Origin: Tenacibaculum dicentrarchi
GTDB lineage: Bacteria > Bacteroidota > Bacteroidia > Flavobacteriales > Flavobacteriaceae
Length of the DNA stretch: 64,000 nt
NCBI RefSeq assembly: GCF_900239345.1
Contig: NZ_OESZ01000043.1
Span: 155,297 to 219,296, forward strand
Direction of reading: 5' to 3'
Part shown: in pieces, positions 1-64,000 of the stretch
Position numbering within the stretch: the first letter of the stretch is position 1
Layout: each line of letters starts with the position of its first letter
Made by a program: the position numbers and the translations under genes
Notes under the pieces: model-generated
Databases searched by the model: none
What the model saw: only the letters and a program-made list of their open reading frames with translations
Told to the model about the DNA's origin: nothing

Positions 1-218
1 ATGAAAAAAATCCAAACCTTATTTTAGGTGGCAATACAAATAAAGATAATTTAAGCGGTTTTTCAACAGGTTTAGGTTATAATTTTGGAAACACAAAAAT
101 AGATTTAGCCTACTCTAAACAGCAAAGAAAGCAATTTTACACCATCTATAACACTGGCGATTTAACTACAGATAACAAAACATCTAAAATTTCAGCAACG
201 CTAACCTTTAATTTATAA
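1..218 (+). CDS. C-terminal end of an outer-membrane beta-barrel protein (partial)
   Basis: The window opens inside this gene; the frame starts at base 3 and stops with TAA at 216-218. The visible 71 residues alternate polar and hydrophobic residues as in transmembrane beta-strands (GLGYNFGNTKIDLAYS) and end in TLTFNL, as outer-membrane barrels do. The pattern resembles the last strands of FadL/OmpP1-type transporters, but too little is present to name the family. A clear terminator follows. Barrel fold is well supported; the specific function is not. Confidence 0.6.
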   Translation, partial: EKNPNLILGGNTNKDNLSGFSTGLGYNFGNTKIDLAYSKQQRKQFYTIYNTGDLTTDNKTSKISATLTFNL

Positions 219-243
219 ACACAAGCATTACAGCTTATATTCA

Positions 244-267
244 AATCCTGCTTTTGCAGGATTTTTT
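244..267 (+). terminator. Rho-independent terminator after the barrel gene
   Basis: Perfect 8-bp stem AATCCTGC/GCAGGATT with a TTTT loop followed by a T run; separates the barrel gene from the nfu-ubiE-porT unit. Confidence 0.8.
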
Positions 268-294
268 ATATACATATATCTCAGTTTTTTACCG

Positions 295-302
295 TAATTT
301 TG
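295..302 (+). promoter_or_regulatory. -7 promoter element TAATTTTG of the nfu operon
   Basis: Matches the Bacteroidota housekeeping -7 consensus TAnnTTTG. It contains an in-frame TTG (300), which therefore cannot be the start codon of a transcript made here. It leaves an 18-nt leader region before ATG 321. No good TTTG is visible at -33. Confidence 0.55.
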
Positions 303-320
303 CACTTCATTTCACAACTT

Positions 321-1214
321 ATGAGCACGATAAAAATACGTATACAAGAAACCAATAACGAAACTATTTTAAAATTTACAAGCAGTACAATTTTAGTAAA
401 CGGCGGTAGTTATGAGTTTAATAATATAGACGAAGCTAAAAACTCACCTTTAGCACAACAACTTTTTTACCTTCCTTTTGTAAAAAAAATACTAATTACT
501 GCTAATTTCATCGCAGTTCAGCGTTATGATATTGTGCAGTGGGAAGACGTAGAAGAAGAATTGCGTGAACAAATTGAAAGCTATTTACAAGATGGTAACA
601 AATTAGTAGAAGAAGTAAATACTAAAAAAGAAGCTGTTGAAGTATATGCCGAAGTTACTCCTAACCCTGCGGTTATGAAATTTGGTTCAAATAAAGCACT
701 TACTCAAACAGATGTTGAGTTTAAAAATATCGAAGAAGCTAGTAAATCATCGCCTTTAGCGCAAGAATTATTCGGATTTCCGTTTGTAAAAGAAATTTTT
801 ATTTCTGAAAATTACGTGTCTATTACAAAATATGACATGATTGAATGGAATGAAGTACACCAAGAAATTCGCTCTTTTATTAGAACTTATATTCAAGAAG
901 GAAAAATAATTATAAAAGAACTTCCTAAGCAACAAACCAAAGAAAATGTTGAAATTCCGAAGGAAGATTTAACAGCTACAGAAGCTGAAATTGTTGCTAT
1001 TTTAGATGAATATATTAAACCAGCCGTAGCCTCTGATGGTGGGAATATTGCCTTTCAATCGTACAATAAAGATACTAAAATAGTTAGTGTAATATTACAA
1101 GGTGCTTGTAGCGGTTGCCCTTCATCAACGGTAACTTTAAAAAATGGTATTGAAACTATGCTTAAAGATATGCTACCTAATAAAATTAATCAAGTAGTTG
1201 CTATTAACGGATAA
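321..1214 (+). CDS. nfu: Nfu/NifU-type iron-sulfur cluster scaffold
   Basis: 297 residues. Two tandem Nfu N-terminal-type domains (about 1-88 and 108-200; both carry an SPLAQ-LF--PFVK core) precede a C-terminal NifU domain (about 220-297) with the CSGC cluster-binding motif and the DGGNI signature. The family assembles or transfers Fe-S clusters in the cytoplasm. ATG 321 is preferred to an in-frame TTG at 300, because that TTG lies in the -7 element. ubiE begins 12 nt downstream, so the two are probably cotranscribed. The doubled N-domain is usual in this phylum as far as I recall. Confidence 0.9.
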   Translation: MSTIKIRIQETNNETILKFTSSTILVNGGSYEFNNIDEAKNSPLAQQLFYLPFVKKILITANFIAVQRYDIVQWEDVEEELREQIESYLQDGNKLVEEVNTKKEAVEVYAEVTPNPAVMKFGSNKALTQTDVEFKNIEEASKSSPLAQELFGFPFVKEIFISENYVSITKYDMIEWNEVHQEIRSFIRTYIQEGKIIIKELPKQQTKENVEIPKEDLTATEAEIVAILDEYIKPAVASDGGNIAFQSYNKDTKIVSVILQGACSGCPSSTVTLKNGIETMLKDMLPNKINQVVAING

Positions 1215-1226
1215 TTTATAAAAAAA

Positions 1227-1955
1227 ATGTCTAAAACAATCAAACCATACAAAGATTCTGACTTAGGAAAAAAAGAACAAGTAGCTAAAATGTTTGACAA
1301 TATTTCTGAAGATTACGACGGATTAAACCGTGTTATCTCTTTAGGGATTGATGTTAGCTGGCGAAAAAAAGTAGTAAAATTAATAGGCGAAAATAATCCT
1401 AAAAAAATTTTAGATATCGCTACTGGTACTGGTGACTTAGCTTTAATGATGGCAGATTTAAACCCTGATAAAATTGTAGGTTTAGATATTTCTGCAGGAA
1501 TGTTAGAAGTTGGTAAGCAAAAAATTGCCAAAGCTAATTTAACCGATAAAATAGAAATGATTGTTGGTGATAGCGAAAAAATGCCTTTTGAAAACAATAC
1601 TTTTGATGCAATAACAGTTTCTTTTGGAGTTAGAAATTTTGAAAACCTAAATAAAGGATTAACTGAAATATACCGTATTTTAAAACCTGGAGGTAAATTT
1701 GTAGTCTTAGAAACCTCTAACCCTACTAAATTTCCCTTTAAACAAGGATATCAATTTCACACTAATATTTTACTACCTATTATCGGAAAATTATTTTCAA
1801 AAGATAAAGTAGCATATTCTTATTTATCAGAAAGTGCAAATTCTTTTCCTTTTGGTGAAGCTTTTAACAATATTTTACAAAAAAATGGGTTTAAGAATGT
1901 AAATAATTTACCTGTAACTTTTGGAGTTGCATCAATTTACACCGCTTTTAAATAA
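1227..1955 (+). CDS. ubiE: Demethylmenaquinone methyltransferase
   Basis: 242-residue class I SAM methyltransferase of the UbiE/MenG family, which carries out C-methylation of demethylmenaquinone to menaquinone, the respiratory quinone of Flavobacteriia. Visible signatures are the N-terminal YD-LN-V-SLGID-WR block, motif I ([10 protein letters not shown], about residue 64) and the family motif SFGVRNFEN. It lies between nfu and porT with 12-nt and 1-nt gaps, so it is an operon member. Length fits the family. Confidence 0.93.
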
Positions 1956-1956
1956 T

Positions 1957-2658
1957 ATGTTAAAAAAAATTTTACTTTTCGCATTTTTCGGATTTTTTAC
2001 CCTATGCCTTCGGGCACAACGTGAGAAAATATTAAATCTACCTAGTTTTGATAAACATATTTTTCATTATGGTTTTTACTTAGGGGTAAACAATAATGGC
2101 TATAAAGTGAGCTATAAACCTAGCTCTTTTAAAAATGCTGAAGTTGAAGTGTCAAGTTCTGTAGGCTTTAACGTTGGTTTAATTGCCGATTTAAAATTAC
2201 ACAACAATCTTAATTTACGATTTGAACCAGGGTTAATGTCAAATACAAAAACATTATTTTTTAAGCATATTCCTGGAACAGAAAATATACATACTAGAGA
2301 AGTTAGTGCTACCTATTTGCACTTGCCTTTGCTACTAAAAATGAGTACTAATAGGCTTAATAACATACGTCCTTATGTATTAGGAGGAATATCGTATGAT
2401 TATAACTTTTCTAGTAATGAAAAAAATAGTGATGATAATGCCGTTGGTGAATTTAGAACTACCACTAGTAATGTGCTTTACGAAATAGGTATTGGTATTG
2501 ACCTCTATTTAAGTTACTTTAAATTATCACCTTCTATTAGAGGTATTTTCGCTATTAATAATGAACTCATACCCGATAACAATTCACCTAGTCAATGGAC
2601 AGACCCCGTTGATTACTTAGGAACACGAGGCGTATTTTTACACCTATCATTTGAATAA
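1957..2658 (+). CDS. porT: PorT-family outer-membrane protein (type IX secretion/gliding)
   Basis: 233 residues. The start is ATG 1957, one nt after the ubiE stop. Residues 1-21 form a signal peptide (hydrophobic core ILLFAFFGFFTLCL, cleavage after RAQ). The rest is predicted beta-barrel with repeated amphipathic strands and terminates in LHLSFE. PorT is required for type IX secretion in Bacteroidota, and porT next to ubiE is the arrangement I know from Flavobacteriia; the call rests on size, fold and this context. A generic PorT-like barrel with another role remains possible. A strong terminator ends the unit. Confidence 0.72.
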   Translation: MLKKILLFAFFGFFTLCLRAQREKILNLPSFDKHIFHYGFYLGVNNNGYKVSYKPSSFKNAEVEVSSSVGFNVGLIADLKLHNNLNLRFEPGLMSNTKTLFFKHIPGTENIHTREVSATYLHLPLLLKMSTNRLNNIRPYVLGGISYDYNFSSNEKNSDDNAVGEFRTTTSNVLYEIGIGIDLYLSYFKLSPSIRGIFAINNELIPDNNSPSQWTDPVDYLGTRGVFLHLSFE

Positions 2659-2660
2659 TT

Positions 2661-2695
2661 AAAAAGCCACTGTTAATATTAACAGTGGCTTTTTT
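2661..2695 (+). terminator. Terminator of the nfu-ubiE-porT unit
   Basis: Long perfect hairpin AAAGCCACTGTTA/TAACAGTGGCTTT followed by T6, directly after the porT stop. Confidence 0.85.
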
Positions 2696-2700
2696 GTAAA

Positions 2701-2852
2701 GATAGAAGTCCCCCGAAATCTACCTTACTTATTAGACACTTATTTTACTTATAAGTCACATATAATAACAAAAAAATGACCATCGATAAGATGGTCATTA
2801 TGATAAAGAACAATGTCTTTATCTATAAGATAGAAGTCCCCCGAAATCTATC
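2701..2852. repeat. Cluster of small hairpins flanked by two copies of a 22-bp repeat
   Basis: A 22-bp sequence beginning GATAGAAGTCCCCCGAAATC occurs at 2701-2722 and 2829-2850. In the second copy GATAGA and TCTATC pair around a C-rich loop. Between the copies are two further perfect hairpins, AATGACCATC/GATGGTCATT at 2775-2799 and GATAAAGA/TCTTTATC at 2802-2823. No reading frame of interest is present. It lies between convergent porT and the MscS gene. Function unknown; a small RNA or a processed 3' structure is possible. Confidence 0.6.
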
Positions 2853-2911
2853 ATGTTTATTTATTTTTATAATAAAAATGAAAGCAAATATAAGATAAAA
2901 AAGCAATTAGC

Positions 2912-3733
2912 CTACTCATTTTCAATAACTATTTTACTATCTACCACCTCTTTAATTGGAAAAACGACATTCCCTTGAGTTGTTGTAACAGTTAAACAAA
3001 TATTATCAATTGCAGTTACAATACCTTTAACATCTCCTATTGTTACTTTTTTTCCAATACCTACATTTTTTCTTGAATAATAGCCATAAAGCAATCGAAC
3101 TACAACTTCTTTAGCTCCTAAACCAAAAGATAAAGTAAATGCTAAAAGAACAGAACCTATTAAAAGTGTTAAATTACTTTTTATTACAGATGTATCAACC
3201 CCTGCCTGATCTAATGCTGTTATCGTTAAAAAAACTACAATTAAATAAAAAGCAATATTTCCAACTAAATTACCTCCAGAAATTTCTAACGATTTAAACA
3301 TTGTTTGAGTTGCTTTTTTAAGAACAGTTCCTAAATAAACACCTGCTACAAAAATTCCAATTGCTGTTAATAACTTCGGTAAATAAGCAAAAAAACTTTT
3401 TATACCTTCTGATACAGCTTCTAATCCAAAAATACTAGAACCTGCCATAACAAATATTAGTATTAAAAACCACCTTAGTATAGTAAGTATTACATTAGTT
3501 AATACAATATTTATAGTTGAATTACCAAAAATTTCTGTTTTACTTAATTTTTTAGACCATTCATCAATTTTTGTTTTAGACAATCCTTTTCTTACAATAT
3601 ATAGAAAAACTTTAATAATTAACCAAGCTAAAATTACAAAGCCAATAAACCCAAGTACAGTTGGTAACGAATCAATAATATTTTTAAAAACATCTTTAAA
3701 AGGTTCTAAAATATCAATTTTTAATACATTCAT
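2912..3733 (-). CDS. MscS-family mechanosensitive channel (CmpX-like)
   Basis: 273 residues, starting at ATG 3733 (MNVLKIDILEPF); an upstream in-frame extension overlaps the preceding gene and was rejected. Hydrophobic segments lie at about 23-47, 82-107, 117-140 and 157-205, followed by the MscS beta domain with VGIGKKVTIGDVKGIV and a short C-terminus. The pore-lining helix is Gly/Ala-rich (SVLLAFTLSFGLGAKEVV). It is the last gene of an operon with an ECF sigma factor and a small protein. This recalls Pseudomonas cmpX-sigX, where a channel of this family sits beside an envelope-stress sigma factor. The channel family is clear; the stimulus is inference. Confidence 0.85.
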   Translation of the reverse strand: MNVLKIDILEPFKDVFKNIIDSLPTVLGFIGFVILAWLIIKVFLYIVRKGLSKTKIDEWSKKLSKTEIFGNSTINIVLTNVILTILRWFLILIFVMAGSSIFGLEAVSEGIKSFFAYLPKLLTAIGIFVAGVYLGTVLKKATQTMFKSLEISGGNLVGNIAFYLIVVFLTITALDQAGVDTSVIKSNLTLLIGSVLLAFTLSFGLGAKEVVVRLLYGYYSRKNVGIGKKVTIGDVKGIVTAIDNICLTVTTTQGNVVFPIKEVVDSKIVIENE

Positions 3734-3743
3734 GATGGTGTTA

Positions 3744-3959
3744 TTATTTAATTTTATTCTTAGAGTTATTATTCGTTTTAGTTTCTTTTTTAGACACACC
3801 GCCTCCCAATAAATCAGCAATTGTACTTGGGTATTTCACCACAAATAAATCAGCTATATCTATCGATAGCTTTATCATTGCCACATCTTTAAGTACTTTA
3901 CTTTTGAGTACCTCTGGCAATTCTTCATTATGTAATATTTTCTTAAATGGATTTTCCAT
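3744..3959 (-). CDS. Small conserved-looking protein between ECF sigma factor and channel
   Basis: 71 residues from ATG 3959; a GTG at 3968 overlapping the sigma-factor stop is the alternative. I do not recognise the family. The N-terminal half is predicted helical (NPFKKILHNEELPEVLKSKV), followed by an amphipathic stretch around IDIADLFVVKY and a Lys/Asn-rich tail. It has no transmembrane helix, no cysteines and no signal peptide. It lies 5 nt after the sigma gene and 10 nt before the channel gene, so it is almost certainly cotranslated with them. A partner or regulator of the sigma factor or channel is a guess from position only. Confidence 0.75.
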   Translation of the reverse strand: MENPFKKILHNEELPEVLKSKVLKDVAMIKLSIDIADLFVVKYPSTIADLLGGGVSKKETKTNNNSKNKIK

Positions 3960-3964
3960 AATTA

Positions 3965-4534
3965 TCACAGTGTGTTATATACTTTTATAACTTTTTCTTT
4001 GGCTCTTTTTAAACGCATTTTTACAGCACTATCACCTAAACTCAAAGCCTCTGAAATTTCTTTAATGCTCATATCATCTTGATATTTCATTAATAAAATC
4101 ATTTTTTCAGGTGCAGCTATCATTTCAAGTACTTTTGCTAATTTATCCGCCTTTAGTTCAAATAATTCGGCATCGTCAATTTCATCTTCATTACTTTCTT
4201 CTTTTATTTGATCTGTTACAACAGTAACTTTTTCTTTTTTTTTCTCTTTATTTCTTTGTACATAATTTACGCAGAAATTATAAGTAAAAGAATATAACCA
4301 GGTAGAGAATTTTGATTTCCCTTTAAAAGTTCTTAATTTTACAAACAAACGGATAAACACATCGTGTGTTAAATCTTGGGCTTCTTGTTTATTTTTAGAA
4401 AAACCGTAACATTTATTATACACAACGCCCGCATAACGGTCATATAAAACAGCAAATAAATGAGAATCATTTTTCTCTACTATTTTACTAACCAGCTCTT
4501 CATCGCTTAGTTTTGTAATATCAATACTTTTCAA
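3965..4534 (-). CDS. ECF-family RNA polymerase sigma factor (first of a pair)
   Basis: 189 residues. Region 2 (about 24-95) carries NKQEAQDLTHDVFIRLF and FSTWLYSFTYNFCVNYVQR; an acidic linker follows (about 110-128); region 4 (about 130-185) has LMKYQDDMSIKEISEALSLG and SAVKMRLKRAKEKV as helix-turn-helix. No region 1 or 3 is present, as expected for ECF. It is the first gene of the operon with the small protein and the MscS channel. No zinc-type anti-sigma gene is adjacent. It is clearly paralogous to the sigma gene at 4754-5320, and both carry the unusual block YGFSKNKQEA. Confidence 0.92.
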   Translation of the reverse strand: MKSIDITKLSDEELVSKIVEKNDSHLFAVLYDRYAGVVYNKCYGFSKNKQEAQDLTHDVFIRLFVKLRTFKGKSKFSTWLYSFTYNFCVNYVQRNKEKKKEKVTVVTDQIKEESNEDEIDDAELFELKADKLAKVLEMIAAPEKMILLMKYQDDMSIKEISEALSLGDSAVKMRLKRAKEKVIKVYNTL

Positions 4535-4753
4535 TAGTTAAGTTTGGTTCTTAATTTATAGTTCGACTTACAATTAGTGAGACACTTTTTTTTTAAAAAG
4601 GTCACCTTCATTTTTTATAAAAGAGCTAATTTAATAATTCTTTAATTGATATTTAGTTTTAAATAACAATTATTACACATTAATTTTTAAGACTAAAAAA
4701 CAATTAGTAATTGAAGAAATAATAATTATTTAAAAAAACACTAAAATAAAGAT

Positions 4754-5320
4754 TTACAAGTTCTTATAAATTTCTGAGATTTTATCTTTAGCACGTTTTA
4801 AACGCATTTTTACAGCACTATTCCCTATATTTAATGTATTTGATATTTCTTTGATACTCATATCGTCCTGATATTTCATTAGTAAAATCTTCTTTTCAGA
4901 AACAGCAATCATACGAAATGCTTTTGCTAATCGAATTGATTTTAATTCTAAAAATAAAGCTCCTTCTTTTTCGTCTTTAATATTTTCGTCTTTAATTCGG
5001 TCTGTTATAACAGTAATTTTTGCATTCTTTTTATAGCTGTTTCTTTGCACATAATTTACACAAAAATTATACGTAAAAGAATACAACCATGCTGAAAATT
5101 TAGATGTTCCTTTAAACGTTTTTAATTTAATAAATAATCTGATAAAAACATCATGCATTAAATCTTCGGCTTCCTGTTTATTTTTAGAAAATCCATAACA
5201 TTTATAAAAAACCATTCTAGAAAATCGATTATATAATACACCAAATAAAGCAGTATTATTTGTACGAACAATTTGGTAAACTAAATCTTCATCTGTTATT
5301 TTTGTAGCTGTTGCATTCAT
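4754..5320 (-). CDS. ECF-family RNA polymerase sigma factor (second of a pair)
   Basis: 188 residues, collinear with the 3965-4534 product and, by eye, identical at well over half its positions, for example KCYGFSKNKQEA, FTYNFCVNYVQRN and LLMKYQDDMSIKEIS. The regions diverge most at the N-terminus and in the linker between regions 2 and 4. It is separated from the first sigma gene by 219 bp without a gene and has no anti-sigma gene of its own. It is divergent from rpoD across about 200 bp. A tandem duplication followed by divergence is the simplest reading. Confidence 0.92.
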   Translation of the reverse strand: MNATATKITDEDLVYQIVRTNNTALFGVLYNRFSRMVFYKCYGFSKNKQEAEDLMHDVFIRLFIKLKTFKGTSKFSAWLYSFTYNFCVNYVQRNSYKKNAKITVITDRIKDENIKDEKEGALFLELKSIRLAKAFRMIAVSEKKILLMKYQDDMSIKEISNTLNIGNSAVKMRLKRAKDKISEIYKNL

Positions 5321-5442
5321 AGTCGTCTGATTTATATTATAAATTAAATAAATAATAACTCTTTAAATTTTTAAACGAGATAAAACAGCATTTTGTGTAG
5401 ACCAAGGGTAGTTAAGTATCTTTTAAAAAATAATTATTTTTT

Positions 5443-5473
5443 TTGTAACATTTACAATCAATACTACGTATAA
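5443..5473 (+). promoter_or_regulatory. Palindrome and ECF-like promoter upstream of rpoD
   Basis: TTGTAACATTTACAA (5443-5457) is a perfect inverted repeat with a 3-nt centre. Its left half contains TGTAACA, followed after 16 nt by CGTATAA (5467-5473), a spacing typical of ECF -35/-10 pairs. No TAnnTTTG element is seen before rpoD. It could be an ECF promoter, an operator, or both. Confidence 0.4.
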
Positions 5474-5518
5474 TATAGTGTAAGGACGAATGATGAATTA
5501 AAAAAGTACTTAATTACG

Positions 5519-6382
5519 ATGAGACAACTTAAAATTACCAAGCAGGTTACCAATAGAGAAACCGCCTCTTTAGATAAATATTTACAAGAAATAGGTAAAG
5601 TAGATTTAATTACTGCTGATGAAGAAGTAGAATTAGCACAAAGAATTAAAGCTGGTGACCAAAGAGCATTAGAAAAATTAACTAAAGCTAACTTACGTTT
5701 CGTTGTTTCGGTTGCTAAACAATATCAAAATCAAGGTTTAACGTTACCTGATTTAATTAACGAAGGTAACTTAGGTTTAATTAAAGCAGCTAAACGTTTT
5801 GATGAAACTCGTGGTTTTAAGTTTATTTCATACGCTGTTTGGTGGATTCGTCAATCAATTTTACAAGCACTAGCTGAACAATCTCGTATTGTACGTTTAC
5901 CGTTAAATAAAATTGGTTCTATCAATAAAATTAACAAAATGTACGCCTTTTTAGAGCAAGAAAACGAAAGACCTCCAAGTCCTGAAGAAATTGCTAAAAA
6001 GTTAGACATGACTGTGAATGACGTTAAAGAGTCTATGAAAAACTCTGGTCGTCACGTATCAATGGATGCTCCTTTAATTGAAGGTGAAGATTCTAATTTA
6101 TATGATGTATTAAACTCTGGTGAATCTCCAAACCCAGATAAAACTTTATTACACGACTCATTACGTATTGAAATTAACCGTGCCTTAGAAACATTAACGC
6201 CTCGTGAGGCTGATGTTGTTAAATTATATTTTGGTTTAGGGGAACACCAACCAATGACTCTTGAAGAAATTGGTGAAACTTTCGATTTAACTCGTGAGCG
6301 TGTTCGTCAAATTAAAGAAAAAGCTATCCGCAGATTAAAACATACCTCTCGTAGTAAAATTTTAATGACTTACTTAGGATAG
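5519..6382 (+). CDS. rpoD: Primary sigma factor RpoD (sigma-70/SigA)
   Basis: 287 residues, the compact Bacteroidota form without region 1.1. Region 1.2 is at about 15-47 and region 2 at about 54-125 ([32 protein letters not shown]). Region 3 is at about 135-205, and region 4 at about 218-280 has the [18 protein letters not shown] recognition helix. It directs housekeeping transcription, that is, promoters of the TAnnTTTG type. It is divergent from the two ECF sigma genes and followed by its own terminator, hence monocistronic. Confidence 0.96.
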
Positions 6383-6440
6383 TAATCGCAGATTACATTA
6401 AGTATCTCACTCATATTTTCATAACATGAGTATATAAAAT

Positions 6441-6477
6441 AAAAAAACTCTCAAATTAATTTTTGAGAGTTTTTTTA
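6441..6477 (+). terminator. Terminator of rpoD
   Basis: Stem AAACTCTCAAA/TTTGAGAGTTT (6445-6455 with 6462-6472) followed by a T run. Confidence 0.85.
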
Positions 6478-6480
6478 TTT

Positions 6481-6556
6481 GAAGCTATTTCCTGCTTTCG
6501 GCTATATCTTTTTTTCATTCTTCAAAAAAGGATGCCGCCTCTATCAGGGCTAAAAA
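6481..6556 (+). repeat. Dispersed structured repeat, copy E (degenerate)
   Basis: Shares both ends with the other copies: GAAGCTATTTCCTGCTTTC at the left and ATCAGGGCTAAA at the right. The centre is divergent and shorter. The CCTG/CAGG pair matches copy D, whereas copies A-C have CCCG/CGGG. It lies between rpoD and rpe. Confidence 0.65.
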
Positions 6557-6625
6557 ACTAGAACTCCTATTTATACATTTGCATTATAAAAAACATTTGA
6601 TTATTTTTTTATAACACTAATTATT

Positions 6626-6633
6626 TATCTTTG
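6626..6633 (+). promoter_or_regulatory. -7 element TATCTTTG upstream of rpe
   Basis: Exact TAnnTTTG match 26 nt before the rpe ATG. A second match (TACATTTG) lies at 6574-6581. Confidence 0.5.
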
Positions 6634-6659
6634 CCAACTAACAACACAACAATAAATTA

Positions 6660-7316
6660 ATGAGTAATTTAATTGCACCTTCAGTATTAGCAGCAGATTT
6701 TGCTAACCTACAAAGAGACATCGAAATGGTAAATAATAGTGATGCCGATTGGTTTCATATTGATATTATGGATGGTGTATTTGTACCAAACATATCTTTC
6801 GGAATGCCTGTTTTAAAAGCAATTGCAAAACACGCAACAAAAACAATCGACGTGCATTTAATGATTGTTAATCCTGACCAATATATTGAAACTTTTGCCG
6901 ATTTAGGAGCAGATATTTTAACTGTACATTATGAAGCTTGTACACACTTACACAGAACAATTCAAGCAATTAAAGCAGCAGGAATGAAAGCTGGTGTAGC
7001 ATTAAATCCGCACACACCAATTGCTGTTTTAGAAGATATTATTCAAGACTTAGATATGGTATGTATTATGAGTGTAAATCCAGGTTTTGGAGGGCAGTCA
7101 TTCATTGAAAACACCTATAAGAAAGTAAGTCAGTTAAAACATTTAATTGAATTTTCTAATTCAGAATGTAAAATAGAAATTGATGGTGGTGTAACCGATA
7201 AAAATGCTAACAAACTTATTGAAGCAGGTGTAAATGTACTTGTAGCAGGTAGCTATGTTTTTAAAAGTGATAATCCTACAGAAACTATTGAAAATTTAAA
7301 AAAATTGATTAATTAA
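6660..7316 (+). CDS. rpe: Ribulose-phosphate 3-epimerase
   Basis: 218-residue TIM-barrel enzyme interconverting ribulose 5-phosphate and xylulose 5-phosphate in the pentose phosphate pathway. Signatures: N-terminal APSVLAADFANL, the metal/catalytic block WFHIDIMDGVFVPNISFG, DVHLMI, SVNPGFGGQSFIE, and the phosphate-binding IEIDGGV and VAGSYVFK near the end. Full length and monocistronic, with a promoter in front and a terminator behind. Confidence 0.96.
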   Translation: MSNLIAPSVLAADFANLQRDIEMVNNSDADWFHIDIMDGVFVPNISFGMPVLKAIAKHATKTIDVHLMIVNPDQYIETFADLGADILTVHYEACTHLHRTIQAIKAAGMKAGVALNPHTPIAVLEDIIQDLDMVCIMSVNPGFGGQSFIENTYKKVSQLKHLIEFSNSECKIEIDGGVTDKNANKLIEAGVNVLVAGSYVFKSDNPTETIENLKKLIN

Positions 7317-7341
7317 AAAGTTTAATTTTATCAAAAAACAT

Positions 7342-7374
7342 AAAAAAAGGAGGCTTTTTCAGCTTCCTTTTTTT
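7342..7374. terminator. Bidirectional terminator between rpe and the CBS gene
   Basis: Stem AAGGAGGC/GCTTCCTT (one G-T pair) flanked by A and T runs on both sides, between convergent genes. Confidence 0.75.
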
Positions 7375-7401
7375 ATGATAAATTTTTATTAAAACGACTA
7401 C

Positions 7402-7824
7402 TTAAAACTGTGCGATTAAATAATTAATTAAATCGGTACTCGTAACAATTCCTACCAATTCATTGTTGTCAACAACAGGCAAAGCGTGAAATTCTTTTTT
7501 TGCTAAAATTTTAGCCACCTCTTTTACCGTTGTAGACGAGTCTACAGAAATCAAATTTTTTGCCATCACTTGTTCAATAGTAAACATATTATAAACCACA
7601 GCATCTACCTCGTTTTCATCATCATAAATAGCATCAGCAAAACTTATTCTTAATAAATCGGTATAACTTAACATTCCTTTTATTTTTGAATCAATAACAA
7701 CAGGAATATGCCGTATTTTTTCTTTTTTAAACAACTTTTCTGCTGTCATTAAATCATCCGAAGTACTTAAAGTAAGTACATTTTTAGTCATTATTTCTGA
7801 AACTTTTGTATTTTTATTCATCAT
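7402..7824 (-). CDS. Two-CBS-domain protein
   Basis: 140 residues made of a CBS pair and nothing else: CBS1 about 8-62 (VSEIMTKNVLTLS, HIPVV, GMLSYTDLL) and CBS2 about 78-137 (VEQVMAKNLISVD-like start, HALPVVDNNELVGIVTSTDL). Such stand-alone Bateman modules bind adenine nucleotides and regulate partners that cannot be predicted here. Either of two adjacent ATGs (7824, 7821) may be used. It is divergent from the Crp/Fnr gene across 109 bp, a pairing that suggests shared regulation. Confidence 0.9.
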   Translation of the reverse strand: MMNKNTKVSEIMTKNVLTLSTSDDLMTAEKLFKKEKIRHIPVVIDSKIKGMLSYTDLLRISFADAIYDDENEVDAVVYNMFTIEQVMAKNLISVDSSTTVKEVAKILAKKEFHALPVVDNNELVGIVTSTDLINYLIAQF

Positions 7825-7933
7825 ATTTTATTTATCAGTATAAATTTCAGCAATTAAATCAATTTAAAAGCAAACTAAAATCAGCTATTATTCTTTTATT
7901 TTTTTGTAAATTATCGGCTAAAAATCATTAAAA

Positions 7934-8566
7934 TTGATAGAAAAACTACAACAGCATTACGACTATTTATTTGAAGATGCTTTACTTGAACAGATAGCCA
8001 GCGTAGCAGTATATAAAGAGTTTAAAGAAAATACGGTAATCATTGATGCCGATAGCGCTATCTTTTCTATTCCGTTAATTCTTAGCGGAGCAATTAAAAT
8101 TTTAAGAGAAGACAAAGACGGCGATGAATTGGTGTTATACTACATTGAAAAAGGCGACACCTGCGCCATGACACTTTCCTGTTGTATCAACGAAACCAAA
8201 AGTAAAATTAAAGCCGTTACCGAAACCGATGTTACGGTGCTAATGATTCCAAAAACTAAAATGTCGGAATGGTTTACTAAATATAAAAGCTGGCAAGAAT
8301 ATATTTTACAAAGCTATCATTCAAGGCTTAATGAATTTATTGAAGCGGTCGATTCTATCGCTTTTTTAAACATGAACGACCGTTTATTAAAATACTTAAA
8401 AGATAAAGCAATGGTTGTTGGAAATGATGTTTTAAATGTTACTCACCTACAAATAGCTAACGATTTACACAGCTCAAGAGTTGTAATTTCTCGGCTTTTA
8501 AAAGCGTTAGAAAGAGAATCCAAAATTGAATTACATAGAAATCAGATAAAAATATTAGAGCTTTAA
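7934..8566 (+). CDS. Crp/Fnr-family transcriptional regulator
   Basis: 210 residues. The N-terminal cyclic-nucleotide-like beta-roll (about 20-115) includes the motif GDTCAMTLSCC with three nearby cysteines. A dimerisation helix follows (about 120-145), then a C-terminal winged helix (about 150-205; LQIANDLHSSRVVISRLLKALE as recognition helix). The only plausible start is TTG 7934, since the next in-frame ATG would delete half the sensor. The cysteines might sense redox or metal, but the spacing is not the Fnr four-cysteine pattern. It is followed by a bidirectional terminator. Confidence 0.88.
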   Translation: MIEKLQQHYDYLFEDALLEQIASVAVYKEFKENTVIIDADSAIFSIPLILSGAIKILREDKDGDELVLYYIEKGDTCAMTLSCCINETKSKIKAVTETDVTVLMIPKTKMSEWFTKYKSWQEYILQSYHSRLNEFIEAVDSIAFLNMNDRLLKYLKDKAMVVGNDVLNVTHLQIANDLHSSRVVISRLLKALERESKIELHRNQIKILEL

Positions 8567-8632
8567 TGTGTTTTTAGAGTTTTAATTTCACAAGGAAACA
8601 GTTTTACAACACAACTCTTTTCAGGAAACAAT

Positions 8633-8667
8633 AAAGCAATAACCTTAAAATAAGATTATTGCTTTTT
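8633..8667. terminator. Bidirectional terminator between crp-like gene and tRNA-Arg
   Basis: Stem AAAGCAATAA/TTATTGCTTT with A and T flanks, between the plus-strand regulator and minus-strand tRNA. Confidence 0.6.
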
Positions 8668-8674
8668 ATTTTTG

Positions 8675-8748
8675 TGACTGCGAAGAGATTCGAACTCCCA
8701 ACCATCAGAGCCGAAATCTGATATTCTATCCAGTTGAACTACGCAGCC
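8675..8748 (-). tRNA. tRNA-Arg (anticodon UCG)
   Basis: 74 nt cloverleaf on the minus strand: acceptor GGCTGCG/CGCAGTC with one G-T pair, D arm, anticodon stem TCAGA/TCTGA with loop TTTCGGC (anticodon TCG), and T arm GGGAG-TTCGAAT-CTCTT. Discriminator A; CCA is not encoded. Confidence 0.93.
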
Positions 8749-8763
8749 ATTTTAACTTAAAAT

Positions 8764-9210
8764 TTAAGCTAATGTTTTTTTAACAATTGCTGATATTGTT
8801 GTGCCATCGGCTTTTCCTGCTAATTCTTTTGATGCCATTCCCATAACTTTCCCCATATCTTTCATTCCTGTTGCCTTTGTTTTGGCGATAACCTCAGCTA
8901 CTACTTTTGCAATTTCTTCTTCGGATAAAGCCTCAGGTAAGAACTGCTCTAAAACTGCTGCTTCTTCAAGTTCTGGCTTTGCTAAATCATCTCTTTTTTG
9001 TTGGGTAAAAACAGCAGCACTATCTTTACGTTGTTTCACTTGTTTTTGAATAATTTTAAGTGCTTCTTCTTCTGATATTTCTCCTACTGATGTTTGAGTA
9101 TTTGCAATCATAAAAGCCGATTTTAAAGCTCTAAGCGCCGTTAAAGCAACGGTGTCTTTTGCTTTCATAGCTACTTTCATTTGTTCTATTACTTGTTTTT
9201 GCAATCCCAT
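8764..9210 (-). CDS. GatB/YqeY domain protein
   Basis: 148 residues of the YqeY family: LKEQI-type helical N-terminus (QVIEQMKVAMKAKDTVALTALR), KQRKDSA, EEAAVLEQFLPEALSEEEI and a C-terminal GKVMGMASKELAGKADG. The domain is the tRNA-binding tail domain of GatB and occurs alone in many bacteria; its exact role is uncertain. It follows ftsZ by 70 nt and may be read through from the dcw cluster. Confidence 0.93.
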   Translation of the reverse strand: MGLQKQVIEQMKVAMKAKDTVALTALRALKSAFMIANTQTSVGEISEEEALKIIQKQVKQRKDSAAVFTQQKRDDLAKPELEEAAVLEQFLPEALSEEEIAKVVAEVIAKTKATGMKDMGKVMGMASKELAGKADGTTISAIVKKTLA

Positions 9211-9280
9211 TTTTTTATTTTTTAGTTAAAAAATTCCCGATTAAACAGGAATTTTTAAATATTTTAAAAAGACATTTTTA

Positions 9281-11161
9281 TTAATCTACATTATCGTGTA
9301 AAAATGAATTATTTGAACGTGATAATTTGTTGTTTTCTGTATTTAATTTCGTGTCTGATTTACTAATTGATGAATCCGTATTAATATCGACACCTAATCT
9401 TTTATAAGCAGGCTGACGCTCTATTTCATCAATATTTTTACCTACTTGGTCATTAAATTTATAATTATACCCTTTCATTTTATCACGTCGTTCTTGCGTT
9501 CTTTTTTGCAATTCCGAAATGGTAATACTTAAAGGAGATATTTCTTCAGCTGTCGCATCATTTTCATTAATGTCTTGTACTTTTTTTGTTCTTACCTGAA
9601 ACCTCAATGCTTCTTCAACTTCTTCTCTAGCTACAGGGTTTGAGCTTTTTCTAATTGTTGGTTCTGCATCAAAAGTATCTAAAACATAGCGTTTTTCAAC
9701 TTGCTGATTTGATTTTGAAGCATTAGAATTTGTATTTTCCTTTGGTTCGTTAATAGGAGTTTCGGTTTTTGGAGCTACCTGATCATACGAATTTGTAGGC
9801 AAATCAAATAATAAGTCTTGCTCAAAAGGTTCTTGCGGTACCTCTTTATATTCACTTGCCTGATTGGCTATATTTGTAATAATAAAATCATCTTCAGAAA
9901 CTGTATCTGGTGTAATTTCATCATAAACAACATTTATAGCAGCTATATTATCCGTAGAACTATTTGATTTAAACCTTGGTACTTCTTGTTCGTCATCATC
10001 ATCCTTTAAAACAGTGACAACTCTACGAGGTTTATCGGAAGAAAGCGGTTCGTTTACCGAAAGTGGTTCATTTACACCCGATGCGCCTTTTTTTCTGCTT
10101 GCAATGGTATGTGATGTAGGGTCTTCATCTTCTAAAGTATGAACAATTTTAGGTACTTCAGTATTTGTAATTGTACCTTGTTGGTCTGCAGTAAAACCTG
10201 TAGCAACAATTGTTACCGATATACCGTCTTCAAGGGTTTCATCTTCTCCAACCCCCATAATAATATTGGCATCATAACCAGCTTCATCTTGAATATGCTC
10301 ATTAATTTCCCCTATTTCATCTAAAGTTACTTCATTAACTCCTGAAATAATTAACAACAGTACGTTTTTAGCACCTGTAATTTTATTATCATTAAGTAAA
10401 GGAGAATCTAGGGCTTTTATAATGGCATTTTTAGCGCGATTTTCACCTGATTCTTTTGCCGATCCCATAATAGCAGTTCCACTATTAGAAAGTACTGTTT
10501 TAGCATCGTGTAAATCAATATTTTGTTTATAGTGGTGTGTAATTACTTCTGCGATTCCTTTGGCAGCAGTAGCTAAAACCTCATCGGCTTTAGAAAAACC
10601 AGCTTTAAATCCTAAGTTTCCGTAAACTTCTCTTAATTTATTGTTATTAATAACAATAAGAGAATCTACATTACTACGAAGTTCATCTATTCCATCTTGT
10701 GCTTGTTGACTACGTCTTCTTCCTTCAAATTGAAATGGCATTGTAACGATTCCTACCGTTAAAATATCCATATCTTTTGCTATTTTCGCAATAATAGGCG
10801 CAGCACCAGTACCAGTACCACCTCCCATACCAGCAGTAATAAAAACCATTTTGGTATGGGTGCTTAGCATTTGTTGAATTTCTTGAATACTTTCGGCAGC
10901 TGCTTGTGCTCCAACATCAGGATTTGCACCTGCACCTAACCCTGATGTTAAGTGTGCACCTAATTGAATTTTATTAGGAATCGGACTGCTTTCTAACGCT
11001 TGTGCATCTGTATTACAAATTACGAAATCTACTCCGTGAATTTGCTTACTAAACATGTGATCTACCGCATTACTTCCTCCCCCACCAACACCAATCACTT
11101 TAATAGCATTCGACTGTGTTTTTGGCATATCGAACGAAATGTTATTGAATTCTGTGCTCAT
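9281..11161 (-). CDS. ftsZ: Cell-division tubulin FtsZ
   Basis: 626 residues. The GTPase core (about 1-325) has [13 protein letters not shown], the tubulin signature [20 protein letters not shown] and a divergent synergy loop ([15 protein letters not shown]). A very long acidic disordered linker (about 335-570) is followed by the conserved peptide [12 protein letters not shown], which binds FtsA-type partners, and a further tail ending NSFLHDNVD seen in flavobacterial FtsZ. It polymerises into the cytokinetic ring. It is the last division gene of the dcw cluster, 85 nt after ftsA. Confidence 0.97.
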
Positions 11162-11246
11162 AACTTTCCTGTTTATAATTTTTATTTACACTTCTATTTT
11201 GAGGGGATAAAAGGTGTTTTTTATTTTGTTTTATTTTTATAATAAC

Positions 11247-12614
11247 TTATTCTGCGTTGTCTAAGAAATCCTTAAATCTTTCTGTAAATTTATCAAAAAA
11301 AGATTTAGATTTCTCTTTCTCTCTTTCTTTTTCTTCTTTTTCTTTTTCTTCTTTTTCTTTTTCTTCTTTTTTTCTTTCTTCTTCTAAAAACGTTTCATTA
11401 TCGATTTCGTTTTCAACTTCAGGTGGTACTAATTCTTCGGGTATTTCCTTGACTTCTTTTTTTAGTCCTTCCATTAGTAATCCTACAGCTGTTGCGTATG
11501 CAGGGCTAGATAAGGCTTGATCAGAATCATCTGCTAAATGTTCATCTGGATATCCTATACGAACGTCCATTCCTGTTATATATTCTACTAACTGTCTTAA
11601 ATGTTTTAATTGAGAGCCTCCTCCTGTTAATACAATTCCTGCAATTAATTTTCCTTTTTCGGTTTCATGCCCATAATTTTTTATTTCTAAATATACATGC
11701 TCAATAATTTCTTGTACTCTTGCATGAATTATTTTCGATAAATTTTTAAGGGTAATTTCTTTTGGTTCTCTGCCTCTTAAACCAGGTATAGAAACAATTT
11801 CTGTTTCTTTATTTTCTCCCGGCCATGCCGAACCAAATTTCACTTTTAATAACTCGGCTTGCTTTTCAATAATTGAGCAACCTTCTTTTATATCTTCAGT
11901 AATTACATTTCCTCCAAAAGGAACTACAGCTGTATGACGAATAACACCGTCTTTAAATATTGCTAAATCAGTTGTACCTCCTCCAATATCAATTAAAGCA
12001 ACTCCTGCTTCTTTTTCTTCTTGACTTAACACAGCTGCCGCCGATGCTAATGGCTCTAAAGTTATTTCTGATAAATTTAAGCCAACACTTTTTACGCATC
12101 TGCCAATATTTCTAATAGAAGATATTTGACCAACAACTACGTGAAAATTAGCTTCTAATCGTCCGCCATACATTCCAATAGGTTCTTTAACATCTGACTG
12201 ACTATCTACTTTAAATTCTTGTGGTAAAACATGAATAATTTCTTCACCAGGTAGCATTACTAATTTATGTACTTGCCCTACTAGACTTTCAATATCAGTA
12301 TCACTAATTACCACATCTGATTTTTCACGTGTAATATAATCGCTATGATGTAAGCTTCTAATATGTTGTCCTGCAATACCTACCACTACATTTTCTATAG
12401 ACTGCCCTGAAATACTTTGTGCTTCATTAACTGCTTGTTCTATAGATTCAATTGTTTGCGTAATGTTATTTACAACACCACGTTTTACACCTAAACTTTT
12501 AGCTTTACCAATACCCAAAACCTCTAATTTGTCGTATTCATTCTTACGACCAATCATTGCTACAATTTTGGTAGTACCAATATCTAAACCAACGGCTATT
12601 TTATTGTTTTTCAT
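11247..12614 (-). CDS. ftsA: Cell-division actin homologue FtsA
   Basis: 455 residues from ATG 12614 (MKNNKIAVGLDIGTTKIV), overlapping the ftsQ stop by 14 nt; an upstream in-frame ATG would lie deeper inside ftsQ. The actin-fold ATPase has phosphate-1 GLDIGTTKIVAM, phosphate-2 ALIDIGGGTTDLAIF and adenosine motif VLTGGGSQL. After the core comes an extremely charged Glu/Lys run (about 408-438), then an amphipathic membrane-targeting helix FFDKFTERFKDFL. It tethers FtsZ to the membrane. The charged run is encoded by a low-complexity tract at about 11305-11400. Confidence 0.96.
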   Translation of the reverse strand: MKNNKIAVGLDIGTTKIVAMIGRKNEYDKLEVLGIGKAKSLGVKRGVVNNITQTIESIEQAVNEAQSISGQSIENVVVGIAGQHIRSLHHSDYITREKSDVVISDTDIESLVGQVHKLVMLPGEEIIHVLPQEFKVDSQSDVKEPIGMYGGRLEANFHVVVGQISSIRNIGRCVKSVGLNLSEITLEPLASAAAVLSQEEKEAGVALIDIGGGTTDLAIFKDGVIRHTAVVPFGGNVITEDIKEGCSIIEKQAELLKVKFGSAWPGENKETEIVSIPGLRGREPKEITLKNLSKIIHARVQEIIEHVYLEIKNYGHETEKGKLIAGIVLTGGGSQLKHLRQLVEYITGMDVRIGYPDEHLADDSDQALSSPAYATAVGLLMEGLKKEVKEIPEELVPPEVENEIDNETFLEEERKKEEKEKEEKEKEEKEREKEKSKSFFDKFTERFKDFLDNAE

Positions 12615-13344
12615 CTTGCTTTTGTTTTGTGCACACAACTTGGTTGTGGTATTTTACATTTATTGTCTTATATTTTTTAATTGTTTTATCAATCAAAGCT
12701 TTATTATAAAATGCGATTAATTTTTTAAACTTAATTGCTTCTTTTTCAAGCTTTCCAAAAATTATTTTATAACTACCACTACGAACGGTAAATATATATT
12801 CCTTTTTTCTATTTTTTTGAATTGCTACAATTTCTTTACTAAAAAAATTATAGTTTTCTATTTTTTTTATCAACTCTATTAGCTCCTTTATATCTTTCGG
12901 ATTATTACTTACTCCTGATATTAAGGGTACTCTTGCCGAAAAATTTGATGATAATGGAATTTCGACACCAAATTCATCAATATAATAAGACGCATGTTCA
13001 TTTACAATACGAGCTATTGGTTTACGCTGTTTTATCAATGTTTTCAATACACCATCAATGGTCAAATAAACAGTTGCTTTTTCAACATAAGGGTTTCCTA
13101 AAACATTCGTTTCTAAAAAGTGTAAATTTACTACTCTTTTTCGTTGATTTTTAACAAAGCCACTATTTTGTATTAACATTTTATCAACCATACTGTGTGT
13201 CAAAAAGTTATTATCACCCTCTTCAAATTCAACTACTGTGTTTTTTACTTCTTTTAAACCGTTTTTATTGCTTGTGAACCCATATAAAAAGCCTAAAAAA
13301 AGCAACAACAAGAAAAAAGACACGTATGTAGCTATTGTTTTCAT
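12601..13344 (-). CDS. ftsQ: Cell-division protein FtsQ/DivIB
   Basis: 247 residues. A short cytoplasmic N-terminus and one transmembrane helix (about 5-24, YVSFFLLLLFLGFLYGF) precede a periplasmic POTRA-like domain with NPYVEKATVYLTIDG and the beta domain (YYIDEFGVEIPLS, VPLISG). The sequence is weakly conserved, but size, topology and position between murC and ftsA identify it. It links the early ring to the septal synthases. It starts 2 nt from the murC stop and overlaps ftsA by 14 nt. Confidence 0.9.
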   Translation of the reverse strand: MKTIATYVSFFLLLLFLGFLYGFTSNKNGLKEVKNTVVEFEEGDNNFLTHSMVDKMLIQNSGFVKNQRKRVVNLHFLETNVLGNPYVEKATVYLTIDGVLKTLIKQRKPIARIVNEHASYYIDEFGVEIPLSSNFSARVPLISGVSNNPKDIKELIELIKKIENYNFFSKEIVAIQKNRKKEYIFTVRSGSYKIIFGKLEKEAIKFKKLIAFYNKALIDKTIKKYKTINVKYHNQVVCTKQKQDEKQ

Positions 13345-13346
13345 TG

Positions 13347-14693
13347 TTAATTTTTATGTTTTTGGATTAAATCATCTCTTATACCATCTATCAATAAACC
13401 GATATCCCCCGCACCAATCATAACTATAATATTAGACCCTTTTTTTAAAATTTCGTCACTTAATTTATCTTTAGAAATTAATATTTTATTTTTTAATTTT
13501 ACTTTTTCTAATAACCAAGATGATGTTACCCCTTTTATAGGTAATTCTCTTGCAGGATAAATATCTAACAAAAGTAAGTCATCAAACCTCGAAAGAGCCT
13601 TAGCAAAGTCAGCTACAAAGTCTTTAGTTCTACTAAACAAATGAGGTTGAAAAACTCCTAATATTTTCTGGTTAGGATACATTTCCTTTACCGAAGTAAT
13701 TACAGCGTTTATTTCTGTTGGATGATGTGCATAGTCATCTATCAATACTAAGTTTTCCGTTTTAATTTTATATGAAAATCTACGCTGAACCCCAGTAAAA
13801 GTTTTCAACTGGTTTTTAATATTTTCTAACGTAACACCATAAACATCTGCCATTGCTAAAGCAGCTAAAGCGTTCATCATGTTGTGTTTCCCTGGTAAAT
13901 TAAAGGTGATATTTTTTATAGTTTCTGTAGGAGTATCTACATCAAAAACATAAGCACCTGTTCCTATTTTTACGTTATATGCCCTATAGTCGGCAGCTTC
14001 ATTGACAGCATAAGTTAGCCCTTTTAATGGCAGTCCTTTTGCTACAATTAAAGTATCAGAAACCTTATTTGCAAAATCTTTAAAAGATTCTTGTAGCATT
14101 TCATTTTCACCATAAATATCTAAATGATCGGCATCCATAGAAGTAATACAAGCAATATTTGGCGATAATTTTAAAAATGATCTATCAAATTCATCAGCTT
14201 CTACAACCGATATTTTATCTTCTCCTAAAATTAAATTTGAATTGTAATTTTCTGAAATTCCACCTAAAAAAGACGTTGCTTTTTCGGGCTGCATAATATG
14301 CCCTAAAATTGCCGACGTTGTTGTTTTACCATGTGTTCCTGCAACGGCTAAACATTGAGTGTTTTTGGTAATTTCACCTAAAATTTCAGCTCTTTTTAAA
14401 ATCGTAAAGCCATTATTTTTAAAATAAGTCAACTCTTGATGTGTACTCGGAATTGCAGGTGTGTAAACAACCAGTGTTTTTTGAGTGTTTAAACAAGAAA
14501 GTGGTATATTTTTCACTCCATCTTCAAAGTGAATTTTTACGCCAATAGTTGTTAATTTTTTTGTAATCGGACTTGGTGTTTTATCGTAACCAAATACGTT
14601 TTTTCCATTTACAGAAAAATAACGTGCAATTGCACTCATACCAATACCTCCAATTCCTATAAAATAGACGTTATGTATTTCTTTTAAATCCAC
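13347..14693 (-). CDS. murC: UDP-N-acetylmuramate--L-alanine ligase
   Basis: 448 residues, GTG start at 14693, overlapping the murG stop by one base (TAGTG). Rossmann N-domain (FIGIGGIGMSAIARYF), ATP P-loop AVAGTHGKTTTSAI (about 117), central DADHLDIYGE and the C-terminal ligase domain with DDYAHHPTEI and FQPHLFSR. It adds L-Ala to UDP-MurNAc, the first peptide step of peptidoglycan precursor synthesis. Full length. Confidence 0.96.
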   Translation of the reverse strand: MDLKEIHNVYFIGIGGIGMSAIARYFSVNGKNVFGYDKTPSPITKKLTTIGVKIHFEDGVKNIPLSCLNTQKTLVVYTPAIPSTHQELTYFKNNGFTILKRAEILGEITKNTQCLAVAGTHGKTTTSAILGHIMQPEKATSFLGGISENYNSNLILGEDKISVVEADEFDRSFLKLSPNIACITSMDADHLDIYGENEMLQESFKDFANKVSDTLIVAKGLPLKGLTYAVNEAADYRAYNVKIGTGAYVFDVDTPTETIKNITFNLPGKHNMMNALAALAMADVYGVTLENIKNQLKTFTGVQRRFSYKIKTENLVLIDDYAHHPTEINAVITSVKEMYPNQKILGVFQPHLFSRTKDFVADFAKALSRFDDLLLLDIYPARELPIKGVTSSWLLEKVKLKNKILISKDKLSDEILKKGSNIIVMIGAGDIGLLIDGIRDDLIQKHKN

Positions 14694-15784
14694 TAATTAA
14701 TTAATTTTTCTATTTCGTTAACAATATCTTTTGTTGCCTTTGGCAATGCCAATTTTTTCATGTTTTTGCTTAAATCGGCTTGTTTTTCGGTATCTTTTAA
14801 CAATCCTTTCAATACTTTTGGAAATTCTGTTAGTTCTTTTTCTACTACCAAAATCGCGCCATTTTTATCAACAATAGCTTTGGCGTTTTTAGTTTGATGG
14901 TCTTCCGCTACATTTGGCGACGGAATAAAAATGGTAGGCTTACCAACAATACATAATTCTGAAACCGAACTTGCTCCTGCTCTTGATATTATAAAATCGG
15001 CAGCAGCATACGCTAAATCCATTTTATTTAAAAAGGCATGAACTTGCACATTTTCTAAATTATTATAACGCTTATAATCGTCAATATAAAGTTTTCCACA
15101 CTGCCAAATTAACTGCACGTTTTGAGCCTTAAAAAAATCTAAATTTGCTTGAATTAATTCATTTATTTTTCGAGCCCCTAAACTTCCTCCTAAAATTAAA
15201 ATTGTTTTTTTAGCTTTATCTAATTTAAAAAAAGTTTTCCCTTCGGATATTTTCTCGGTAATATTCAATAAATCTTGTCGTACAGGATTTCCTGTTTTGA
15301 TAATTTTATCCCTCGAAAAAAAACGTTCTAAACCATCGTAAGCAACACATATTTTATGCGCTTTTTTACTTAATAATTTGTTGGTAATTCCTGGGTAAGA
15401 GTTTTGTTCTTGTACCAGAGTTGGAATGTTTTTTTTACCTGCAACCATTAATGTGGGTCCGCTTGCAAAACCACCTGTTCCAATGGCAACATCTGGCTTA
15501 AATTTTTTAATAATAACGTGTGCTTTCCATAAACTATGGACTAATTTTACCGGAAAAAGTAAATTTTTAAAGGTTATTTTTCGTTGAATTCCTGCAATCC
15601 ATAATCCTTTAATTTCATAGCCAGCTTCCGGAACTTTTTGCATTTCCATTTTATCTGAAGCACCAACAAACAAAATTTTTGCTGATGGATAACGTTCTTT
15701 TATTTCGTTTGCAATGGCAATCGCTGGGTAAATATGCCCACCAGTTCCGCCACCACTTATAATAACACTAATCGCCTGTTTCAT
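14693..15784 (-). CDS. murG: UDP-GlcNAc transferase to lipid I (MurG)
   Basis: 363 residues, GT28 family, making lipid II at the inner face of the membrane. N-domain [15 protein letters not shown] (about 10-24), [24 protein letters not shown]-domain [10 protein letters not shown] and the UDP-GlcNAc site [12 protein letters not shown]. It overlaps the end of ftsW by 17 nt and murC by 1 nt, so translational coupling is likely. Confidence 0.96.
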
Positions 15785-16961
15785 GTAAAATATTTAAAGG
15801 GTTATCATCTAAAATAGCTTCTTCTGTTTCATTTTGAGAAGCACTTACACTCAATATCATTCCTAAGGCAAAACAAGTCATCCAAATAGATGTACCTCCA
15901 CTACTAATTAGCGGAAGTGTTTGCCCAGTTACAGGTAATATATTTACGGCAACTGCCATGTTAATCATCGCTTGAAATACGATAGGTATTCCTACGGAAA
16001 GCACCATTAGTGTACCAAAAATAGTTGTTGTTTGTTTAGCAGTAATTAAAATTCTTAATAATAGTACCAGGTAAATAACAACAATTACCACAGCACCTAC
16101 AAGTCCCCATTCTTCAATAATAATGGCATATATAAAATCGGAAGAAGACTGTGGTAAAAAGTTTTTCTGCACACTTTTACCTGGACCTTTTCCTATCATT
16201 CCACCTGTTACGATGGCTATTTTTGCTTTTTCTACTTGATAATTTTCTTTTATGTCAACTTTATAAAACCCTTCAATCCTACTTTGCCAAGTATTTACAC
16301 GGTTTGGCATTACTTCAGGGAATGCTTTTGCTACCAAAATAAAAAACACCAATGAAAGAAGTCCTATACCAATCACATTACCAATATATTTTAACGGATA
16401 CCCTCCAATAAATGTCAATAATAAAACCATTAAAAAAAGAATGGCTGTTGTTGAGAAGTTCGCTGGAAGTATCAATAATAAAATTATAGAAACAGGTAAC
16501 CACAATTGTAACAAGCTTTCTTTAAAGTTGATGAATTTTTCTTTATTCTTTGCTAAATACCTTGAAACATAGGTCATCAATACCAAACCTGCTAAAGTAG
16601 AGGTTTGAAAACCGATGCCTACAAACGGAATTCGAATCCATCTACTAGCATTTGCTCCACCTATTATTTTCCCCTGTGCCAAGGTAAACACCAATAATAA
16701 AACAACTACAGGAAGCATTAAAACTGACGCACCACTAAAATACCTGTATGGAATTTTATGAACACCATAAATAACAGCAAAACCAGTTATTAATAATACA
16801 ACATGCTTCATTAAATGCCCTAGCGTAGAGCCATTACCTACCACATAAACCAAGTTGGTACTTGCGCTATATATAGGCATAAATGAAAATATTGCTAGCA
16901 ATGCCACAATAGTCCAAATAGTTTTATCTCCTTTTATTTGCTTAAAAATTGTTTTAATCAA
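15768..16961 (-). CDS. ftsW: Septal peptidoglycan glycosyltransferase FtsW (SEDS)
   Basis: 397 residues with about ten membrane helices. SEDS signatures: GGANASRWI near residue 100, the essential-Asp-type region with [17 protein letters not shown], and the C-terminal block [19 protein letters not shown]. It polymerises glycan strands together with the transpeptidase FtsI encoded in the same operon. It lies between murD (12-nt gap) and murG (overlap). FtsW rather than RodA is chosen because of the dcw location. Confidence 0.95.
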
Positions 16962-16972
16962 TCAGTTTGGTT

Positions 16973-18304
16973 TTATAAATTATAAATTGCTTCTTTAAAT
17001 TTTGTACCTCTATCTTGATAGTTTTTAAATAAATCAAAACTCGCACATGCTGGCGATAACAAAACAGTATCGCCTGAATTTGCTAATTTACTTGCTGCTG
17101 CTACTGCTTTATCGGCTGTATTAGTTTCAATAACAGCAACAAGGTTAGCAAAGGCTTCTATAATTTTTTGATTATTTTCTCCTAAGCAAACGATCGCTTT
17201 TACTTTTTGTTTTACTAATGGTAATAACTCGGTATAATCATTTCCTTTATCAACACCGCCAACAACCCAAACTATTGGGGTTTTTATACATTCTAGTGCA
17301 TAAAAAACAGCATTTACATTGGTTGCTTTACTATCATTAATAAATTGTACGCCATTTACTTTTTGGACATATTCTAATCGATGCTCAACAGCTTGAAAAT
17401 CTGACAAACTTTTAGCAATTACATTAGTATTTATTTGTAATAGTTTTGCAGTTATTGCAGCTGCCATTGCATTTTTAATATTGTGTTTGCCTTTTAACGC
17501 TAAATCATCAATTTTGATTAAAACTTCTTCGGTTTCTAGTTTTATTATTATTTTATCATCCCTTAAAAAAGCACCATATTCCGATTCTTTTTCAATTGAA
17601 AAAGGGATTTTTTGAGCCTTTGTAGTATTCTTTTTTAGCCAATTTTGTATTTCTATATCATCAGCATCATAAATTAAAAAATCGGTTGCTGTTTGATTTT
17701 TTGTAATGCGAAATTTTGAATTTATATAATTATCAAAATTATAATCATATCTATCTAAATGATCTGGCGATATATTTGTAACAACAGCAATATGTGGGCT
17801 GAAATCAATAATTCCATCTAGCTGAAAGCTACTCAATTCTAATACGTAATTTTCAGGTGATTTTTCAGCCACTAACTGCGCAAAACTATCGCCAATATTA
17901 CCACCAATACAAACACTTAAACCCGTATTTTTAAGCAAATGACCTGTTAATAATGTGGTCGTAGTTTTTCCGTTTGAGCCTGTGATTCCTATTATTTTAG
18001 CTGCGGTATATTTTGCGGCAAATTCAATTTCAGAAATCACTTTTATACCTTTTAAAATTAACGCTTGTATTAGCGCTATTTTATCAGGTATCCCAGGGCT
18101 TTTCATAACAATATCTGCATTAAAAATTGCCGATTCGGTATGTTTATTTTCTTCGAAATTTATAGCGTTTTCTAAAAGTACTTTTTTATATTTTTCAGCA
18201 ATCGTTCCTTTATCAGAAACAAAAAGCTCAAAACCTTTTTGCTTTCCCAATAATGCCGTTCCAACACCACTTTCTCCACCGCCAAGAATAACCAACCTTT
18301 TCAT
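16973..18304 (-). CDS. murD: UDP-MurNAc-L-alanine--D-glutamate ligase
   Basis: 443 residues; Mur ligase with N-domain LGGGESGVGTALLGKQKG, P-loop GITGSNGKTTTTLL (about 108), NISPDHLDRY and C-domain NDSKATNVNAV. It adds D-Glu to UDP-MurNAc-L-Ala. It begins 1 nt from the mraY stop. Full length, no anomalies. Confidence 0.96.
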   Translation of the reverse strand: MKRLVILGGGESGVGTALLGKQKGFELFVSDKGTIAEKYKKVLLENAINFEENKHTESAIFNADIVMKSPGIPDKIALIQALILKGIKVISEIEFAAKYTAAKIIGITGSNGKTTTTLLTGHLLKNTGLSVCIGGNIGDSFAQLVAEKSPENYVLELSSFQLDGIIDFSPHIAVVTNISPDHLDRYDYNFDNYINSKFRITKNQTATDFLIYDADDIEIQNWLKKNTTKAQKIPFSIEKESEYGAFLRDDKIIIKLETEEVLIKIDDLALKGKHNIKNAMAAAITAKLLQINTNVIAKSLSDFQAVEHRLEYVQKVNGVQFINDSKATNVNAVFYALECIKTPIVWVVGGVDKGNDYTELLPLVKQKVKAIVCLGENNQKIIEAFANLVAVIETNTADKAVAAASKLANSGDTVLLSPACASFDLFKNYQDRGTKFKEAIYNL

Positions 18305-18305
18305 A

Positions 18306-19532
18306 TTATCTTAATTTTAAGGTTACAATGGTTAAAACTGCTAGTAAAATTCCAACAATCCAAAAACGAGTTACTATTTTACTTTCGTGGTAATTTAATT
18401 TTTGATAATGATGATGTAATGGTGCCATCTTAAAAATACGTCTTCCTTCACCAAACCTCTTTTTGGTATATTTAAAGTAAAAAACTTGAAGTATTACCGA
18501 TAAATTTTCCACTACAAAAATACCTGCTAATATTGGCAATAGCAATTCTTTACGAATAGCAATAGCAATTACGGCTATAATTCCACCAATTGTTAAACTT
18601 CCTGTATCACCCATAAAAACTTGAGCAGGATAAGTATTATACCAAAGAAAACCGATTAAAGCACCCGCAAAAGCGAATATAAAAACCGTCATTTCACCAG
18701 AATTAGGAATATACATGACATCTAAATAATCGGCAAAAATGATATTTCCTGAAACCCATGCAAATATTGCCAAAGCAATTACCATAATAGCCGATGTTCC
18801 AGCGGCAAGCCCATCTATTCCATCGGTTAAATTAGCACCGTTTGAAATTCCTGTTACAATAAAAACAACGACAAATATAAATACAATCCAACCGTATTTT
18901 TGATAATCATCGCCTAAAAAACTAAGTGCTTTTGCATAGTCTAACTCATTATTTTTTAAAAAAGGAACGGTAGTTTTTGTTGATTTATACGCCTCTCCAA
19001 ATACCTTAACCTTACCATTAACTTGTTCTGTTTGCTGACTAGCAGGGAGCTGTTCTTTCATAGTAACATTTGGATGAAAATACAACATAGCCCCAACAAT
19101 AATACCTAAACCAACCTGTCCTAACACTTTAAAGCGACCTTTTAAACCTGCTTTATCCTTTTTAAACACTTTTATATAATCATCTGTAAAACCGATAAAT
19201 CCCATCCAAATAGTGGTTATCAATAAAATAATGATGTAAATATTTTCTAGTTTTGCCAATAATAATACCGGAACTAAAGTAGCAAGGATAATAATAAGCC
19301 CTCCCATTGTTGGTGTTCCTGCTTTTTGAACCTGCCCAGCTAAACCTAAATCACGTACCGTTTCGCCAATTTGTAATGTTCTTAAAAAGTTGATAATTCG
19401 TTTTCCAAAAATAGTAGAAATTAACAATGACATAATAAAAGCCATTGCTGCACGAAAGGTAATAAACTGAAAAACACTAGCACCTGTTAGGTTAAATTCA
19501 CTTTCTAAATATTGAAATATATAATATAGCAT
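18306..19532 (-). CDS. mraY: Phospho-MurNAc-pentapeptide translocase
   Basis: 408 residues, about ten membrane helices; transfers phospho-MurNAc-pentapeptide to undecaprenyl phosphate to give lipid I. Visible: [57 protein letters not shown] and the cytoplasmic [10 protein letters not shown]. An insert of about 50 residues after helix 4 ([16 protein letters not shown] region) is usual in Bacteroidota. Directly abuts murE. Confidence 0.97.
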
Positions 19533-20999
19533 TTATGCTTTTTTTAGTTGATTAAAACAATTTTTCACTTCCTCCAAATCATCAAAATGATGTTTTACAC
19601 CATTTATTTCTTGATAATCTTCGTGTCCCTTTCCTGCAATTAATATAATATCTCCTGTTTGGGCTAATTTACATGCTGTTTTTATTGCTTGTTTTCTATT
19701 TAAAACTGATAGTATTTTTTTGTAGTTTTCAGCCGATACTCCTGCTTCCATTTGATCAATAATTAGCTGTGGATTTTCAGTTCGAGGATTATCCGAAGTA
19801 AATATTGCCTGACTACTTAATTGCGCCGCAATTAGTGCCATTTTTGGTCGTTTTGTAATATCTCTATCACCACCGCAACCTACAACAGTAAAAATACTTT
19901 GAGTATCTGTACGAATATCATTAATTGTTTGCAATACATTTTTCAGCGCATCTGGCGTGTGTGCATAATCAACAACAGCAGTTACTCCATCGCTTGAAAT
20001 AATATATTCAAAGCGCCCGCTAACGCTTTTTAAATCGCTTATTAACCTCAATGTTTCTAGTTTTTCTAATCCTAATAAATTAGCAACACCAAAAATAGCT
20101 AACAAATTAGAGGCGTTAAATTCACCAATTAATTTTGTCCAAACCTCAACAGCATTTATATATAATAAACTTCCTGAAAAACGTTTTTCTAATACCTTTG
20201 CTTTAAAATCAGCAAGAGTTTTTAAAGCATAAGTTTGCTTTTTAGCTTTGGTATTTTGCAACATTATTTGCCCATTTTTATCATCAATATTTACCAAGGC
20301 AAATGCCGATTTTGGCAAAACATCAAAAAATGATTTTTTAACATCTCTATACTCTGCAAACGTTTTATGATAATCTAAATGATCGTGCGATAAATTGGTA
20401 AAAACACCCCCTGCAAAATGTAAACCTTCGGTACGTTTTTGATGAATTCCATGTGAACTCACCTCCATAAAACAATGAGTTACTCCTGCATCAATCATTA
20501 ATGATAAATACTTGTTTATCGCTAATGAATTTGGCGTGGTATGTGTTGCTTTATGCTCTTTATCATCCACCATAATTTTTACGGTAGATAACAAGCCTAC
20601 TTTATGCCCCGCTTTTTTAAAAAGTTGATACAATAAACTAGCAATTGTTGTTTTTCCATTAGTTCCTGTAATTCCTACTAATTGCAATTTTTTTGATGGA
20701 TTATCATAAAAATTAGCTGCCATAATTGCTAAAGTGGCATCCGAATCAGTTACCTCAATATAGGTAATGTCTTGTTTTTTATCCGAAGGAATATCCTGGC
20801 AAACAATAACTGTTGCTCCTAAATCAATAGCTTTTTCTATAAATTGATGCCCATCAACAGTACCGCCTTTTTGAGCAATAAATACATCGTTTTTTTGTAC
20901 CAAGCGGCTATCAAACACAACTGCATTGATCCTTTCTTGAATAGTTCCATAAATTTTATTTACAGATACTTTATGTAATATGTCTTTTAATTTTTTCAA
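19533..20999 (-). CDS. murE: UDP-MurNAc-tripeptide synthetase
   Basis: 488 residues; Mur ligase with P-loop GITGTNGKTTIASLL (about 109), TNLSHDHLDYHKT, VVDYAHTPDALKN and the substrate-selecting block SDNPRTENP. DNPR at this position is typical of enzymes that add meso-diaminopimelate. It directly abuts ftsI and mraY. No murF follows, unlike in E. coli. Confidence 0.96.
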   Translation of the reverse strand: MKKLKDILHKVSVNKIYGTIQERINAVVFDSRLVQKNDVFIAQKGGTVDGHQFIEKAIDLGATVIVCQDIPSDKKQDITYIEVTDSDATLAIMAANFYDNPSKKLQLVGITGTNGKTTIASLLYQLFKKAGHKVGLLSTVKIMVDDKEHKATHTTPNSLAINKYLSLMIDAGVTHCFMEVSSHGIHQKRTEGLHFAGGVFTNLSHDHLDYHKTFAEYRDVKKSFFDVLPKSAFALVNIDDKNGQIMLQNTKAKKQTYALKTLADFKAKVLEKRFSGSLLYINAVEVWTKLIGEFNASNLLAIFGVANLLGLEKLETLRLISDLKSVSGRFEYIISSDGVTAVVDYAHTPDALKNVLQTINDIRTDTQSIFTVVGCGGDRDITKRPKMALIAAQLSSQAIFTSDNPRTENPQLIIDQMEAGVSAENYKKILSVLNRKQAIKTACKLAQTGDIILIAGKGHEDYQEINGVKHHFDDLEEVKNCFNQLKKA

Positions 21000-23012
21000 T
21001 TATAATAACTTTAAATAAACGGTTGCTCCTTTTGATACTTTTACACCATTATCAATAGATTGTTCTGTTACTTTCCCCATTCCTGAAAATTCTACATGTA
21101 ATCCCATATTTTCTAATAATGCAATGGCATCCATAGCACTCATACCTATAACTTTAGGCATAATCGTTTTATATTTTATTAATTTATTGTAATAATCTTG
21201 ATATTCTTTATCAATACTTTCTGATGAAATTTCATCAGAAACTAATTGATTGTTAATAGGTGTTGTAGTGTAAATTTTCTGAGCAATATCTTTAAATACT
21301 GGTGCAGCAACCTTAGCTCCATAATAACCTTTGTCTTTATCGGGGCTATGCACCACTACAATACACGAATATTTAGGTTTATCCGCAGGAAAAAAACCGA
21401 CAAAAGAAGCTACATATTTTTTATTCGAATAATGCCCATAAACCGTTTTACCCGATTTATTTTTATGTTTAGGAATCCATTTTTTAGCTGTTCCTGTTTT
21501 TCCTGCCATAGAAAATCGTGAAGAATACATACTTTCAGCTGTTCCTTTTTTCACCACATTTTCCATCACCTTTCTAACTTTATTAATGGTGTTTTGAGAG
21601 GCAATTTTTTCTTTTAAAACAACCGTTTCAAAACGTTTTTCAACATTTCCTCCCATCCTTAATTCTTTTACAAAATAAGGTTTTACCAATTTCCCATTAT
21701 TTGCCACTGCATTATAAAAAGTTAATGTTTGCAGAGCTGTTAAATGAACTCCATACCCCCAAGCCATCCATTCTAATGAAATAGGACTCCAACTTTTTTC
21801 TAACGGATTTGGAATATATGGTTTTCCTTCTCCTTTTATTTTAACATCGGTAAGTTTATCTAAGCCAAAAGATTTGATTCGTTTTATAAACTTCTTGGGG
21901 TTTTTATCATAATTTTTTCGAATCGTTTTTACAATTCCAACATTTGATGAAACCTCAAAAATACGTGCCAATGAAATTTTACCATGACCGCCATTTTTAC
22001 TATCTTCTACCTTTCTATTGTTAATAAAAATTCTACCATTTCCACAATCAACAACATCAGAAGTATCTGCAACTCGGTCTTCTAGAACAGCCATTAAACT
22101 CGCTAATTTAAACGTAGAACCAGGCTCATGAGTTTCCCAAACCGCATAATTTCTTTTTTCGTAATATTTTCCTTCGGATGTTCTTCCTAAATTAGAAATT
22201 GCTTTAATTTCACCTGTTTCAACCTCCATAACTACGGCACATCCGTGGTCTGCCTGAAAATAATTTAACTGCCTAAGTAATGCGTGATGGGTAATATCCT
22301 GAATATTAACGTCAATCGTGGTAATAACATCACTACCATCAACTGGTTCTTTTTCATTAACATCGTTAATAGGTTTCCATTGCCCTTTGGCTATTTTTTG
22401 CTTTAAACGCCAACCATTTTCACCTTGCATATAATCGGCAAAAGCTCCTTCAATACCCGCACCTCCTTTTTTATTGTCGTAGCCAATTGTTCGAGCAGCA
22501 ATCTTACCAATAGGGTGCACCCTAACAGTGCTTTGTTCGGCAATAAAACCACCCCTGTAAATACCCTCGTTAAAAATTGGAAAAGTTCTCATTTTCGCAC
22601 AATTATTATAACCAATATTTCGGGCAATTAATAAATAGCGATTTTTTCGTTTTCGAGCCCGTCTAATTTTACCTTGATAATAACTAGCAGGCTTTCCTAA
22701 CATTTGAGATAATGAATCCGATAAAGCGCGTATGTTTTTTTCAAACACCGCCGATTTTACCACAACAGCATCCATTCTAATGGTATATTTTGTAATCGAA
22801 GTTGCTAGCAGATTTCCATCAGCCGCATACACATTTCCTCTATTGGCAAATATGGTATCATTTTTTACTGTTTTTTCTAAAGAAAGCTTACGATACTTGT
22901 CGCCATCGAAATATTGAAGTTTAATAACCCTAAAAATAATAAACAATAAAAAAAGCGTCATTAAAACTACTACCACATAGAGCCTGTTTAATATGCTTTT
23001 TTTTATAACCAT
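21000..23012 (-). CDS. ftsI: Septal transpeptidase FtsI/PBP3 with PASTA domain
   Basis: 670 residues. One N-terminal membrane helix (about 12-32), a class B PBP dimerisation domain, and a transpeptidase domain with SxxK (PGSTFKLAS), SxN (SSNVG) and KTGT (AGKTGTAKKW). A C-terminal PASTA domain (about 612-670, MPKVIGMSAMDAIALLEN) follows. It cross-links septal peptidoglycan with FtsW. It sits 10 nt after the FtsL-like gene. Confidence 0.96.
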   Translation of the reverse strand: MVIKKSILNRLYVVVVLMTLFLLFIIFRVIKLQYFDGDKYRKLSLEKTVKNDTIFANRGNVYAADGNLLATSITKYTIRMDAVVVKSAVFEKNIRALSDSLSQMLGKPASYYQGKIRRARKRKNRYLLIARNIGYNNCAKMRTFPIFNEGIYRGGFIAEQSTVRVHPIGKIAARTIGYDNKKGGAGIEGAFADYMQGENGWRLKQKIAKGQWKPINDVNEKEPVDGSDVITTIDVNIQDITHHALLRQLNYFQADHGCAVVMEVETGEIKAISNLGRTSEGKYYEKRNYAVWETHEPGSTFKLASLMAVLEDRVADTSDVVDCGNGRIFINNRKVEDSKNGGHGKISLARIFEVSSNVGIVKTIRKNYDKNPKKFIKRIKSFGLDKLTDVKIKGEGKPYIPNPLEKSWSPISLEWMAWGYGVHLTALQTLTFYNAVANNGKLVKPYFVKELRMGGNVEKRFETVVLKEKIASQNTINKVRKVMENVVKKGTAESMYSSRFSMAGKTGTAKKWIPKHKNKSGKTVYGHYSNKKYVASFVGFFPADKPKYSCIVVVHSPDKDKGYYGAKVAAPVFKDIAQKIYTTTPINNQLVSDEISSESIDKEYQDYYNKLIKYKTIMPKVIGMSAMDAIALLENMGLHVEFSGMGKVTEQSIDNGVKVSKGATVYLKLL

Positions 23013-23022
23013 TTTTAATCTA

Positions 23023-23349
23023 TTATTTTTTAGTTGTTACTTTTATTTTTTGAGGAGGATTTTTTGCAGGAAACAAGCCTTTTGATTTTACATTTTTTCG
23101 AATACTACTTTCTAACCTCATTTTAGTTAACTCTGTACTGGTATCAAAATCTTCGGCTCTGAGCTCTCTTTTTTTCCTATTGAGTTTCGCGATTTTCACT
23201 ACTTTAGCATCTAAACGATGAGAACTCGATATCATAATTAATAGTAAACTCACTACAAAAATTAAGATACCCCAATTATTAAACGAATTATCATCTGTTA
23301 AAAATCGCCCTCGTAAAACATCGTAAATTCCCTCCTTTACTTTTGACAT
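23023..23349 (-). CDS. ftsL: FtsL-like cell-division protein
   Basis: 108 residues, one transmembrane helix at about 29-44 (ILIFVVSLLLIMISS) followed by a Lys/Arg/Glu-rich helical segment as in FtsL coiled coils. ATG overlaps the rsmH stop by one base (TAATG). Identification rests on size, topology and the conserved place between rsmH and ftsI; sequence conservation of FtsL is very weak. Confidence 0.85.
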   Translation of the reverse strand: MSKVKEGIYDVLRGRFLTDDNSFNNWGILIFVVSLLLIMISSSHRLDAKVVKIAKLNRKKRELRAEDFDTSTELTKMRLESSIRKNVKSKGLFPAKNPPQKIKVTTKK

Positions 23350-24245
23350 TATTTTAGTGTTGCTATTCGAAGTTTAGCACTTCGCGCTCTATTATTTACT
23401 TTTATTTCTTCTCTAGAAGGAATAATTAACTTGCCTATTTTTTTCAAAGGAACCGTAAAATTACCATAAAAATCTTTTTCTGGCTCACCAACAAACAATC
23501 CTGTTCTTATAAATCGTTTTACTAACCTGTCTTCTAGTGAGTGGTATGAAATAATGCTTAACCTACCTTGCTCGTTTAACAAACCAGGCATCTGCTCTAA
23601 AAGTTCTTTTAAAACCTCTAATTCTTGATTTACTTCAATTCTAACAGCTTGGAATATTTGTGCTAGTATTTTATGTTCTTTCGCTTCAGGAAGAAATTCT
23701 TTTAATACCTCTTTCAACTGAAAACTCGTATCAATTGGTTTTAGCTCTCTAGCTTCTACAATTTTTTTAGCTAACATCCTGGCATTTCTTAATTCGCCAT
23801 ATAAAAACAAAATATCCGCCAAACGCTCTTCGCTATATTTGTTGATAATTTTTTTAGCAGATAAATCAGATTTCTGATCCATTCTCATATCTAAATCAGC
23901 GTCAAAACGAGTAGAAAAACCTCTATCAGCTTCATCAAACTGATGAGAAGACACGCCTAAATCTGCTAAAATACCATCTACTTTTTGAATGCCATAAAAA
24001 CGCAAAAATCTAGAAATAAATCTAAAGTTTTCACCAATTAAAACAAAACGACTATCGTCTATTACATTTTGTGCAGCATCAGGGTCTTGATCAAAAGCAA
24101 AAAGCCTTCCATTTTCGCCCAACCTACTTAATATTTCTTTTGAATGACCACCGCCACCAAAAGTTACATCTACATACACTCCATCCTCTTTAATATTAAG
24201 AGCATCGACACTTTCCTTTAACAAAACTGGACTATGATAATTCAT
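23349..24245 (-). CDS. rsmH: 16S rRNA m4C1402 methyltransferase
   Basis: 298 residues. SAM-binding motif VDVTFGGGGHSKEIL (about 25-39), the DQDP acidic site, ILADLGVSSHQFDEADRGFS, the helical cap with ELRNARMLAKKIVEAR, ISYHSLEDRLVKRF and NNRARSAKLRIA at the C-terminus. It N4-methylates C1402 in the decoding centre. It overlaps mraZ by 14 nt and ftsL by 1 nt. Confidence 0.97.
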   Translation of the reverse strand: MNYHSPVLLKESVDALNIKEDGVYVDVTFGGGGHSKEILSRLGENGRLFAFDQDPDAAQNVIDDSRFVLIGENFRFISRFLRFYGIQKVDGILADLGVSSHQFDEADRGFSTRFDADLDMRMDQKSDLSAKKIINKYSEERLADILFLYGELRNARMLAKKIVEARELKPIDTSFQLKEVLKEFLPEAKEHKILAQIFQAVRIEVNQELEVLKELLEQMPGLLNEQGRLSIISYHSLEDRLVKRFIRTGLFVGEPEKDFYGNFTVPLKKIGKLIIPSREEIKVNNRARSAKLRIATLK

Positions 24246-24702
24246 CTACATCTTCTATATTTCCCATTATTTCTTCTGCTAAATCAGCAAAATCAACAAC
24301 AGCGTCATCAATTACTTTTTCGTATCTTTCCTTGTCCCAAATTTCAATGATATTAACAGCCGAACAAAGCACTACCTTCTTTTCAATACCTGCAAATAAG
24401 CACAAATCTTTTGGTATTAATAACCTTCCTGAAGCATCTATTTCTAGTGGTTTTACACCAGCGGTAAACCTTCGAATAAAGTCATTGTTTTTTTTCACAA
24501 ACCTATTTAATTTGTGAAGTTTTTGCATTACTAAATTCCATTCTAGCGTTGGGTACAACTCCAAGCAAGGCTGAAACACAGACCTTTTAATAATAAACCC
24601 ATTTTTTAATACTGTAAAGAGTTGCTTTTTGAATACTGATGACAACATCAACCTACCTTTAGCATCTATTTTACATTGATATGTACCTGTTAAATTTATC
24701 AA
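24232..24702 (-). CDS. mraZ: Transcriptional regulator MraZ
   Basis: About 156 residues as written from TTG 24702. Two SpoVT/AbrB-like half-domains are visible: LTGTYQCKIDAKGRLMLSS and DASGRLLIPKDLCLFAGIEKK. MraZ controls the dcw operon and is its first gene. The start is uncertain. Homologues begin just before the LTGTY motif, where no ATG exists, and the TTG used here lies inside a good -7 promoter element (24700-24707). The next ATG would remove the first half-domain. An in-frame extension further upstream (to 24828) has no similarity to MraZ. Confidence 0.85.
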   Translation of the reverse strand: MINLTGTYQCKIDAKGRLMLSSVFKKQLFTVLKNGFIIKRSVFQPCLELYPTLEWNLVMQKLHKLNRFVKKNNDFIRRFTAGVKPLEIDASGRLLIPKDLCLFAGIEKKVVLCSAVNIIEIWDKERYEKVIDDAVVDFADLAEEIMGNIEDVDELS

Positions 24703-24729
24703 ATTTAAAATTCTGTAGTTTGCATCAAA
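24700..24729 (-). promoter_or_regulatory. Promoter of the dcw cluster (TTTG-N18-TAAATTTG)
   Basis: On the minus strand TTTG (24729-24726) and TAAATTTG (24707-24700) are spaced by 18 nt, matching both Bacteroidota elements. The -7 element coincides with the only near-consensus mraZ start codon. Confidence 0.6.
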
Positions 24730-24873
24730 AATAAAAAAAAAATACCACTTCTTACCACTTTGCTCCACTTTGTTCATAAGTTTTAACAGACCATTTAAAA
24801 AACTGATTATCAAGCCTTTTAACACCACTAAGAAGCCCCTTATAATAAAACTGAAAATCTCATAAAAAAGAAC

Positions 24874-24881
24874 TACATTTG
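24874..24881 (+). promoter_or_regulatory. -7 element TACATTTG of the hydrolase-engB unit
   Basis: Exact TAnnTTTG match 24 nt before ATG 24906; an in-frame TTG inside it is therefore not the start. No clear TTTG at -33. Confidence 0.5.
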
Positions 24882-24905
24882 TGGTTAAGTCAAACGGATA
24901 AATTA

Positions 24906-25670
24906 ATGGGTGATTTTTTAAAGAAAGAAGGCGGTTTTACATATGCTGAAGCAGGAGAAGGAAGGACGCTAATCGTACTACATGGTTTAATGGGAGCGCT
25001 AAGCAATTTTGATGAAACATTTAAACATTTTTCTAAAAAAGGATATCGGGTTTTAATACCTGAACTTCCTTTATACACACTACCTTTACTAAAAACAAAC
25101 GTAAAAAACTTAGCTGATTATGTTCATGAGTTTATTGAATATAAAAAGCTAAAAGACGTGGTTCTTTTGGGTAATTCATTGGGTGGTCATATCGCTTTAT
25201 ATTACACAAAATGTTACCCTGAAGATGTAGCAGCAATTGTATTAACAGGTAGTTCTGGTTTATATGAAAAATCAATGGGCGATAGCTATCCTAAAAGAGG
25301 TAATTACCAATATATTGAAAACAAAGCTAGAGAAGTTTTTTACGATCCTGAAATAGCAACAAAAGAACTTGTTGATGGCATTTATGATATTGTAAATGAC
25401 CGAATTAAGGCATTAAAAACCTTGTCTATTGCTAAAAGTGCAATTCGTCATAATATGGCAAATGATTTGCCAAATATGCACCAACCAACCTGTCTTATTT
25501 GGGGTAAACAAGATGGTGTAACACCTCCAGAGGCAGCAGAAGATTTCCATAAAAAATTACCCGATTCAGATTTATTTTGGATTGATAAATGTGGGCATGC
25601 AGCAATGATGGAAACACCTAAAGAATTTAATGAAATTTTAGAAGCCTGGCTTTCTAAAAGAAATATATAA
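24906..25670 (+). CDS. Alpha/beta-hydrolase
   Basis: 254 residues from ATG 24906. Oxyanion-loop HGLMG, nucleophile elbow GNSLGGH (Ser at about 94), acid in WGKQDGVTPP and the C-terminal catalytic His in KCGHAAMME. No signal peptide, so cytosolic. Substrate cannot be told; homologues of this fold include esterases and hydrolases of meta-cleavage products. It is 17 nt upstream of engB and probably cotranscribed. Confidence 0.88.
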   Translation: MGDFLKKEGGFTYAEAGEGRTLIVLHGLMGALSNFDETFKHFSKKGYRVLIPELPLYTLPLLKTNVKNLADYVHEFIEYKKLKDVVLLGNSLGGHIALYYTKCYPEDVAAIVLTGSSGLYEKSMGDSYPKRGNYQYIENKAREVFYDPEIATKELVDGIYDIVNDRIKALKTLSIAKSAIRHNMANDLPNMHQPTCLIWGKQDGVTPPEAAEDFHKKLPDSDLFWIDKCGHAAMMETPKEFNEILEAWLSKRNI

Positions 25671-25687
25671 CAGCACAACTTATAGTT

Positions 25688-26299
25688 ATGAAAATAAGAT
25701 CTGCAGATTTTGTAATGAGCAACAGTAATGTTATGAAGGCGCCAAAGGATAGAATTCCTGAATACGCTTTTATAGGTCGCTCAAATGTAGGTAAATCTTC
25801 GTTAATCAACATGTTGATGCAACGTAAAGATTTAGCCAAAACTTCTGGAAAACCAGGAAAAACACAGCTGATAAATCACTTTAAAATAAACCAAGAATGG
25901 TTCTTAGTCGATTTACCAGGCTATGGTTATGCGCAAATTTCTAAAAAGAAAAGAACCATTTTTCAATTTTTTATTGAAAACTACTTTAAAGAAAGAGAGC
26001 AATTAGTTTTTACCTTTATTTTAATAGATTCTCGTCACGATCCGCAAAAGATTGACTTAGAATTTATGCAGTTTTTAGGTGAAAATCAAATCCCTTTTGG
26101 TATCGTTTTTACAAAAGCCGATAAATTAGGAACAACTAAAATAAACAACCAAATAGCCAACTATAAAAAGAAATTATTAAAACATTGGGAAACACTTCCT
26201 ACCTCTTTTGTTACCTCATCGGAAACAGGTTTAGGACGTGAAGATTTTTTATCTTTTATAGAAACCACCAACGAAACAATTCTTAAAGACTTCAAATAA
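25688..26299 (+). CDS. engB: Ribosome-biogenesis GTPase EngB/YsxC
   Basis: 203 residues, TRAFAC-class GTPase: G1 GRSNVGKSSLIN (about 30), G2 GKTQLIN with the preceding KTSGKPGKT, G3 DLPGYGYA, G4 FTKADKL and G5 VTSSETGLG. EngB acts in late assembly of the 50S subunit. Length normal. Start ATG 25688; the N-terminal KIRSADFVMSN matches the family. Confidence 0.95.
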   Translation: MKIRSADFVMSNSNVMKAPKDRIPEYAFIGRSNVGKSSLINMLMQRKDLAKTSGKPGKTQLINHFKINQEWFLVDLPGYGYAQISKKKRTIFQFFIENYFKEREQLVFTFILIDSRHDPQKIDLEFMQFLGENQIPFGIVFTKADKLGTTKINNQIANYKKKLLKHWETLPTSFVTSSETGLGREDFLSFIETTNETILKDFK

Positions 26300-26332
26300 T
26301 TTACAGCAATAACATTTTTATACATTAAAAAA

Positions 26333-27016
26333 ATGCACTCTACTAAAGACAATTTACAGGTTTTACATGAAGATAATCACTTAATGATTATCAATAAAAG
26401 AGCTGGTGATATTGTTCAGGGTGATAAAACGGGCGACAAACCCCTTTCTGATGTTGTTAAAGAATATATTAAAGAAAAATACAACAAACCTGGTGCTGTT
26501 TATTTAGGTACAGTTCACCGACTAGACAGACCAACATCGGGCGTTGTTATTTACGCCCGTACGTCAAAAGCCTTAGAGCGTTTGAATAAAATGTTGCGTG
26601 ACAAAACTATCAAAAAAACCTATTGGGCGGTTGTAAAAGAGCAACCCGAAAAAACAGCCGATACTCTTATTGGTTTTTTAAAGAAAAACTCAAAGAATAA
26701 TAAATCTACAGCATATAAAAAAGAAGTTGACGGCAGTAAAAAAGCGATTCTTCATTATAAAACACTTAAAAATTTAGACAATTATTCTTTATTAGAAATT
26801 GATCTAGAAACGGGGCGTCATCATCAAATTAGAGTGCAATTATCAAACATCGGTTGTATAATAAAAGGTGATTTAAAATACGGGGCAAAAAGAAGTAATA
26901 AAGACGGAGGTATTCATTTACATGCCCGTAAAATTGAATTTATACATCCTGTAAGTAAAGAACTTATCAAGGTTACAGCACCAACACCTAAAGATCCTAT
27001 TTGGGGGGCTTGCTAA
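26333..27016 (+). CDS. RluA-family pseudouridine synthase
   Basis: 227 residues, catalytic domain only, with no S4 domain. Motifs: VLHEDNHLMIINKRAGDIVQG, catalytic VHRLDRPTSGVVIYARTSKA (Asp in HRLDRPTSG), LLEIDLETGRHHQIRVQL and the C-terminal LHARKIEFIHP. It isomerises uridine in rRNA or tRNA; the precise target (RluC, RluA or TruC-like) cannot be assigned. It follows engB by 33 nt. Confidence 0.92.
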   Translation: MHSTKDNLQVLHEDNHLMIINKRAGDIVQGDKTGDKPLSDVVKEYIKEKYNKPGAVYLGTVHRLDRPTSGVVIYARTSKALERLNKMLRDKTIKKTYWAVVKEQPEKTADTLIGFLKKNSKNNKSTAYKKEVDGSKKAILHYKTLKNLDNYSLLEIDLETGRHHQIRVQLSNIGCIIKGDLKYGAKRSNKDGGIHLHARKIEFIHPVSKELIKVTAPTPKDPIWGAC

Positions 27017-27042
27017 CAAAATATTTTATTTAGATAATCCGT

Positions 27043-27050
27043 TAAATTTG
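27043..27050 (+). promoter_or_regulatory. -7 element TAAATTTG before the aldehyde dehydrogenase gene
   Basis: Exact TAnnTTTG match, 22 nt before ATG 27073. Confidence 0.5.
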
Positions 27051-27072
27051 TATCTTTAAACAAATTCTAACT

Positions 27073-28449
27073 ATGGATATTTCTGAATTAGTACAAGCAC
27101 AAAAAAAAATCTTTTCAACACAGCAAACCAAAGATATTTCCTTTAGAAAAAACGCCTTAAAAAAGCTTCAAAAGGAACTTATCAAAAGAGAAAATGATAT
27201 TATTAAAGCCTTATATGATGATTTTAAAAAATCAACATACGAAGCTGTAATGACAGAAACCGCCTTGGTATTGGCTGAATTAAAAATGACCATTAAAAAC
27301 CTTAATGACTGGAGTAAACCAAAACGTGTTTTACCAACACTTTTAAACTTCCCTTCATCAGCTAAAATATATAAAGAACCCTACGGAACAACCTTAATTA
27401 TTGCCCCTTGGAATTACCCACACCAATTGGCTTTTGCACCACTTATAGGAGCCGTTGCGGCAGGAAATACCGTTGTTTTAAAACCTTCAGAATTAACACC
27501 AAACGTAAGTAAAATTACCCAAGAAATTATAAGCGCTGTTTTTGATAAAAATCATGTTACCGTTATTCAAGGTGGCGTGGCTGTTTCTCAAAAATTATTA
27601 GCCGAGCGCTGGGATTATATTTTTTTTACAGGAAGTGTTCCCGTGGGTAAAATTGTAGCAAAAGCAGCGGCAGAACACCTTACGCCAATCACTTTAGAAC
27701 TCGGTGGAAAAAGCCCTTGTATTATTGATCAAACCGCTAATATTCCACTAGCTGCAAAACGCTTAGTTTGGGGAAAATTTATCAACGCTGGGCAAACCTG
27801 TATTGCACCTGATTATTTATTAATTCATCAATCAGTTAAAGAAGATTTTATAAAACATTTTAAGCAAGAAATAATAAATACTTATACCGAAAACCCTCAA
27901 AATTCGACAGATTTTCCACGGATTGTAAACACCCGTAATTTTGATCGGTTAGCCTTGCTTTTAAAAGATGAAAATTGCCTAATTGGCGGACAAATCAACA
28001 GGCAAGAAAAATATATTGCACCAACACTAATTGACCAGCCAAGCTTAGATAGTGAAGTTATGAAAGAGGAGATATTTGGTCCTATATTTCCGTTAATTTC
28101 GTACGAAAAAGAAACTGATTTAGACGCTATTATTTTTAAATATGAAAAACCTTTAGCCTTATATATTTTTACAACACGCAATTATTTTGCTAAAAAAATA
28201 ATTGCAAAATATTCTTTTGGTGGCGGTACAATTAACGACACTATGGTTCATTTTGCCAATCATCGTTTACCCTTTGGTGGCGTTGGCGAAAGTGGTATTG
28301 GAAATTATCACGGAAAACAAACTTTCAACACTTTTTCTCATCAAAAAGGAATCGTTAAAAGAGCTAATTGGCTAGATATTCCCGTGCGATATGCTCCTTA
28401 TAAAGGCAAATTAAAACAATTAAAAATACTACTAAAAATAGGTTCTTAA
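27073..28449 (+). CDS. Aldehyde dehydrogenase (class 3-like)
   Basis: 458 residues, shorter than typical 490-residue ALDHs and like the class 3 (fatty/aromatic aldehyde) group that lacks the N-terminal extension. Motifs: APWNYPHQLAFAPLIGAVAAGN, FFTGSVPVGKIV (cofactor binding), ELGGKSP (general-base Glu), NAGQTCIAPDY (nucleophile Cys), EEIFGPIFPL and FGGVGESGIGNYHGK. Oxidises aldehydes to acids with NAD(P); the natural substrate is unknown. Monocistronic between its own promoter and a terminator. Confidence 0.93.
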   Translation: MDISELVQAQKKIFSTQQTKDISFRKNALKKLQKELIKRENDIIKALYDDFKKSTYEAVMTETALVLAELKMTIKNLNDWSKPKRVLPTLLNFPSSAKIYKEPYGTTLIIAPWNYPHQLAFAPLIGAVAAGNTVVLKPSELTPNVSKITQEIISAVFDKNHVTVIQGGVAVSQKLLAERWDYIFFTGSVPVGKIVAKAAAEHLTPITLELGGKSPCIIDQTANIPLAAKRLVWGKFINAGQTCIAPDYLLIHQSVKEDFIKHFKQEIINTYTENPQNSTDFPRIVNTRNFDRLALLLKDENCLIGGQINRQEKYIAPTLIDQPSLDSEVMKEEIFGPIFPLISYEKETDLDAIIFKYEKPLALYIFTTRNYFAKKIIAKYSFGGGTINDTMVHFANHRLPFGGVGESGIGNYHGKQTFNTFSHQKGIVKRANWLDIPVRYAPYKGKLKQLKILLKIGS

Positions 28450-28463
28450 CACTTATTTTAACC

Positions 28464-28497
28464 AAAAAAATCCCAAGTATAAAACTTGGGATTTTTT
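28464..28497. terminator. Bidirectional terminator between the ALDH gene and sucB
   Basis: Perfect stem AAATCCCAAG/CTTGGGATTT (28468-28477 with 28485-28494), A run left and T run right, between convergent genes. Confidence 0.85.
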
Positions 28498-28516
28498 AAT
28501 ATATATAAAACTTAAT

Positions 28517-29728
28517 TTACATTTCTAATGCTTTTTTAACATCATTATTCATTAATAACTCAACAGGGTTTTCTAGAGCTTCTTTAACAGCTACTAAGAA
28601 CCCTACTGATTCACGACCATCGATAACTCTGTGGTCATAAGATAACGCTACATACATAATTGGTTGAATTACTACCTCACCATTCACAGCCATTGGTCTG
28701 TTTACAATGTTGTGCATACCTAAAATTCCACTTTGTGGAGGGTTTAAAATTGGCGTTGATAACATAGATCCAAAAACACCACCATTTGTAATAGTAAATG
28801 TTCCACCAGTCATTTCATCAACAGTAATTTGCCCATCTCTAGCACGTAAAGCTAAACGCTTCACCTCGCTTTCAACACCTCTAAAAGATAAATCTTCAGC
28901 ATTTCTAATTACAGGAACCATTAATCCTTTAGGACCAGAAACTGCGATAGAAATATCTTGAAATTCATTTTTAATTTGGTAATCTCCATCAATCATAGAG
29001 TTTACATCTGGGTATAATTCTAAAGCTCTAACAACTGCTAAAGTGAAAAAAGACATAAATCCTAATCCAACTCCGTGCTTTGCTTTAAAGTCTTCTTTAT
29101 ACTGCTTACGTAAATCAAAAATTGGCTGCATGTTTACTTCGTTAAACGTCGTTAACATTGCAGTTTCGCTTTTTACAGCTACCAAACGTTGCGCTACTTT
29201 TCTACGCAACATTGACATTTTTTTACGTTCAGTTCCACGAGAACCGTTTGTAGGTTGCGTTCCCATAGAAGGTACCGCTTTTACAGCATCTTCTTTAGTT
29301 ACACGCCCATCTTTTCCTGTTCCTTTTACTGATCCTGCAGGAATTCCTTTTTCTGCTAACACTTTTTTAGCCGCAGGAGAAGCTGTTCCTGTTGCATAAG
29401 TTGCCGCCTTTGGAGCTTCAACTTTTGGAGCTGCTGCTTTAGGAGCTTCTGCTGTTTTTGCTTCAGTAGAACTTCCACCAGCAGGTTTTGCTGCGCTCAT
29501 ATCAATAAGACACACTACAGCACCAACTTCAACAGCATCGCCTTCTTCTGCTTTTAAGGTGATAATTCCGCTTTCTTCCGCAGGTAATTCTAAGGTTGCT
29601 TTGTCAGAATCTACTTCCGCAATTGGCTGATCTTTTTCAACATAATCACCATCTTCAACTAACCACGTTGCTATTTCTACTTCTGTAATTGACTCCCCCG
29701 GAGAAGGAACTTTCATTTCTAAAATCAT
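28517..29728 (-). CDS. sucB: 2-oxoglutarate dehydrogenase E2 (dihydrolipoamide succinyltransferase)
   Basis: 403 residues. Lipoyl domain about 1-76 with the lipoylated Lys in [11 protein letters not shown]. An Ala/Pro linker is followed by the E1/E3-binding domain about 112-150 ([17 protein letters not shown]) and the catalytic domain with [10 protein letters not shown] (His and Asp of the active site). It transfers succinyl groups to CoA in the TCA cycle. It lies 51 nt downstream of sucA; no E3 gene is in the window. Confidence 0.96.
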
Positions 29729-29779
29729 CAGTACTAAATTTTATATATCTGAAATTATATTTTTTTAATCGAATTTTTT

Positions 29780-32506
29780 TTAATCGAAAACTTTGTCTAA
29801 CACCTCTTGATGACGACGTTTGTAACGTGCACTTGAACCAGCTGCTGGTGCCGAACGATAATCTCTCGATGCACATTCTAACCTCGCTAATTCAAAACGT
29901 TCTAACATATAGCTCCAAGCCCCCATGTTTTTAGGTTCTTCTTGTGCCCAAACATAACGCTCAACATTCGGATATTTATCCATAATTATTTTTATCTGCT
30001 CGTTATGTAATGGGAATAACTGCTCTATTCTTACTAAAGCAATATCTTCTCTTACTAACTGCTCACGTTCTGCTAATAAATCATAATAAAATTTACCTGT
30101 ACAGAACACCATTTTTTTCACTTTTGAAGTATCAATAGTATCATCAATAACTTCTTGGAAAGTTCCGTTAGCTAAATCTTCAATAGTATTTACAGCTTTT
30201 GGTAAACGCAATAAACTTTTAGGAGTAAAAACTACTAAAGGTTTTCTAAATTCACGCTTCATTTGACGACGTAAAATATGATACATATTTGCAGGTGTCG
30301 AACAATTTGCTATGGTCCAGTTATCGGTTGCTGATGACTGTAAAAAACGCTCCATTCTACCTGATGAATGCTCAGGTCCTTGCCCTTCATATCCGTGAGG
30401 TAATAACATTACCAAACCGTTTTGTAGTTTCCATTTAGCTTCAGCTGAACAAACATATTGATCAAATACAATTTGTGCTCCGTTGGCAAAATCACCAAAC
30501 TGAGCTTCCCAAATCGTTAAGGTATTTGGCGCTGCCATAGCATATCCATAGTCAAAACCTAAAACACCATATTCCGATAAATGAGAATTATAAATTGTCA
30601 TTTCTCCTTTATTCTTGGTGTTAGTGTTTAATAAATTAACACGTTCTAAAGTTTGTTCATCACGCATAATTGCATGACGGTGCGAGAAAGTTCCTCTTTC
30701 TACATCTTCTCCTGAAATACGAATATTAAATCCTTCTTCTAGTAAAGTTCCGTAGGCTAAGTTTTCTGCCGTCCCCCAATCTAATAGATTTTCTTCAAAA
30801 ACCATTTTTTTACGCCCTTGTAAAATACGCTCCGCTTTACGAACAAATTTATGCCCTTGTGGCGTTGTTGAAATTACTTCTGCGATATCTTTTAATGCTT
30901 CAACTGAATACGTAGTATCTGTTGACTGTAGCATGTCTTGTAATTGCTTACGTACAAATCCATCCCATACCTCTGGCATGAATTCTTGTATCTTAGAGGT
31001 TGTTTTTTTCTTCGATTCTGTAAATTCGACTTCTAAATGTGCTTTAAATTCGTCGGTAATTTCTTTTACATAATCCGCAGAAATACTTCCTTCTGATATT
31101 AATTTTTCGGCATATATTTCTTTGGCATTTTTATGCTTAGAAATTGCTTTATATAAATCAGGCTGTGTAAAACGAGGCTCATCACCTTCATTATGCCCAT
31201 ATTTACGATATCCTAATAAATCAATATAAATGTCTTTTTTGAATTTCATTCGATATTCAACAGCCATTTCCATTGCATGACAAACTGCTTCGGCATCATC
31301 AGCATTTACGTGTAATACTGGCGATAAAGTTACCTTTGCAACATCGGTACAATAGGTACTCGAACGAGCATCTAAATAATTGGTTGTAAAACCTACTTGA
31401 TTGTTTACAACCACATGAATTGTTCCGCCTGTTTTATAACCGTTTAAGGTCATCATTTGCGCCATTTCATATACAATTCCTTGCCCTGCAATTGCGGCAT
31501 CTCCATGTACTATTATAGGTAATATTTTACTATTGTCTCCTTTGTAATCTAAATCTACTTTTGCACGAACAATTCCTTCGGCAACAGCAGCTACGGTTTC
31601 TAAATGCGATGGATTTGGTACTAAATTCATCTTCATTTTCTGACCGCCTTTGTAGGCTTTACTTAGGGTTAAACCTAAGTGATACTTTACATCACCGTCA
31701 ATATCTTGATCTTCAAAATCTTTCCCTTCAAATTCACTAAATAAATCACGAACGGGTTTTTTAAAGATATTTACCAAGGTATTTAAACGACCACGATGCG
31801 CCATTCCTAATACACATTCTTCTACGCCGTATTTCTCGGCAGCATCACGAAGTGCTACACTAACTCCAGGAATTAATGTTTCACCTCCTTCTACAGAAAA
31901 ACGTTTCTGCCCAACATATTTTGTTTGTAAAAAACTTTCAAAAGTTGATGCTTGGTTTAATTTTGTTAAAATGTATTTTTTTGCTTCTACATCATAATTA
32001 GACTGGTTATCGTTTTTATTCAAACGAGTTTGCCACCAATTTAATTCATCAGGGTTGCGTAAATACATGTATTCTACCCCAATACTTTCACAAAAAATTG
32101 CTTTTAAGTGTTTAATTATTTCAGTTAAGGTTGTTGAACCTATACCTAAAATATCACCTGCATTAAAAACAGTTGTTAAATCGGCTTTGTTTAATCCGAA
32201 GGTTTCAATATCTAATGATGGTGTGTATTTTCTACGATCACGAACTGGATTTGTTTTAGTAAACAAGTGCCCTCGTGTGCGGTAACCGTTTATTAAATCA
32301 ATTACCAAAAACTCTTTACGTACTTCGTCAGGTACTTCTACCGAAACTTCCTCATCAGTTAAAGAGTAATCTTCATTGGCTAGATCATAACCCTGAAAAA
32401 AACTCCGCCAACTTGGTTCTACCGTATCTGGATTTTTTTGATATTGTTCATATAAATCACTTATAAAACCTGTATGTGCTGCGTTCAAGAACGAAAACTT
32501 GTCCAT
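29780..32506 (-). CDS. sucA: 2-oxoglutarate dehydrogenase E1
   Basis: 908 residues from ATG 32506 (MDKFSFLNAAHTGFI); a 15-residue upstream extension overlaps the promoter region and was dropped. N-terminal YEQYQKNPDTVEPSWRSFF is the E1o-specific E2-contact segment. The thiamine diphosphate site has HGDAAIAGQGIVYE and the NNQVGFTT loop; the C-terminal transketolase-like half has LMLLPHGYEGQGPEHSS. It decarboxylates 2-oxoglutarate and passes succinyl to SucB, encoded directly downstream. Size is normal. Confidence 0.96.
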   Translation of the reverse strand: MDKFSFLNAAHTGFISDLYEQYQKNPDTVEPSWRSFFQGYDLANEDYSLTDEEVSVEVPDEVRKEFLVIDLINGYRTRGHLFTKTNPVRDRRKYTPSLDIETFGLNKADLTTVFNAGDILGIGSTTLTEIIKHLKAIFCESIGVEYMYLRNPDELNWWQTRLNKNDNQSNYDVEAKKYILTKLNQASTFESFLQTKYVGQKRFSVEGGETLIPGVSVALRDAAEKYGVEECVLGMAHRGRLNTLVNIFKKPVRDLFSEFEGKDFEDQDIDGDVKYHLGLTLSKAYKGGQKMKMNLVPNPSHLETVAAVAEGIVRAKVDLDYKGDNSKILPIIVHGDAAIAGQGIVYEMAQMMTLNGYKTGGTIHVVVNNQVGFTTNYLDARSSTYCTDVAKVTLSPVLHVNADDAEAVCHAMEMAVEYRMKFKKDIYIDLLGYRKYGHNEGDEPRFTQPDLYKAISKHKNAKEIYAEKLISEGSISADYVKEITDEFKAHLEVEFTESKKKTTSKIQEFMPEVWDGFVRKQLQDMLQSTDTTYSVEALKDIAEVISTTPQGHKFVRKAERILQGRKKMVFEENLLDWGTAENLAYGTLLEEGFNIRISGEDVERGTFSHRHAIMRDEQTLERVNLLNTNTKNKGEMTIYNSHLSEYGVLGFDYGYAMAAPNTLTIWEAQFGDFANGAQIVFDQYVCSAEAKWKLQNGLVMLLPHGYEGQGPEHSSGRMERFLQSSATDNWTIANCSTPANMYHILRRQMKREFRKPLVVFTPKSLLRLPKAVNTIEDLANGTFQEVIDDTIDTSKVKKMVFCTGKFYYDLLAEREQLVREDIALVRIEQLFPLHNEQIKIIMDKYPNVERYVWAQEEPKNMGAWSYMLERFELARLECASRDYRSAPAAGSSARYKRRHQEVLDKVFD

Positions 32507-32548
32507 ATTTTTTTTACTATGCTTTTCTGTAAATAAGAATAATCGATA

Positions 32549-32556
32549 CAAAAATA
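32549..32556 (-). promoter_or_regulatory. -7 element TATTTTTG of the sucAB operon
   Basis: Minus-strand TAnnTTTG match, about 42 nt before the sucA ATG. No good -33 element at the usual distance. The rest of 32557-32720 shows no feature. Confidence 0.45.
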
Positions 32557-32725
32557 CAACTTTTAGTAAAAACTAAACTTTATTTTACGCTTAATTTGAT
32601 ACGTTTATTTTTTTAAACAAAAAAAAGATTTTACTATAAATCCTAAACAACAACAATGTAAACAACTAACTAACAACTACATACAAATAATACTGAAATT
32701 TTATTGAAAATTTTATCAAAAAAAC

Positions 32726-32756
32726 TTTGTAGCTTTGAAAAAAGGTCTTAAATTTG
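32726..32756 (+). promoter_or_regulatory. Promoter of the tRNA-Asn genes (TTTG-N19-TAAATTTG)
   Basis: TTTG at 32726-32729, exactly 19 nt, then TAAATTTG at 32749-32756, some 34 nt before the first tRNA. Both elements match the consensus. Confidence 0.75.
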
Positions 32757-32790
32757 CAATCGCATTTTAAAACTATTAAATGTTTTAAAA

Positions 32791-32864
32791 TCCTCCTTAG
32801 CTCAGTTGGTTAGAGCATCTGACTGTTAATCAGAGGGTCTTAGGTTCGAGTCCTAAAGGAGGAG
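32791..32864 (+). tRNA. tRNA-Asn (anticodon GUU), copy 1
   Basis: 74-nt cloverleaf: acceptor TCCTCCT/AGGAGGA, D arm AGCTCAGTTGGTTAGAGC, anticodon loop CTGTTAA (anticodon GTT), T arm with GGTTCGAGTCC. Discriminator G; CCA not encoded. Confidence 0.97.
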
Positions 32865-32931
32865 CAAATTAAACATAGGAAACTGTAACTTCCTTAATAG
32901 TTACAACACATATTTTGTTCTATATGAACAT

Positions 32932-33005
32932 TCCTCCTTAGCTCAGTTGGTTAGAGCATCTGACTGTTAATCAGAGGGTCTTAGGTTCGAGTCCTAAAGG
33001 AGGAG
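32932..33005 (+). tRNA. tRNA-Asn (anticodon GUU), copy 2
   Basis: Identical in all 74 positions to the copy at 32791-32864, 67 nt downstream; a recent tandem duplication or gene conversion. Followed by a shared terminator. Confidence 0.97.
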
Positions 33006-33014
33006 CTTTTAAAG

Positions 33015-33046
33015 AAAGACTTACATTTACTTGTAAGTCTTTTTTA
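33015..33046 (+). terminator. Terminator of the tRNA-Asn pair
   Basis: Stem AAAGACTTACA/TGTAAGTCTTT, 6-nt loop, then T run. Confidence 0.85.
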
Positions 33047-33062
33047 TTTTAAATGCTATGTT

Positions 33063-34187
33063 ATGTCATTTCCAAAAAAACTAACACAAAAATTACTTCA
33101 TCGGATAGAAAACAATTCTCTAAGAACACTTGGACAAAAAAATACTTTAATTGATTTTTCTTCCAATGATTATTTAGGCTTTGCAAAATCAGAAGCAATT
33201 TTTAATAAAACACATCAGTTTTTAATTGATAATAGCATCTTACAAAATGGCGCAACGGGTTCTCGCCTACTTTCAGGAAATCATCATTTATATAATAGTA
33301 TAGAAAAAGAGCTTTCTAAATTTCATAATTCCGAAGAAGCTTTAATTTTTAATTCGGGTTACGATGCTAATATTGGTTTTTTTTCGGCAGTACCTCAACG
33401 AGGCGATATTATTTTATATGATGAATTTATCCACGCTTCTATTCGCGATGGAATTCAGTTATCAAACGCACAATCTTTTAAATTCAAACATAATAATTTA
33501 GAAGATTTAGAAAAGAAAATCAGCAAACATCAATCAAAAAATGATACTGAAATTTATGTAGTAACAGAAGCTGTTTTTTCTATGGATGGCGATATGCCTG
33601 ATTTAAAAAAATTATCAGAAATTATAATACAAAACAACGCTTATTTAATTATTGATGAAGCGCATGCTGTTGGAGTTTTCAATAAAGGATTAATACAAGA
33701 ATTAAATATAGAAAGTGTGGTTTTTGCTAGAATTATCACTTTTGGAAAAGCATTAGGATGCCACGGAGCTATTGTTTTAGGAAGTAAAGAATTGAAACAA
33801 TATTTAATAAATTTTTCGAGAAGTTTTATTTATACCACAGGATTATCGCCTCATAGTTTGGCAACCATAAAATTTGCATATTCCGAATTAATAGAAAGTG
33901 ATGCCAAAGAAAAACTTCAGAAAAATATTTTATTTTTCAAAAAAGAAATAAACAGGTTACAACTTAATTTTATAGCAAGTAATTCGGCAATTCATTGTTG
34001 CATTATTTCGGGAAATGAAAACGTAAAAAAAATCGCAAAACAACTTAAAGAAAAAGGTTTTGATGTAAAAGCAATTTTATCGCCCACAGTAAATAAAGGA
34101 GAAGAAAGGTTGCGTTTTTGTTTACATTCCTATAATTCTTTTGAAGAAATCACTGCTGTTTTAGAACATCTTACTACTTTTGTTTAA
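33063..34187 (+). CDS. bioF: 8-amino-7-oxononanoate synthase
   Basis: 374-residue PLP enzyme of the alpha-oxoamine synthase family, condensing pimeloyl thioester and alanine in biotin synthesis. Visible: FSSNDYLGFA, GATGSRLLSGNH, FNSGYDANIG, the VTEAVFSMDGDMPDL and IDEAHAVGVF blocks, and the PLP Lys in TFGKALGCHGA. The bioF assignment over kbl is secured by the following bioD and bioA; the closer kbl candidate is at 46047. First gene of the biotin operon. Confidence 0.95.
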   Translation: MSFPKKLTQKLLHRIENNSLRTLGQKNTLIDFSSNDYLGFAKSEAIFNKTHQFLIDNSILQNGATGSRLLSGNHHLYNSIEKELSKFHNSEEALIFNSGYDANIGFFSAVPQRGDIILYDEFIHASIRDGIQLSNAQSFKFKHNNLEDLEKKISKHQSKNDTEIYVVTEAVFSMDGDMPDLKKLSEIIIQNNAYLIIDEAHAVGVFNKGLIQELNIESVVFARIITFGKALGCHGAIVLGSKELKQYLINFSRSFIYTTGLSPHSLATIKFAYSELIESDAKEKLQKNILFFKKEINRLQLNFIASNSAIHCCIISGNENVKKIAKQLKEKGFDVKAILSPTVNKGEERLRFCLHSYNSFEEITAVLEHLTTFV

Positions 34188-34193
34188 AAAACA

Positions 34194-34571
34194 ATGCAAG
34201 ATAATTATACTATTTTAACCATTTTTGAAAATTCAACAGAAGCTCATCTTTTAAAATCTAAATTAGATTCAAGTAGTATCAGAACCTCATTAATGGATGA
34301 AAAAACTATTGATACTGACCCATTAATGAGTCAAGCAATAGGTGGTGTAAAATTATTAGTTCATAATAATGATTTAGAAAAAGCGCTACATATTTTTAAT
34401 GAAATAAGAGCTTATGAAAAAGATGAAAACGATAATTCTATATATTGTAAAGAATGTAATTCTTCTAGAATATTAGTTGCTCCACCTCAACGAAAAAACT
34501 TTTTCTTTATGTTATTTCCTTTTTTTGAAAGCAGAAAATTAATTTGTAACGATTGTAAAACAATCTTTTAA
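34194..34571 (+). CDS. DUF2007-like protein with C-terminal zinc ribbon, inside the biotin operon
   Basis: 125 residues. The N-terminal 65 residues (YTILTIFENSTEAHLLKSKL, GGVKLLVHNNDLEKA) look like the DUF2007 'putative signal transducing' ferredoxin-like fold. The C-terminus has two CxxC pairs (CKEC, CNDC) separated by a basic/aromatic stretch, a likely zinc ribbon. It lies 6 nt after bioF and abuts bioD, so it is cotranslated with biotin genes, but no biotin role is known to me. Confidence 0.8.
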   Translation: MQDNYTILTIFENSTEAHLLKSKLDSSSIRTSLMDEKTIDTDPLMSQAIGGVKLLVHNNDLEKALHIFNEIRAYEKDENDNSIYCKECNSSRILVAPPQRKNFFFMLFPFFESRKLICNDCKTIF

Positions 34572-35192
34572 ATGAAAAAATATTTTATTACAGGAATTTC
34601 TACAGAAGTAGGAAAAACAATTGCATCGGCAATATTTACCGAAGCCTTAGAAGCTGATTATTGGAAACCTATACAAGCTGGTGAATTAGAGGATTCCGAT
34701 TCTCATAAAATAAAGAAATTTATTTCTAATAAAAAAACAATAATACACGATAACTCATACGCTTTAAAAACACCAATGAGTCCGCATGCTGCTGCCGAAA
34801 TAGATAATATTACTATTGATTTAGCTAAAATTATCGAACCAAAAACCGATAATAAAAATTTAGTTATTGAAGGTGCTGGCGGAATATTTGTTCCTTTAAA
34901 TAATACCGATACTATTTTAGATATTATCAAACCAACTTATAAAGTAATTGTGGTTTCTCGCCATTATTTGGGCAGTATTAATCATACTTTATTAACAATA
35001 AATTTATTGAAAGAAAAAGGTTTTGACGTTTCTATTATTTTTTCTGGTGATGAACATAAAACCACCGAACAAATCATCAAAAAGATGACAAACGTTCCTG
35101 TTATTGGTAGAATTGATGAAGAACCGTATTTTGATAAGACTGTGATTAAAGAATATGCCGAACTTTTTAGAGAGAATTTAATCAACCTATAA
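34572..35192 (+). CDS. bioD: Dethiobiotin synthetase
   Basis: 206 residues; ATP-dependent ring closure of 7,8-diaminononanoate with CO2. P-loop GISTEVGKTIASAI (about 6-19), WKPIQAGE, IEGAGGIFVPLN and SRHYLGSINHTLLT. Starts with the base directly after the DUF2007-like stop. Full length for the short BioD form. Confidence 0.95.
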   Translation: MKKYFITGISTEVGKTIASAIFTEALEADYWKPIQAGELEDSDSHKIKKFISNKKTIIHDNSYALKTPMSPHAAAEIDNITIDLAKIIEPKTDNKNLVIEGAGGIFVPLNNTDTILDIIKPTYKVIVVSRHYLGSINHTLLTINLLKEKGFDVSIIFSGDEHKTTEQIIKKMTNVPVIGRIDEEPYFDKTVIKEYAELFRENLINL

Positions 35193-35196
35193 ACGA

Positions 35197-36462
35197 ATGA
35201 CACTACAAGAAAGAGATAAAAAACATTTATGGCATCCGTTAAAACAACATCAGACACACCCTGATAGCTTAGGAATTGTAAAAGCGAAAGGCTGTATTTT
35301 AACCGATGAAAAAGGCAATGAATATATTGATGCTATTTCATCGTGGTACACCTGTATGTTTGGGCATTGTAATGATTTTATTACGAGTCGTGTTTACAAA
35401 CAAATGCAAACATTAGACCAAATAATGTTTAGCGATTTCACGCACGAACCTGCCGTAAAATTATCCGAAGAACTGATTAAAATTTTACCTGAGAATCAAA
35501 ATAGAATATTTTTTAACGATAATGGTTCAACAGCCGTAGAAGCGTCGATTAAAATGGCGTTGCAATATTATTTTAACAAAGGCGAAAAACGAAGTACTTT
35601 TATTGCTTTTGAAAACGGTTTTCATGGCGATACTTTTGGAGCAATGTCCGTTTCTGGATTATCAGTTTACAATGGTCCTTTTGAAGATTTTTTAATGGAT
35701 ATAAAACGTATTCCTGTGCCTGATGGCTCAAATAATGATGAAATTTTATCACAATTAAAAGAAATAATTTCTAAAAATGATATTGCTGGTTTTATTTACG
35801 AACCTTTAGTACAAGGTGCAGCGGGAATGAAAATTCATGAAGCAACCGATTTAAATGAAATTTTAAAATTCTGTAAACAAAATAATATCTTAACTATTGC
35901 CGATGAAGTAATGACTGGTTTTGGTAAAACAGGAAACAATTTTGCTTCGGATGAAATCACTACAAAACCCGATATTATCTGTTTAAGTAAAGCTTTAACT
36001 GGCGGATTAGTGCCAATGGCAATTACTTCTTGTACCGAAGAAATTTACAGTACTTTTTTAAGTAATGATATTTCTAAAGGATTTTTTCATTGTCATACAT
36101 ATTCGGCAAATCCGATAGCTTGTAGTGCAGCTTTGGCGACTATCGAATTATTACAAACCAAAGAAATTCAAGATAGTATTCAGTTTATTTCAAATTCTCA
36201 CAAAGATTTTGAAGATAAAATTAAGCAACATTCAAAAGTAGCTTCAACACGTTCGAAAGGCGTTATTTTAGCTATCGACTTAAAAACAAATGCCAATCGT
36301 TACGGAACTTTACGTGACCAATTATTAAAACATTTTATGAATGATGGCGTGTTTTTACGTCCGTTAGGAAACACTATTTACATTCAGCCACCTTATATAA
36401 TTACAGAAAAGCAACTGCAAAAAGTATATACAACTATTCAAAAGGTTTTAGATATTTTCTAA
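35197..36462 (+). CDS. bioA: 7,8-diaminononanoate synthase
   Basis: 421-residue class III aminotransferase that uses SAM as amino donor. N-terminal HLWHPLKQHQ, ISSWYTCMFGH (BioA-specific substrate region), NDNGSTAVEASIKMALQYY, FENGFHGDTFGAMSVSG, IADEVMTGFGKTG and the PLP Lys in LSKALTGGLVPMA. Starts 4 nt after bioD. Confidence 0.96.
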   Translation: MTLQERDKKHLWHPLKQHQTHPDSLGIVKAKGCILTDEKGNEYIDAISSWYTCMFGHCNDFITSRVYKQMQTLDQIMFSDFTHEPAVKLSEELIKILPENQNRIFFNDNGSTAVEASIKMALQYYFNKGEKRSTFIAFENGFHGDTFGAMSVSGLSVYNGPFEDFLMDIKRIPVPDGSNNDEILSQLKEIISKNDIAGFIYEPLVQGAAGMKIHEATDLNEILKFCKQNNILTIADEVMTGFGKTGNNFASDEITTKPDIICLSKALTGGLVPMAITSCTEEIYSTFLSNDISKGFFHCHTYSANPIACSAALATIELLQTKEIQDSIQFISNSHKDFEDKIKQHSKVASTRSKGVILAIDLKTNANRYGTLRDQLLKHFMNDGVFLRPLGNTIYIQPPYIITEKQLQKVYTTIQKVLDIF

Positions 36463-36512
36463 AACCTTTGGGTTATTTAATAGATTTATTTCATAATACT
36501 TGATTTTACCTT

Positions 36513-36520
36513 TATTTTTG
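36513..36520 (+). promoter_or_regulatory. -7 element TATTTTTG before the ketoacyl synthase gene
   Basis: Exact TAnnTTTG match 13 nt before the GTG start; suggests the 71-bp gap after bioA holds an internal promoter. Confidence 0.4.
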
Positions 36521-36533
36521 CAGAAAATTAAAT

Positions 36534-37694
36534 GTGTTGAAACAACCTATTTCTATTACCTCTTTTGCTTCAGTTTCTGCTTTAGGTAGTAATGCTAATC
36601 AAATTTGGGAGAATTATCTAAACCAAAAACATTTTCTGACTTTAAAAGAAACTGTTTGGACAGGAAGCTTAACTGATGAAGATAAACAAGCAATTGATAT
36701 TATCAGAAATTCTGATAATAAATACAAAAGTTTAGATGATTCGGTTTTATATACAATTTATGTTGCTAGAAAAGCAATTGAAAAAACAAACTGGACATCA
36801 GAAGATAACTTTGGAATTAATATTGGCTCGTCAAGAGGTGCGACTTCTTTGTTTGAAAAATATCATAAAGAGTTTTTAGAAACAGGAAAATCATCAACTT
36901 TAAGTTCTCCAACTACTACTTTAGGAAATATTTCATCGTGGATTGCCCACGATTTACAATCAAATGGTCCTGAAATTTCGCATTCTATTACTTGTTCTAC
37001 GGGTTTACATTCGTTATTAAATGGAATTGCTTGGTTACAATCTGGAATGTCAGAAAAATTTATGATTGGCGCAAGTGAAGCTTCTTTAACTGATTTTACC
37101 ATCGCACAAATGCAAGCGTTAAAAGTTTATTCGAAAGAAACAGATGAATATCCTTGTAAAGCTTTTGATTTAGATAAACAGAAAAACACCATGGTTTTAG
37201 GTGAAGCCGCTGCTGTTTTTTGTTTAGAAAATGGTATCAAAGAAAATGCAATTGCACTTATTAAAAGTATCGGTTTTGCTACGGAAGTTTTAAAACATAA
37301 TACATCGGTTACTGCAAATGCCGACTGTTTTCAAAAATCTATGAAAATGGCTTTAGCTGATATTTCTATGGATGATATTGATGCTATTGTAATGCACGCA
37401 CCTGGAACTATTAAAGGTGACTTATCTGAAATTAATGCAATTCAGGAAGTTTTTGGTGATAAAAAACCTTTTTTAACCACTAATAAATGGAAAGTCGGAC
37501 ATACTTTTGGTACTTCTGGTTTACTGAGTTTAGAGTTAGCAATGCTAATTTTACAACATCAGAAAGTAATTGAAGTTCCGTTTGCTGAAAAACAAAATCA
37601 TCCGAAGAAAATAAGAAACATTTTAGTAAATGCTGTTGGTTTTGGCGGAAATGCTGTTTCTGTTTTAATATCAGCACAAAATATTAAAAAATAA
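36534..37694 (+). CDS. Beta-ketoacyl synthase within the biotin operon
   Basis: 386 residues; GTG 36534 or TTG 36537 as start, since the nearby ATG is out of frame. Thiolase fold of the FabF type with the active-site Cys in SITCSTGLHSL, a first His in VMHAPGTIKGD (shifted from the usual HGTGT) and the second His in KVGHTFGTSGLLSLE. The Cys-His-His triad is therefore intact. Position between bioA and bioB, with no bioC, bioH or bioG in the window, suggests a role in making the pimeloyl moiety; that is inference. Confidence 0.88.
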   Translation: MLKQPISITSFASVSALGSNANQIWENYLNQKHFLTLKETVWTGSLTDEDKQAIDIIRNSDNKYKSLDDSVLYTIYVARKAIEKTNWTSEDNFGINIGSSRGATSLFEKYHKEFLETGKSSTLSSPTTTLGNISSWIAHDLQSNGPEISHSITCSTGLHSLLNGIAWLQSGMSEKFMIGASEASLTDFTIAQMQALKVYSKETDEYPCKAFDLDKQKNTMVLGEAAAVFCLENGIKENAIALIKSIGFATEVLKHNTSVTANADCFQKSMKMALADISMDDIDAIVMHAPGTIKGDLSEINAIQEVFGDKKPFLTTNKWKVGHTFGTSGLLSLELAMLILQHQKVIEVPFAEKQNHPKKIRNILVNAVGFGGNAVSVLISAQNIKK

Positions 37695-37710
37695 ACTATA
37701 AATTTAATTA

Positions 37711-37810
37711 AGAAGTTTAGCCCTGATTGAACGGCTTGTTTGAGCTCTTTTTTATTTTTCTTTTCGAAAAAATAAAAAAAGCGAGTAGTGAAAGCAGGAA
37801 ATAGCTTCTA
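37711..37810 (-). repeat. Dispersed structured repeat, copy D (minus orientation)
   Basis: Read on the minus strand it has the family order: GAAGCTATTTCCTGCTTTC, ACTCGCTTTTTTTATTTTT, a loop, AAAAATAAAAAAGAGCTC, AAACAA, then AATCAGGGCTAAACTTC. Stems CCTG/CAGG and TTTTTATTTTT/AAAAATAAAAA. It separates the ketoacyl synthase gene from bioB. Confidence 0.85.
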
Positions 37811-37839
37811 AAAATAAATAGAAAGACAATTAGTTTTTT

Positions 37840-37847
37840 TATTTTTG
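37840..37847 (+). promoter_or_regulatory. -7 element TATTTTTG of bioB
   Basis: Exact TAnnTTTG match 23 nt before ATG 37871, so bioB probably has its own promoter after the repeat. Confidence 0.5.
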
Positions 37848-37870
37848 ACATTACAAATAACTTGATTTTT

Positions 37871-38971
37871 ATGAGTGAAGTAAGACATAATTGGACGAAA
37901 GAAGAAGTTCTTGAAATATATAATAAACCTTTAATGGAGCTTTTATATGAAGCTGCAACGATTCATAGAAAAAGTCATGACCCTAATGTAGTTCAGGTTT
38001 CTACATTGTTATCTATAAAAACTGGTGGCTGTTCGGAAGATTGTGGATATTGTCCGCAAGCGGCACGTTATCATACCAATGTTGATGGAAATGATTTAAT
38101 GTCAGTACGTCAAGTAAAAGCACAAGCTTTAAGAGCTAAATCGAGCGGAAGTTCTCGTGTTTGTATGGGTGCTGCTTGGAGAAATGTAAAAGATGGTCCT
38201 GAATTTGACCAAGTTTTAGACATGGTTAGAACCATTAATAAACTTGATATGGAGGTTTGCTGTACTTTAGGAATGGTTACCGAAAATCAGGCACAACGTT
38301 TAGCCGAAGCTGGTTTATATGCGTATAATCATAATTTAGATTCTTCGGAAGAATATTATAAAGAAGTAATTTCTACTCGTGGATATCAAGACAGATTAGA
38401 CACTATTGATAATGTACGTAAAACAAATGTAACTGTTTGTTCGGGTGGAATTATTGGAATGGGTGAAAATGCTGAAGATAGAGCAGGAATGTTAGTAGCT
38501 TTATCTACGTTAAGCCCTCAGCCAGAATCTACGCCAATTAATGCATTAGTTGCTGTTGAAGGAACTCCTTTGGAAGACCAAAAACCTGTTGAAATTTGGG
38601 ATATGATACGTATGGTAGCCACTACTCGTATTGTTTTACCTGAAACTCAGGTTCGTTTATCTGCAGGAAGAACGCAAATGAGTAGAGAAGGACAAGCAAT
38701 GTGTTTCTTTGCAGGTGCGAATTCTATTTTTGCTGGTGATAAATTATTAACAACACCAAATCCTGATGTAGATGAAGACATGAAAATGTTTAAAATGTTA
38801 GGTTTAAATCCTCAAAAACCTTTTACAAAAAAGGTACAACCACAAACTGTAGAAGCAAAAGATTCTGCTTTTGAAAACTTAGGCGAAAAACCTAAATGGA
38901 CAAGACCTGAACATAAAATTGAACGTAACGAAGAAAAAAAGCAAGAAGCTTTAGAATTACGTAAACAATAA
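37871..38971 (+). CDS. bioB: Biotin synthase
   Basis: 366 residues from ATG 37871 (MSEVRHNWTKEEV). Radical-SAM enzyme inserting sulfur into dethiobiotin. Cluster motif CSEDCGYC within KTGGCSEDCGYCPQAARYH; further blocks VCMGAAWRN, YNHNLDSSEEYY, GGIIGMGE and the auxiliary-cluster region with RLSAGRTQMS. A charged C-terminal tail ends in ALELRKQ. Followed by a strong bidirectional terminator. Confidence 0.97.
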   Translation: MSEVRHNWTKEEVLEIYNKPLMELLYEAATIHRKSHDPNVVQVSTLLSIKTGGCSEDCGYCPQAARYHTNVDGNDLMSVRQVKAQALRAKSSGSSRVCMGAAWRNVKDGPEFDQVLDMVRTINKLDMEVCCTLGMVTENQAQRLAEAGLYAYNHNLDSSEEYYKEVISTRGYQDRLDTIDNVRKTNVTVCSGGIIGMGENAEDRAGMLVALSTLSPQPESTPINALVAVEGTPLEDQKPVEIWDMIRMVATTRIVLPETQVRLSAGRTQMSREGQAMCFFAGANSIFAGDKLLTTPNPDVDEDMKMFKMLGLNPQKPFTKKVQPQTVEAKDSAFENLGEKPKWTRPEHKIERNEEKKQEALELRKQ

Positions 38972-38990
38972 TAAATATACTTTTTGAAGT

Positions 38991-39027
38991 AAAAAAGCAT
39001 CGTTTATATAAACGATGCTTTTTTTAT
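38991..39027. terminator. Bidirectional terminator between bioB and the LEA-like gene
   Basis: Near-perfect palindrome AAAGCATCGTTTA/TAAACGATGCTTT with A and T runs, between convergent genes. Confidence 0.88.
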
Positions 39028-39029
39028 TA

Positions 39030-39362
39030 CTAATCTAATAAATCTTTGATAATTTTCTTAGCTTTTTCTGTTGCTTCTTTAAATTCTTCTTGAGCATCTT
39101 CTGCAAAATCGGCAAGCTCTTCACTTGCTTTACTTGCTAATTCTGACGCTTTTTCAGATACTTCTTCTAAAGTTTCTTTGGCTTCATCAGCAAATTCAGT
39201 GGCTTTATTTTTGATATCTTGAACTGTTTCATCTGACAAAACTTCACCTAATTTGGCTTTTACATCTTCCATTGCATCAGCAACGTGTTCACTTGCTTTT
39301 CCAGCAAATTCTGATGCTTTTTCTTTTAGATTTTCTTTTGAAATATTATTATTTTCTTCCAT
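39030..39362 (-). CDS. Highly charged helical repeat protein (LEA/apolipoprotein-like)
   Basis: 110 residues, almost only Ala, Glu, Lys, Asp, Ser and Thr, with no Cys, Pro, Trp or Tyr. Repeated near-11-residue units of the type ATEFADEAKET / ASELASKASEE / FAEDAQEEFKE predict long amphipathic helices. No signal peptide or membrane helix. The composition resembles LEA-group and YtxH/apolipoprotein-like stress proteins. Coding is likely because the frame is open, codon use is normal and a terminator follows. Function unknown; stress or desiccation protection is a guess from composition. Confidence 0.8.
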   Translation of the reverse strand: MEENNNISKENLKEKASEFAGKASEHVADAMEDVKAKLGEVLSDETVQDIKNKATEFADEAKETLEEVSEKASELASKASEELADFAEDAQEEFKEATEKAKKIIKDLLD

Positions 39363-39452
39363 TTTATTTTTATTTAGCTTGTTTATCTATCAAAAATTAA
39401 TCTTTTATAAATATATTAAAAAAGATTTAACTTTAATAATTATTAATAGCAT

Positions 39453-40391
39453 CTAACAAAAAATAGTCTTTATTTTATCAACAATAGTTTGCGCTAATTT
39501 TTGTTTACTTTCAACCGTCCAACCTGCAACATGAGGAGATAATAAAACATTATCTGCCTTTATTAAATATTGAAAAGCTTCGGGCATATCTTGATTTACA
39601 AATAAGTTTTCAAAAGATTTTTTTTCATATTCTAACACATCTAGACCTGCTCCTAAAACTTTTGATGATTTTAAGGCATCCACTAAATCGGAAGTAACTA
39701 CTGATTTTCCTCTTGCCGTGTTTATCAACCAAAATGGTTTAGAAAAAGCATTGATAAAATTGGCATCAATCATATTTGTAGTTAATGCAGTTTGAGGTGT
39801 GTGTAAACTTAAAACATCTGCTTTTTGTTGTAATTCCTCTAAAGAAACTTGGGTACAATTTTCATCGCCAACATTTGGTTTGATATCGTAACAAAGTACT
39901 TTTACATCAAAACCTCTTAATTTTTTTGCAAATGATTTTCCCATATTACCGTAACCAATTAAACCAATGGTTCTTCCATCTAGTTCAATTCCTCTGTTAT
40001 CTTCTCGTAACCATTTACCGTTTCTAACTTCATTATCTGCTTTTCTAAATTTATTAAAAAGTGATAATATCATTCCTAAAGCGTGTTCACCAACCGCATT
40101 TCTATTTCCTTCAGGAGCTGAAATTAAATGAATTCCTTTTTGATTCGCATATTCACAATCTATATTTTCAAGACCAGCTCCTACTCTTCCAATAAATTTT
40201 AAATTCGTTGCTTTGTCTAAAAATTGTTTATCAATAGTAAATCTACTTCGGATAATAATTCCGTCATATTGATTAATTTTAGCTTCTATTACTTCTTTTG
40301 ATGCTGTATAATCTTGTTCATTAACAAAACCTACATCGTTTAATTGATGTAAAAGTAATTCGTGATTTGAATCTAAGTGCAGTATTTTCAT
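39453..40391 (-). CDS. D-2-hydroxyacid dehydrogenase (phosphoglycerate dehydrogenase-like)
   Basis: 312 residues. NAD-binding GLIGYGNMGKSFAKKL (about 143-158), catalytic Arg in NTARGKSV, Glu in LDVLEYE and His in LSPHVAGWTVES. No ACT domain, so it is the short form. SerA activity (3-phosphoglycerate oxidation) is plausible but no other serine genes are adjacent, so substrate is left open. Lies downstream of panB past a terminator. Confidence 0.88.
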   Translation of the reverse strand: MKILHLDSNHELLLHQLNDVGFVNEQDYTASKEVIEAKINQYDGIIIRSRFTIDKQFLDKATNLKFIGRVGAGLENIDCEYANQKGIHLISAPEGNRNAVGEHALGMILSLFNKFRKADNEVRNGKWLREDNRGIELDGRTIGLIGYGNMGKSFAKKLRGFDVKVLCYDIKPNVGDENCTQVSLEELQQKADVLSLHTPQTALTTNMIDANFINAFSKPFWLINTARGKSVVTSDLVDALKSSKVLGAGLDVLEYEKKSFENLFVNQDMPEAFQYLIKADNVLLSPHVAGWTVESKQKLAQTIVDKIKTIFC

Positions 40392-40402
40392 GCTATTTAA
40401 AA

Positions 40403-40430
40403 TAAAAAAAGCCTTCTAAAAAGAAGGCTT
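40403..40430 (-). terminator. Terminator of panB
   Basis: Stem AAGCCTTCT/AGAAGGCTT with AAAA loop (40409-40430); minus-strand T run at the low-coordinate side. Confidence 0.8.
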
Positions 40431-40436
40431 ATGTAA

Positions 40437-41255
40437 TTAATATTGTTCCTTTTCGTTCGGAAAGTCTTTTGATTTTACATCGGCAATATAATTTTCAAAA
40501 GCTCCTGTCATTTCTGTATATAAATCTAAATATCTACGTAAAAAACGAGGATTAAATTCATGTGTCATACCAATCATATCATGAGTAACTAAAACTTGTC
40601 CATCTACTCCGCCACCTGCTCCAATTCCGATAACAGGTACGGTTAAACTTTCGGCAACTTTTTGAGCTAAAGCTGCTGGTACTTTTTCTAAAACTAAAGC
40701 AAAACAACCTAATTCTTGTAATAATTTAGCATCTTGTAATAACTTTTCAGCTTCTTCTTCTTCTTTAGCTCTAACTGTATAAGTTCCAAATTTATAGATA
40801 GATTGTGGCGTTAACCCTAAATGTCCCATTACAGGAATCCCTGCCGTTAAAATTCTTGATATCGATTCGCCAATTTCACTTCCTCCTTCTAATTTCACGG
40901 CGTGTCCACCCGATTCTTTCATTATTCTGATAGCAGAATCTAAAGCATTTTTAGAATTTCCTTGATAGGTTCCAAAAGGTAAATCAACAACAACTAAACA
41001 ACGCTCAATAGCACGGATTACCGAACTTGCATGATAAATCATTTGGTCAAGTGTAATGGGCAAGGTGGTTTCATGCCCCGCCATTACATTCGATGCTGAA
41101 TCTCCGACTAAAATGACATCAATTCCTGCTCCGTCTACAATTTTTGCCATCGTATAATCATAAGCAGTAAGCATAGAGATTTTCTCTCCATTTGCCTTCA
41201 TATCTACTAATGATTTTGTTGTTACTCTTTTATATTGTTTTTTGGCTATTGACAT
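40437..41255 (-). CDS. panB: 3-methyl-2-oxobutanoate hydroxymethyltransferase
   Basis: 272 residues from ATG 41255 ([16 protein letters not shown]). TIM-barrel enzyme making ketopantoate for pantothenate and CoA. Signatures: [38 protein letters not shown] is the full N-terminal metal/substrate block in order; also [25 protein letters not shown] and [15 protein letters not shown] with the late catalytic Glu (LVLEKVP). Monocistronic by its flanks. Confidence 0.96.
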
Positions 41256-41320
41256 TATGTATGTTTTATGTAAAGGTAAAAATACGGAAATTTTCAATTA
41301 AATAAGCATTCATATTTTTT

Positions 41321-41407
41321 GGAGCTACTCCCGCTTTCCGCACTCGCTTTTTTTGAAAAAAATCAAAAAAGAGCTCAAACAAATGCTACAATCGGGGCTA
41401 GAAATTA
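41321..41407 (+). repeat. Dispersed structured repeat, copy A
   Basis: Left arm GGAGCTACTCCCGCTTTCCG, A/T hairpin TTTTTTGA/TCAAAAAA, GAGCTCAAACAA, right arm AATCGGGGCTAG. It lies between divergent panB and the O-methyltransferase gene. Confidence 0.85.
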
Positions 41408-41506
41408 CTGCTTTTATTAAAATAAAGTACAAACATCAAAAAATATAATTTTCAACTTTATTATATTGAAACTCTATTTATTTTCAAATAAAATTATGTT
41501 TTTACA

Positions 41507-41514
41507 TACCTTTG
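41507..41514 (+). promoter_or_regulatory. -7 element TACCTTTG of the O-methyltransferase gene
   Basis: Exact TAnnTTTG match 15 nt before ATG 41530; contains an in-frame TTG that is therefore not the start. Confidence 0.55.
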
Positions 41515-41529
41515 TTTAAAACAAAAAAC

Positions 41530-42171
41530 ATGCACTTTCTTCCAGAAAAAATAGATACTTATGTTGTCAATCATTCACAACAAGAACCTAAAATATTACA
41601 AGAATTAACTAAAGAAACTTGGCAAAAAGTTTTAAATCCACGGATGTTGAGCGGTGCTTTTCAGGGTCGAGTTTTATCGATGATATCAAAATTAATACAG
41701 CCAAAAAACATTTTAGAAATAGGAACTTATACTGGTTATTCTGCACTTTCTTTAGCCGAAGGATTGCCAAAAGACGGGCTTCTTTATACCATTGATAAAA
41801 ATGAAGAATTAGAAGAACTTCAAATTAAATATTTTAAAAAGTCAGATTATTCACATCAAATAAAGCAATATATAGGAAATGCCATTAATATTATCCCTAC
41901 AATAAACACCAAATTTGACTTAGTTTTTATTGATGCTGATAAATCGAACTACTTAAATTATTTTGATTTAATTATTGATAAAATGAATACTGGAGGTGTT
42001 ATTTTATCTGATAATGTACTTTGGAGCGGTAAGGTTGTCGAAGAATTAAACCCGAAAGACATCGACACAAAAATACTTTTAGAATACAATAAAAAACTAA
42101 ATGAAGACCCTCGTATAGAAACGGTTTTACTGCCAATTCGTGATGGTTTAACAATTAGTAGGGTAAAATAA
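41530..42171 (+). CDS. O-methyltransferase (caffeoyl-CoA OMT family)
   Basis: 213 residues from ATG 41530 (MHFLPEKIDTYVVNHS). Class I SAM methyltransferase of the small cation-dependent family: LSGAFQGRVLSMISKL, motif I ILEIGTYTGYSALSLAEGL, FIDADKSNYLNYFD and GGVILSDNVLWSGKV with the metal-binding Asp/Asn. Bacterial members methylate catechol-like or other hydroxyl groups; the substrate here is unknown. It converges on tatA with a 3-nt gap. Confidence 0.92.
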   Translation: MHFLPEKIDTYVVNHSQQEPKILQELTKETWQKVLNPRMLSGAFQGRVLSMISKLIQPKNILEIGTYTGYSALSLAEGLPKDGLLYTIDKNEELEELQIKYFKKSDYSHQIKQYIGNAINIIPTINTKFDLVFIDADKSNYLNYFDLIIDKMNTGGVILSDNVLWSGKVVEELNPKDIDTKILLEYNKKLNEDPRIETVLLPIRDGLTISRVK

Positions 42172-42174
42172 TTT

Positions 42175-42456
42175 TTAAAACCTACGTTTTATAGGACCTG
42201 TTAAGTCATCAATATTTTCTTTAACTTTTGTTACTTCTTTATTGATATCTTCAACAAAATCGGTATTTACACCATTTTCGTTGGTACTATTATTAATTTC
42301 TTTTTTAATATCGTTTGTAGCATCTTTTACCTGGCGGATACCTTTTCCTAAGCCTCTGGCTATTTCAGGAATTTTATCTGCACCAAATAACATTACAACA
42401 ATTAACAAGATTACAAAAATCTCTGGACCTCCGATAAATAAAAAAGCTACTTTCAT
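42175..42456 (-). CDS. tatA: Twin-arginine translocase subunit TatA
   Basis: 93 residues from ATG 42456 ([14 protein letters not shown]). One N-terminal membrane helix (about 9-24), hinge [16 protein letters not shown] and amphipathic helix [15 protein letters not shown], then a charged tail. It forms the protein-conducting part of the Tat system; tatC is not in the window. The -7 element ends only 6 nt before this ATG, so the leader is extremely short. Confidence 0.93.
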
Positions 42457-42462
42457 ATGAAA

Positions 42463-42470
42463 CAAAGATA
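42463..42470 (-). promoter_or_regulatory. -7 element TATCTTTG of tatA
   Basis: Minus-strand exact match; only 6 nt separate it from the tatA ATG, implying a leaderless or nearly leaderless mRNA if used. Confidence 0.5.
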
Positions 42471-42480
42471 CTTAAAATAA

Positions 42481-42511
42481 AAAAAAGCCAAACATAATGT
42501 TTGGCTTTTTT
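42481..42511 (-). terminator. Terminator of atpDC
   Basis: Perfect palindrome AAAGCCAAACA/TGTTTGGCTTT with A and T flanks on both sides. Confidence 0.85.
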
Positions 42512-42532
42512 AATTTATGACTTTATAAGTAA

Positions 42533-42826
42533 TTAATCAGCTAGAATAATTGCCTTATTATCTTTCATTTCTAAAGTTCCAGATTTAATAGTTAAGGTTA
42601 AAACCTTTTTATCTTCTGGTAAACTTACAATACTTTCATGTAAGTCATCAAAAATTAAATCGTCTTGTGTATGTACTTGTATTTTTATAGTTCCTTTTGT
42701 TAAAATCGACACAACAGCTGCGTGATTAGTTAACATTTGAAATTCACCATTAATACCTGGTACAGTAACAGAGTCTACATTTGATGAAAACAAAATAGCT
42801 TCTGGAGTTACAATTTCTAAAAACAT
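42533..42826 (-). CDS. atpC: F-type ATP synthase epsilon subunit
   Basis: 97 residues: only the N-terminal beta-sandwich (EIVTPEAILFSSNVDSVTVPGINGEFQML, NHAAVVSIL) is present, without the C-terminal helical hairpin that inhibits ATP hydrolysis in E. coli. The short form is common in Bacteroidota. Follows atpD by 33 nt. Confidence 0.93.
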   Translation of the reverse strand: MFLEIVTPEAILFSSNVDSVTVPGINGEFQMLTNHAAVVSILTKGTIKIQVHTQDDLIFDDLHESIVSLPEDKKVLTLTIKSGTLEMKDNKAIILAD

Positions 42827-42859
42827 AATTTAATTAATTATTGTTAATTATTCGTTGAA

Positions 42860-44383
<1,524 letters not shown>

Positions 44384-44415
44384 TTAAAGTTATTTAATTT
44401 CCTATGTGAGCTTTA

Positions 44416-44441
44416 GCCCCTTTTTTGAAGGAGCAAAGGTA
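44416..44441 (-). promoter_or_regulatory. atpD -7 element TACCTTTG and 5' leader hairpin
   Basis: Minus strand TACCTTTG at 44441-44434 lies about 62 nt before the atpD ATG. Directly after it GCTCCTT/AAGGGGC (44434-44416, one G-T pair) forms a hairpin at or near the mRNA 5' end. Confidence 0.5.
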
Positions 44442-44497
44442 ATTTTTTTAGAGGAATTTAAAAAACGTTTGAAGTTATTTTTAAAAAATTATTACAT

Positions 44498-44526
44498 AAA
44501 AAAAGCCTCACATATTGTGAGGCTTT
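44498..44526 (-). terminator. Terminator of the OmpA gene
   Basis: Perfect stem AAAAGCCTCACA/TGTGAGGCTTTT with a TAT loop; minus-strand T run follows. Confidence 0.85.
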
Positions 44527-44551
44527 TAATATTATAAGTGTTTTAATTAAA

Positions 44552-45925
44552 TTATTTTGTTAATTTAATCTCAACACGTCTGTTTTCAGCTCTACCAGCT
44601 CTAGTTTTATTATCAGCAATTGGATAGTCTTCACCAAATCCAGCAGAAGTTAATCTAGAAGAAGCAATACCAGCTTTTTTAGCTAAATAATCTAAAACAG
44701 CTTTCGCTCTTTTTTGAGATAATTTTAAGTTGTTAGCAGCTCTTCCTTGGCTATCAGTATGTCCTTGAACACTAAATTTAGCTTTAGAATATTCCTTCAT
44801 AATAGAAGCAATTCTGTTTAAGTTAGCAACAACACCAGGCTTAAAAGTAGTTCTTCCTGAGTTAAAGTAAATAGCTCTTGCGAAGTCATTTAATTTCTTT
44901 TCAGCAGCCTTAGTAATTAATACTTCAGGACATCCGTTGTTAGAAGCAACACCTGCAACTTTAGGACATTTATCGTCTTTATCTAAAACGCTATCTCCAT
45001 CAGTATCTACGTAAGGACAACCGTTATTTGCAACAGGACCTGCAACAGTAGGACATTTGTCTTTACCATCTACAACACCATCACCATCAGTATCAGGACA
45101 TCCGTTATTAGCTTTAGTTCCTTTTACAGAAGGACAAGCGTCATCTTTATCAGCAATTCCATCACCATCAGTATCAGGACATCCGTTTAAAGCAGCTAAA
45201 CCTGCAACTTCAGGACATGCATCATCAGCATCTTTGATACCATCAGCATCTGTATCAGGACAACCGTTAAATTCTTTTAACCCTGCAACTTCAGGACAAG
45301 CATCGTTTTTATCAAAAATACCATCACCATCAGTATCAGTACCTCCAAATTTGAATACTAAACCTATAGAGTGTTGATAATGACCTCTTACGTTGTCACC
45401 AAAACCATGTTTTGCTCCTGTTTGAAAGTTTAAACCTAAGTTATCGTTAAACCAAGTATTGAAACCAGCTCCAGCATTTAACATACCTTCTCCTGTAGAA
45501 TCAATAGAAGTATATCCTCCACCTAAATAGATATAAGGATTAAAATAAGGAGTTGTATTTTTGAATATTAAATTCACTAACGGATCTAAATCATACTTTA
45601 CATTAGCGTCAATTGCGTAATATAAGAAATCAGAATCATCTTTCTTTAAAAAAGTTTCAATTTTATTTAAAGAACCAGCTACTTGTAGAGTAAACCCATC
45701 GCTTAAATATTTTTCAGCAGAGATTCTAGATACAGAAGGAAGAATATTCCAGTCACTAGTACCTAATCCATCTTTTACTAAATTTTCGAATTTCCTACTA
45801 CCTCTGATATCAACACTGTTGACACCAAAACCTACAACCCAAGGGTTATCTGAATCCTGCGCATTTGCTGTACCTAAAGTAGCAAACGTAAACAAAGCTA
45901 TCACAGCTAATTTGATTTGTTTCAT
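44552..45925 (-). CDS. OmpA-family protein with thrombospondin type-3 repeats
   Basis: 457 residues. Signal peptide about 1-22 ([15 protein letters not shown]). Eight-strand-type N-terminal barrel about 25-195 ending in [11 protein letters not shown]. Five calcium-binding TSP3 repeats (about 196-320, DTDGDGI-D--D-CP units) serve as a periplasmic spacer. The OmpA C-terminal peptidoglycan-binding domain (about 335-457) has [30 protein letters not shown] and NRRVEI. It anchors the outer membrane to the wall and is likely abundant. A consensus promoter precedes it. Confidence 0.95.
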
Positions 45926-45966
45926 TATGATAAATTTAAAATTAAAATTTCGTTTTATATATTAGG

Positions 45967-45997
45967 CAAATGTAAGTGGTTAAAACTTATCTACAAA
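45967..45997 (-). promoter_or_regulatory. Promoter of the OmpA gene (TTTG-N19-TACATTTG)
   Basis: On the minus strand TTTG (45997-45994) and TACATTTG (45974-45967) with exactly 19 nt between; leader about 40 nt. Confidence 0.75.
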
Positions 45998-46046
45998 AGC
46001 AATTCTATAAAAACTTATAATAAAGATGATTTCTTATTATTTTTTT

Positions 46047-47240
46047 TTAAATTACACTCAATTCTTTTCCTATTTTTGTAAACGACTCAATAGCTTTGTC
46101 TAAGTGTTCTTTTTCATGAGCTGCTGATAACTGCACACGGATTCTTGCTTTTTCTTTTGGTACTACAGGAAAGAAAAAACCAATAACATAAATTCCTTCT
46201 TCTAATAGTTTATTTGCCATATTTTGCGAAAGTTTTGCGTCATATAGCATTACTGGTACAATTGCAGCATCGGCACCTACTAAATCGAACCCTGCTTTTT
46301 CCATCCCTGTTCTAAAATAGTTGGTATTCCATTCTAATTTATCACGTAATGTAGTGTCATCAGAAATTAATTCAAAAACTTTTAAAGATGCTCCTACAAT
46401 TGCAGGTGCTAAAGAGTTTGAAAATAAATACGGACGAGAACGTTGACGTAAAATTTCAATAATTTCTTTTTTACCTGTTGTATAACCTCCCATAGCACCT
46501 CCAAGTGCTTTTCCTAAAGTTCCTGTTACAATATCAACACGATCCATTACATTTTTCAATTCAACAGTACCACGTCCTGTTTTTCCAATAAAACCAGCTG
46601 CATGACATTCATCAACCATTACTAAGGCATCATATTTATCGGCTAAATCACAAATTTCATCAAGTTTAGCTACAATTCCATCCATAGAAAAAACACCATC
46701 TGTTACAATAATTTTAAAACGGTGATTTTGTTTATTAGCCTCAATTAACTGAGCTTCTAAAGCTTCCATGTTATTATTATCATAACGGTAACGCGCTGCT
46801 TTACACAAACGAACTCCGTCAATAATAGAAGCATGATTTAAGCTATCAGAAATAATTGCATCTTCTTTTGTTAATAATGGTTCAAAAACTCCTCCATTTG
46901 CATCAAATGCTGCTGCGTATAAAATAGTATCTTCTGTGGTATAGAATTCAGCTATTTTCTCTTCTAATTGCTTATGAATATCTTGAGTTCCACAAATAAA
47001 GCGAACAGATGACATTCCAAAACCATGTGTATCCATAGCGTCTTTAGCTCCTTGAATTACTTCAGGGTTATTTGATAATCCTAAATAATTATTCGCACAA
47101 AAATTTATAACCTCTTCACCTGTAGAAATTTTTATTACTGCATCTTGAGACGATGTAATAATACGTTCTGCCTTATACAATCCAGCATCTTTAATTTCTT
47201 TAATTTCTTGTTGTAATTGCTCTTTTATTTTTCCGTACAT
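46047..47240 (-). CDS. kbl: Glycine C-acetyltransferase (2-amino-3-ketobutyrate CoA ligase)
   Basis: 397-residue PLP enzyme, alpha-oxoamine synthase family. [32 protein letters not shown] (Kbl-type), [19 protein letters not shown] and the PLP Lys in [14 protein letters not shown]. It converts 2-amino-3-ketobutyrate and CoA to glycine and acetyl-CoA in threonine breakdown. Paralogue of bioF in this window but with the Kbl signature. tdh is not adjacent. Has its own promoter. Confidence 0.94.
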
Positions 47241-47330
47241 ACTATAAATGTGTAATAGTTTATTTAAAATTGATTCTTCAATATTATTTCAAAAGAATAA
47301 TCCTCATTTTTTAGGTAATATTTACAAAGT

Positions 47331-47361
47331 CAAAGGTAGTTTTTAAACCTCTTCAACCAAA
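47331..47361 (-). promoter_or_regulatory. Promoter of kbl (TTTG-N19-TACCTTTG)
   Basis: Minus strand TTTG (47361-47358) lies inside the 3' end of the helicase gene and TACCTTTG (47338-47331) just after it, exactly 19 nt apart; leader about 90 nt. Confidence 0.7.
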
Positions 47362-50300
47362 ATTTCTTCATTAATATATATTAACAGCTTTTTTGAGACC
47401 TTATAATTAATCGATTTTAAAACACGTTCATATTTTAATAATTGCTGATGATAACTTTTAGATGGTTTTCCTGTTTTATAATCTAAAATTGTAACTTCAT
47501 TATTATCAGAAAGTACTAATCTATCAGGAATTAAAATTTGATTATCTACATCTACAATTTCTCGCTCATTATATACGACTGCATTTTTGGCGTAATATTC
47601 TTGTAATTCAGGATGAGTTACAATTTTATTAATATCGTTTTCAATAGCTACCGATTGTTTTCTATCAATAACACCTTGTTGTTCATATTGATGTATAACT
47701 CTTGAAATATCTTGCTGAGTCATAATTTTTGACATCATTTCATGAATTAAATTACCAAATTCAATGGCTTTTCCTTGTTCTGTATTCCATAATTTTGATG
47801 CACTTGCCAACATATGAATATTATGTGATTGCCAAGGTGTTGAAATAAATTCTTCTTGAACCTCAGCTAATGAAAAAATTTCTTTCTGTACGCTAGCGCT
47901 TTTAGATTCTCCAAAAGAATAATCTAACTGTCCATCATTCCAATAGTTTTTTTCCTTTAAATAATTAATGAAAATACCTGAATAATAATTAGTGTTTTCT
48001 TTTTTCGCTTTTGTATCAATTCTATATTCTGTAATAATATGTAATTGTTCTACCGCACGGGTTAAAGCAACATATAATAAATTAAAATTATCTAATTCTA
48101 ATGCTGAACGTTGTTGATTATGTATTTCTAAACCTGTTTCATTTATTAATTTTAATTCTTTAGTATATGGTACTAATAATTCATTAAAACCTTCAAAATA
48201 TGTTGGTAAATCATCAAACCAAATTTTTGGTTTTATTTGTCTATAAATTTCTAAATCATACGGAAAAATAACTACAGGAAACTCTAATCCTTTTGATTTA
48301 TGAATAGTCATTATTTGTACTGCATTTCCACTTTCAGGAGCTACAATACTTAAATTTGCTTTTTTCTCTTCCCAAAATTCTAAAAACTCTTGAATACTTG
48401 TTCCTTTTCGTTGTTGTTCTAAAATAATATCTAAAAAAAACTGTACATAAGCATCTGAAGAATCTATTAATTTAAAACATCTAATAATTTCTTCTACTTT
48501 TTCGTAAAAAGGCAACTGATGAAAATTCGATAATTCAAAAAATACTTCATATATTTTTAACTCTTCAAAAACAATATCAATAGATTTTTGAATCATTTCA
48601 GAAATAAATAAATTTTTAGCTATTTCTAATTTTAAATGATAATGTAAAAAATATAAAACTTCTAATAAAGCTTCTTTATCATTCGGATGTTGAATAATTT
48701 GCAACACATAAACTATAAATTTTACACTAGCACTATTATCTAACAATAAAGTTTCTGAAGAAATAATATTAATTCCATTTTCAGACAAATAATTTGCCAC
48801 TTCAATACCGTCTTTTTTCTTACGAACTAAAACACATATTTCATTTAAAGAAAATGATTTTGATGCTTTTTCAATAGTTTCTAAAATTTTCTTCGGATAT
48901 TTTAATTGCTCATCCTCTTTATCTTCTTCTTTATCTAAAAAAGATAAAGACACTAAACCTCCTTTTTTGGCAGTTGTTAATTGGTTATTTCCTTCAATAA
49001 ACAATTTTTTATAATTTTGATTTTCAAAAAAGTTAGCTGTGTGATTAAAAAACTGATTGTTAAAATCAATAACTTCGGTGTAACTTCTAAAATTTGTTTC
49101 TAAGGTTTTTATTTCTTTTTCAATATGAAACGGGTTATCCGTACTTGAACCTAATGAAATAAATTGCTCTGCTTTTCCTCCACGCCAACGATAAATAGCT
49201 TGTTTACCATCACCTACCAATAATAAATTACTATCCTCTTGTGCTAGTGAATTATCTATTAACGGAATTATATTTCCCCATTGTAATACTGATGTATCTT
49301 GCATTTCATCAATAAAATAATGCATAAACCGCTCTCCTATTCGCTCGTAAATAAACGGTGCAGGTTGGTCTTTTATATTATCTGAAATTAACTGATTAAA
49401 CTCGGCATTTAATCGAATATTATTTTCTTCTTTAATATTGGTTAATTCTACATTTATATAATTTAAAACTGCTAACGGAATTACACTTTTTAACGCCAAT
49501 CTGTTCATTAAAAACTGCTGATACAATTTTTCAGATTCCATATATAAAGTTAAAAGTTCGGGTAAAATTCCTTCAATCGCACTTTTTATATCGTTGGATT
49601 TCGATTTTGCATAAAAATTATTTTCTTCAATACGTTCTCGAAGTTTCGATTCTTCAAAAAACTTTGCTTTTGTAAAATTTTCAGACAACGCTAAAAAATG
49701 ATTTGGCAACATTGACCTATAAAAATCTTTAGCATCTAATTGCGTACCTTCAATTATTCTTAAACCTTGCTTTCCTATTTCTGAAAACCGAAGTTTAATT
49801 TGATATTGTGCTTTAGAAAGTTTACTTTTTAAATTTGTAAAATCGCTTAATTTTTTATCAGCAAGTTCTCTAAAATGTTTGTTATCATCTTCATTTAATA
49901 AAATTCTAGAAAACTCGTTTAATTCAACCGAAATATCCCAAGAAGTATCATCATCTGTTTTTTCTAAAGAAAAATCTATCAATAATTTTGTTAAATCGGT
50001 ATCTGTACCAATTTTAGAAATTAACACATCAACCGCTTCATTTAATAATGAAATTGCATCCATTTCTACCTCAAAATTTAGTGGTAATCCTAAATCGTAG
50101 GCAAAACTTTTAATAACTCTATGTGTAAAACTATCAATAGTAGTAATTGAAAAAGCCGAATAATTTTGTAAAATAGCATCTAATATTTTCTTACTTCGTT
50201 CTTTTATTTTTTCTTTATCAATAGAAATTTCTTTAATAATAATTTGAAATAAATCATTTTCTTTTCCTTGTGAAAATTCTTCTAAATTTTCTAAAACACG

Positions 50301-50471
50301 CTCTTTCATTTCACCAGCAGCTTTGTTGGTAAATGTGATTGCTAATATTTTTTGAAACCTAAAAACATCGTTAGAATTCAATAAAACTTTAAGATATTCT
50401 TTTACTAAAGTAAACGTTTTTCCACTTCCTGCCGAGGCATTATATACTTGAAAATTTGATAGATTTTGCAC
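47343..50471 (-). CDS. AddA/RecB-like UvrD-family helicase-nuclease
   Basis: 1042 residues. Walker A NASAGSGKTFTLVKEYL (about 10-26), AITFTNKAAGEMKERV, Walker B region YFIDEMQDTSVLQW, VGDGKQAIYRWRGG, IMTIHKSKGLEFPVVIF and YVALTRAVEQLHII give all superfamily 1A helicase motifs. A C-terminal PD-(D/E)xK nuclease module has PDRLV, ILDYKTGK and QLLKYERVL. It processes double-strand breaks for recombination; the partner nuclease subunit (AddB-like) is not in the window. Confidence 0.92.
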   Translation of the reverse strand: MQNLSNFQVYNASAGSGKTFTLVKEYLKVLLNSNDVFRFQKILAITFTNKAAGEMKERVLENLEEFSQGKENDLFQIIIKEISIDKEKIKERSKKILDAILQNYSAFSITTIDSFTHRVIKSFAYDLGLPLNFEVEMDAISLLNEAVDVLISKIGTDTDLTKLLIDFSLEKTDDDTSWDISVELNEFSRILLNEDDNKHFRELADKKLSDFTNLKSKLSKAQYQIKLRFSEIGKQGLRIIEGTQLDAKDFYRSMLPNHFLALSENFTKAKFFEESKLRERIEENNFYAKSKSNDIKSAIEGILPELLTLYMESEKLYQQFLMNRLALKSVIPLAVLNYINVELTNIKEENNIRLNAEFNQLISDNIKDQPAPFIYERIGERFMHYFIDEMQDTSVLQWGNIIPLIDNSLAQEDSNLLLVGDGKQAIYRWRGGKAEQFISLGSSTDNPFHIEKEIKTLETNFRSYTEVIDFNNQFFNHTANFFENQNYKKLFIEGNNQLTTAKKGGLVSLSFLDKEEDKEDEQLKYPKKILETIEKASKSFSLNEICVLVRKKKDGIEVANYLSENGINIISSETLLLDNSASVKFIVYVLQIIQHPNDKEALLEVLYFLHYHLKLEIAKNLFISEMIQKSIDIVFEELKIYEVFFELSNFHQLPFYEKVEEIIRCFKLIDSSDAYVQFFLDIILEQQRKGTSIQEFLEFWEEKKANLSIVAPESGNAVQIMTIHKSKGLEFPVVIFPYDLEIYRQIKPKIWFDDLPTYFEGFNELLVPYTKELKLINETGLEIHNQQRSALELDNFNLLYVALTRAVEQLHIITEYRIDTKAKKENTNYYSGIFINYLKEKNYWNDGQLDYSFGESKSASVQKEIFSLAEVQEEFISTPWQSHNIHMLASASKLWNTEQGKAIEFGNLIHEMMSKIMTQQDISRVIHQYEQQGVIDRKQSVAIENDINKIVTHPELQEYYAKNAVVYNEREIVDVDNQILIPDRLVLSDNNEVTILDYKTGKPSKSYHQQLLKYERVLKSINYKVSKKLLIYINEEILVEEV

Positions 50472-50545
50472 AGCCTAATTTTTAATGCAAAATACCTTTT
50501 TAAAGCACATTAAACAAGATAATTAAAAGAGTAATAAAAATATTT

Positions 50546-50641
50546 TGAAGCAATTTCCCGCTTTCCGCACTCGCTTTTTTTGTTTTTTAAAAAGAAAAAC
50601 AAAAAAGAGCTCAAACAATTGCTTCAATCGGGGCTAGGCAT
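50546..50641 (+). repeat. Dispersed structured repeat, copy B
   Basis: GAAGCAATTTCCCGCTTTCC at the left, GTTTTT/AAAAAC inner hairpin arms, GAGCTCAAACAA, and AATCGGGGCTAGGC at the right. It lies in the 440-bp gap 50472-50911 that also holds the palindromic pair at 50781-50863; no gene is seen in this gap. Confidence 0.88.
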
Positions 50642-50780
50642 TTGTACTTTTTTTGATATTTAGAAAAAACTATTTACATCCTACTTTAAAAAGATGAGAT
50701 TTTAAAATAGCTATCAAATAAAAGTCAGAGCCTATTTAAGGTTTTATTTAAAAACATTTTATAGCTAAAAAACCGAATCC

Positions 50781-50863
50781 GTCAAACTGAATTTATTTCA
50801 GTTTCGCATCCTGATTTGCCGTATTTCTTTACTTTATGCGATGCTGAAATAAATTCAGCATGA
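50781..50863. repeat. Inverted pair of CTGAATTTATTTCAG palindromes
   Basis: Two palindromes, AAACTGAA/TTCAGTTT (50784-50803) and ATGCTGAA/TTCAGCAT (50841-50861), are themselves inverted copies of one roughly 30-bp unit (GTCA..CTGAATTTATTTCAG..TCGCATC) around a spacer of about 23 bp. The same unit recurs singly at 61161 and 63660. Confidence 0.8.
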
Positions 50864-50911
50864 CATTTAGATAGTAAAAAAATACTTTAGATAAAATTTA
50901 AAACACGAAAC

Positions 50912-52072
50912 TTATCCTCTAAATAAAAAGAAATCTTTTTTCATTGATTCAATTTCAGAATCATCATTAGTAATAATATAATCGATTGCTTTTTCAGTAA
51001 AAGTTTTTCCTTTTTCGGTAAGCGATATAATTTTATTATCAATAAAAATCAAGTTATTTTTATCAGCCAATTCAACAATTGATTTTGCTTTTAATTTATG
51101 CCAATTAATATGTTCATTTAAATGATTAATATGGCGTTCTCTTTTTTCTTTATGATTATTTAAATGCAATAAAAAAGTAAGTAATTGTACTTCTTTTTGT
51201 TGCTGTCTATTTCTATATAAAACAGCAATCAACCCACTATTTGGAGCGAATAAATAAACCAGAAAAAACACAAAACCAAGCATTGTTATCATTGAACCAG
51301 CAATAGAAGCATCTAAATAATGTGCTAACCAATACCCTGAAATTGCTGAAAAAACACCAAAAAACACTGAAAAAAACAACATTTTTTTCAAATCGTTTGT
51401 TAATAAATAAGACGTTGCCGCAGGTGCAATCATTAAAGCAACTACTAAAATTGCGCCAACAGCATCAAAAGCTCCAACAGTTGTTATCGAGGCTACACTC
51501 ATTAATCCGTAATGAATTACAACAGGTGAAAAACCTAAAGCCGTTGCTAATCCTGCATCAAATGTACTTACTTTTAATTCTTTAAAAAAGGCGATTAAAA
51601 GACTTAAAGTAATCAATAAAATAGTCCCTATAAGCCACAATGATTTAGGACCAATATCAATTCCATTAATTAATAATCTATCAAACGGAGCAAAAGCCAA
51701 TTCACCTAATAAAACAGCGTCTACATCTAAATGAACATCGTTTGCATTTTTAGCAATTAAAAGCACACCGATACTAAATAAAGCAGGAAATACCAACCCA
51801 ATTGCAGTATCTTCTTTTACTAATTTTGTTTTCTGAATATATTCAACCAAAACCACGGTTAAAATTCCTGATAAAGCACCCATTAAAATTAATAAAGGCG
51901 AATTTAAATCGTGGGTGATAAAAAAACCTATTACCAAACCAGGTAAAATAGAATGACTAATTGCATCACTAATTAACGCCATTTTTCGCAATACCAAAAA
52001 CACACCAGGGATTGCACAAGCTATGGCTACTAAACTTGCAATTAATTGTATTTCAATTTGAGCACTACTCAT
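50912..52072 (-). CDS. Metal ABC transporter permease with C-terminal winged-helix-like domain (second permease)
   Basis: 386 residues. ABC-3 family permease about 1-280 with eight or nine membrane helices; blocks GVFLVLRKMALISDAISHS and VGAFDAVGAILVVALMIAPAA are the Zn/Mn/Fe permease signatures. After the last helix comes a soluble tail of about 95 residues (LLTFLLHLNNHKEK, KLKAKSIVELADKNNLI, IISLTEKGKTF) that looks like a MarR/DtxR-type winged helix. Fused permease-repressor proteins are known as YtgCR in Chlamydia. Last gene of the metal-uptake operon, 4 nt after the first permease gene. Confidence 0.88.
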   Translation of the reverse strand: MSSAQIEIQLIASLVAIACAIPGVFLVLRKMALISDAISHSILPGLVIGFFITHDLNSPLLILMGALSGILTVVLVEYIQKTKLVKEDTAIGLVFPALFSIGVLLIAKNANDVHLDVDAVLLGELAFAPFDRLLINGIDIGPKSLWLIGTILLITLSLLIAFFKELKVSTFDAGLATALGFSPVVIHYGLMSVASITTVGAFDAVGAILVVALMIAPAATSYLLTNDLKKMLFFSVFFGVFSAISGYWLAHYLDASIAGSMITMLGFVFFLVYLFAPNSGLIAVLYRNRQQQKEVQLLTFLLHLNNHKEKRERHINHLNEHINWHKLKAKSIVELADKNNLIFIDNKIISLTEKGKTFTEKAIDYIITNDDSEIESMKKDFFLFRG

Positions 52073-52076
52073 TTTT

Positions 52077-53198
52077 TTATTTTTCTATATTTTGATTGTA
52101 TAAATTACCTGCAAATTGATACCCTTCTTCAGTCATTGACCACATTCTACCGTGTAATTTGATATATTTTTTTTCTTCTAACTTTTTTAAAGTTCCTTTT
52201 GTGTATCCTTGAAAATTATTTAAAATTTTTATCGCATGCGGATGTGATTTATCTTCATGAGTTTTAACAAGGTCAAACATAAAAGACAACGTTTTATGTA
52301 ATTGTAAATCTCTACGATTTTTTAAAAAACGTATCTGACTAAAAAGTAAACCTCTTGATGGCGAAAAAATAAAAGAAAACACCACAAACACAGCTGCAAC
52401 TAATACAATTACAGGTCCTGTCGATAAATTTGCTTGACTCGCACTAATTCCCGTTCCTACAACCCCAGAAAGTAGTCCGAAAATTGCAGCTAAAACAACC
52501 ATTGTACTTAAACTATTTGTCCATTGACGGGCTGCCGCTGCTGGTGCTAATAACATCGCACTCATCAAAACAACACCAACAGTTTGCAAACCTAAAACAA
52601 TTGCTAACACTATAAAACTAGTAATTAAAGCATCAATAAATTTAACATTGAAACCTAAGGTTTTTGCATAATCGGCATCAAATAATAAAAGTTTAAATTC
52701 TTTCCAAAAAAGCAATAATACCGCCAAACAAATAGCCGTTACAATTGCCATGAACCAAACATCTTCAACTAATAATGTTGCTGCCTGACCAAATAAAAAC
52801 TTATCCAATCCTGACTGATTTGCATTCGGTTGTTTCTGTATAAAGGTTAAAAGTAACATTCCAAATCCGAAGAAAACAGACAAAATCAATCCTAAAGCGG
52901 TATCAGTTTTTAAATGCGTATTTTTTACAATACTACGTATCCAAAAAGCTCCTATTAACCCACTAATTAATGCACCAATCAATAACACATTAGTATCTTT
53001 TGTACCTGTTATTAAAAAGGCAATCGCAATTCCTGGAAGTGAAGCGTGTGAAATTGCATCACCAAGTAAACTTTGTTTTCTTAATACAGCAAAACTTCCT
53101 AACATTCCACAAATAGCTCCTAAAATTGCCGTTCCAATAGTAATTGTTCGAAGTGTATAATCTGAAAAAACGAGTTTAAAATATTCTTGTAAATCCAT
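52077..53198 (-). CDS. Metal ABC transporter permease with C-terminal winged-helix-like domain (first permease)
   Basis: 373 residues. ABC-3 family permease about 1-285 (GSFAVLRKQSLLGDAISHASLPG, VGVVLMSAMLLAPAAAARQW), then a cytoplasmic tail of about 80 residues with TKGTLKKLEEKKYIKLHG and WSMTEEGYQFAGN, the pattern of a winged helix-turn-helix. The gene overlaps the ATPase stop by one base. Two different permeases in one operon imply a heterodimeric membrane pore as in TroCD/MtsC-type systems. Confidence 0.88.
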   Translation of the reverse strand: MDLQEYFKLVFSDYTLRTITIGTAILGAICGMLGSFAVLRKQSLLGDAISHASLPGIAIAFLITGTKDTNVLLIGALISGLIGAFWIRSIVKNTHLKTDTALGLILSVFFGFGMLLLTFIQKQPNANQSGLDKFLFGQAATLLVEDVWFMAIVTAICLAVLLLFWKEFKLLLFDADYAKTLGFNVKFIDALITSFIVLAIVLGLQTVGVVLMSAMLLAPAAAARQWTNSLSTMVVLAAIFGLLSGVVGTGISASQANLSTGPVIVLVAAVFVVFSFIFSPSRGLLFSQIRFLKNRRDLQLHKTLSFMFDLVKTHEDKSHPHAIKILNNFQGYTKGTLKKLEEKKYIKLHGRMWSMTEEGYQFAGNLYNQNIEK

Positions 53199-53938
53199 TA
53201 TTGTTGTACACTTACTTTATAGTTAATTCCGTAAGTTTTGGTTAAATTATCATCATTAAAAATTTCTTTAACAGGACCTGTAGCTATTTTTTTCACATTT
53301 AAAAAAGTTACCCAATCAAAATATTCGGGAACAGTTTGTAAATCATGATGTACTACAATTACAGTTTTCCCTGCTTTTCGGAGTTCTTTTAAAATATTGA
53401 TGATGGTAATTTCGGTAGTTGCATCAACTCCCTGAAAAGGTTCATCCATAAAATAAATAGCTGCATTTTGTGCCAAAGCCCTGGCTAAAAAAACACGCTG
53501 TTGTTGTCCTCCTGAAAGTTGAGAAATTTGACGACTTTTAAAAGCCAACATTCCTACTTTTTCAAGCGCTTCTAAAGCTGTTTTTTTCTGAGCTCTTCCA
53601 GGTCTTTTAATCCAACCTAAACTTCCGTAAGTTCCCATTAACACGACATCTAAAGCAGTTGTAGGAAAATCCCAATCGACACTTCCTTTCTGTGGAACAT
53701 AGGCAACTAACTTTCGTTGTTTTTCATAGGATTTTCCAAATATAGAAACACTTCCTGCAATCGGTTTTATAATACCTAAAATAGATTTTATCAACGTAGA
53801 TTTCCCTGCTCCATTTGGTCCAACGATTGCCATTAAAACACCTTCAGGAATTGCCAAATCAATATCCCAAAGTACGGGTTTATAATTATAAGCAACTGTT
53901 AAATCATCAACAGTTACTGCGTATTTTATTTCACTCAT
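53198..53938 (-). CDS. Metal ABC transporter ATPase
   Basis: 246 residues: Walker [14 protein letters not shown] (about 39-51), Q-loop [13 protein letters not shown] typical of Mn/Zn importers, signature [15 protein letters not shown], Walker [13 protein letters not shown] and H-loop VVHHDL. It energises import of the metal bound by the lipoprotein encoded 16 nt upstream. Cytoplasmic face. Confidence 0.95.
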
Positions 53939-53954
53939 TTGTATTATCTGTTGA

Positions 53955-54866
53955 TTATTTTAAGGCGTTTACAATCGTATTTACATTTGCGTTGTACATT
54001 CCAATATACGTTCCTTCGATAGTTCCTGCACTTCCTAAAGCATCAGAATATAAAGTTCCGCCAATAACAACTTCTTGATTTTTCGATTTTACAGCAGCCT
54101 GTAAAGCTTCAATAGTTCGTTTAGGAACTGAACTTTCTACAAAAATTGCTTTCACTTTGTTATCAATAATAAACTTCGCTAATTTTTGAACATCCTGAAC
54201 ACCTGCCTCCGTAGCTGTTGATAAACCTTGTAAACCAACAACATTAAATTTGTGTTGTCTTCCGAAGTAATTAAAAGCATCGTGAGCGGTTACTAAAATT
54301 CTTTTTTCTTGAGGTAATTCATTTATTTTAGTTGCTACTTGCTTATTTAACTCCTGTAATTTTTCTAAATATATTTTTGCATTTTCTTTATAGAATGATG
54401 CATTTTTAACATCTATTTCGGCTAATTTATTAGTAACATAAGAAGTAATTTTTGTCCAATTAGTAATATCAAACCAAATATGTGGGTCGTAATTTGAAGC
54501 AAATAATTCTGAAGCTATTAAGTTTTTTTTATCAATAACATCAGAAATAACAATGGTTTTTTTATTCTGATGTTCCATTTTTTCAAAAACCTCTTCTAAC
54601 TTTCCTTCTAAATGTAATCCATTATAAATAACAACATCGGCATTAAATAATTTAGATACATCGCCTTCGCTGGCTTTATATAAATGTGGGTCAACACCTG
54701 CTCCCATTAAACCATTTACTTCAATTTTATTGCCACCTATATTTTTTATTAAATCGGTAATCATTGTAGTTGTTGTAACTACATTTAATTTACCATTTTG
54801 TTTTTTCTCTGTTGTTTTACATCCAATTGTTATTAAAACAAGTATTACTACTATTACTTTTTTCAT
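53955..54866 (-). CDS. Metal-binding lipoprotein of the ABC transporter (cluster A-I)
   Basis: 303 residues. Lipobox LITIGC (Cys 16). Cluster A-I/TroA fold: [17 protein letters not shown], metal ligands His in [14 protein letters not shown] and [13 protein letters not shown], further HDAFNYFGR and [14 protein letters not shown] (Glu) with the C-terminal SDALG (Asp). His/His/Glu-or-His/Asp ligands fit Mn, Fe or Zn. There is no His-rich loop, which argues mildly against a dedicated zinc (ZnuA) system. 13 nt after the repressor gene. Confidence 0.93.
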
Positions 54867-54879
54867 TTTATTTTTTTAT

Positions 54880-55539
54880 TTATTTTATTTTTTGGATATA
54901 AATATTATTGGCAACTTTATTTGAAATGGTCATTTTTTTATCATTTATCATTACTAGAAAAGAATCATCAAAAGGTTCTTTATCTAAAACTTCTATGTGT
55001 TGTCCTAATGCAATTTCTTGTTTATCTAAAAAGCGTAAAAACTCAGAAGAAGTATCATTAACACCAACACAAACTCCTTGTTCATTTTTATGCAATGTTG
55101 CTAATAAACTTTTTTGAATTTGTGGCAAATTTCCTTCTTTATCAGGAATTGGGTCTCCGTGTGGGTCTGTTTTTGGCTGTCCTAAAAAAACATCTAATTC
55201 ATCAATCAATTTAGGCGATTGAATATGCTCTAATTGCTCGGCAACCTCATGCACCTCATCCCAAGAAAAATTAAGCTTTTCTACTAAAAAAACTTCCCAT
55301 AAACGATGTTTACGAATAATATTTGCGGCAGTTTTTTTACCTAAATCAGTTAAAGTAACTCCTTGGTATTTTTTATAGATAACCACTTCTTTATCCGATA
55401 ATTTTTTAATCATATCGGTTACCGATGATGCTTTTGTTACCAACATTTTGGCAATCGCATTAGTGGTAATTCCTTTATCAGATACTAAGGCTAAATGATA
55501 TATTGTTTTTATATAATTTTCTTCGGATTGACTAAACAT
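54880..55539 (-). CDS. DtxR/MntR-family metal-dependent repressor
   Basis: 219 residues. N-terminal winged helix (about 1-65; ITTNAIAKMLVTKASSVTDMIKKL), dimerisation and metal-binding domain (about 66-140; HRLWEVFLVEKLNFSWDEVHEVAEQLEH with His/Glu ligands), and a C-terminal SH3/FeoA-like domain (about 150-219). It senses Mn or Fe and represses metal uptake. First gene of the ABC operon and divergent from a TonB receptor; two candidate operators lie in the shared 139-bp region. Confidence 0.94.
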   Translation of the reverse strand: MFSQSEENYIKTIYHLALVSDKGITTNAIAKMLVTKASSVTDMIKKLSDKEVVIYKKYQGVTLTDLGKKTAANIIRKHRLWEVFLVEKLNFSWDEVHEVAEQLEHIQSPKLIDELDVFLGQPKTDPHGDPIPDKEGNLPQIQKSLLATLHKNEQGVCVGVNDTSSEFLRFLDKQEIALGQHIEVLDKEPFDDSFLVMINDKKMTISNKVANNIYIQKIK

Positions 55540-55567
55540 CTTTTTTTGATCGTATTTTTTGATACTA

Positions 55568-55575
55568 CAAAGATA
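55568..55575 (-). promoter_or_regulatory. -7 element TATCTTTG of the repressor/ABC operon
   Basis: Minus-strand exact TAnnTTTG match 28 nt before the repressor ATG; operator 1 lies immediately upstream of its -33 position. Confidence 0.5.
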
Positions 55576-55601
55576 TGTATTTTCATTTATATAAAATAAT
55601 C

Positions 55602-55617
55602 TTTAGACAAGTCTAAA
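55602..55617. promoter_or_regulatory. Candidate DtxR/MntR operator 1
   Basis: Palindrome TTTAGACAAGTCTAAA: perfect 7-bp arms around a 2-nt centre. It covers the -33 position of the TonB-receptor promoter. Confidence 0.7.
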
Positions 55618-55625
55618 AATTATTT

Positions 55626-55633
55626 TATGTTTG
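55626..55633 (+). promoter_or_regulatory. -7 element TATGTTTG of the TonB receptor gene
   Basis: Exact TAnnTTTG match lying between the two candidate operators, 45 nt before ATG 55679. Confidence 0.55.
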
Positions 55634-55640
55634 CATTAAA

Positions 55641-55657
55641 TTTAGAACAAGTCTAAG
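55641..55657. promoter_or_regulatory. Candidate DtxR/MntR operator 2
   Basis: TTTAGAACAAGTCTAAG: same half-sites as operator 1 with one extra base and one mismatch, at the expected transcription start of the TonB receptor gene, 39 nt from operator 1. Confidence 0.6.
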
Positions 55658-55678
55658 CTAAAAAATAACCACAGAGTG

Positions 55679-58021
55679 ATGAAAAAATTACTATTATTTA
55701 CACTTTTACTAATTTCAGCCTTTAGTAAAGCACAAACTATAACCGGAAAAATAACCACCTCGAAAGGCGCAATACTTCCTTTTACCAATATTTTGATAAA
55801 AAATAGCAGCACAGGAATCACTTCCGATGAAAATGGCGTATTTATTTTAGAAAACATTTCTCTAAACAATCAAAAAAAAGTTACCTTAATTGCTTCTGCT
55901 GTGGGGTTTATGTCTTCTCAAAAAAAAATAAACATATCAAAAGAAAAAGTAAATACTGTAAATTTTAGCTTAACCGAACACGCCGAATTATTAGACCAAA
56001 TTACCGTAACAGGAACTCGAACCGACAGACGAAGCACTAAAAACCCTGTGATTGTAAACGTAATAAACAGCCAAACTTTAGCAGATGTACAGGCGTGTAA
56101 TTTATCGGAAGGATTAAAATTTCAAACAGGTTTACGAGTAGAAACAGATTGTCAAACGTGCAACTATACACAACTTAGAATGAACGGTTTATCTGGTGGA
56201 TATTCGCAAATTTTAATAAACGGTCGCCCGATTTTTAGCCCTTTAACTGGTTTGTATGGTTTGGAGCAAATTCCTACCAATATGATTAACAGAATTGAAG
56301 TTGTTCGTGGTGGTGGTTCGGCATTATACGGTTCGAGTGCCATTGGTGGAACAGTCAATGTAATTACCAATATCCCGAAGAAAAACAATTTTAGTATTGG
56401 CTATAATTATCAAAATTTCAAAGGTGCTTCTGACCATATTATTTCAGGAAATGCAACCGTTGTTAATGAAGATAAAAATGCAGGAATTTCGTTTTTTATC
56501 AATCATAGAAATCGTGAAATTTATGACCATAATGATGATAATTTTTCAGAACTTCCAGAACTTAAAAACAACTCTTTTGGTACAAACTTGTTTTTTTTAC
56601 CTACGGATAATCAAAAAATAGAGATTAATTTCAGCAAAATGAATGAAGACCGTTACGGTGGAGAAATCATTGAAAATGCCCCTCATTTTGCCCTACAATC
56701 TGAAAAAAGAATACACGATGTGTATGTTGGAAATATCGATTATCAACTTAATTTTAATGAAGATAAAAGTTCATTAATTACATACATAGCCTCACAATAT
56801 ACTGACCGAGAACACTATACAGGAATCCGTCCTGGAACTCAAAATGTAACTGAAGATACTGAACATTTGGCAAATCCGCCATACGGAAATTCAGAAACTA
56901 CTACCTTTCAAGGAGGACTTCAATTCAATCATAAATTAGAAGATTTTATCAAAGGAAATAATGTATTAACTCTTGGTGGAGAATTTGTTCAAGATGATGT
57001 TTTTGATGAAATTAAAGCCTATGAATATAACGTTGACCAAGTTACTCAAAACTACGGATTTTTCTTCCAAAGTGATTGGGAAATTAATAAAAAATGGAAT
57101 TTATTAGCAGGGGTTCGTTATGACCATCATAAATTAGAAGCACTCAATAAAGATAAAACAAAGAAATCAATTATCAATAATGTAGCAAGTCCACGTGTTT
57201 CTTTACTTTTCAAACCTTTTGAAAAAACACAATTAAGAGCCACTTGGGGAACAGGGTTTAGAGCTCCTCAAGCCTTTGACACCGATTTACATATGGCTTT
57301 TGCTGGTGGTGGAATTTCAAGAGTTCAACTTGCTGATGATTTAAAGAAAGAGCGTTCTAATAGTTATACCGTATCTTTTAATTATGATAAACCAACCGAA
57401 CATTATATCTATGGATTTACCGTAGAAAGTTTTTATACGGAATTAAATGACGCTTTTTATTTAGAAGGAATTGGAGAAGATGAATTTGGAGAGGTTTTTG
57501 AAAAGAAAAATGGAGATGGTGCTGTTGTTAGCGGAATAACCTTAGAGACTCGCTTAAATTATGATGGAATTTTTCAATTTGATGCAGGGCTTACCTATCA
57601 ATCTAGTAAATACAATACGGCAGTAAGTAATTCTGATGATTTAGAAAGTAAAAAAGAATTTTTAAGAACTCCTACAACTTACGGATACGCAACAGCCACT
57701 TATACACCAAATCAGCAATTTAAAACGGCTTTAAACCTCGTTTATACAGGTAAAATGGATGTACTACATTTAGCTTCTGATAAAAATTTAAGTGCCGATG
57801 AATATTTTGAATCTCCAGCGTTTTTTAATGCAGGAATTAAAACAAGCTACAATTTTAAGTTAGAAAACTTAAAAACAAATATTGAAGTTTCGGCTGGTGT
57901 TAAAAATATTTTTGACAACTATCAAAAATCATTTGATATTGGCAAAGAACGTGATAGTAATTTTATTTACGGACCCGCAGCTCCAAGAACCTATACCTTA
58001 GGCTTTAAAATATTTCAATAA
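55679..58021 (+). CDS. TonB-dependent receptor, probably metal-regulated
   Basis: 780 residues from ATG 55679 (a GTG directly in front is less likely). Signal peptide about 1-19 (LLISAFSKAQ). Carboxypeptidase-regulatory-like domain about 20-105; TonB-plug about 110-235 with QTLADVQACNLSEGLKF, a CQTC pair, RMNGLSGGYSQILINGRP and EVVRGGGSALYGSSAIGG; 22-strand-type barrel to the C-terminal GFKIFQ. It imports a substrate across the outer membrane with TonB energy. The operators in its promoter and the divergent metal ABC operon point to a metal complex (Fe or Mn chelate). Confidence 0.94.
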   Translation: MKKLLLFTLLLISAFSKAQTITGKITTSKGAILPFTNILIKNSSTGITSDENGVFILENISLNNQKKVTLIASAVGFMSSQKKINISKEKVNTVNFSLTEHAELLDQITVTGTRTDRRSTKNPVIVNVINSQTLADVQACNLSEGLKFQTGLRVETDCQTCNYTQLRMNGLSGGYSQILINGRPIFSPLTGLYGLEQIPTNMINRIEVVRGGGSALYGSSAIGGTVNVITNIPKKNNFSIGYNYQNFKGASDHIISGNATVVNEDKNAGISFFINHRNREIYDHNDDNFSELPELKNNSFGTNLFFLPTDNQKIEINFSKMNEDRYGGEIIENAPHFALQSEKRIHDVYVGNIDYQLNFNEDKSSLITYIASQYTDREHYTGIRPGTQNVTEDTEHLANPPYGNSETTTFQGGLQFNHKLEDFIKGNNVLTLGGEFVQDDVFDEIKAYEYNVDQVTQNYGFFFQSDWEINKKWNLLAGVRYDHHKLEALNKDKTKKSIINNVASPRVSLLFKPFEKTQLRATWGTGFRAPQAFDTDLHMAFAGGGISRVQLADDLKKERSNSYTVSFNYDKPTEHYIYGFTVESFYTELNDAFYLEGIGEDEFGEVFEKKNGDGAVVSGITLETRLNYDGIFQFDAGLTYQSSKYNTAVSNSDDLESKKEFLRTPTTYGYATATYTPNQQFKTALNLVYTGKMDVLHLASDKNLSADEYFESPAFFNAGIKTSYNFKLENLKTNIEVSAGVKNIFDNYQKSFDIGKERDSNFIYGPAAPRTYTLGFKIFQ

Positions 58022-58044
58022 CCAATCTCAACATAACACCCTGT

Positions 58045-58075
58045 AATAGAGAGACTTATCTCAAGCCTCTCTATT
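58045..58075 (+). terminator. Possible terminator after the first TonB receptor
   Basis: Hairpin with arms AATAGAGAG/CTCTCTATT at 24 nt after the stop, but without a T run; weak call. The rest of 58076-58235 shows no recognisable feature beyond A/T-rich promoter-like DNA. Confidence 0.35.
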
Positions 58076-58235
58076 GTCGTAATACTACCTTAATACTTAC
58101 ATAACATAAAACACTTTGATTAACATTAAAGATACATTCTAATAAAACAAGCATAATTTTCATCTAACATTAGTTTTACAAGATTACATCAGATTTGCAG
58201 TGTATATATTAGAACCTAAGTAAGTATTAAATATA

Positions 58236-61034
58236 ATGAAAAAACTAATAATTATTACTCTTTTAAGCCTTTGTAATTTTGTCTATGCACAAAGTAAAGG
58301 AACGGTGTCAGGTACGATTTCTGATAAAGAGATGAGCGGTGAAGCTTTACCATTTGCCAATGTTTTTATTAAAGGAAGCACCATTGGAGCAACCACTGAC
58401 ATAGATGGTAAATATTCTTTAAATGTCCCTAGTGGAAACCAAACAATTGTATTCAGTTTTGTTGGGTATCAAACCATAGAAAAAGCAATTTCTGTAAAAG
58501 CAGACCAAACTTTAATTGTTAATCAACAACTTGGCGCTAATGAAGGCGTTTCTTTAGATGAAATTGAAATAAAAGCAACTGTTAGTAGAGAAAAAGAAAG
58601 TGCGTTACTTTTACAACAGAAAAAAGCAACGGTAATTGTTGAAAGTATTGGAGCACAAGAATTATCAAAAAAAGGAGTTAGTAACGCCGCTGCGGCAACC
58701 ACTAAAATATCAGGAGTAACTAAAAGTGAAGGTACTGGTGCTATTTATATTCGTGGTTTAGGAGATCGTTATTTATCTACCTCAATGAACGGTTTGCCTG
58801 TTCCTTCCGATAATGTAAATAATAAGAATATCAACTTAAATTTATTTAATACCAACATCATTCAAAATGTAGGAATTTCTAAAACATATACGACTAACAA
58901 CTATGCCGATCAAGGTTCAGGATCTGTAAATATTGTATCAAAAGAATATTCAAAAAAAGGTATCAAAATTGGTTTAAGCGGTGGTGGTAATACCAATGTT
59001 ATCGGATTAAGCAATTTTAGAAAAACCATTATTAATGATGATGTTACTTTTGGTTTTCACGAAAAAAAACACGCTTTACAAGACGCCTTAACAAGACAAG
59101 GATGGGATACTAAAACAACAAATGTTCCATTTAACTATAGCGCATCTGTAGGTGGTGGTCATAAATTTGACATCTTCGGGAAAGAATTAAAATTTGTAGC
59201 ATCTGCTTCTTATTCTTCTTCTAACTCTTATCAAGAAGGATTATTTAGAAGTTATAAAGCCAATATTTTAGACAAAGGATTTTCTAAAAATGGAGAATAT
59301 GATACTGAAAAATATATTACAAACACCAATGCTACCGGATATATTAACTTCAGTTTAAAATTAAATGATAACAACAAATTAAAATACAATACTTTAATCG
59401 TTAATAAAAGTCAAGACTTATTATACGAACAAGGAAGAAAAGGTTTCGGTTATGTTTACGATCAAGACCCTAGCGAAGATGGCGCTTTTGTAAGAGATCA
59501 AAACTTTAAACAAACAACGCTTTTCGTTAACCAATTATTAGGAGAACACAAACTAGACCAAAATAATACCTTAAACTGGGCAGCGGGTTACAACTTTGTT
59601 TTAGCCGAAGAACCTAACAGAATTAGAAATGAAGTAAATATTTTAGATCCTAAAAATCCTTCATCACAAATTCAATATGCACACGTTGGAGATTATCAAC
59701 AACGTAAATCAAGTCAAAAAATTGAAGACAACGATTACAATGCTTTAGTTCAAAACAAACTTGCTCTAGGACAAAGTGCAGATGAATATGAAAAGAAACC
59801 ATACGCCTTAAACTATGGAATAAATATCCGTAAAAAAGAAAGAAGTTTTAAGTCATTATTTGTAGGGGTAAAAGCAAAAGGAATGAAAGCTCCTTCTGTT
59901 GATAACATTACCAATACTTTTACTGCGAGTAACTTTAATACTAATTTATACCCTAACTTAGAATTAAAAACCCGTCCTTACGATACCTATTCAGCTGATT
60001 TATTAGCTTATGCAGGTTTTGTGAATTTTGATTTTCAATTAAATGAAAAACTTTCAGGAAATTTAGGATTACGTTTTGAAAAAGATGAAATAAACATGGA
60101 TTGGAGTGTTGCCAATTACATCGATAAAACAACACAAAAAGAACGAATTGGTAGTTTAAGTAAAAAATACGAAGGTCTTTACCCTAGTGTAAACTTAAAA
60201 TACGAATTAAACGAAAAAAATTATTTACGTTTTGCTTCAAGTGTAACACAAACCTTACCAGAATTTAAAGAACTTGCACCCTTAGAATATGTATCACCAA
60301 CAGGGCGTGTTACCAGAGGAAACCTTGATTTAGAAAAATCAGACATTTATAATATCGATTTAAAATGGGAATTCTTTCCAAGTAGAGAAGAATTGGTATC
60401 GGCAACGGTATTTTATAAGCAAATTAAAAACCCTATTAACTTAGGATTAACAAGAGGTTCATCAGGAAACTTTATTTTTGAAAACACTGGAGATAAAGCA
60501 GATGTGTTAGGTTTAGAAGTTGAAGGAAAAGTTGGATTACTTAAAAATGAAGACGATAAAAACTTGTTAAGCGCTACTGGTAATGTTACTTTAATGTATT
60601 TAAATCAAGATTTACATAAAGAATTTCAATACAAAGACGTAACAAAAACAAAATTACAAGGAGCTTCTAACTTTATTTTCAATGGATCTGTAAGTTATAA
60701 CTCACAAACAGAAAAACCATTAATAGCAACGGTAACAGGAAATTATTCATCAGATAAAATATTTTCTTTAGGAGCGCCACGTAGTCAAGCACAAAGAGCT
60801 ACCTTATATAACGATCAAATTATTCAAAAAGGTTTTTTCACTTTAGATGCTATTGTTAGTAAAGAAATTACGGATTACTTAACTCTTAAATTAGTAGGAA
60901 AAAACGTATTAAATCCTGAAATCAAGCAAACCCAGTTAGTTCGAAATACCAGAACAGGTCTTGAAACAAATCAAACAGTTCAGTTATACAAAAAAGGACA
61001 ACAAATTAGTTTAGGATTAAGCCTTTCTTTCTAA
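58236..61034 (+). CDS. TonB-dependent receptor of the RGLGDRY plug type
   Basis: 932 residues. Signal peptide about 1-19 (SLCNFVYAQ). Carboxypeptidase-regulatory-like domain about 22-110 (GTISDKEMSGEALPFANVFI, SFVGYQTIEKA). The plug has YIRGLGDRYLSTSMNGLPVPS and DQGSGSVNIVSKEY; the barrel ends in GLSLSF. No SusD-type gene follows; instead a beta-helix lipoprotein lies 361 bp downstream on the same strand. This plug subtype is widespread, but I know no proven substrate. Confidence 0.93.
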   Translation: MKKLIIITLLSLCNFVYAQSKGTVSGTISDKEMSGEALPFANVFIKGSTIGATTDIDGKYSLNVPSGNQTIVFSFVGYQTIEKAISVKADQTLIVNQQLGANEGVSLDEIEIKATVSREKESALLLQQKKATVIVESIGAQELSKKGVSNAAAATTKISGVTKSEGTGAIYIRGLGDRYLSTSMNGLPVPSDNVNNKNINLNLFNTNIIQNVGISKTYTTNNYADQGSGSVNIVSKEYSKKGIKIGLSGGGNTNVIGLSNFRKTIINDDVTFGFHEKKHALQDALTRQGWDTKTTNVPFNYSASVGGGHKFDIFGKELKFVASASYSSSNSYQEGLFRSYKANILDKGFSKNGEYDTEKYITNTNATGYINFSLKLNDNNKLKYNTLIVNKSQDLLYEQGRKGFGYVYDQDPSEDGAFVRDQNFKQTTLFVNQLLGEHKLDQNNTLNWAAGYNFVLAEEPNRIRNEVNILDPKNPSSQIQYAHVGDYQQRKSSQKIEDNDYNALVQNKLALGQSADEYEKKPYALNYGINIRKKERSFKSLFVGVKAKGMKAPSVDNITNTFTASNFNTNLYPNLELKTRPYDTYSADLLAYAGFVNFDFQLNEKLSGNLGLRFEKDEINMDWSVANYIDKTTQKERIGSLSKKYEGLYPSVNLKYELNEKNYLRFASSVTQTLPEFKELAPLEYVSPTGRVTRGNLDLEKSDIYNIDLKWEFFPSREELVSATVFYKQIKNPINLGLTRGSSGNFIFENTGDKADVLGLEVEGKVGLLKNEDDKNLLSATGNVTLMYLNQDLHKEFQYKDVTKTKLQGASNFIFNGSVSYNSQTEKPLIATVTGNYSSDKIFSLGAPRSQAQRATLYNDQIIQKGFFTLDAIVSKEITDYLTLKLVGKNVLNPEIKQTQLVRNTRTGLETNQTVQLYKKGQQISLGLSLSF

Positions 61035-61068
61035 GAAAAGAAGAAACTCTTAAACAAGATACTTACTA

Positions 61069-61104
61069 AAAAAATCTTTGTGAAATTTCACAAAGATTTT
61101 TTTT
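61069..61104 (+). terminator. Terminator of the second TonB receptor gene
   Basis: Perfect stem AAAATCTTTGTGAAA/TTTCACAAAGATTTT with T8 following. Confidence 0.88.
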
Positions 61105-61113
61105 GCACAAAAC

Positions 61114-61245
61114 TTAGAACCTGTTTAAAAATTAAAGAAAGTGTTTTGAAAACAGATAAACGTCATGCTGAATTTAGTTCAGCATCACATCAACAAGAGA
61201 ACTTCAGCAAATCAGAGCGAACCTAAAATTTAAACAAGCTCTTAA
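61114..61245. repeat. MITE-like element with imperfect terminal inverted repeats
   Basis: The left end TTAGAACCTGTTTAAA and right end (inverse complement TTAAGAGCTTGTTTAAA) are imperfect inverted repeats around about 100 bp. Inside, at 61161-61191, is CGTCATGCTGAATTTAGTTC..., whose ATGCTGAA/TTCAGCAT arms match the palindromes at 50841 and 63664. No coding capacity. Confidence 0.55.
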
Positions 61246-61291
61246 ACGATTCAAGTTAATTATAAAAAACAAGTCACTATTTATTAACACT

Positions 61292-61333
61292 AAACCAAAA
61301 TCGTTAACCTTCAAAACCAAAACCGTTAACCTT
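61292..61333. promoter_or_regulatory. Two direct repeats AAACCAAAAYCGTTAACCTT
   Basis: 20-bp units at 61292-61311 and 61314-61333, one mismatch, period 22 bp (two helical turns), about 65 bp before the lipoprotein ATG. Contain GTTAAC. Likely a regulator binding site; a near-consensus -7 (TTAATTTG) lies at 61363-61370. Confidence 0.5.
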
Positions 61334-61395
61334 TAATTAAATAAAAAGAGTTAAACATAGCCTTAATTTGTATAACAGAAATTAAACAAATCAAA

Positions 61396-63354
61396 ATGAA
61401 AAAAATAGTCTTAAGAGCTTTTGTAGTAGCAGCATTATTAACAGGAACTACGACTTTCGTTAGTTGTGGAAGTGATGAACCAGCAATTATTGGTGGTGGT
61501 ACAGGAACAGGTACTGACCAAGAAGGTATTAAACTTGAAGGAAAAGTAGCAGGTACAATGACCTTAGACGCCTCAAAAACATATAACTTAACCGGTTCTT
61601 ATATTGTAGAAGACGGTGGGAAATTAGTCATTCCTGCAGGAACTAAAATTAATGTAACAGGAAAAGGAACAGAAGCTTTTATTGCAGTATTAATGGGCGG
61701 TCAAATTGATGTTCAAGGAACAGCAAGCAAGCCTGTTATTATGACTTCACTAAATGGAAAACCAGGAGATTGGGGAGGTTTAACCATCTGTGGTAAAGCA
61801 ACAACAACCGCTGGCGTAGATGCCGAAGCTGAAGTTGGAGGTTTCAAATATGGTGGAACTAATAATGCAGACAATTCTGGAACCATTCAATATTTAATGA
61901 TAAAAGGAACAGGAGCATCAATTAATTCAGAATCTCAATACAACGGAATTTCATTATACGCCGTTGGATCAGGAACAACTATTGAAAATGTAGCAGTAAT
62001 AGACGGTTCTGACGATGGAATTGAATTTTTTGGAGGAAGCGTTTCTGTTAAAAACATCTATTTAGAAAACAACGAAGACGATTCAATCGACTGGACAGAA
62101 GGTTGGAACGGAACCGTTACAAACTCTTATATTTCACATACAAAAGAAGGTTTTTCAACAGCTTTAGAAGGAGATAAAGCAAATAACAACCCTAAATTTG
62201 TTAATTTAACAGCCATTTCTACCCAAGGAGGAACCGCTTTACAATTCAAAAAAGAATCAGGAGCAACCATTACAGGATTATCTTTAACAGGATATGCTAA
62301 AAACATTGACATGAAAGATGACGGAAAGTTATCAAATATTAAAATTGATGGTCAAGATGCAAATCCAACAGCAAACTATACAAAGGCAGCTACTGTAAAC
62401 GCAAAAGACTTTAGTTGGGTAAATTCATCTGTACATGCTGACGCTAACTTATTACAAGGAAAAGTTACAGGTACCGTTACTTTAGACCCATCAATCGCCT
62501 ATAAATTAACAGGATCTTACATTGTTGAAGCTGGAGCAAAATTAATCATTCCTGCAGGAACTAAAATCGAAGTTACAGGAACAGGAACAGAAGCATTTAT
62601 CGCTGTATTAATGGGTGGTCAAATAGATATTCAAGGAACCCAAAGTAACCCTGTTGTAATGTCATCACCAAAAGGAAAACCTGGAGATTGGGGTGGTTTA
62701 ACCATCTGTGGAAAAGCAACTACCACTGCAGGATCAGGAGCTGAAGCAGAAGTTGGAGGTTTCAAATACGGAGGAACTTCAGACACTGATAACTCAGGAT
62801 CAATTAAAAACCTAGTCATTAAAGGAACAGGGGCATCAATTAATTCAGAATCTCAATATAATGGAATTTCATTATACGCAGTAGGATCAGGAACAGTAAT
62901 TGAAAATGTCGCTGTAATAGACGGAGCAGACGACGGAATTGAATTTTTCGGAGGAACAGTATCTGTTAAAAACATCTACCTAGAAAACAACGAAGACGAT
63001 TCAATCGACTGGACAGAAGGATGGAACGGAACCGTTGAAAACTCTTATATTTCACACTCTAAAGAAGGTTTTTCAACAGCTTTAGAAGGAGATAAAGCAA
63101 ATAACAACCCTAAATTTGTTAATTTAACAGCGGTTTCAAGTGTAAAAGGAACAGCCTTACAATTCAAAAAAGAATCAGGAGCCACCATCACTAACTTACA
63201 CTTACATGGCTATGGTAAAAACATTGACATGAAAGATAACGGAAAGTTATCAAACGTTCAAATTGATGGTGCAGACGCTTCAACAGAAGCTGATTACATG
63301 AAAGGAACAAAAGTTGATACTTCAAAATGGGCTTGGAAAAACGCAGGTTTATAA
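61396..63354 (+). CDS. Surface lipoprotein with two near-identical beta-helix units
   Basis: 652 residues. Lipoprotein signal with lipobox FVSC (Cys 24), a Gly/Thr-rich linker (about 30-45), then two tandem units of about 300 residues (about 47-345 and 353-652). Each has GSYIVE-G-KL-IPAGTKI-VTG, AFIAVLMGGQID, GDWGGLTICGKATTTAG, NSESQYNGISLYAVGSG, DGIEFFGG and ENNEDDSIDWTEGWNG. Short repeated beta-strand turns and surface Asn/Asp/Gly predict a right-handed parallel beta-helix. Acidic clusters such as NNEDDS may bind calcium. No catalytic motif of polysaccharide lyases is recognisable. It may capture substrate for the adjacent TonB receptor (inference). Confidence 0.88.
   Translation: MKKIVLRAFVVAALLTGTTTFVSCGSDEPAIIGGGTGTGTDQEGIKLEGKVAGTMTLDASKTYNLTGSYIVEDGGKLVIPAGTKINVTGKGTEAFIAVLMGGQIDVQGTASKPVIMTSLNGKPGDWGGLTICGKATTTAGVDAEAEVGGFKYGGTNNADNSGTIQYLMIKGTGASINSESQYNGISLYAVGSGTTIENVAVIDGSDDGIEFFGGSVSVKNIYLENNEDDSIDWTEGWNGTVTNSYISHTKEGFSTALEGDKANNNPKFVNLTAISTQGGTALQFKKESGATITGLSLTGYAKNIDMKDDGKLSNIKIDGQDANPTANYTKAATVNAKDFSWVNSSVHADANLLQGKVTGTVTLDPSIAYKLTGSYIVEAGAKLIIPAGTKIEVTGTGTEAFIAVLMGGQIDIQGTQSNPVVMSSPKGKPGDWGGLTICGKATTTAGSGAEAEVGGFKYGGTSDTDNSGSIKNLVIKGTGASINSESQYNGISLYAVGSGTVIENVAVIDGADDGIEFFGGTVSVKNIYLENNEDDSIDWTEGWNGTVENSYISHSKEGFSTALEGDKANNNPKFVNLTAVSSVKGTALQFKKESGATITNLHLHGYGKNIDMKDNGKLSNVQIDGADASTEADYMKGTKVDTSKWAWKNAGL
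61534..63351 (+). repeat. Internal tandem duplication in the beta-helix lipoprotein gene
   Basis: Unit 1 begins at about 61534 and unit 2 at about 62452, period 918 bp (306 codons). Long blocks are identical in protein and nearly so in DNA, e.g. around 62120-62250 and 63038-63168. Recent duplication or ongoing conversion. Confidence 0.9.
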
Positions 63355-63389
63355 GCCTGAAAATTAGAAGTAATTAAGCTTATAAATTT

Positions 63390-63421
63390 AATCCAGAGAA
63401 CTTCAATTCTCTGGATTTTTT
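63390..63421 (+). terminator. Terminator of the lipoprotein gene
   Basis: Stem AATCCAGAGAA/TTCTCTGGATT, loop CTTCAA, then T run. Confidence 0.88.
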
Positions 63422-63469
63422 ATTGCCTTAAAACAACATTAGCAGCACATTTTTAGTAGATTTTTTTTC

Positions 63470-63558
63470 AGAAGCAATTTCCCGCTTTCCGCACTCGCTT
63501 TTTTTTGAAGAAAAATCAAAAAAAGAGCTCAAACAAAGCTTCAATCGGGGCTAGGCAT
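63470..63558 (+). repeat. Dispersed structured repeat, copy C
   Basis: GAAGCAATTTCCCGCTTTCC, inner hairpin TTTTTTTGA/TCAAAAAAA, GAGCTCAAACAA, AATCGGGGCTAGGC. Very close to copy B. Lies in the gene-free stretch 63355-63878; 63559-63659 there shows nothing else. Confidence 0.88.
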
Positions 63559-63659
63559 TTTTGCTAATTTTCATAAATCGATACATCAATTATAATTCCA
63601 CCAATCTCTACCCTGTTAGTCCGAGTACGAGTAATTTTTTCCTTCAAAAATTAAACAAA

Positions 63660-63694
63660 CGTCATGCTGAATTTAGTTAGTTCAGCATCCCATC
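63660..63694. repeat. ATGCTGAA/TTCAGCAT palindrome, single copy
   Basis: CGTCATGCTGAATTTAGTTA then GTTCAGCATCCCATC: same unit as at 61161 with a 4-bp duplication (TTAG) in the loop. Confidence 0.75.
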
Positions 63695-63719
63695 AAAAAG
63701 GGACTACGATAAAACAAAA

Positions 63720-63754
63720 AAGACCTCACAGGTTTTGAAACCTGTGAGGTCTAA
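63720..63754. repeat. Perfect 15-bp-arm hairpin
   Basis: AGACCTCACAGGTTT/AAACCTGTGAGGTCT with a 2-nt centre and an A run before it. No T run on either side, so more likely a repeat-type palindrome than a terminator, although it could back up the rRNA terminator. Confidence 0.7.
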
Positions 63755-63840
63755 CTCACTACTATTTAATAAGAATTTTAACTTTGGGTAAATAAACTAA
63801 TCTTTATATTTTTTTTAGAAAAACAAAAAAATAAGACACA

Positions 63841-63872
63841 AAAAAAACCTCAATCTATAAAGATTGAGGTTT
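63841..63872 (-). terminator. Terminator of the rRNA operon
   Basis: Perfect 12-bp stem AAACCTCAATCT/AGATTGAGGTTT, 4-nt loop; minus-strand T run at the low-coordinate side, directly after the 5S gene. Confidence 0.88.
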
Positions 63873-63878
63873 CAAAGA

Positions 63879-63984
63879 AAGGCAACGACCTACTCTCCCA
63901 CCATTGGCAGTACCATCGGCGCAAATGGGCTTAACTTCTCTGTTCGGGATGGAAAGAGGTGAGCCCCATTGCGATAATCACCTT
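63879..63984 (-). rRNA. rrf: 5S ribosomal RNA
   Basis: The minus strand reads GGTGATTATCGCAATGGGGC at the 5' side, then the conserved CATCCCGAACAGAGAAG, GCGCCGATGGTACTGC and GGGAGAGTAGGTCGTTGCC at the 3' side; ends pair (AAGG..CCTT). About 106 nt. The operon continues off the right edge toward 23S and 16S. Exact ends uncertain by a few bases. Confidence 0.95.
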
Positions 63985-64000
63985 AAATCGTTTCAGTATA

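Follow-up and report, generated by a model that had tools for sequence, protein, structure and literature searches.

Five dispersed repeats in a 64,000-nt stretch of the Tenacibaculum dicentrarchi genome (contig NZ_OESZ01000043.1, positions 155,297 to 219,296; hereafter the window) are members of the Rfam family Flavo-1 (RF01705, published 2010). As a family Flavo-1 was already known, and what is likely new here is its reading as a DNA element. We put it at slightly under an even chance that Flavo-1 is not an RNA but a non-coding DNA element that forms a hairpin and spreads between genes. We lean towards DNA because G-U pairs are nearly absent from its covarying stems and because its copies in T. 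dicentrarchi have no bias with respect to the strand of the neighbouring genes. Rfam gives RF01705 the type Gene; sRNA, and in the available text of the 2010 report Flavo-1 is listed as probably RNA and not cis-regulatory (PMC2864571). We found no proposal of a DNA element in openly available texts that name Flavo-1 or RF01705.

All five repeats of the first-pass annotation were located where it had placed them, with copy B inverted as it had described, and their RF01705 scores (cmscan) are above chance. Three of them exceed the gathering cut-off of the model, 42 bits; copies B and C lie just under it, yet they align with the other three. The copies and their neighbours are as follows.

6481..6556, minus strand: copy A, RF01705 58.0 bits; older form with a GGATGCC...TATATC middle; sigma-70 gene and ribulose-phosphate 3-epimerase gene on either side (Pfam)
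37711..37810, plus strand: copy B, RF01705 38.5 bits; inverted relative to the other four (alignment); ketoacyl-synthase stop 16 nt before it, BATS/radical-SAM ORF about 50 nt after it (Pfam)
41321..41407, minus strand: copy C, RF01705 40.0 bits (alignment); flanked by divergent ORFs
50541..50646, minus strand: copy D, RF01705 47.6 bits; upstream of a UvrD-like helicase gene
63470..63558, minus strand: copy E, RF01705 49.4 bits; beta-helix protein gene on one side, convergent 5S rRNA on the other (Pfam, Rfam)
63877-63985, minus strand: 5S rRNA near copy E (Rfam match)

The intergenic position claimed for all five copies agrees with the ORF list, in which co-directional ORFs flank A and D and divergent ones flank C, and with the Rfam 5S match. 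Copy A sits directly behind the T-tract belonging to an intrinsic-terminator-like hairpin, and the core of copy D, GAAGC...GGGCTA, occupies 50547-50636 with a T-rich border before it. A second dispersed palindromic repeat, of the CTGAATTTATTTCAG ... CTGAAATAAATTCAG type, adjoins copy D at window positions 50775-50865, and stretches resembling it occur in T. piscium gaps. The four motifs said to be common to all five copies hold as an outline of the alignment, except that two of the four are absent from copy A, whose middle reads TATATC...GGATGCC where the other copies have ACTCGC...GAGCTCAAACAA; copy C starts with GGAGCTA-CTCCCGC. The outer stem does change with its pairing kept, as claimed, but its types had been assigned to the copies the wrong way round: in the alignment, copies A and B carry CCTG/CAGG, and copies C, D, and E carry CCCG/CGGG.

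Flavo-1 is far more abundant than these five copies. The 2.8-Mb draft genome of T. dicentrarchi contains at least 122 RF01705 matches, 111 of them over the cut-off; scoring covered 150 of 837 first-look candidates, and 122 may thus be a lower bound. A profile seeded with the five window copies alone retrieved 125 copies (66 on the plus and 59 on the minus strand) in the covered stretches of the same genome. Most of these copies form a lineage-rich subfamily with a GAGCTC...CTCGC middle in place of GGATGCC...TATATC. These copies belong to the Rfam family by the covariance model and have the same pairing scheme; they differ from the Rfam description in the predominance of this subfamily and in a DNA-like pairing set against the sRNA type. 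In a draw of 40 genomes from the genus group, Flavo-1 was matched in 32 and not detected in eight, with at least 89 matches each in T. dicentrarchi and T. finnmarkense G077; in a draw of 60 genomes from the family it was matched in 38 and not detected in 22. Copy number differs greatly between congeners: 127 in T. finnmarkense, 58 in T. piscium, 26 in T. soleae, 24 in T. haliotis, 12 in strain AHE14PA, 10 in T. ovolyticum, one in T. lutimaris, and none in T. pelagium. One 100-base query gave no Flavo-1 match in either the plasmid or the phage collection.

The pairing scheme of Flavo-1, which is about 75-145 nt long, is as in Rfam: three outer pairs, an A.G mismatch, two further pairs, and a purine-rich 3x3 loop, followed inwards by a two-pair R-Y step, an internal loop, and a variable inner hairpin. 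Two forms can be told apart, for which we coined the labels class I (GAAGC ... GGGCTA) and class II (GGGCGTT ... CCCTAACGC); class II has an extra small hairpin in its 5′ part (seen in L041, L309, L310, and alignment A4) and is the best match in several low-copy genomes. Over 38 diverse rows, the 15 named pairs amount to 570 cells; pairing is kept in 99.3% of these, a level reached in none of 500 shuffles, and 71 cells are double-changed against 19.2 +/- 3.7 in the shuffles. Shifting the partner by one to three columns lowers the pairing to 42-64%. One of these rows (L053) stood on the wrong strand and was righted in alignment A4. The compensatory change that the first-pass annotation had read from five copies thus extends well beyond them, and a dispersed structured family is borne out by this covariation together with the 122 matches in the genome. 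The outcome that the annotation had named as refuting it, a covariance search retrieving the five copies and nothing else, did not occur.

The kind of pairs by which the structure is kept is the main evidence for DNA. RNAs tolerate G-U pairs. In alignment A4, which consists of 38 of 59 one-per-genome loci plus the five window copies (43 rows) and leaves out mainly loci with a long inner hairpin, only three of 705 standard-pair cells of Flavo-1 are G-U. The 6S-Flavo RNA of the same genus group, taken as a control (28 of 30 loci used, 28 genomes), has 44 wobbles in 500 cells (Fisher p 2e-14), and at pairs with at least one double change the ratio of wobble to double-changed cells is 3:106 in Flavo-1 vs 10:54 in 6S-Flavo (p 0.005); the Fisher tests treat rows as independent, and the rows share phylogeny. 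The small SRP RNA of the same group (29 of 30 loci used) has 125 wobbles in 951 cells, summed from the table, and is too conserved for double-change statistics, though rich in wobbles. Since the rows of A4 had been chosen by a structure-aware score, we repeated the count on 81 copies picked through conserved letters outside four pairs, where 317 of 324 cells were Watson-Crick, one was a wobble, and six were other combinations. One pair among these copies is A-T in 39, G-C in 39, and A-C in one. Of the 119 T. dicentrarchi copies that could be read at one inner pair, 79 have T-A and 40 have C-G, with zero intermediates, and the state of this pair is swapped at 3 of 23 orthologous sites.

Covariation that is nearly free of wobbles fits selection on a Watson-Crick DNA stem. 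Alternatively, gene conversion or template-switch repair that swaps both arms together could keep the wobble count low. Predicted single-strand folds, whether of RNA or of DNA, mostly fail to recover the covarying 2-3 bp stems. A pseudoknot between GAAGC and GCTTC, judged by eye on the aligned copies, was dropped because copies with GGAGC retain GCTTC or GCTAC. That the change conserves structure, as the first-pass annotation had argued, and does not reflect decay of an IS is supported by the 38-row covariation and by the 81 anchor-picked copies. The same annotation had allowed for either an RNA or a palindrome-recognised DNA element, and between these two the scarcity of G-U pairs and the unbiased orientation in this genome lean towards DNA.

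Comparison of orthologous sites indicates that Flavo-1 copies are stable between sister species and patchy at a greater distance. Of 31 syntenic rows against T. finnmarkense in the covered stretches, one (C29_48011) was removed as non-orthologous, and 29 of the 30 remaining T. dicentrarchi sites are also filled in T. finnmarkense; the sites are therefore old, and the comparison gives no hint that the element is active at present. A counterpart in T. dicentrarchi is missing for three T. finnmarkense copies, and one T. dicentrarchi copy has none in T. finnmarkense; 5 of 5 sites are filled in both of two T. finnmarkense genomes compared. In T. piscium, by comparison, the element is missing at 20 of 41 comparable sites; three of these 20 empty rows, with gaps longer than 600 nt, fall outside the inspected set, and one (C10_131095) keeps an apparent 10-nt remnant of the left end. 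Copy D is present in both T. finnmarkense loci, where the counterpart of its UvrD-like neighbour is 90% identical; the same helicase gene lacks an upstream copy D in T. piscium, AHE14PA, T. haliotis, T. ovolyticum, and T. soleae, and a short gap separates the same two genes in three of these, AHE14PA, T. haliotis, and T. soleae. At one T. piscium locus (L152) the match to the window breaks beside copy B, and Flavo-1 is present there too. The empty sites, which lie in AT-rich, indel-rich DNA and often contain other inserted repeats, gave no clean junction or target duplication. Judged from the pattern of presence and absence, gain would be the simpler reading.

The arms of the element are better conserved than its surroundings. 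At 22 orthologous sites (eight rows and the empty row having been dropped), T. dicentrarchi and T. finnmarkense share 98.1% and 97.5% identity in the two arms and 89.1% and 79.1% in the two flanks. Arm identity between different sites, 95.7%, is nearly as high as the 97.9% between orthologous ones. The inner hairpin, compared at 21 sites, is identical at 11 and of a different type at four (C44_5495, C44_151167, C16_59313, and C10_67736). These comparisons suggest that copies may exchange their inner hairpins by recombination.

Flavo-1 is enriched in gaps between convergent genes. The 112 placeable copies of T. dicentrarchi fall into 41 convergent, 55 co-directional, and 16 divergent gaps (of the 125 copies, 12 lie at stretch ends and one within an ORF call), compared with 32 convergent, 157 co-directional, and 54 divergent among 243 background gaps of at least 100 nt in the T. 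finnmarkense stretches. Between co-directional genes, 30 copies lie on the same strand as the genes and 25 on the opposite one. A column profile of 116 full copies gives TTWTTW|GAAGC as the left border and GGGCTA as the right border. Where the GAAGC side faces a stop, 10 of 71 copies abut the T-tract of an intrinsic terminator; where it faces a start, none of 41 does so, and on the other side of the element the counts are 0/66 and 0/46. In those 10 copies the terminator hairpin and its T-run precede Flavo-1 as a separate hairpin.

Orientation is less even in other genomes. Among best-match loci, 44 of the 54 with both neighbours are co-directional, several being the same site across genomes, and of these 24 class I elements are in the same orientation as the genes and one is opposite, with seven same and 12 opposite for class II; the class I elements often lie 5-30 nt behind a stop. 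In genome G088, the 24 placeable copies of both classes among the first 25 of 61 in coordinate order comprise 13 same, four opposite, seven convergent, and no divergent. Mobile elements that use single-stranded DNA of the lagging strand, such as those of the IS200/IS605 type, are expected to show a strand bias between replichores; with the origin placed at dnaA, the counts for two genomes are 31/61 and 28/59, with no evident bias, and a permutation with the origin left free gives p 0.10 and 0.02. In genome G060, Flavo-1 strands fall into two large domains (free-origin p 0.02) that do not match the dnaA origin. Spacing along the genome is uneven (CV 1.30 and 1.12 vs 0.97-0.98 for random placement). 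Among the 25 neighbour families listed of 129 (111 neighbour proteins) there is no transposase; the commonest, with five members each, are glyoxalase-type and homogentisate dioxygenase families. The sigma-70 and ribulose-phosphate epimerase genes at copy A also flank the best-match Flavo-1 in L074, L076, and L082, and because this site recurs across genomes, a few Flavo-1 sites must be old and shared.

A search for a mobiliser centred on Y1 transposases, with which the first-pass annotation had suggested a link. One such gene was detected in T. dicentrarchi, with a score of 20.5 bits (Pfam detects RAYTs weakly), and it is bounded by GTAG-type repeats of its own, as is the gene of T. finnmarkense G077 by another palindrome. 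The latter gene occupies a gap that has no such gene in T. dicentrarchi (L092).

L031:1111-1695, contig C10 near 28 kb: RAYT-like Y1 gene of T. dicentrarchi; AGACGCGATAAATCGCGTCT-type repeats on both sides and one inside the gene
L309:1297-1866, minus strand: Y1 gene of T. finnmarkense G077; CTCACAGGTTTT/AAAACCTGTGAG palindrome adjoining

Of 45 Y1 locus records scanned, five (three distinct loci) contain Flavo-1, in no case directly bounding the Y1 gene, and the column profile of the 116 full copies has no GTAG/GGAG tetranucleotide at the foot of the hairpin. Nor was a gene found between split arms in about 4 Mb scanned: 199 of 226 left-arm matches have a right arm within 150 nt, and the remaining 27 mostly resemble chance matches, two of them being truncated at the end of a locus.

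Flavo-1 resembles several known systems in part. Like REP/BIME sequences with their RAYT (TnpA_REP), it is short, structured, intergenic, of high copy number, and patchy between relatives; unlike them, it has no GTAG-type tetranucleotide or associated Y1 gene, and in place of a simple hairpin it is a nested stem with internal loops. Like MITEs, it is non-coding and dispersed and shows bursts of copy number, but it has no gene-bearing parent in the 4 Mb scanned, its class I lacks a plain terminal inverted repeat, and no target duplication could be resolved at the empty sites in AT-rich DNA. The integron attC site has the consensus RYYYAAC...GTTRRRY. Flavo-1 is comparable with it in the way it might work only: both are stems with unpaired bases and a variable terminal loop in which the sequence changes and the structure is kept, and on reading the Flavo-1 copies the RYYYAAC...GTTRRRY arrangement was not seen.

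The main rival to DNA is that Flavo-1 is a structured RNA, either the sRNA of Rfam or a cis element in mRNA 3′ regions transcribed from the strand opposite to that of Rfam, which we regard as doubtful while still a serious candidate. The strong covariation is what such an RNA would give, and so are arms conserved above their flanks, sites that recur across genomes (sigma-70/epimerase), and the agreement with gene orientation in class I best-match loci (24 to 1) and in G088 (13 to 4); the available text of Weinberg et al. (2010; PMC2864571) rates the family ‘y’, probably RNA. The near absence of G-U pairs speaks against it, as do the unbiased orientation in T. dicentrarchi and in class II best-match loci (7 to 12) and a copy number that runs from 0 to 127 among congeners, and the Rfam strand would then be mostly antisense to genes. 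In F. psychrophilum, according to the accessible part of one report, Flavo-1 matches coincide with several 5′ transcribed regions, sense or antisense ‘indistinctly’, and many lie outside transcribed regions (PMC9723704). It is unlikely that Flavo-1 is a site in the chromosomal DNA that serves the host, for instance as a cruciform bound by a protein and protecting or separating the ends of genes, and that was multiplied by selection and homogenised by recombination without transposing. Such a site would account for the retention of 29/30 sites in the sister species, the conserved arms, the enrichment in convergent gaps, and a mobiliser not being found; against it stand the genomes with no copy detected (8/40 in the genus group and 22/60 in the family), which make Flavo-1 dispensable, the uneven spacing (CV 1.30 and 1.12 against 0.97-0.98), and the roughly half of comparable sites that are empty in T. 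piscium (20/41).

Movement by a REP-associated tyrosine (Y1/RAYT) transposase, which would make Flavo-1 a REP-type repeat, is improbable. A short palindrome-like intergenic repeat in high copy number is what such an enzyme mobilises, the available text on Y1 transposases describes a Bacteroidetes-specific subclass 2.6 flanked by atypical structures without GTAG (PMC6006769), and relatives of the T. finnmarkense Y1 gene correlate with Flavo-1 counts at Spearman 0.30 (p 0.06, 40 genomes). But the Y1 genes of T. dicentrarchi and T. finnmarkense are bounded by other repeats, the counts of all Y1 genes do not correlate with Flavo-1 counts over the same number of genomes (Spearman 0.06, p 0.70), a Y1 gene went undetected in 4 of the 11 genomes that have 40 or more copies, and 5 of the 8 without Flavo-1 carry one; the suggested link thus found no support. 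That Flavo-1 is a family of intrinsic transcription terminators is highly improbable: placement at gene ends and the adjoining T-tracts agree with termination, but divergent genes flank 16 of 112 copies, orientation is unbiased, and the terminators seen are separate hairpins ahead of the element.

Under the DNA reading of Flavo-1, the element would fold as a single-stranded DNA hairpin, so that the folded form would be DNA and not RNA. A putative enzyme would read the folded Flavo-1 and spread copies of it, and these would tend to settle on T-rich tracts at gene 3′ ends. Insertion, rather than loss in relatives, would have made the dispersed copies, and recombination between them would swap the inner hairpin. 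A more specific version, which we consider rather unlikely as a whole, is that Flavo-1 may be the folded single-stranded substrate of a putative recombinase that acts independently of the Y1/HUH REP transposases, recognises a strictly Watson-Crick hairpin marked by bulges, targets T-tracts behind genes, and allows exchange of the inner hairpin.

RNA catalogues list many families that, like Flavo-1, are known from covariation alone. If wobble-free covariation marks DNA, catalogues of structured RNA may contain other elements that act at the level of DNA, and the share of G-U at covarying pairs, compared with that of RNAs from the same genomes, could sort DNA families from RNA families. If true, the DNA reading of Flavo-1 points to an unrecognised mobile element that shapes gene ends in the Flavobacteriaceae.
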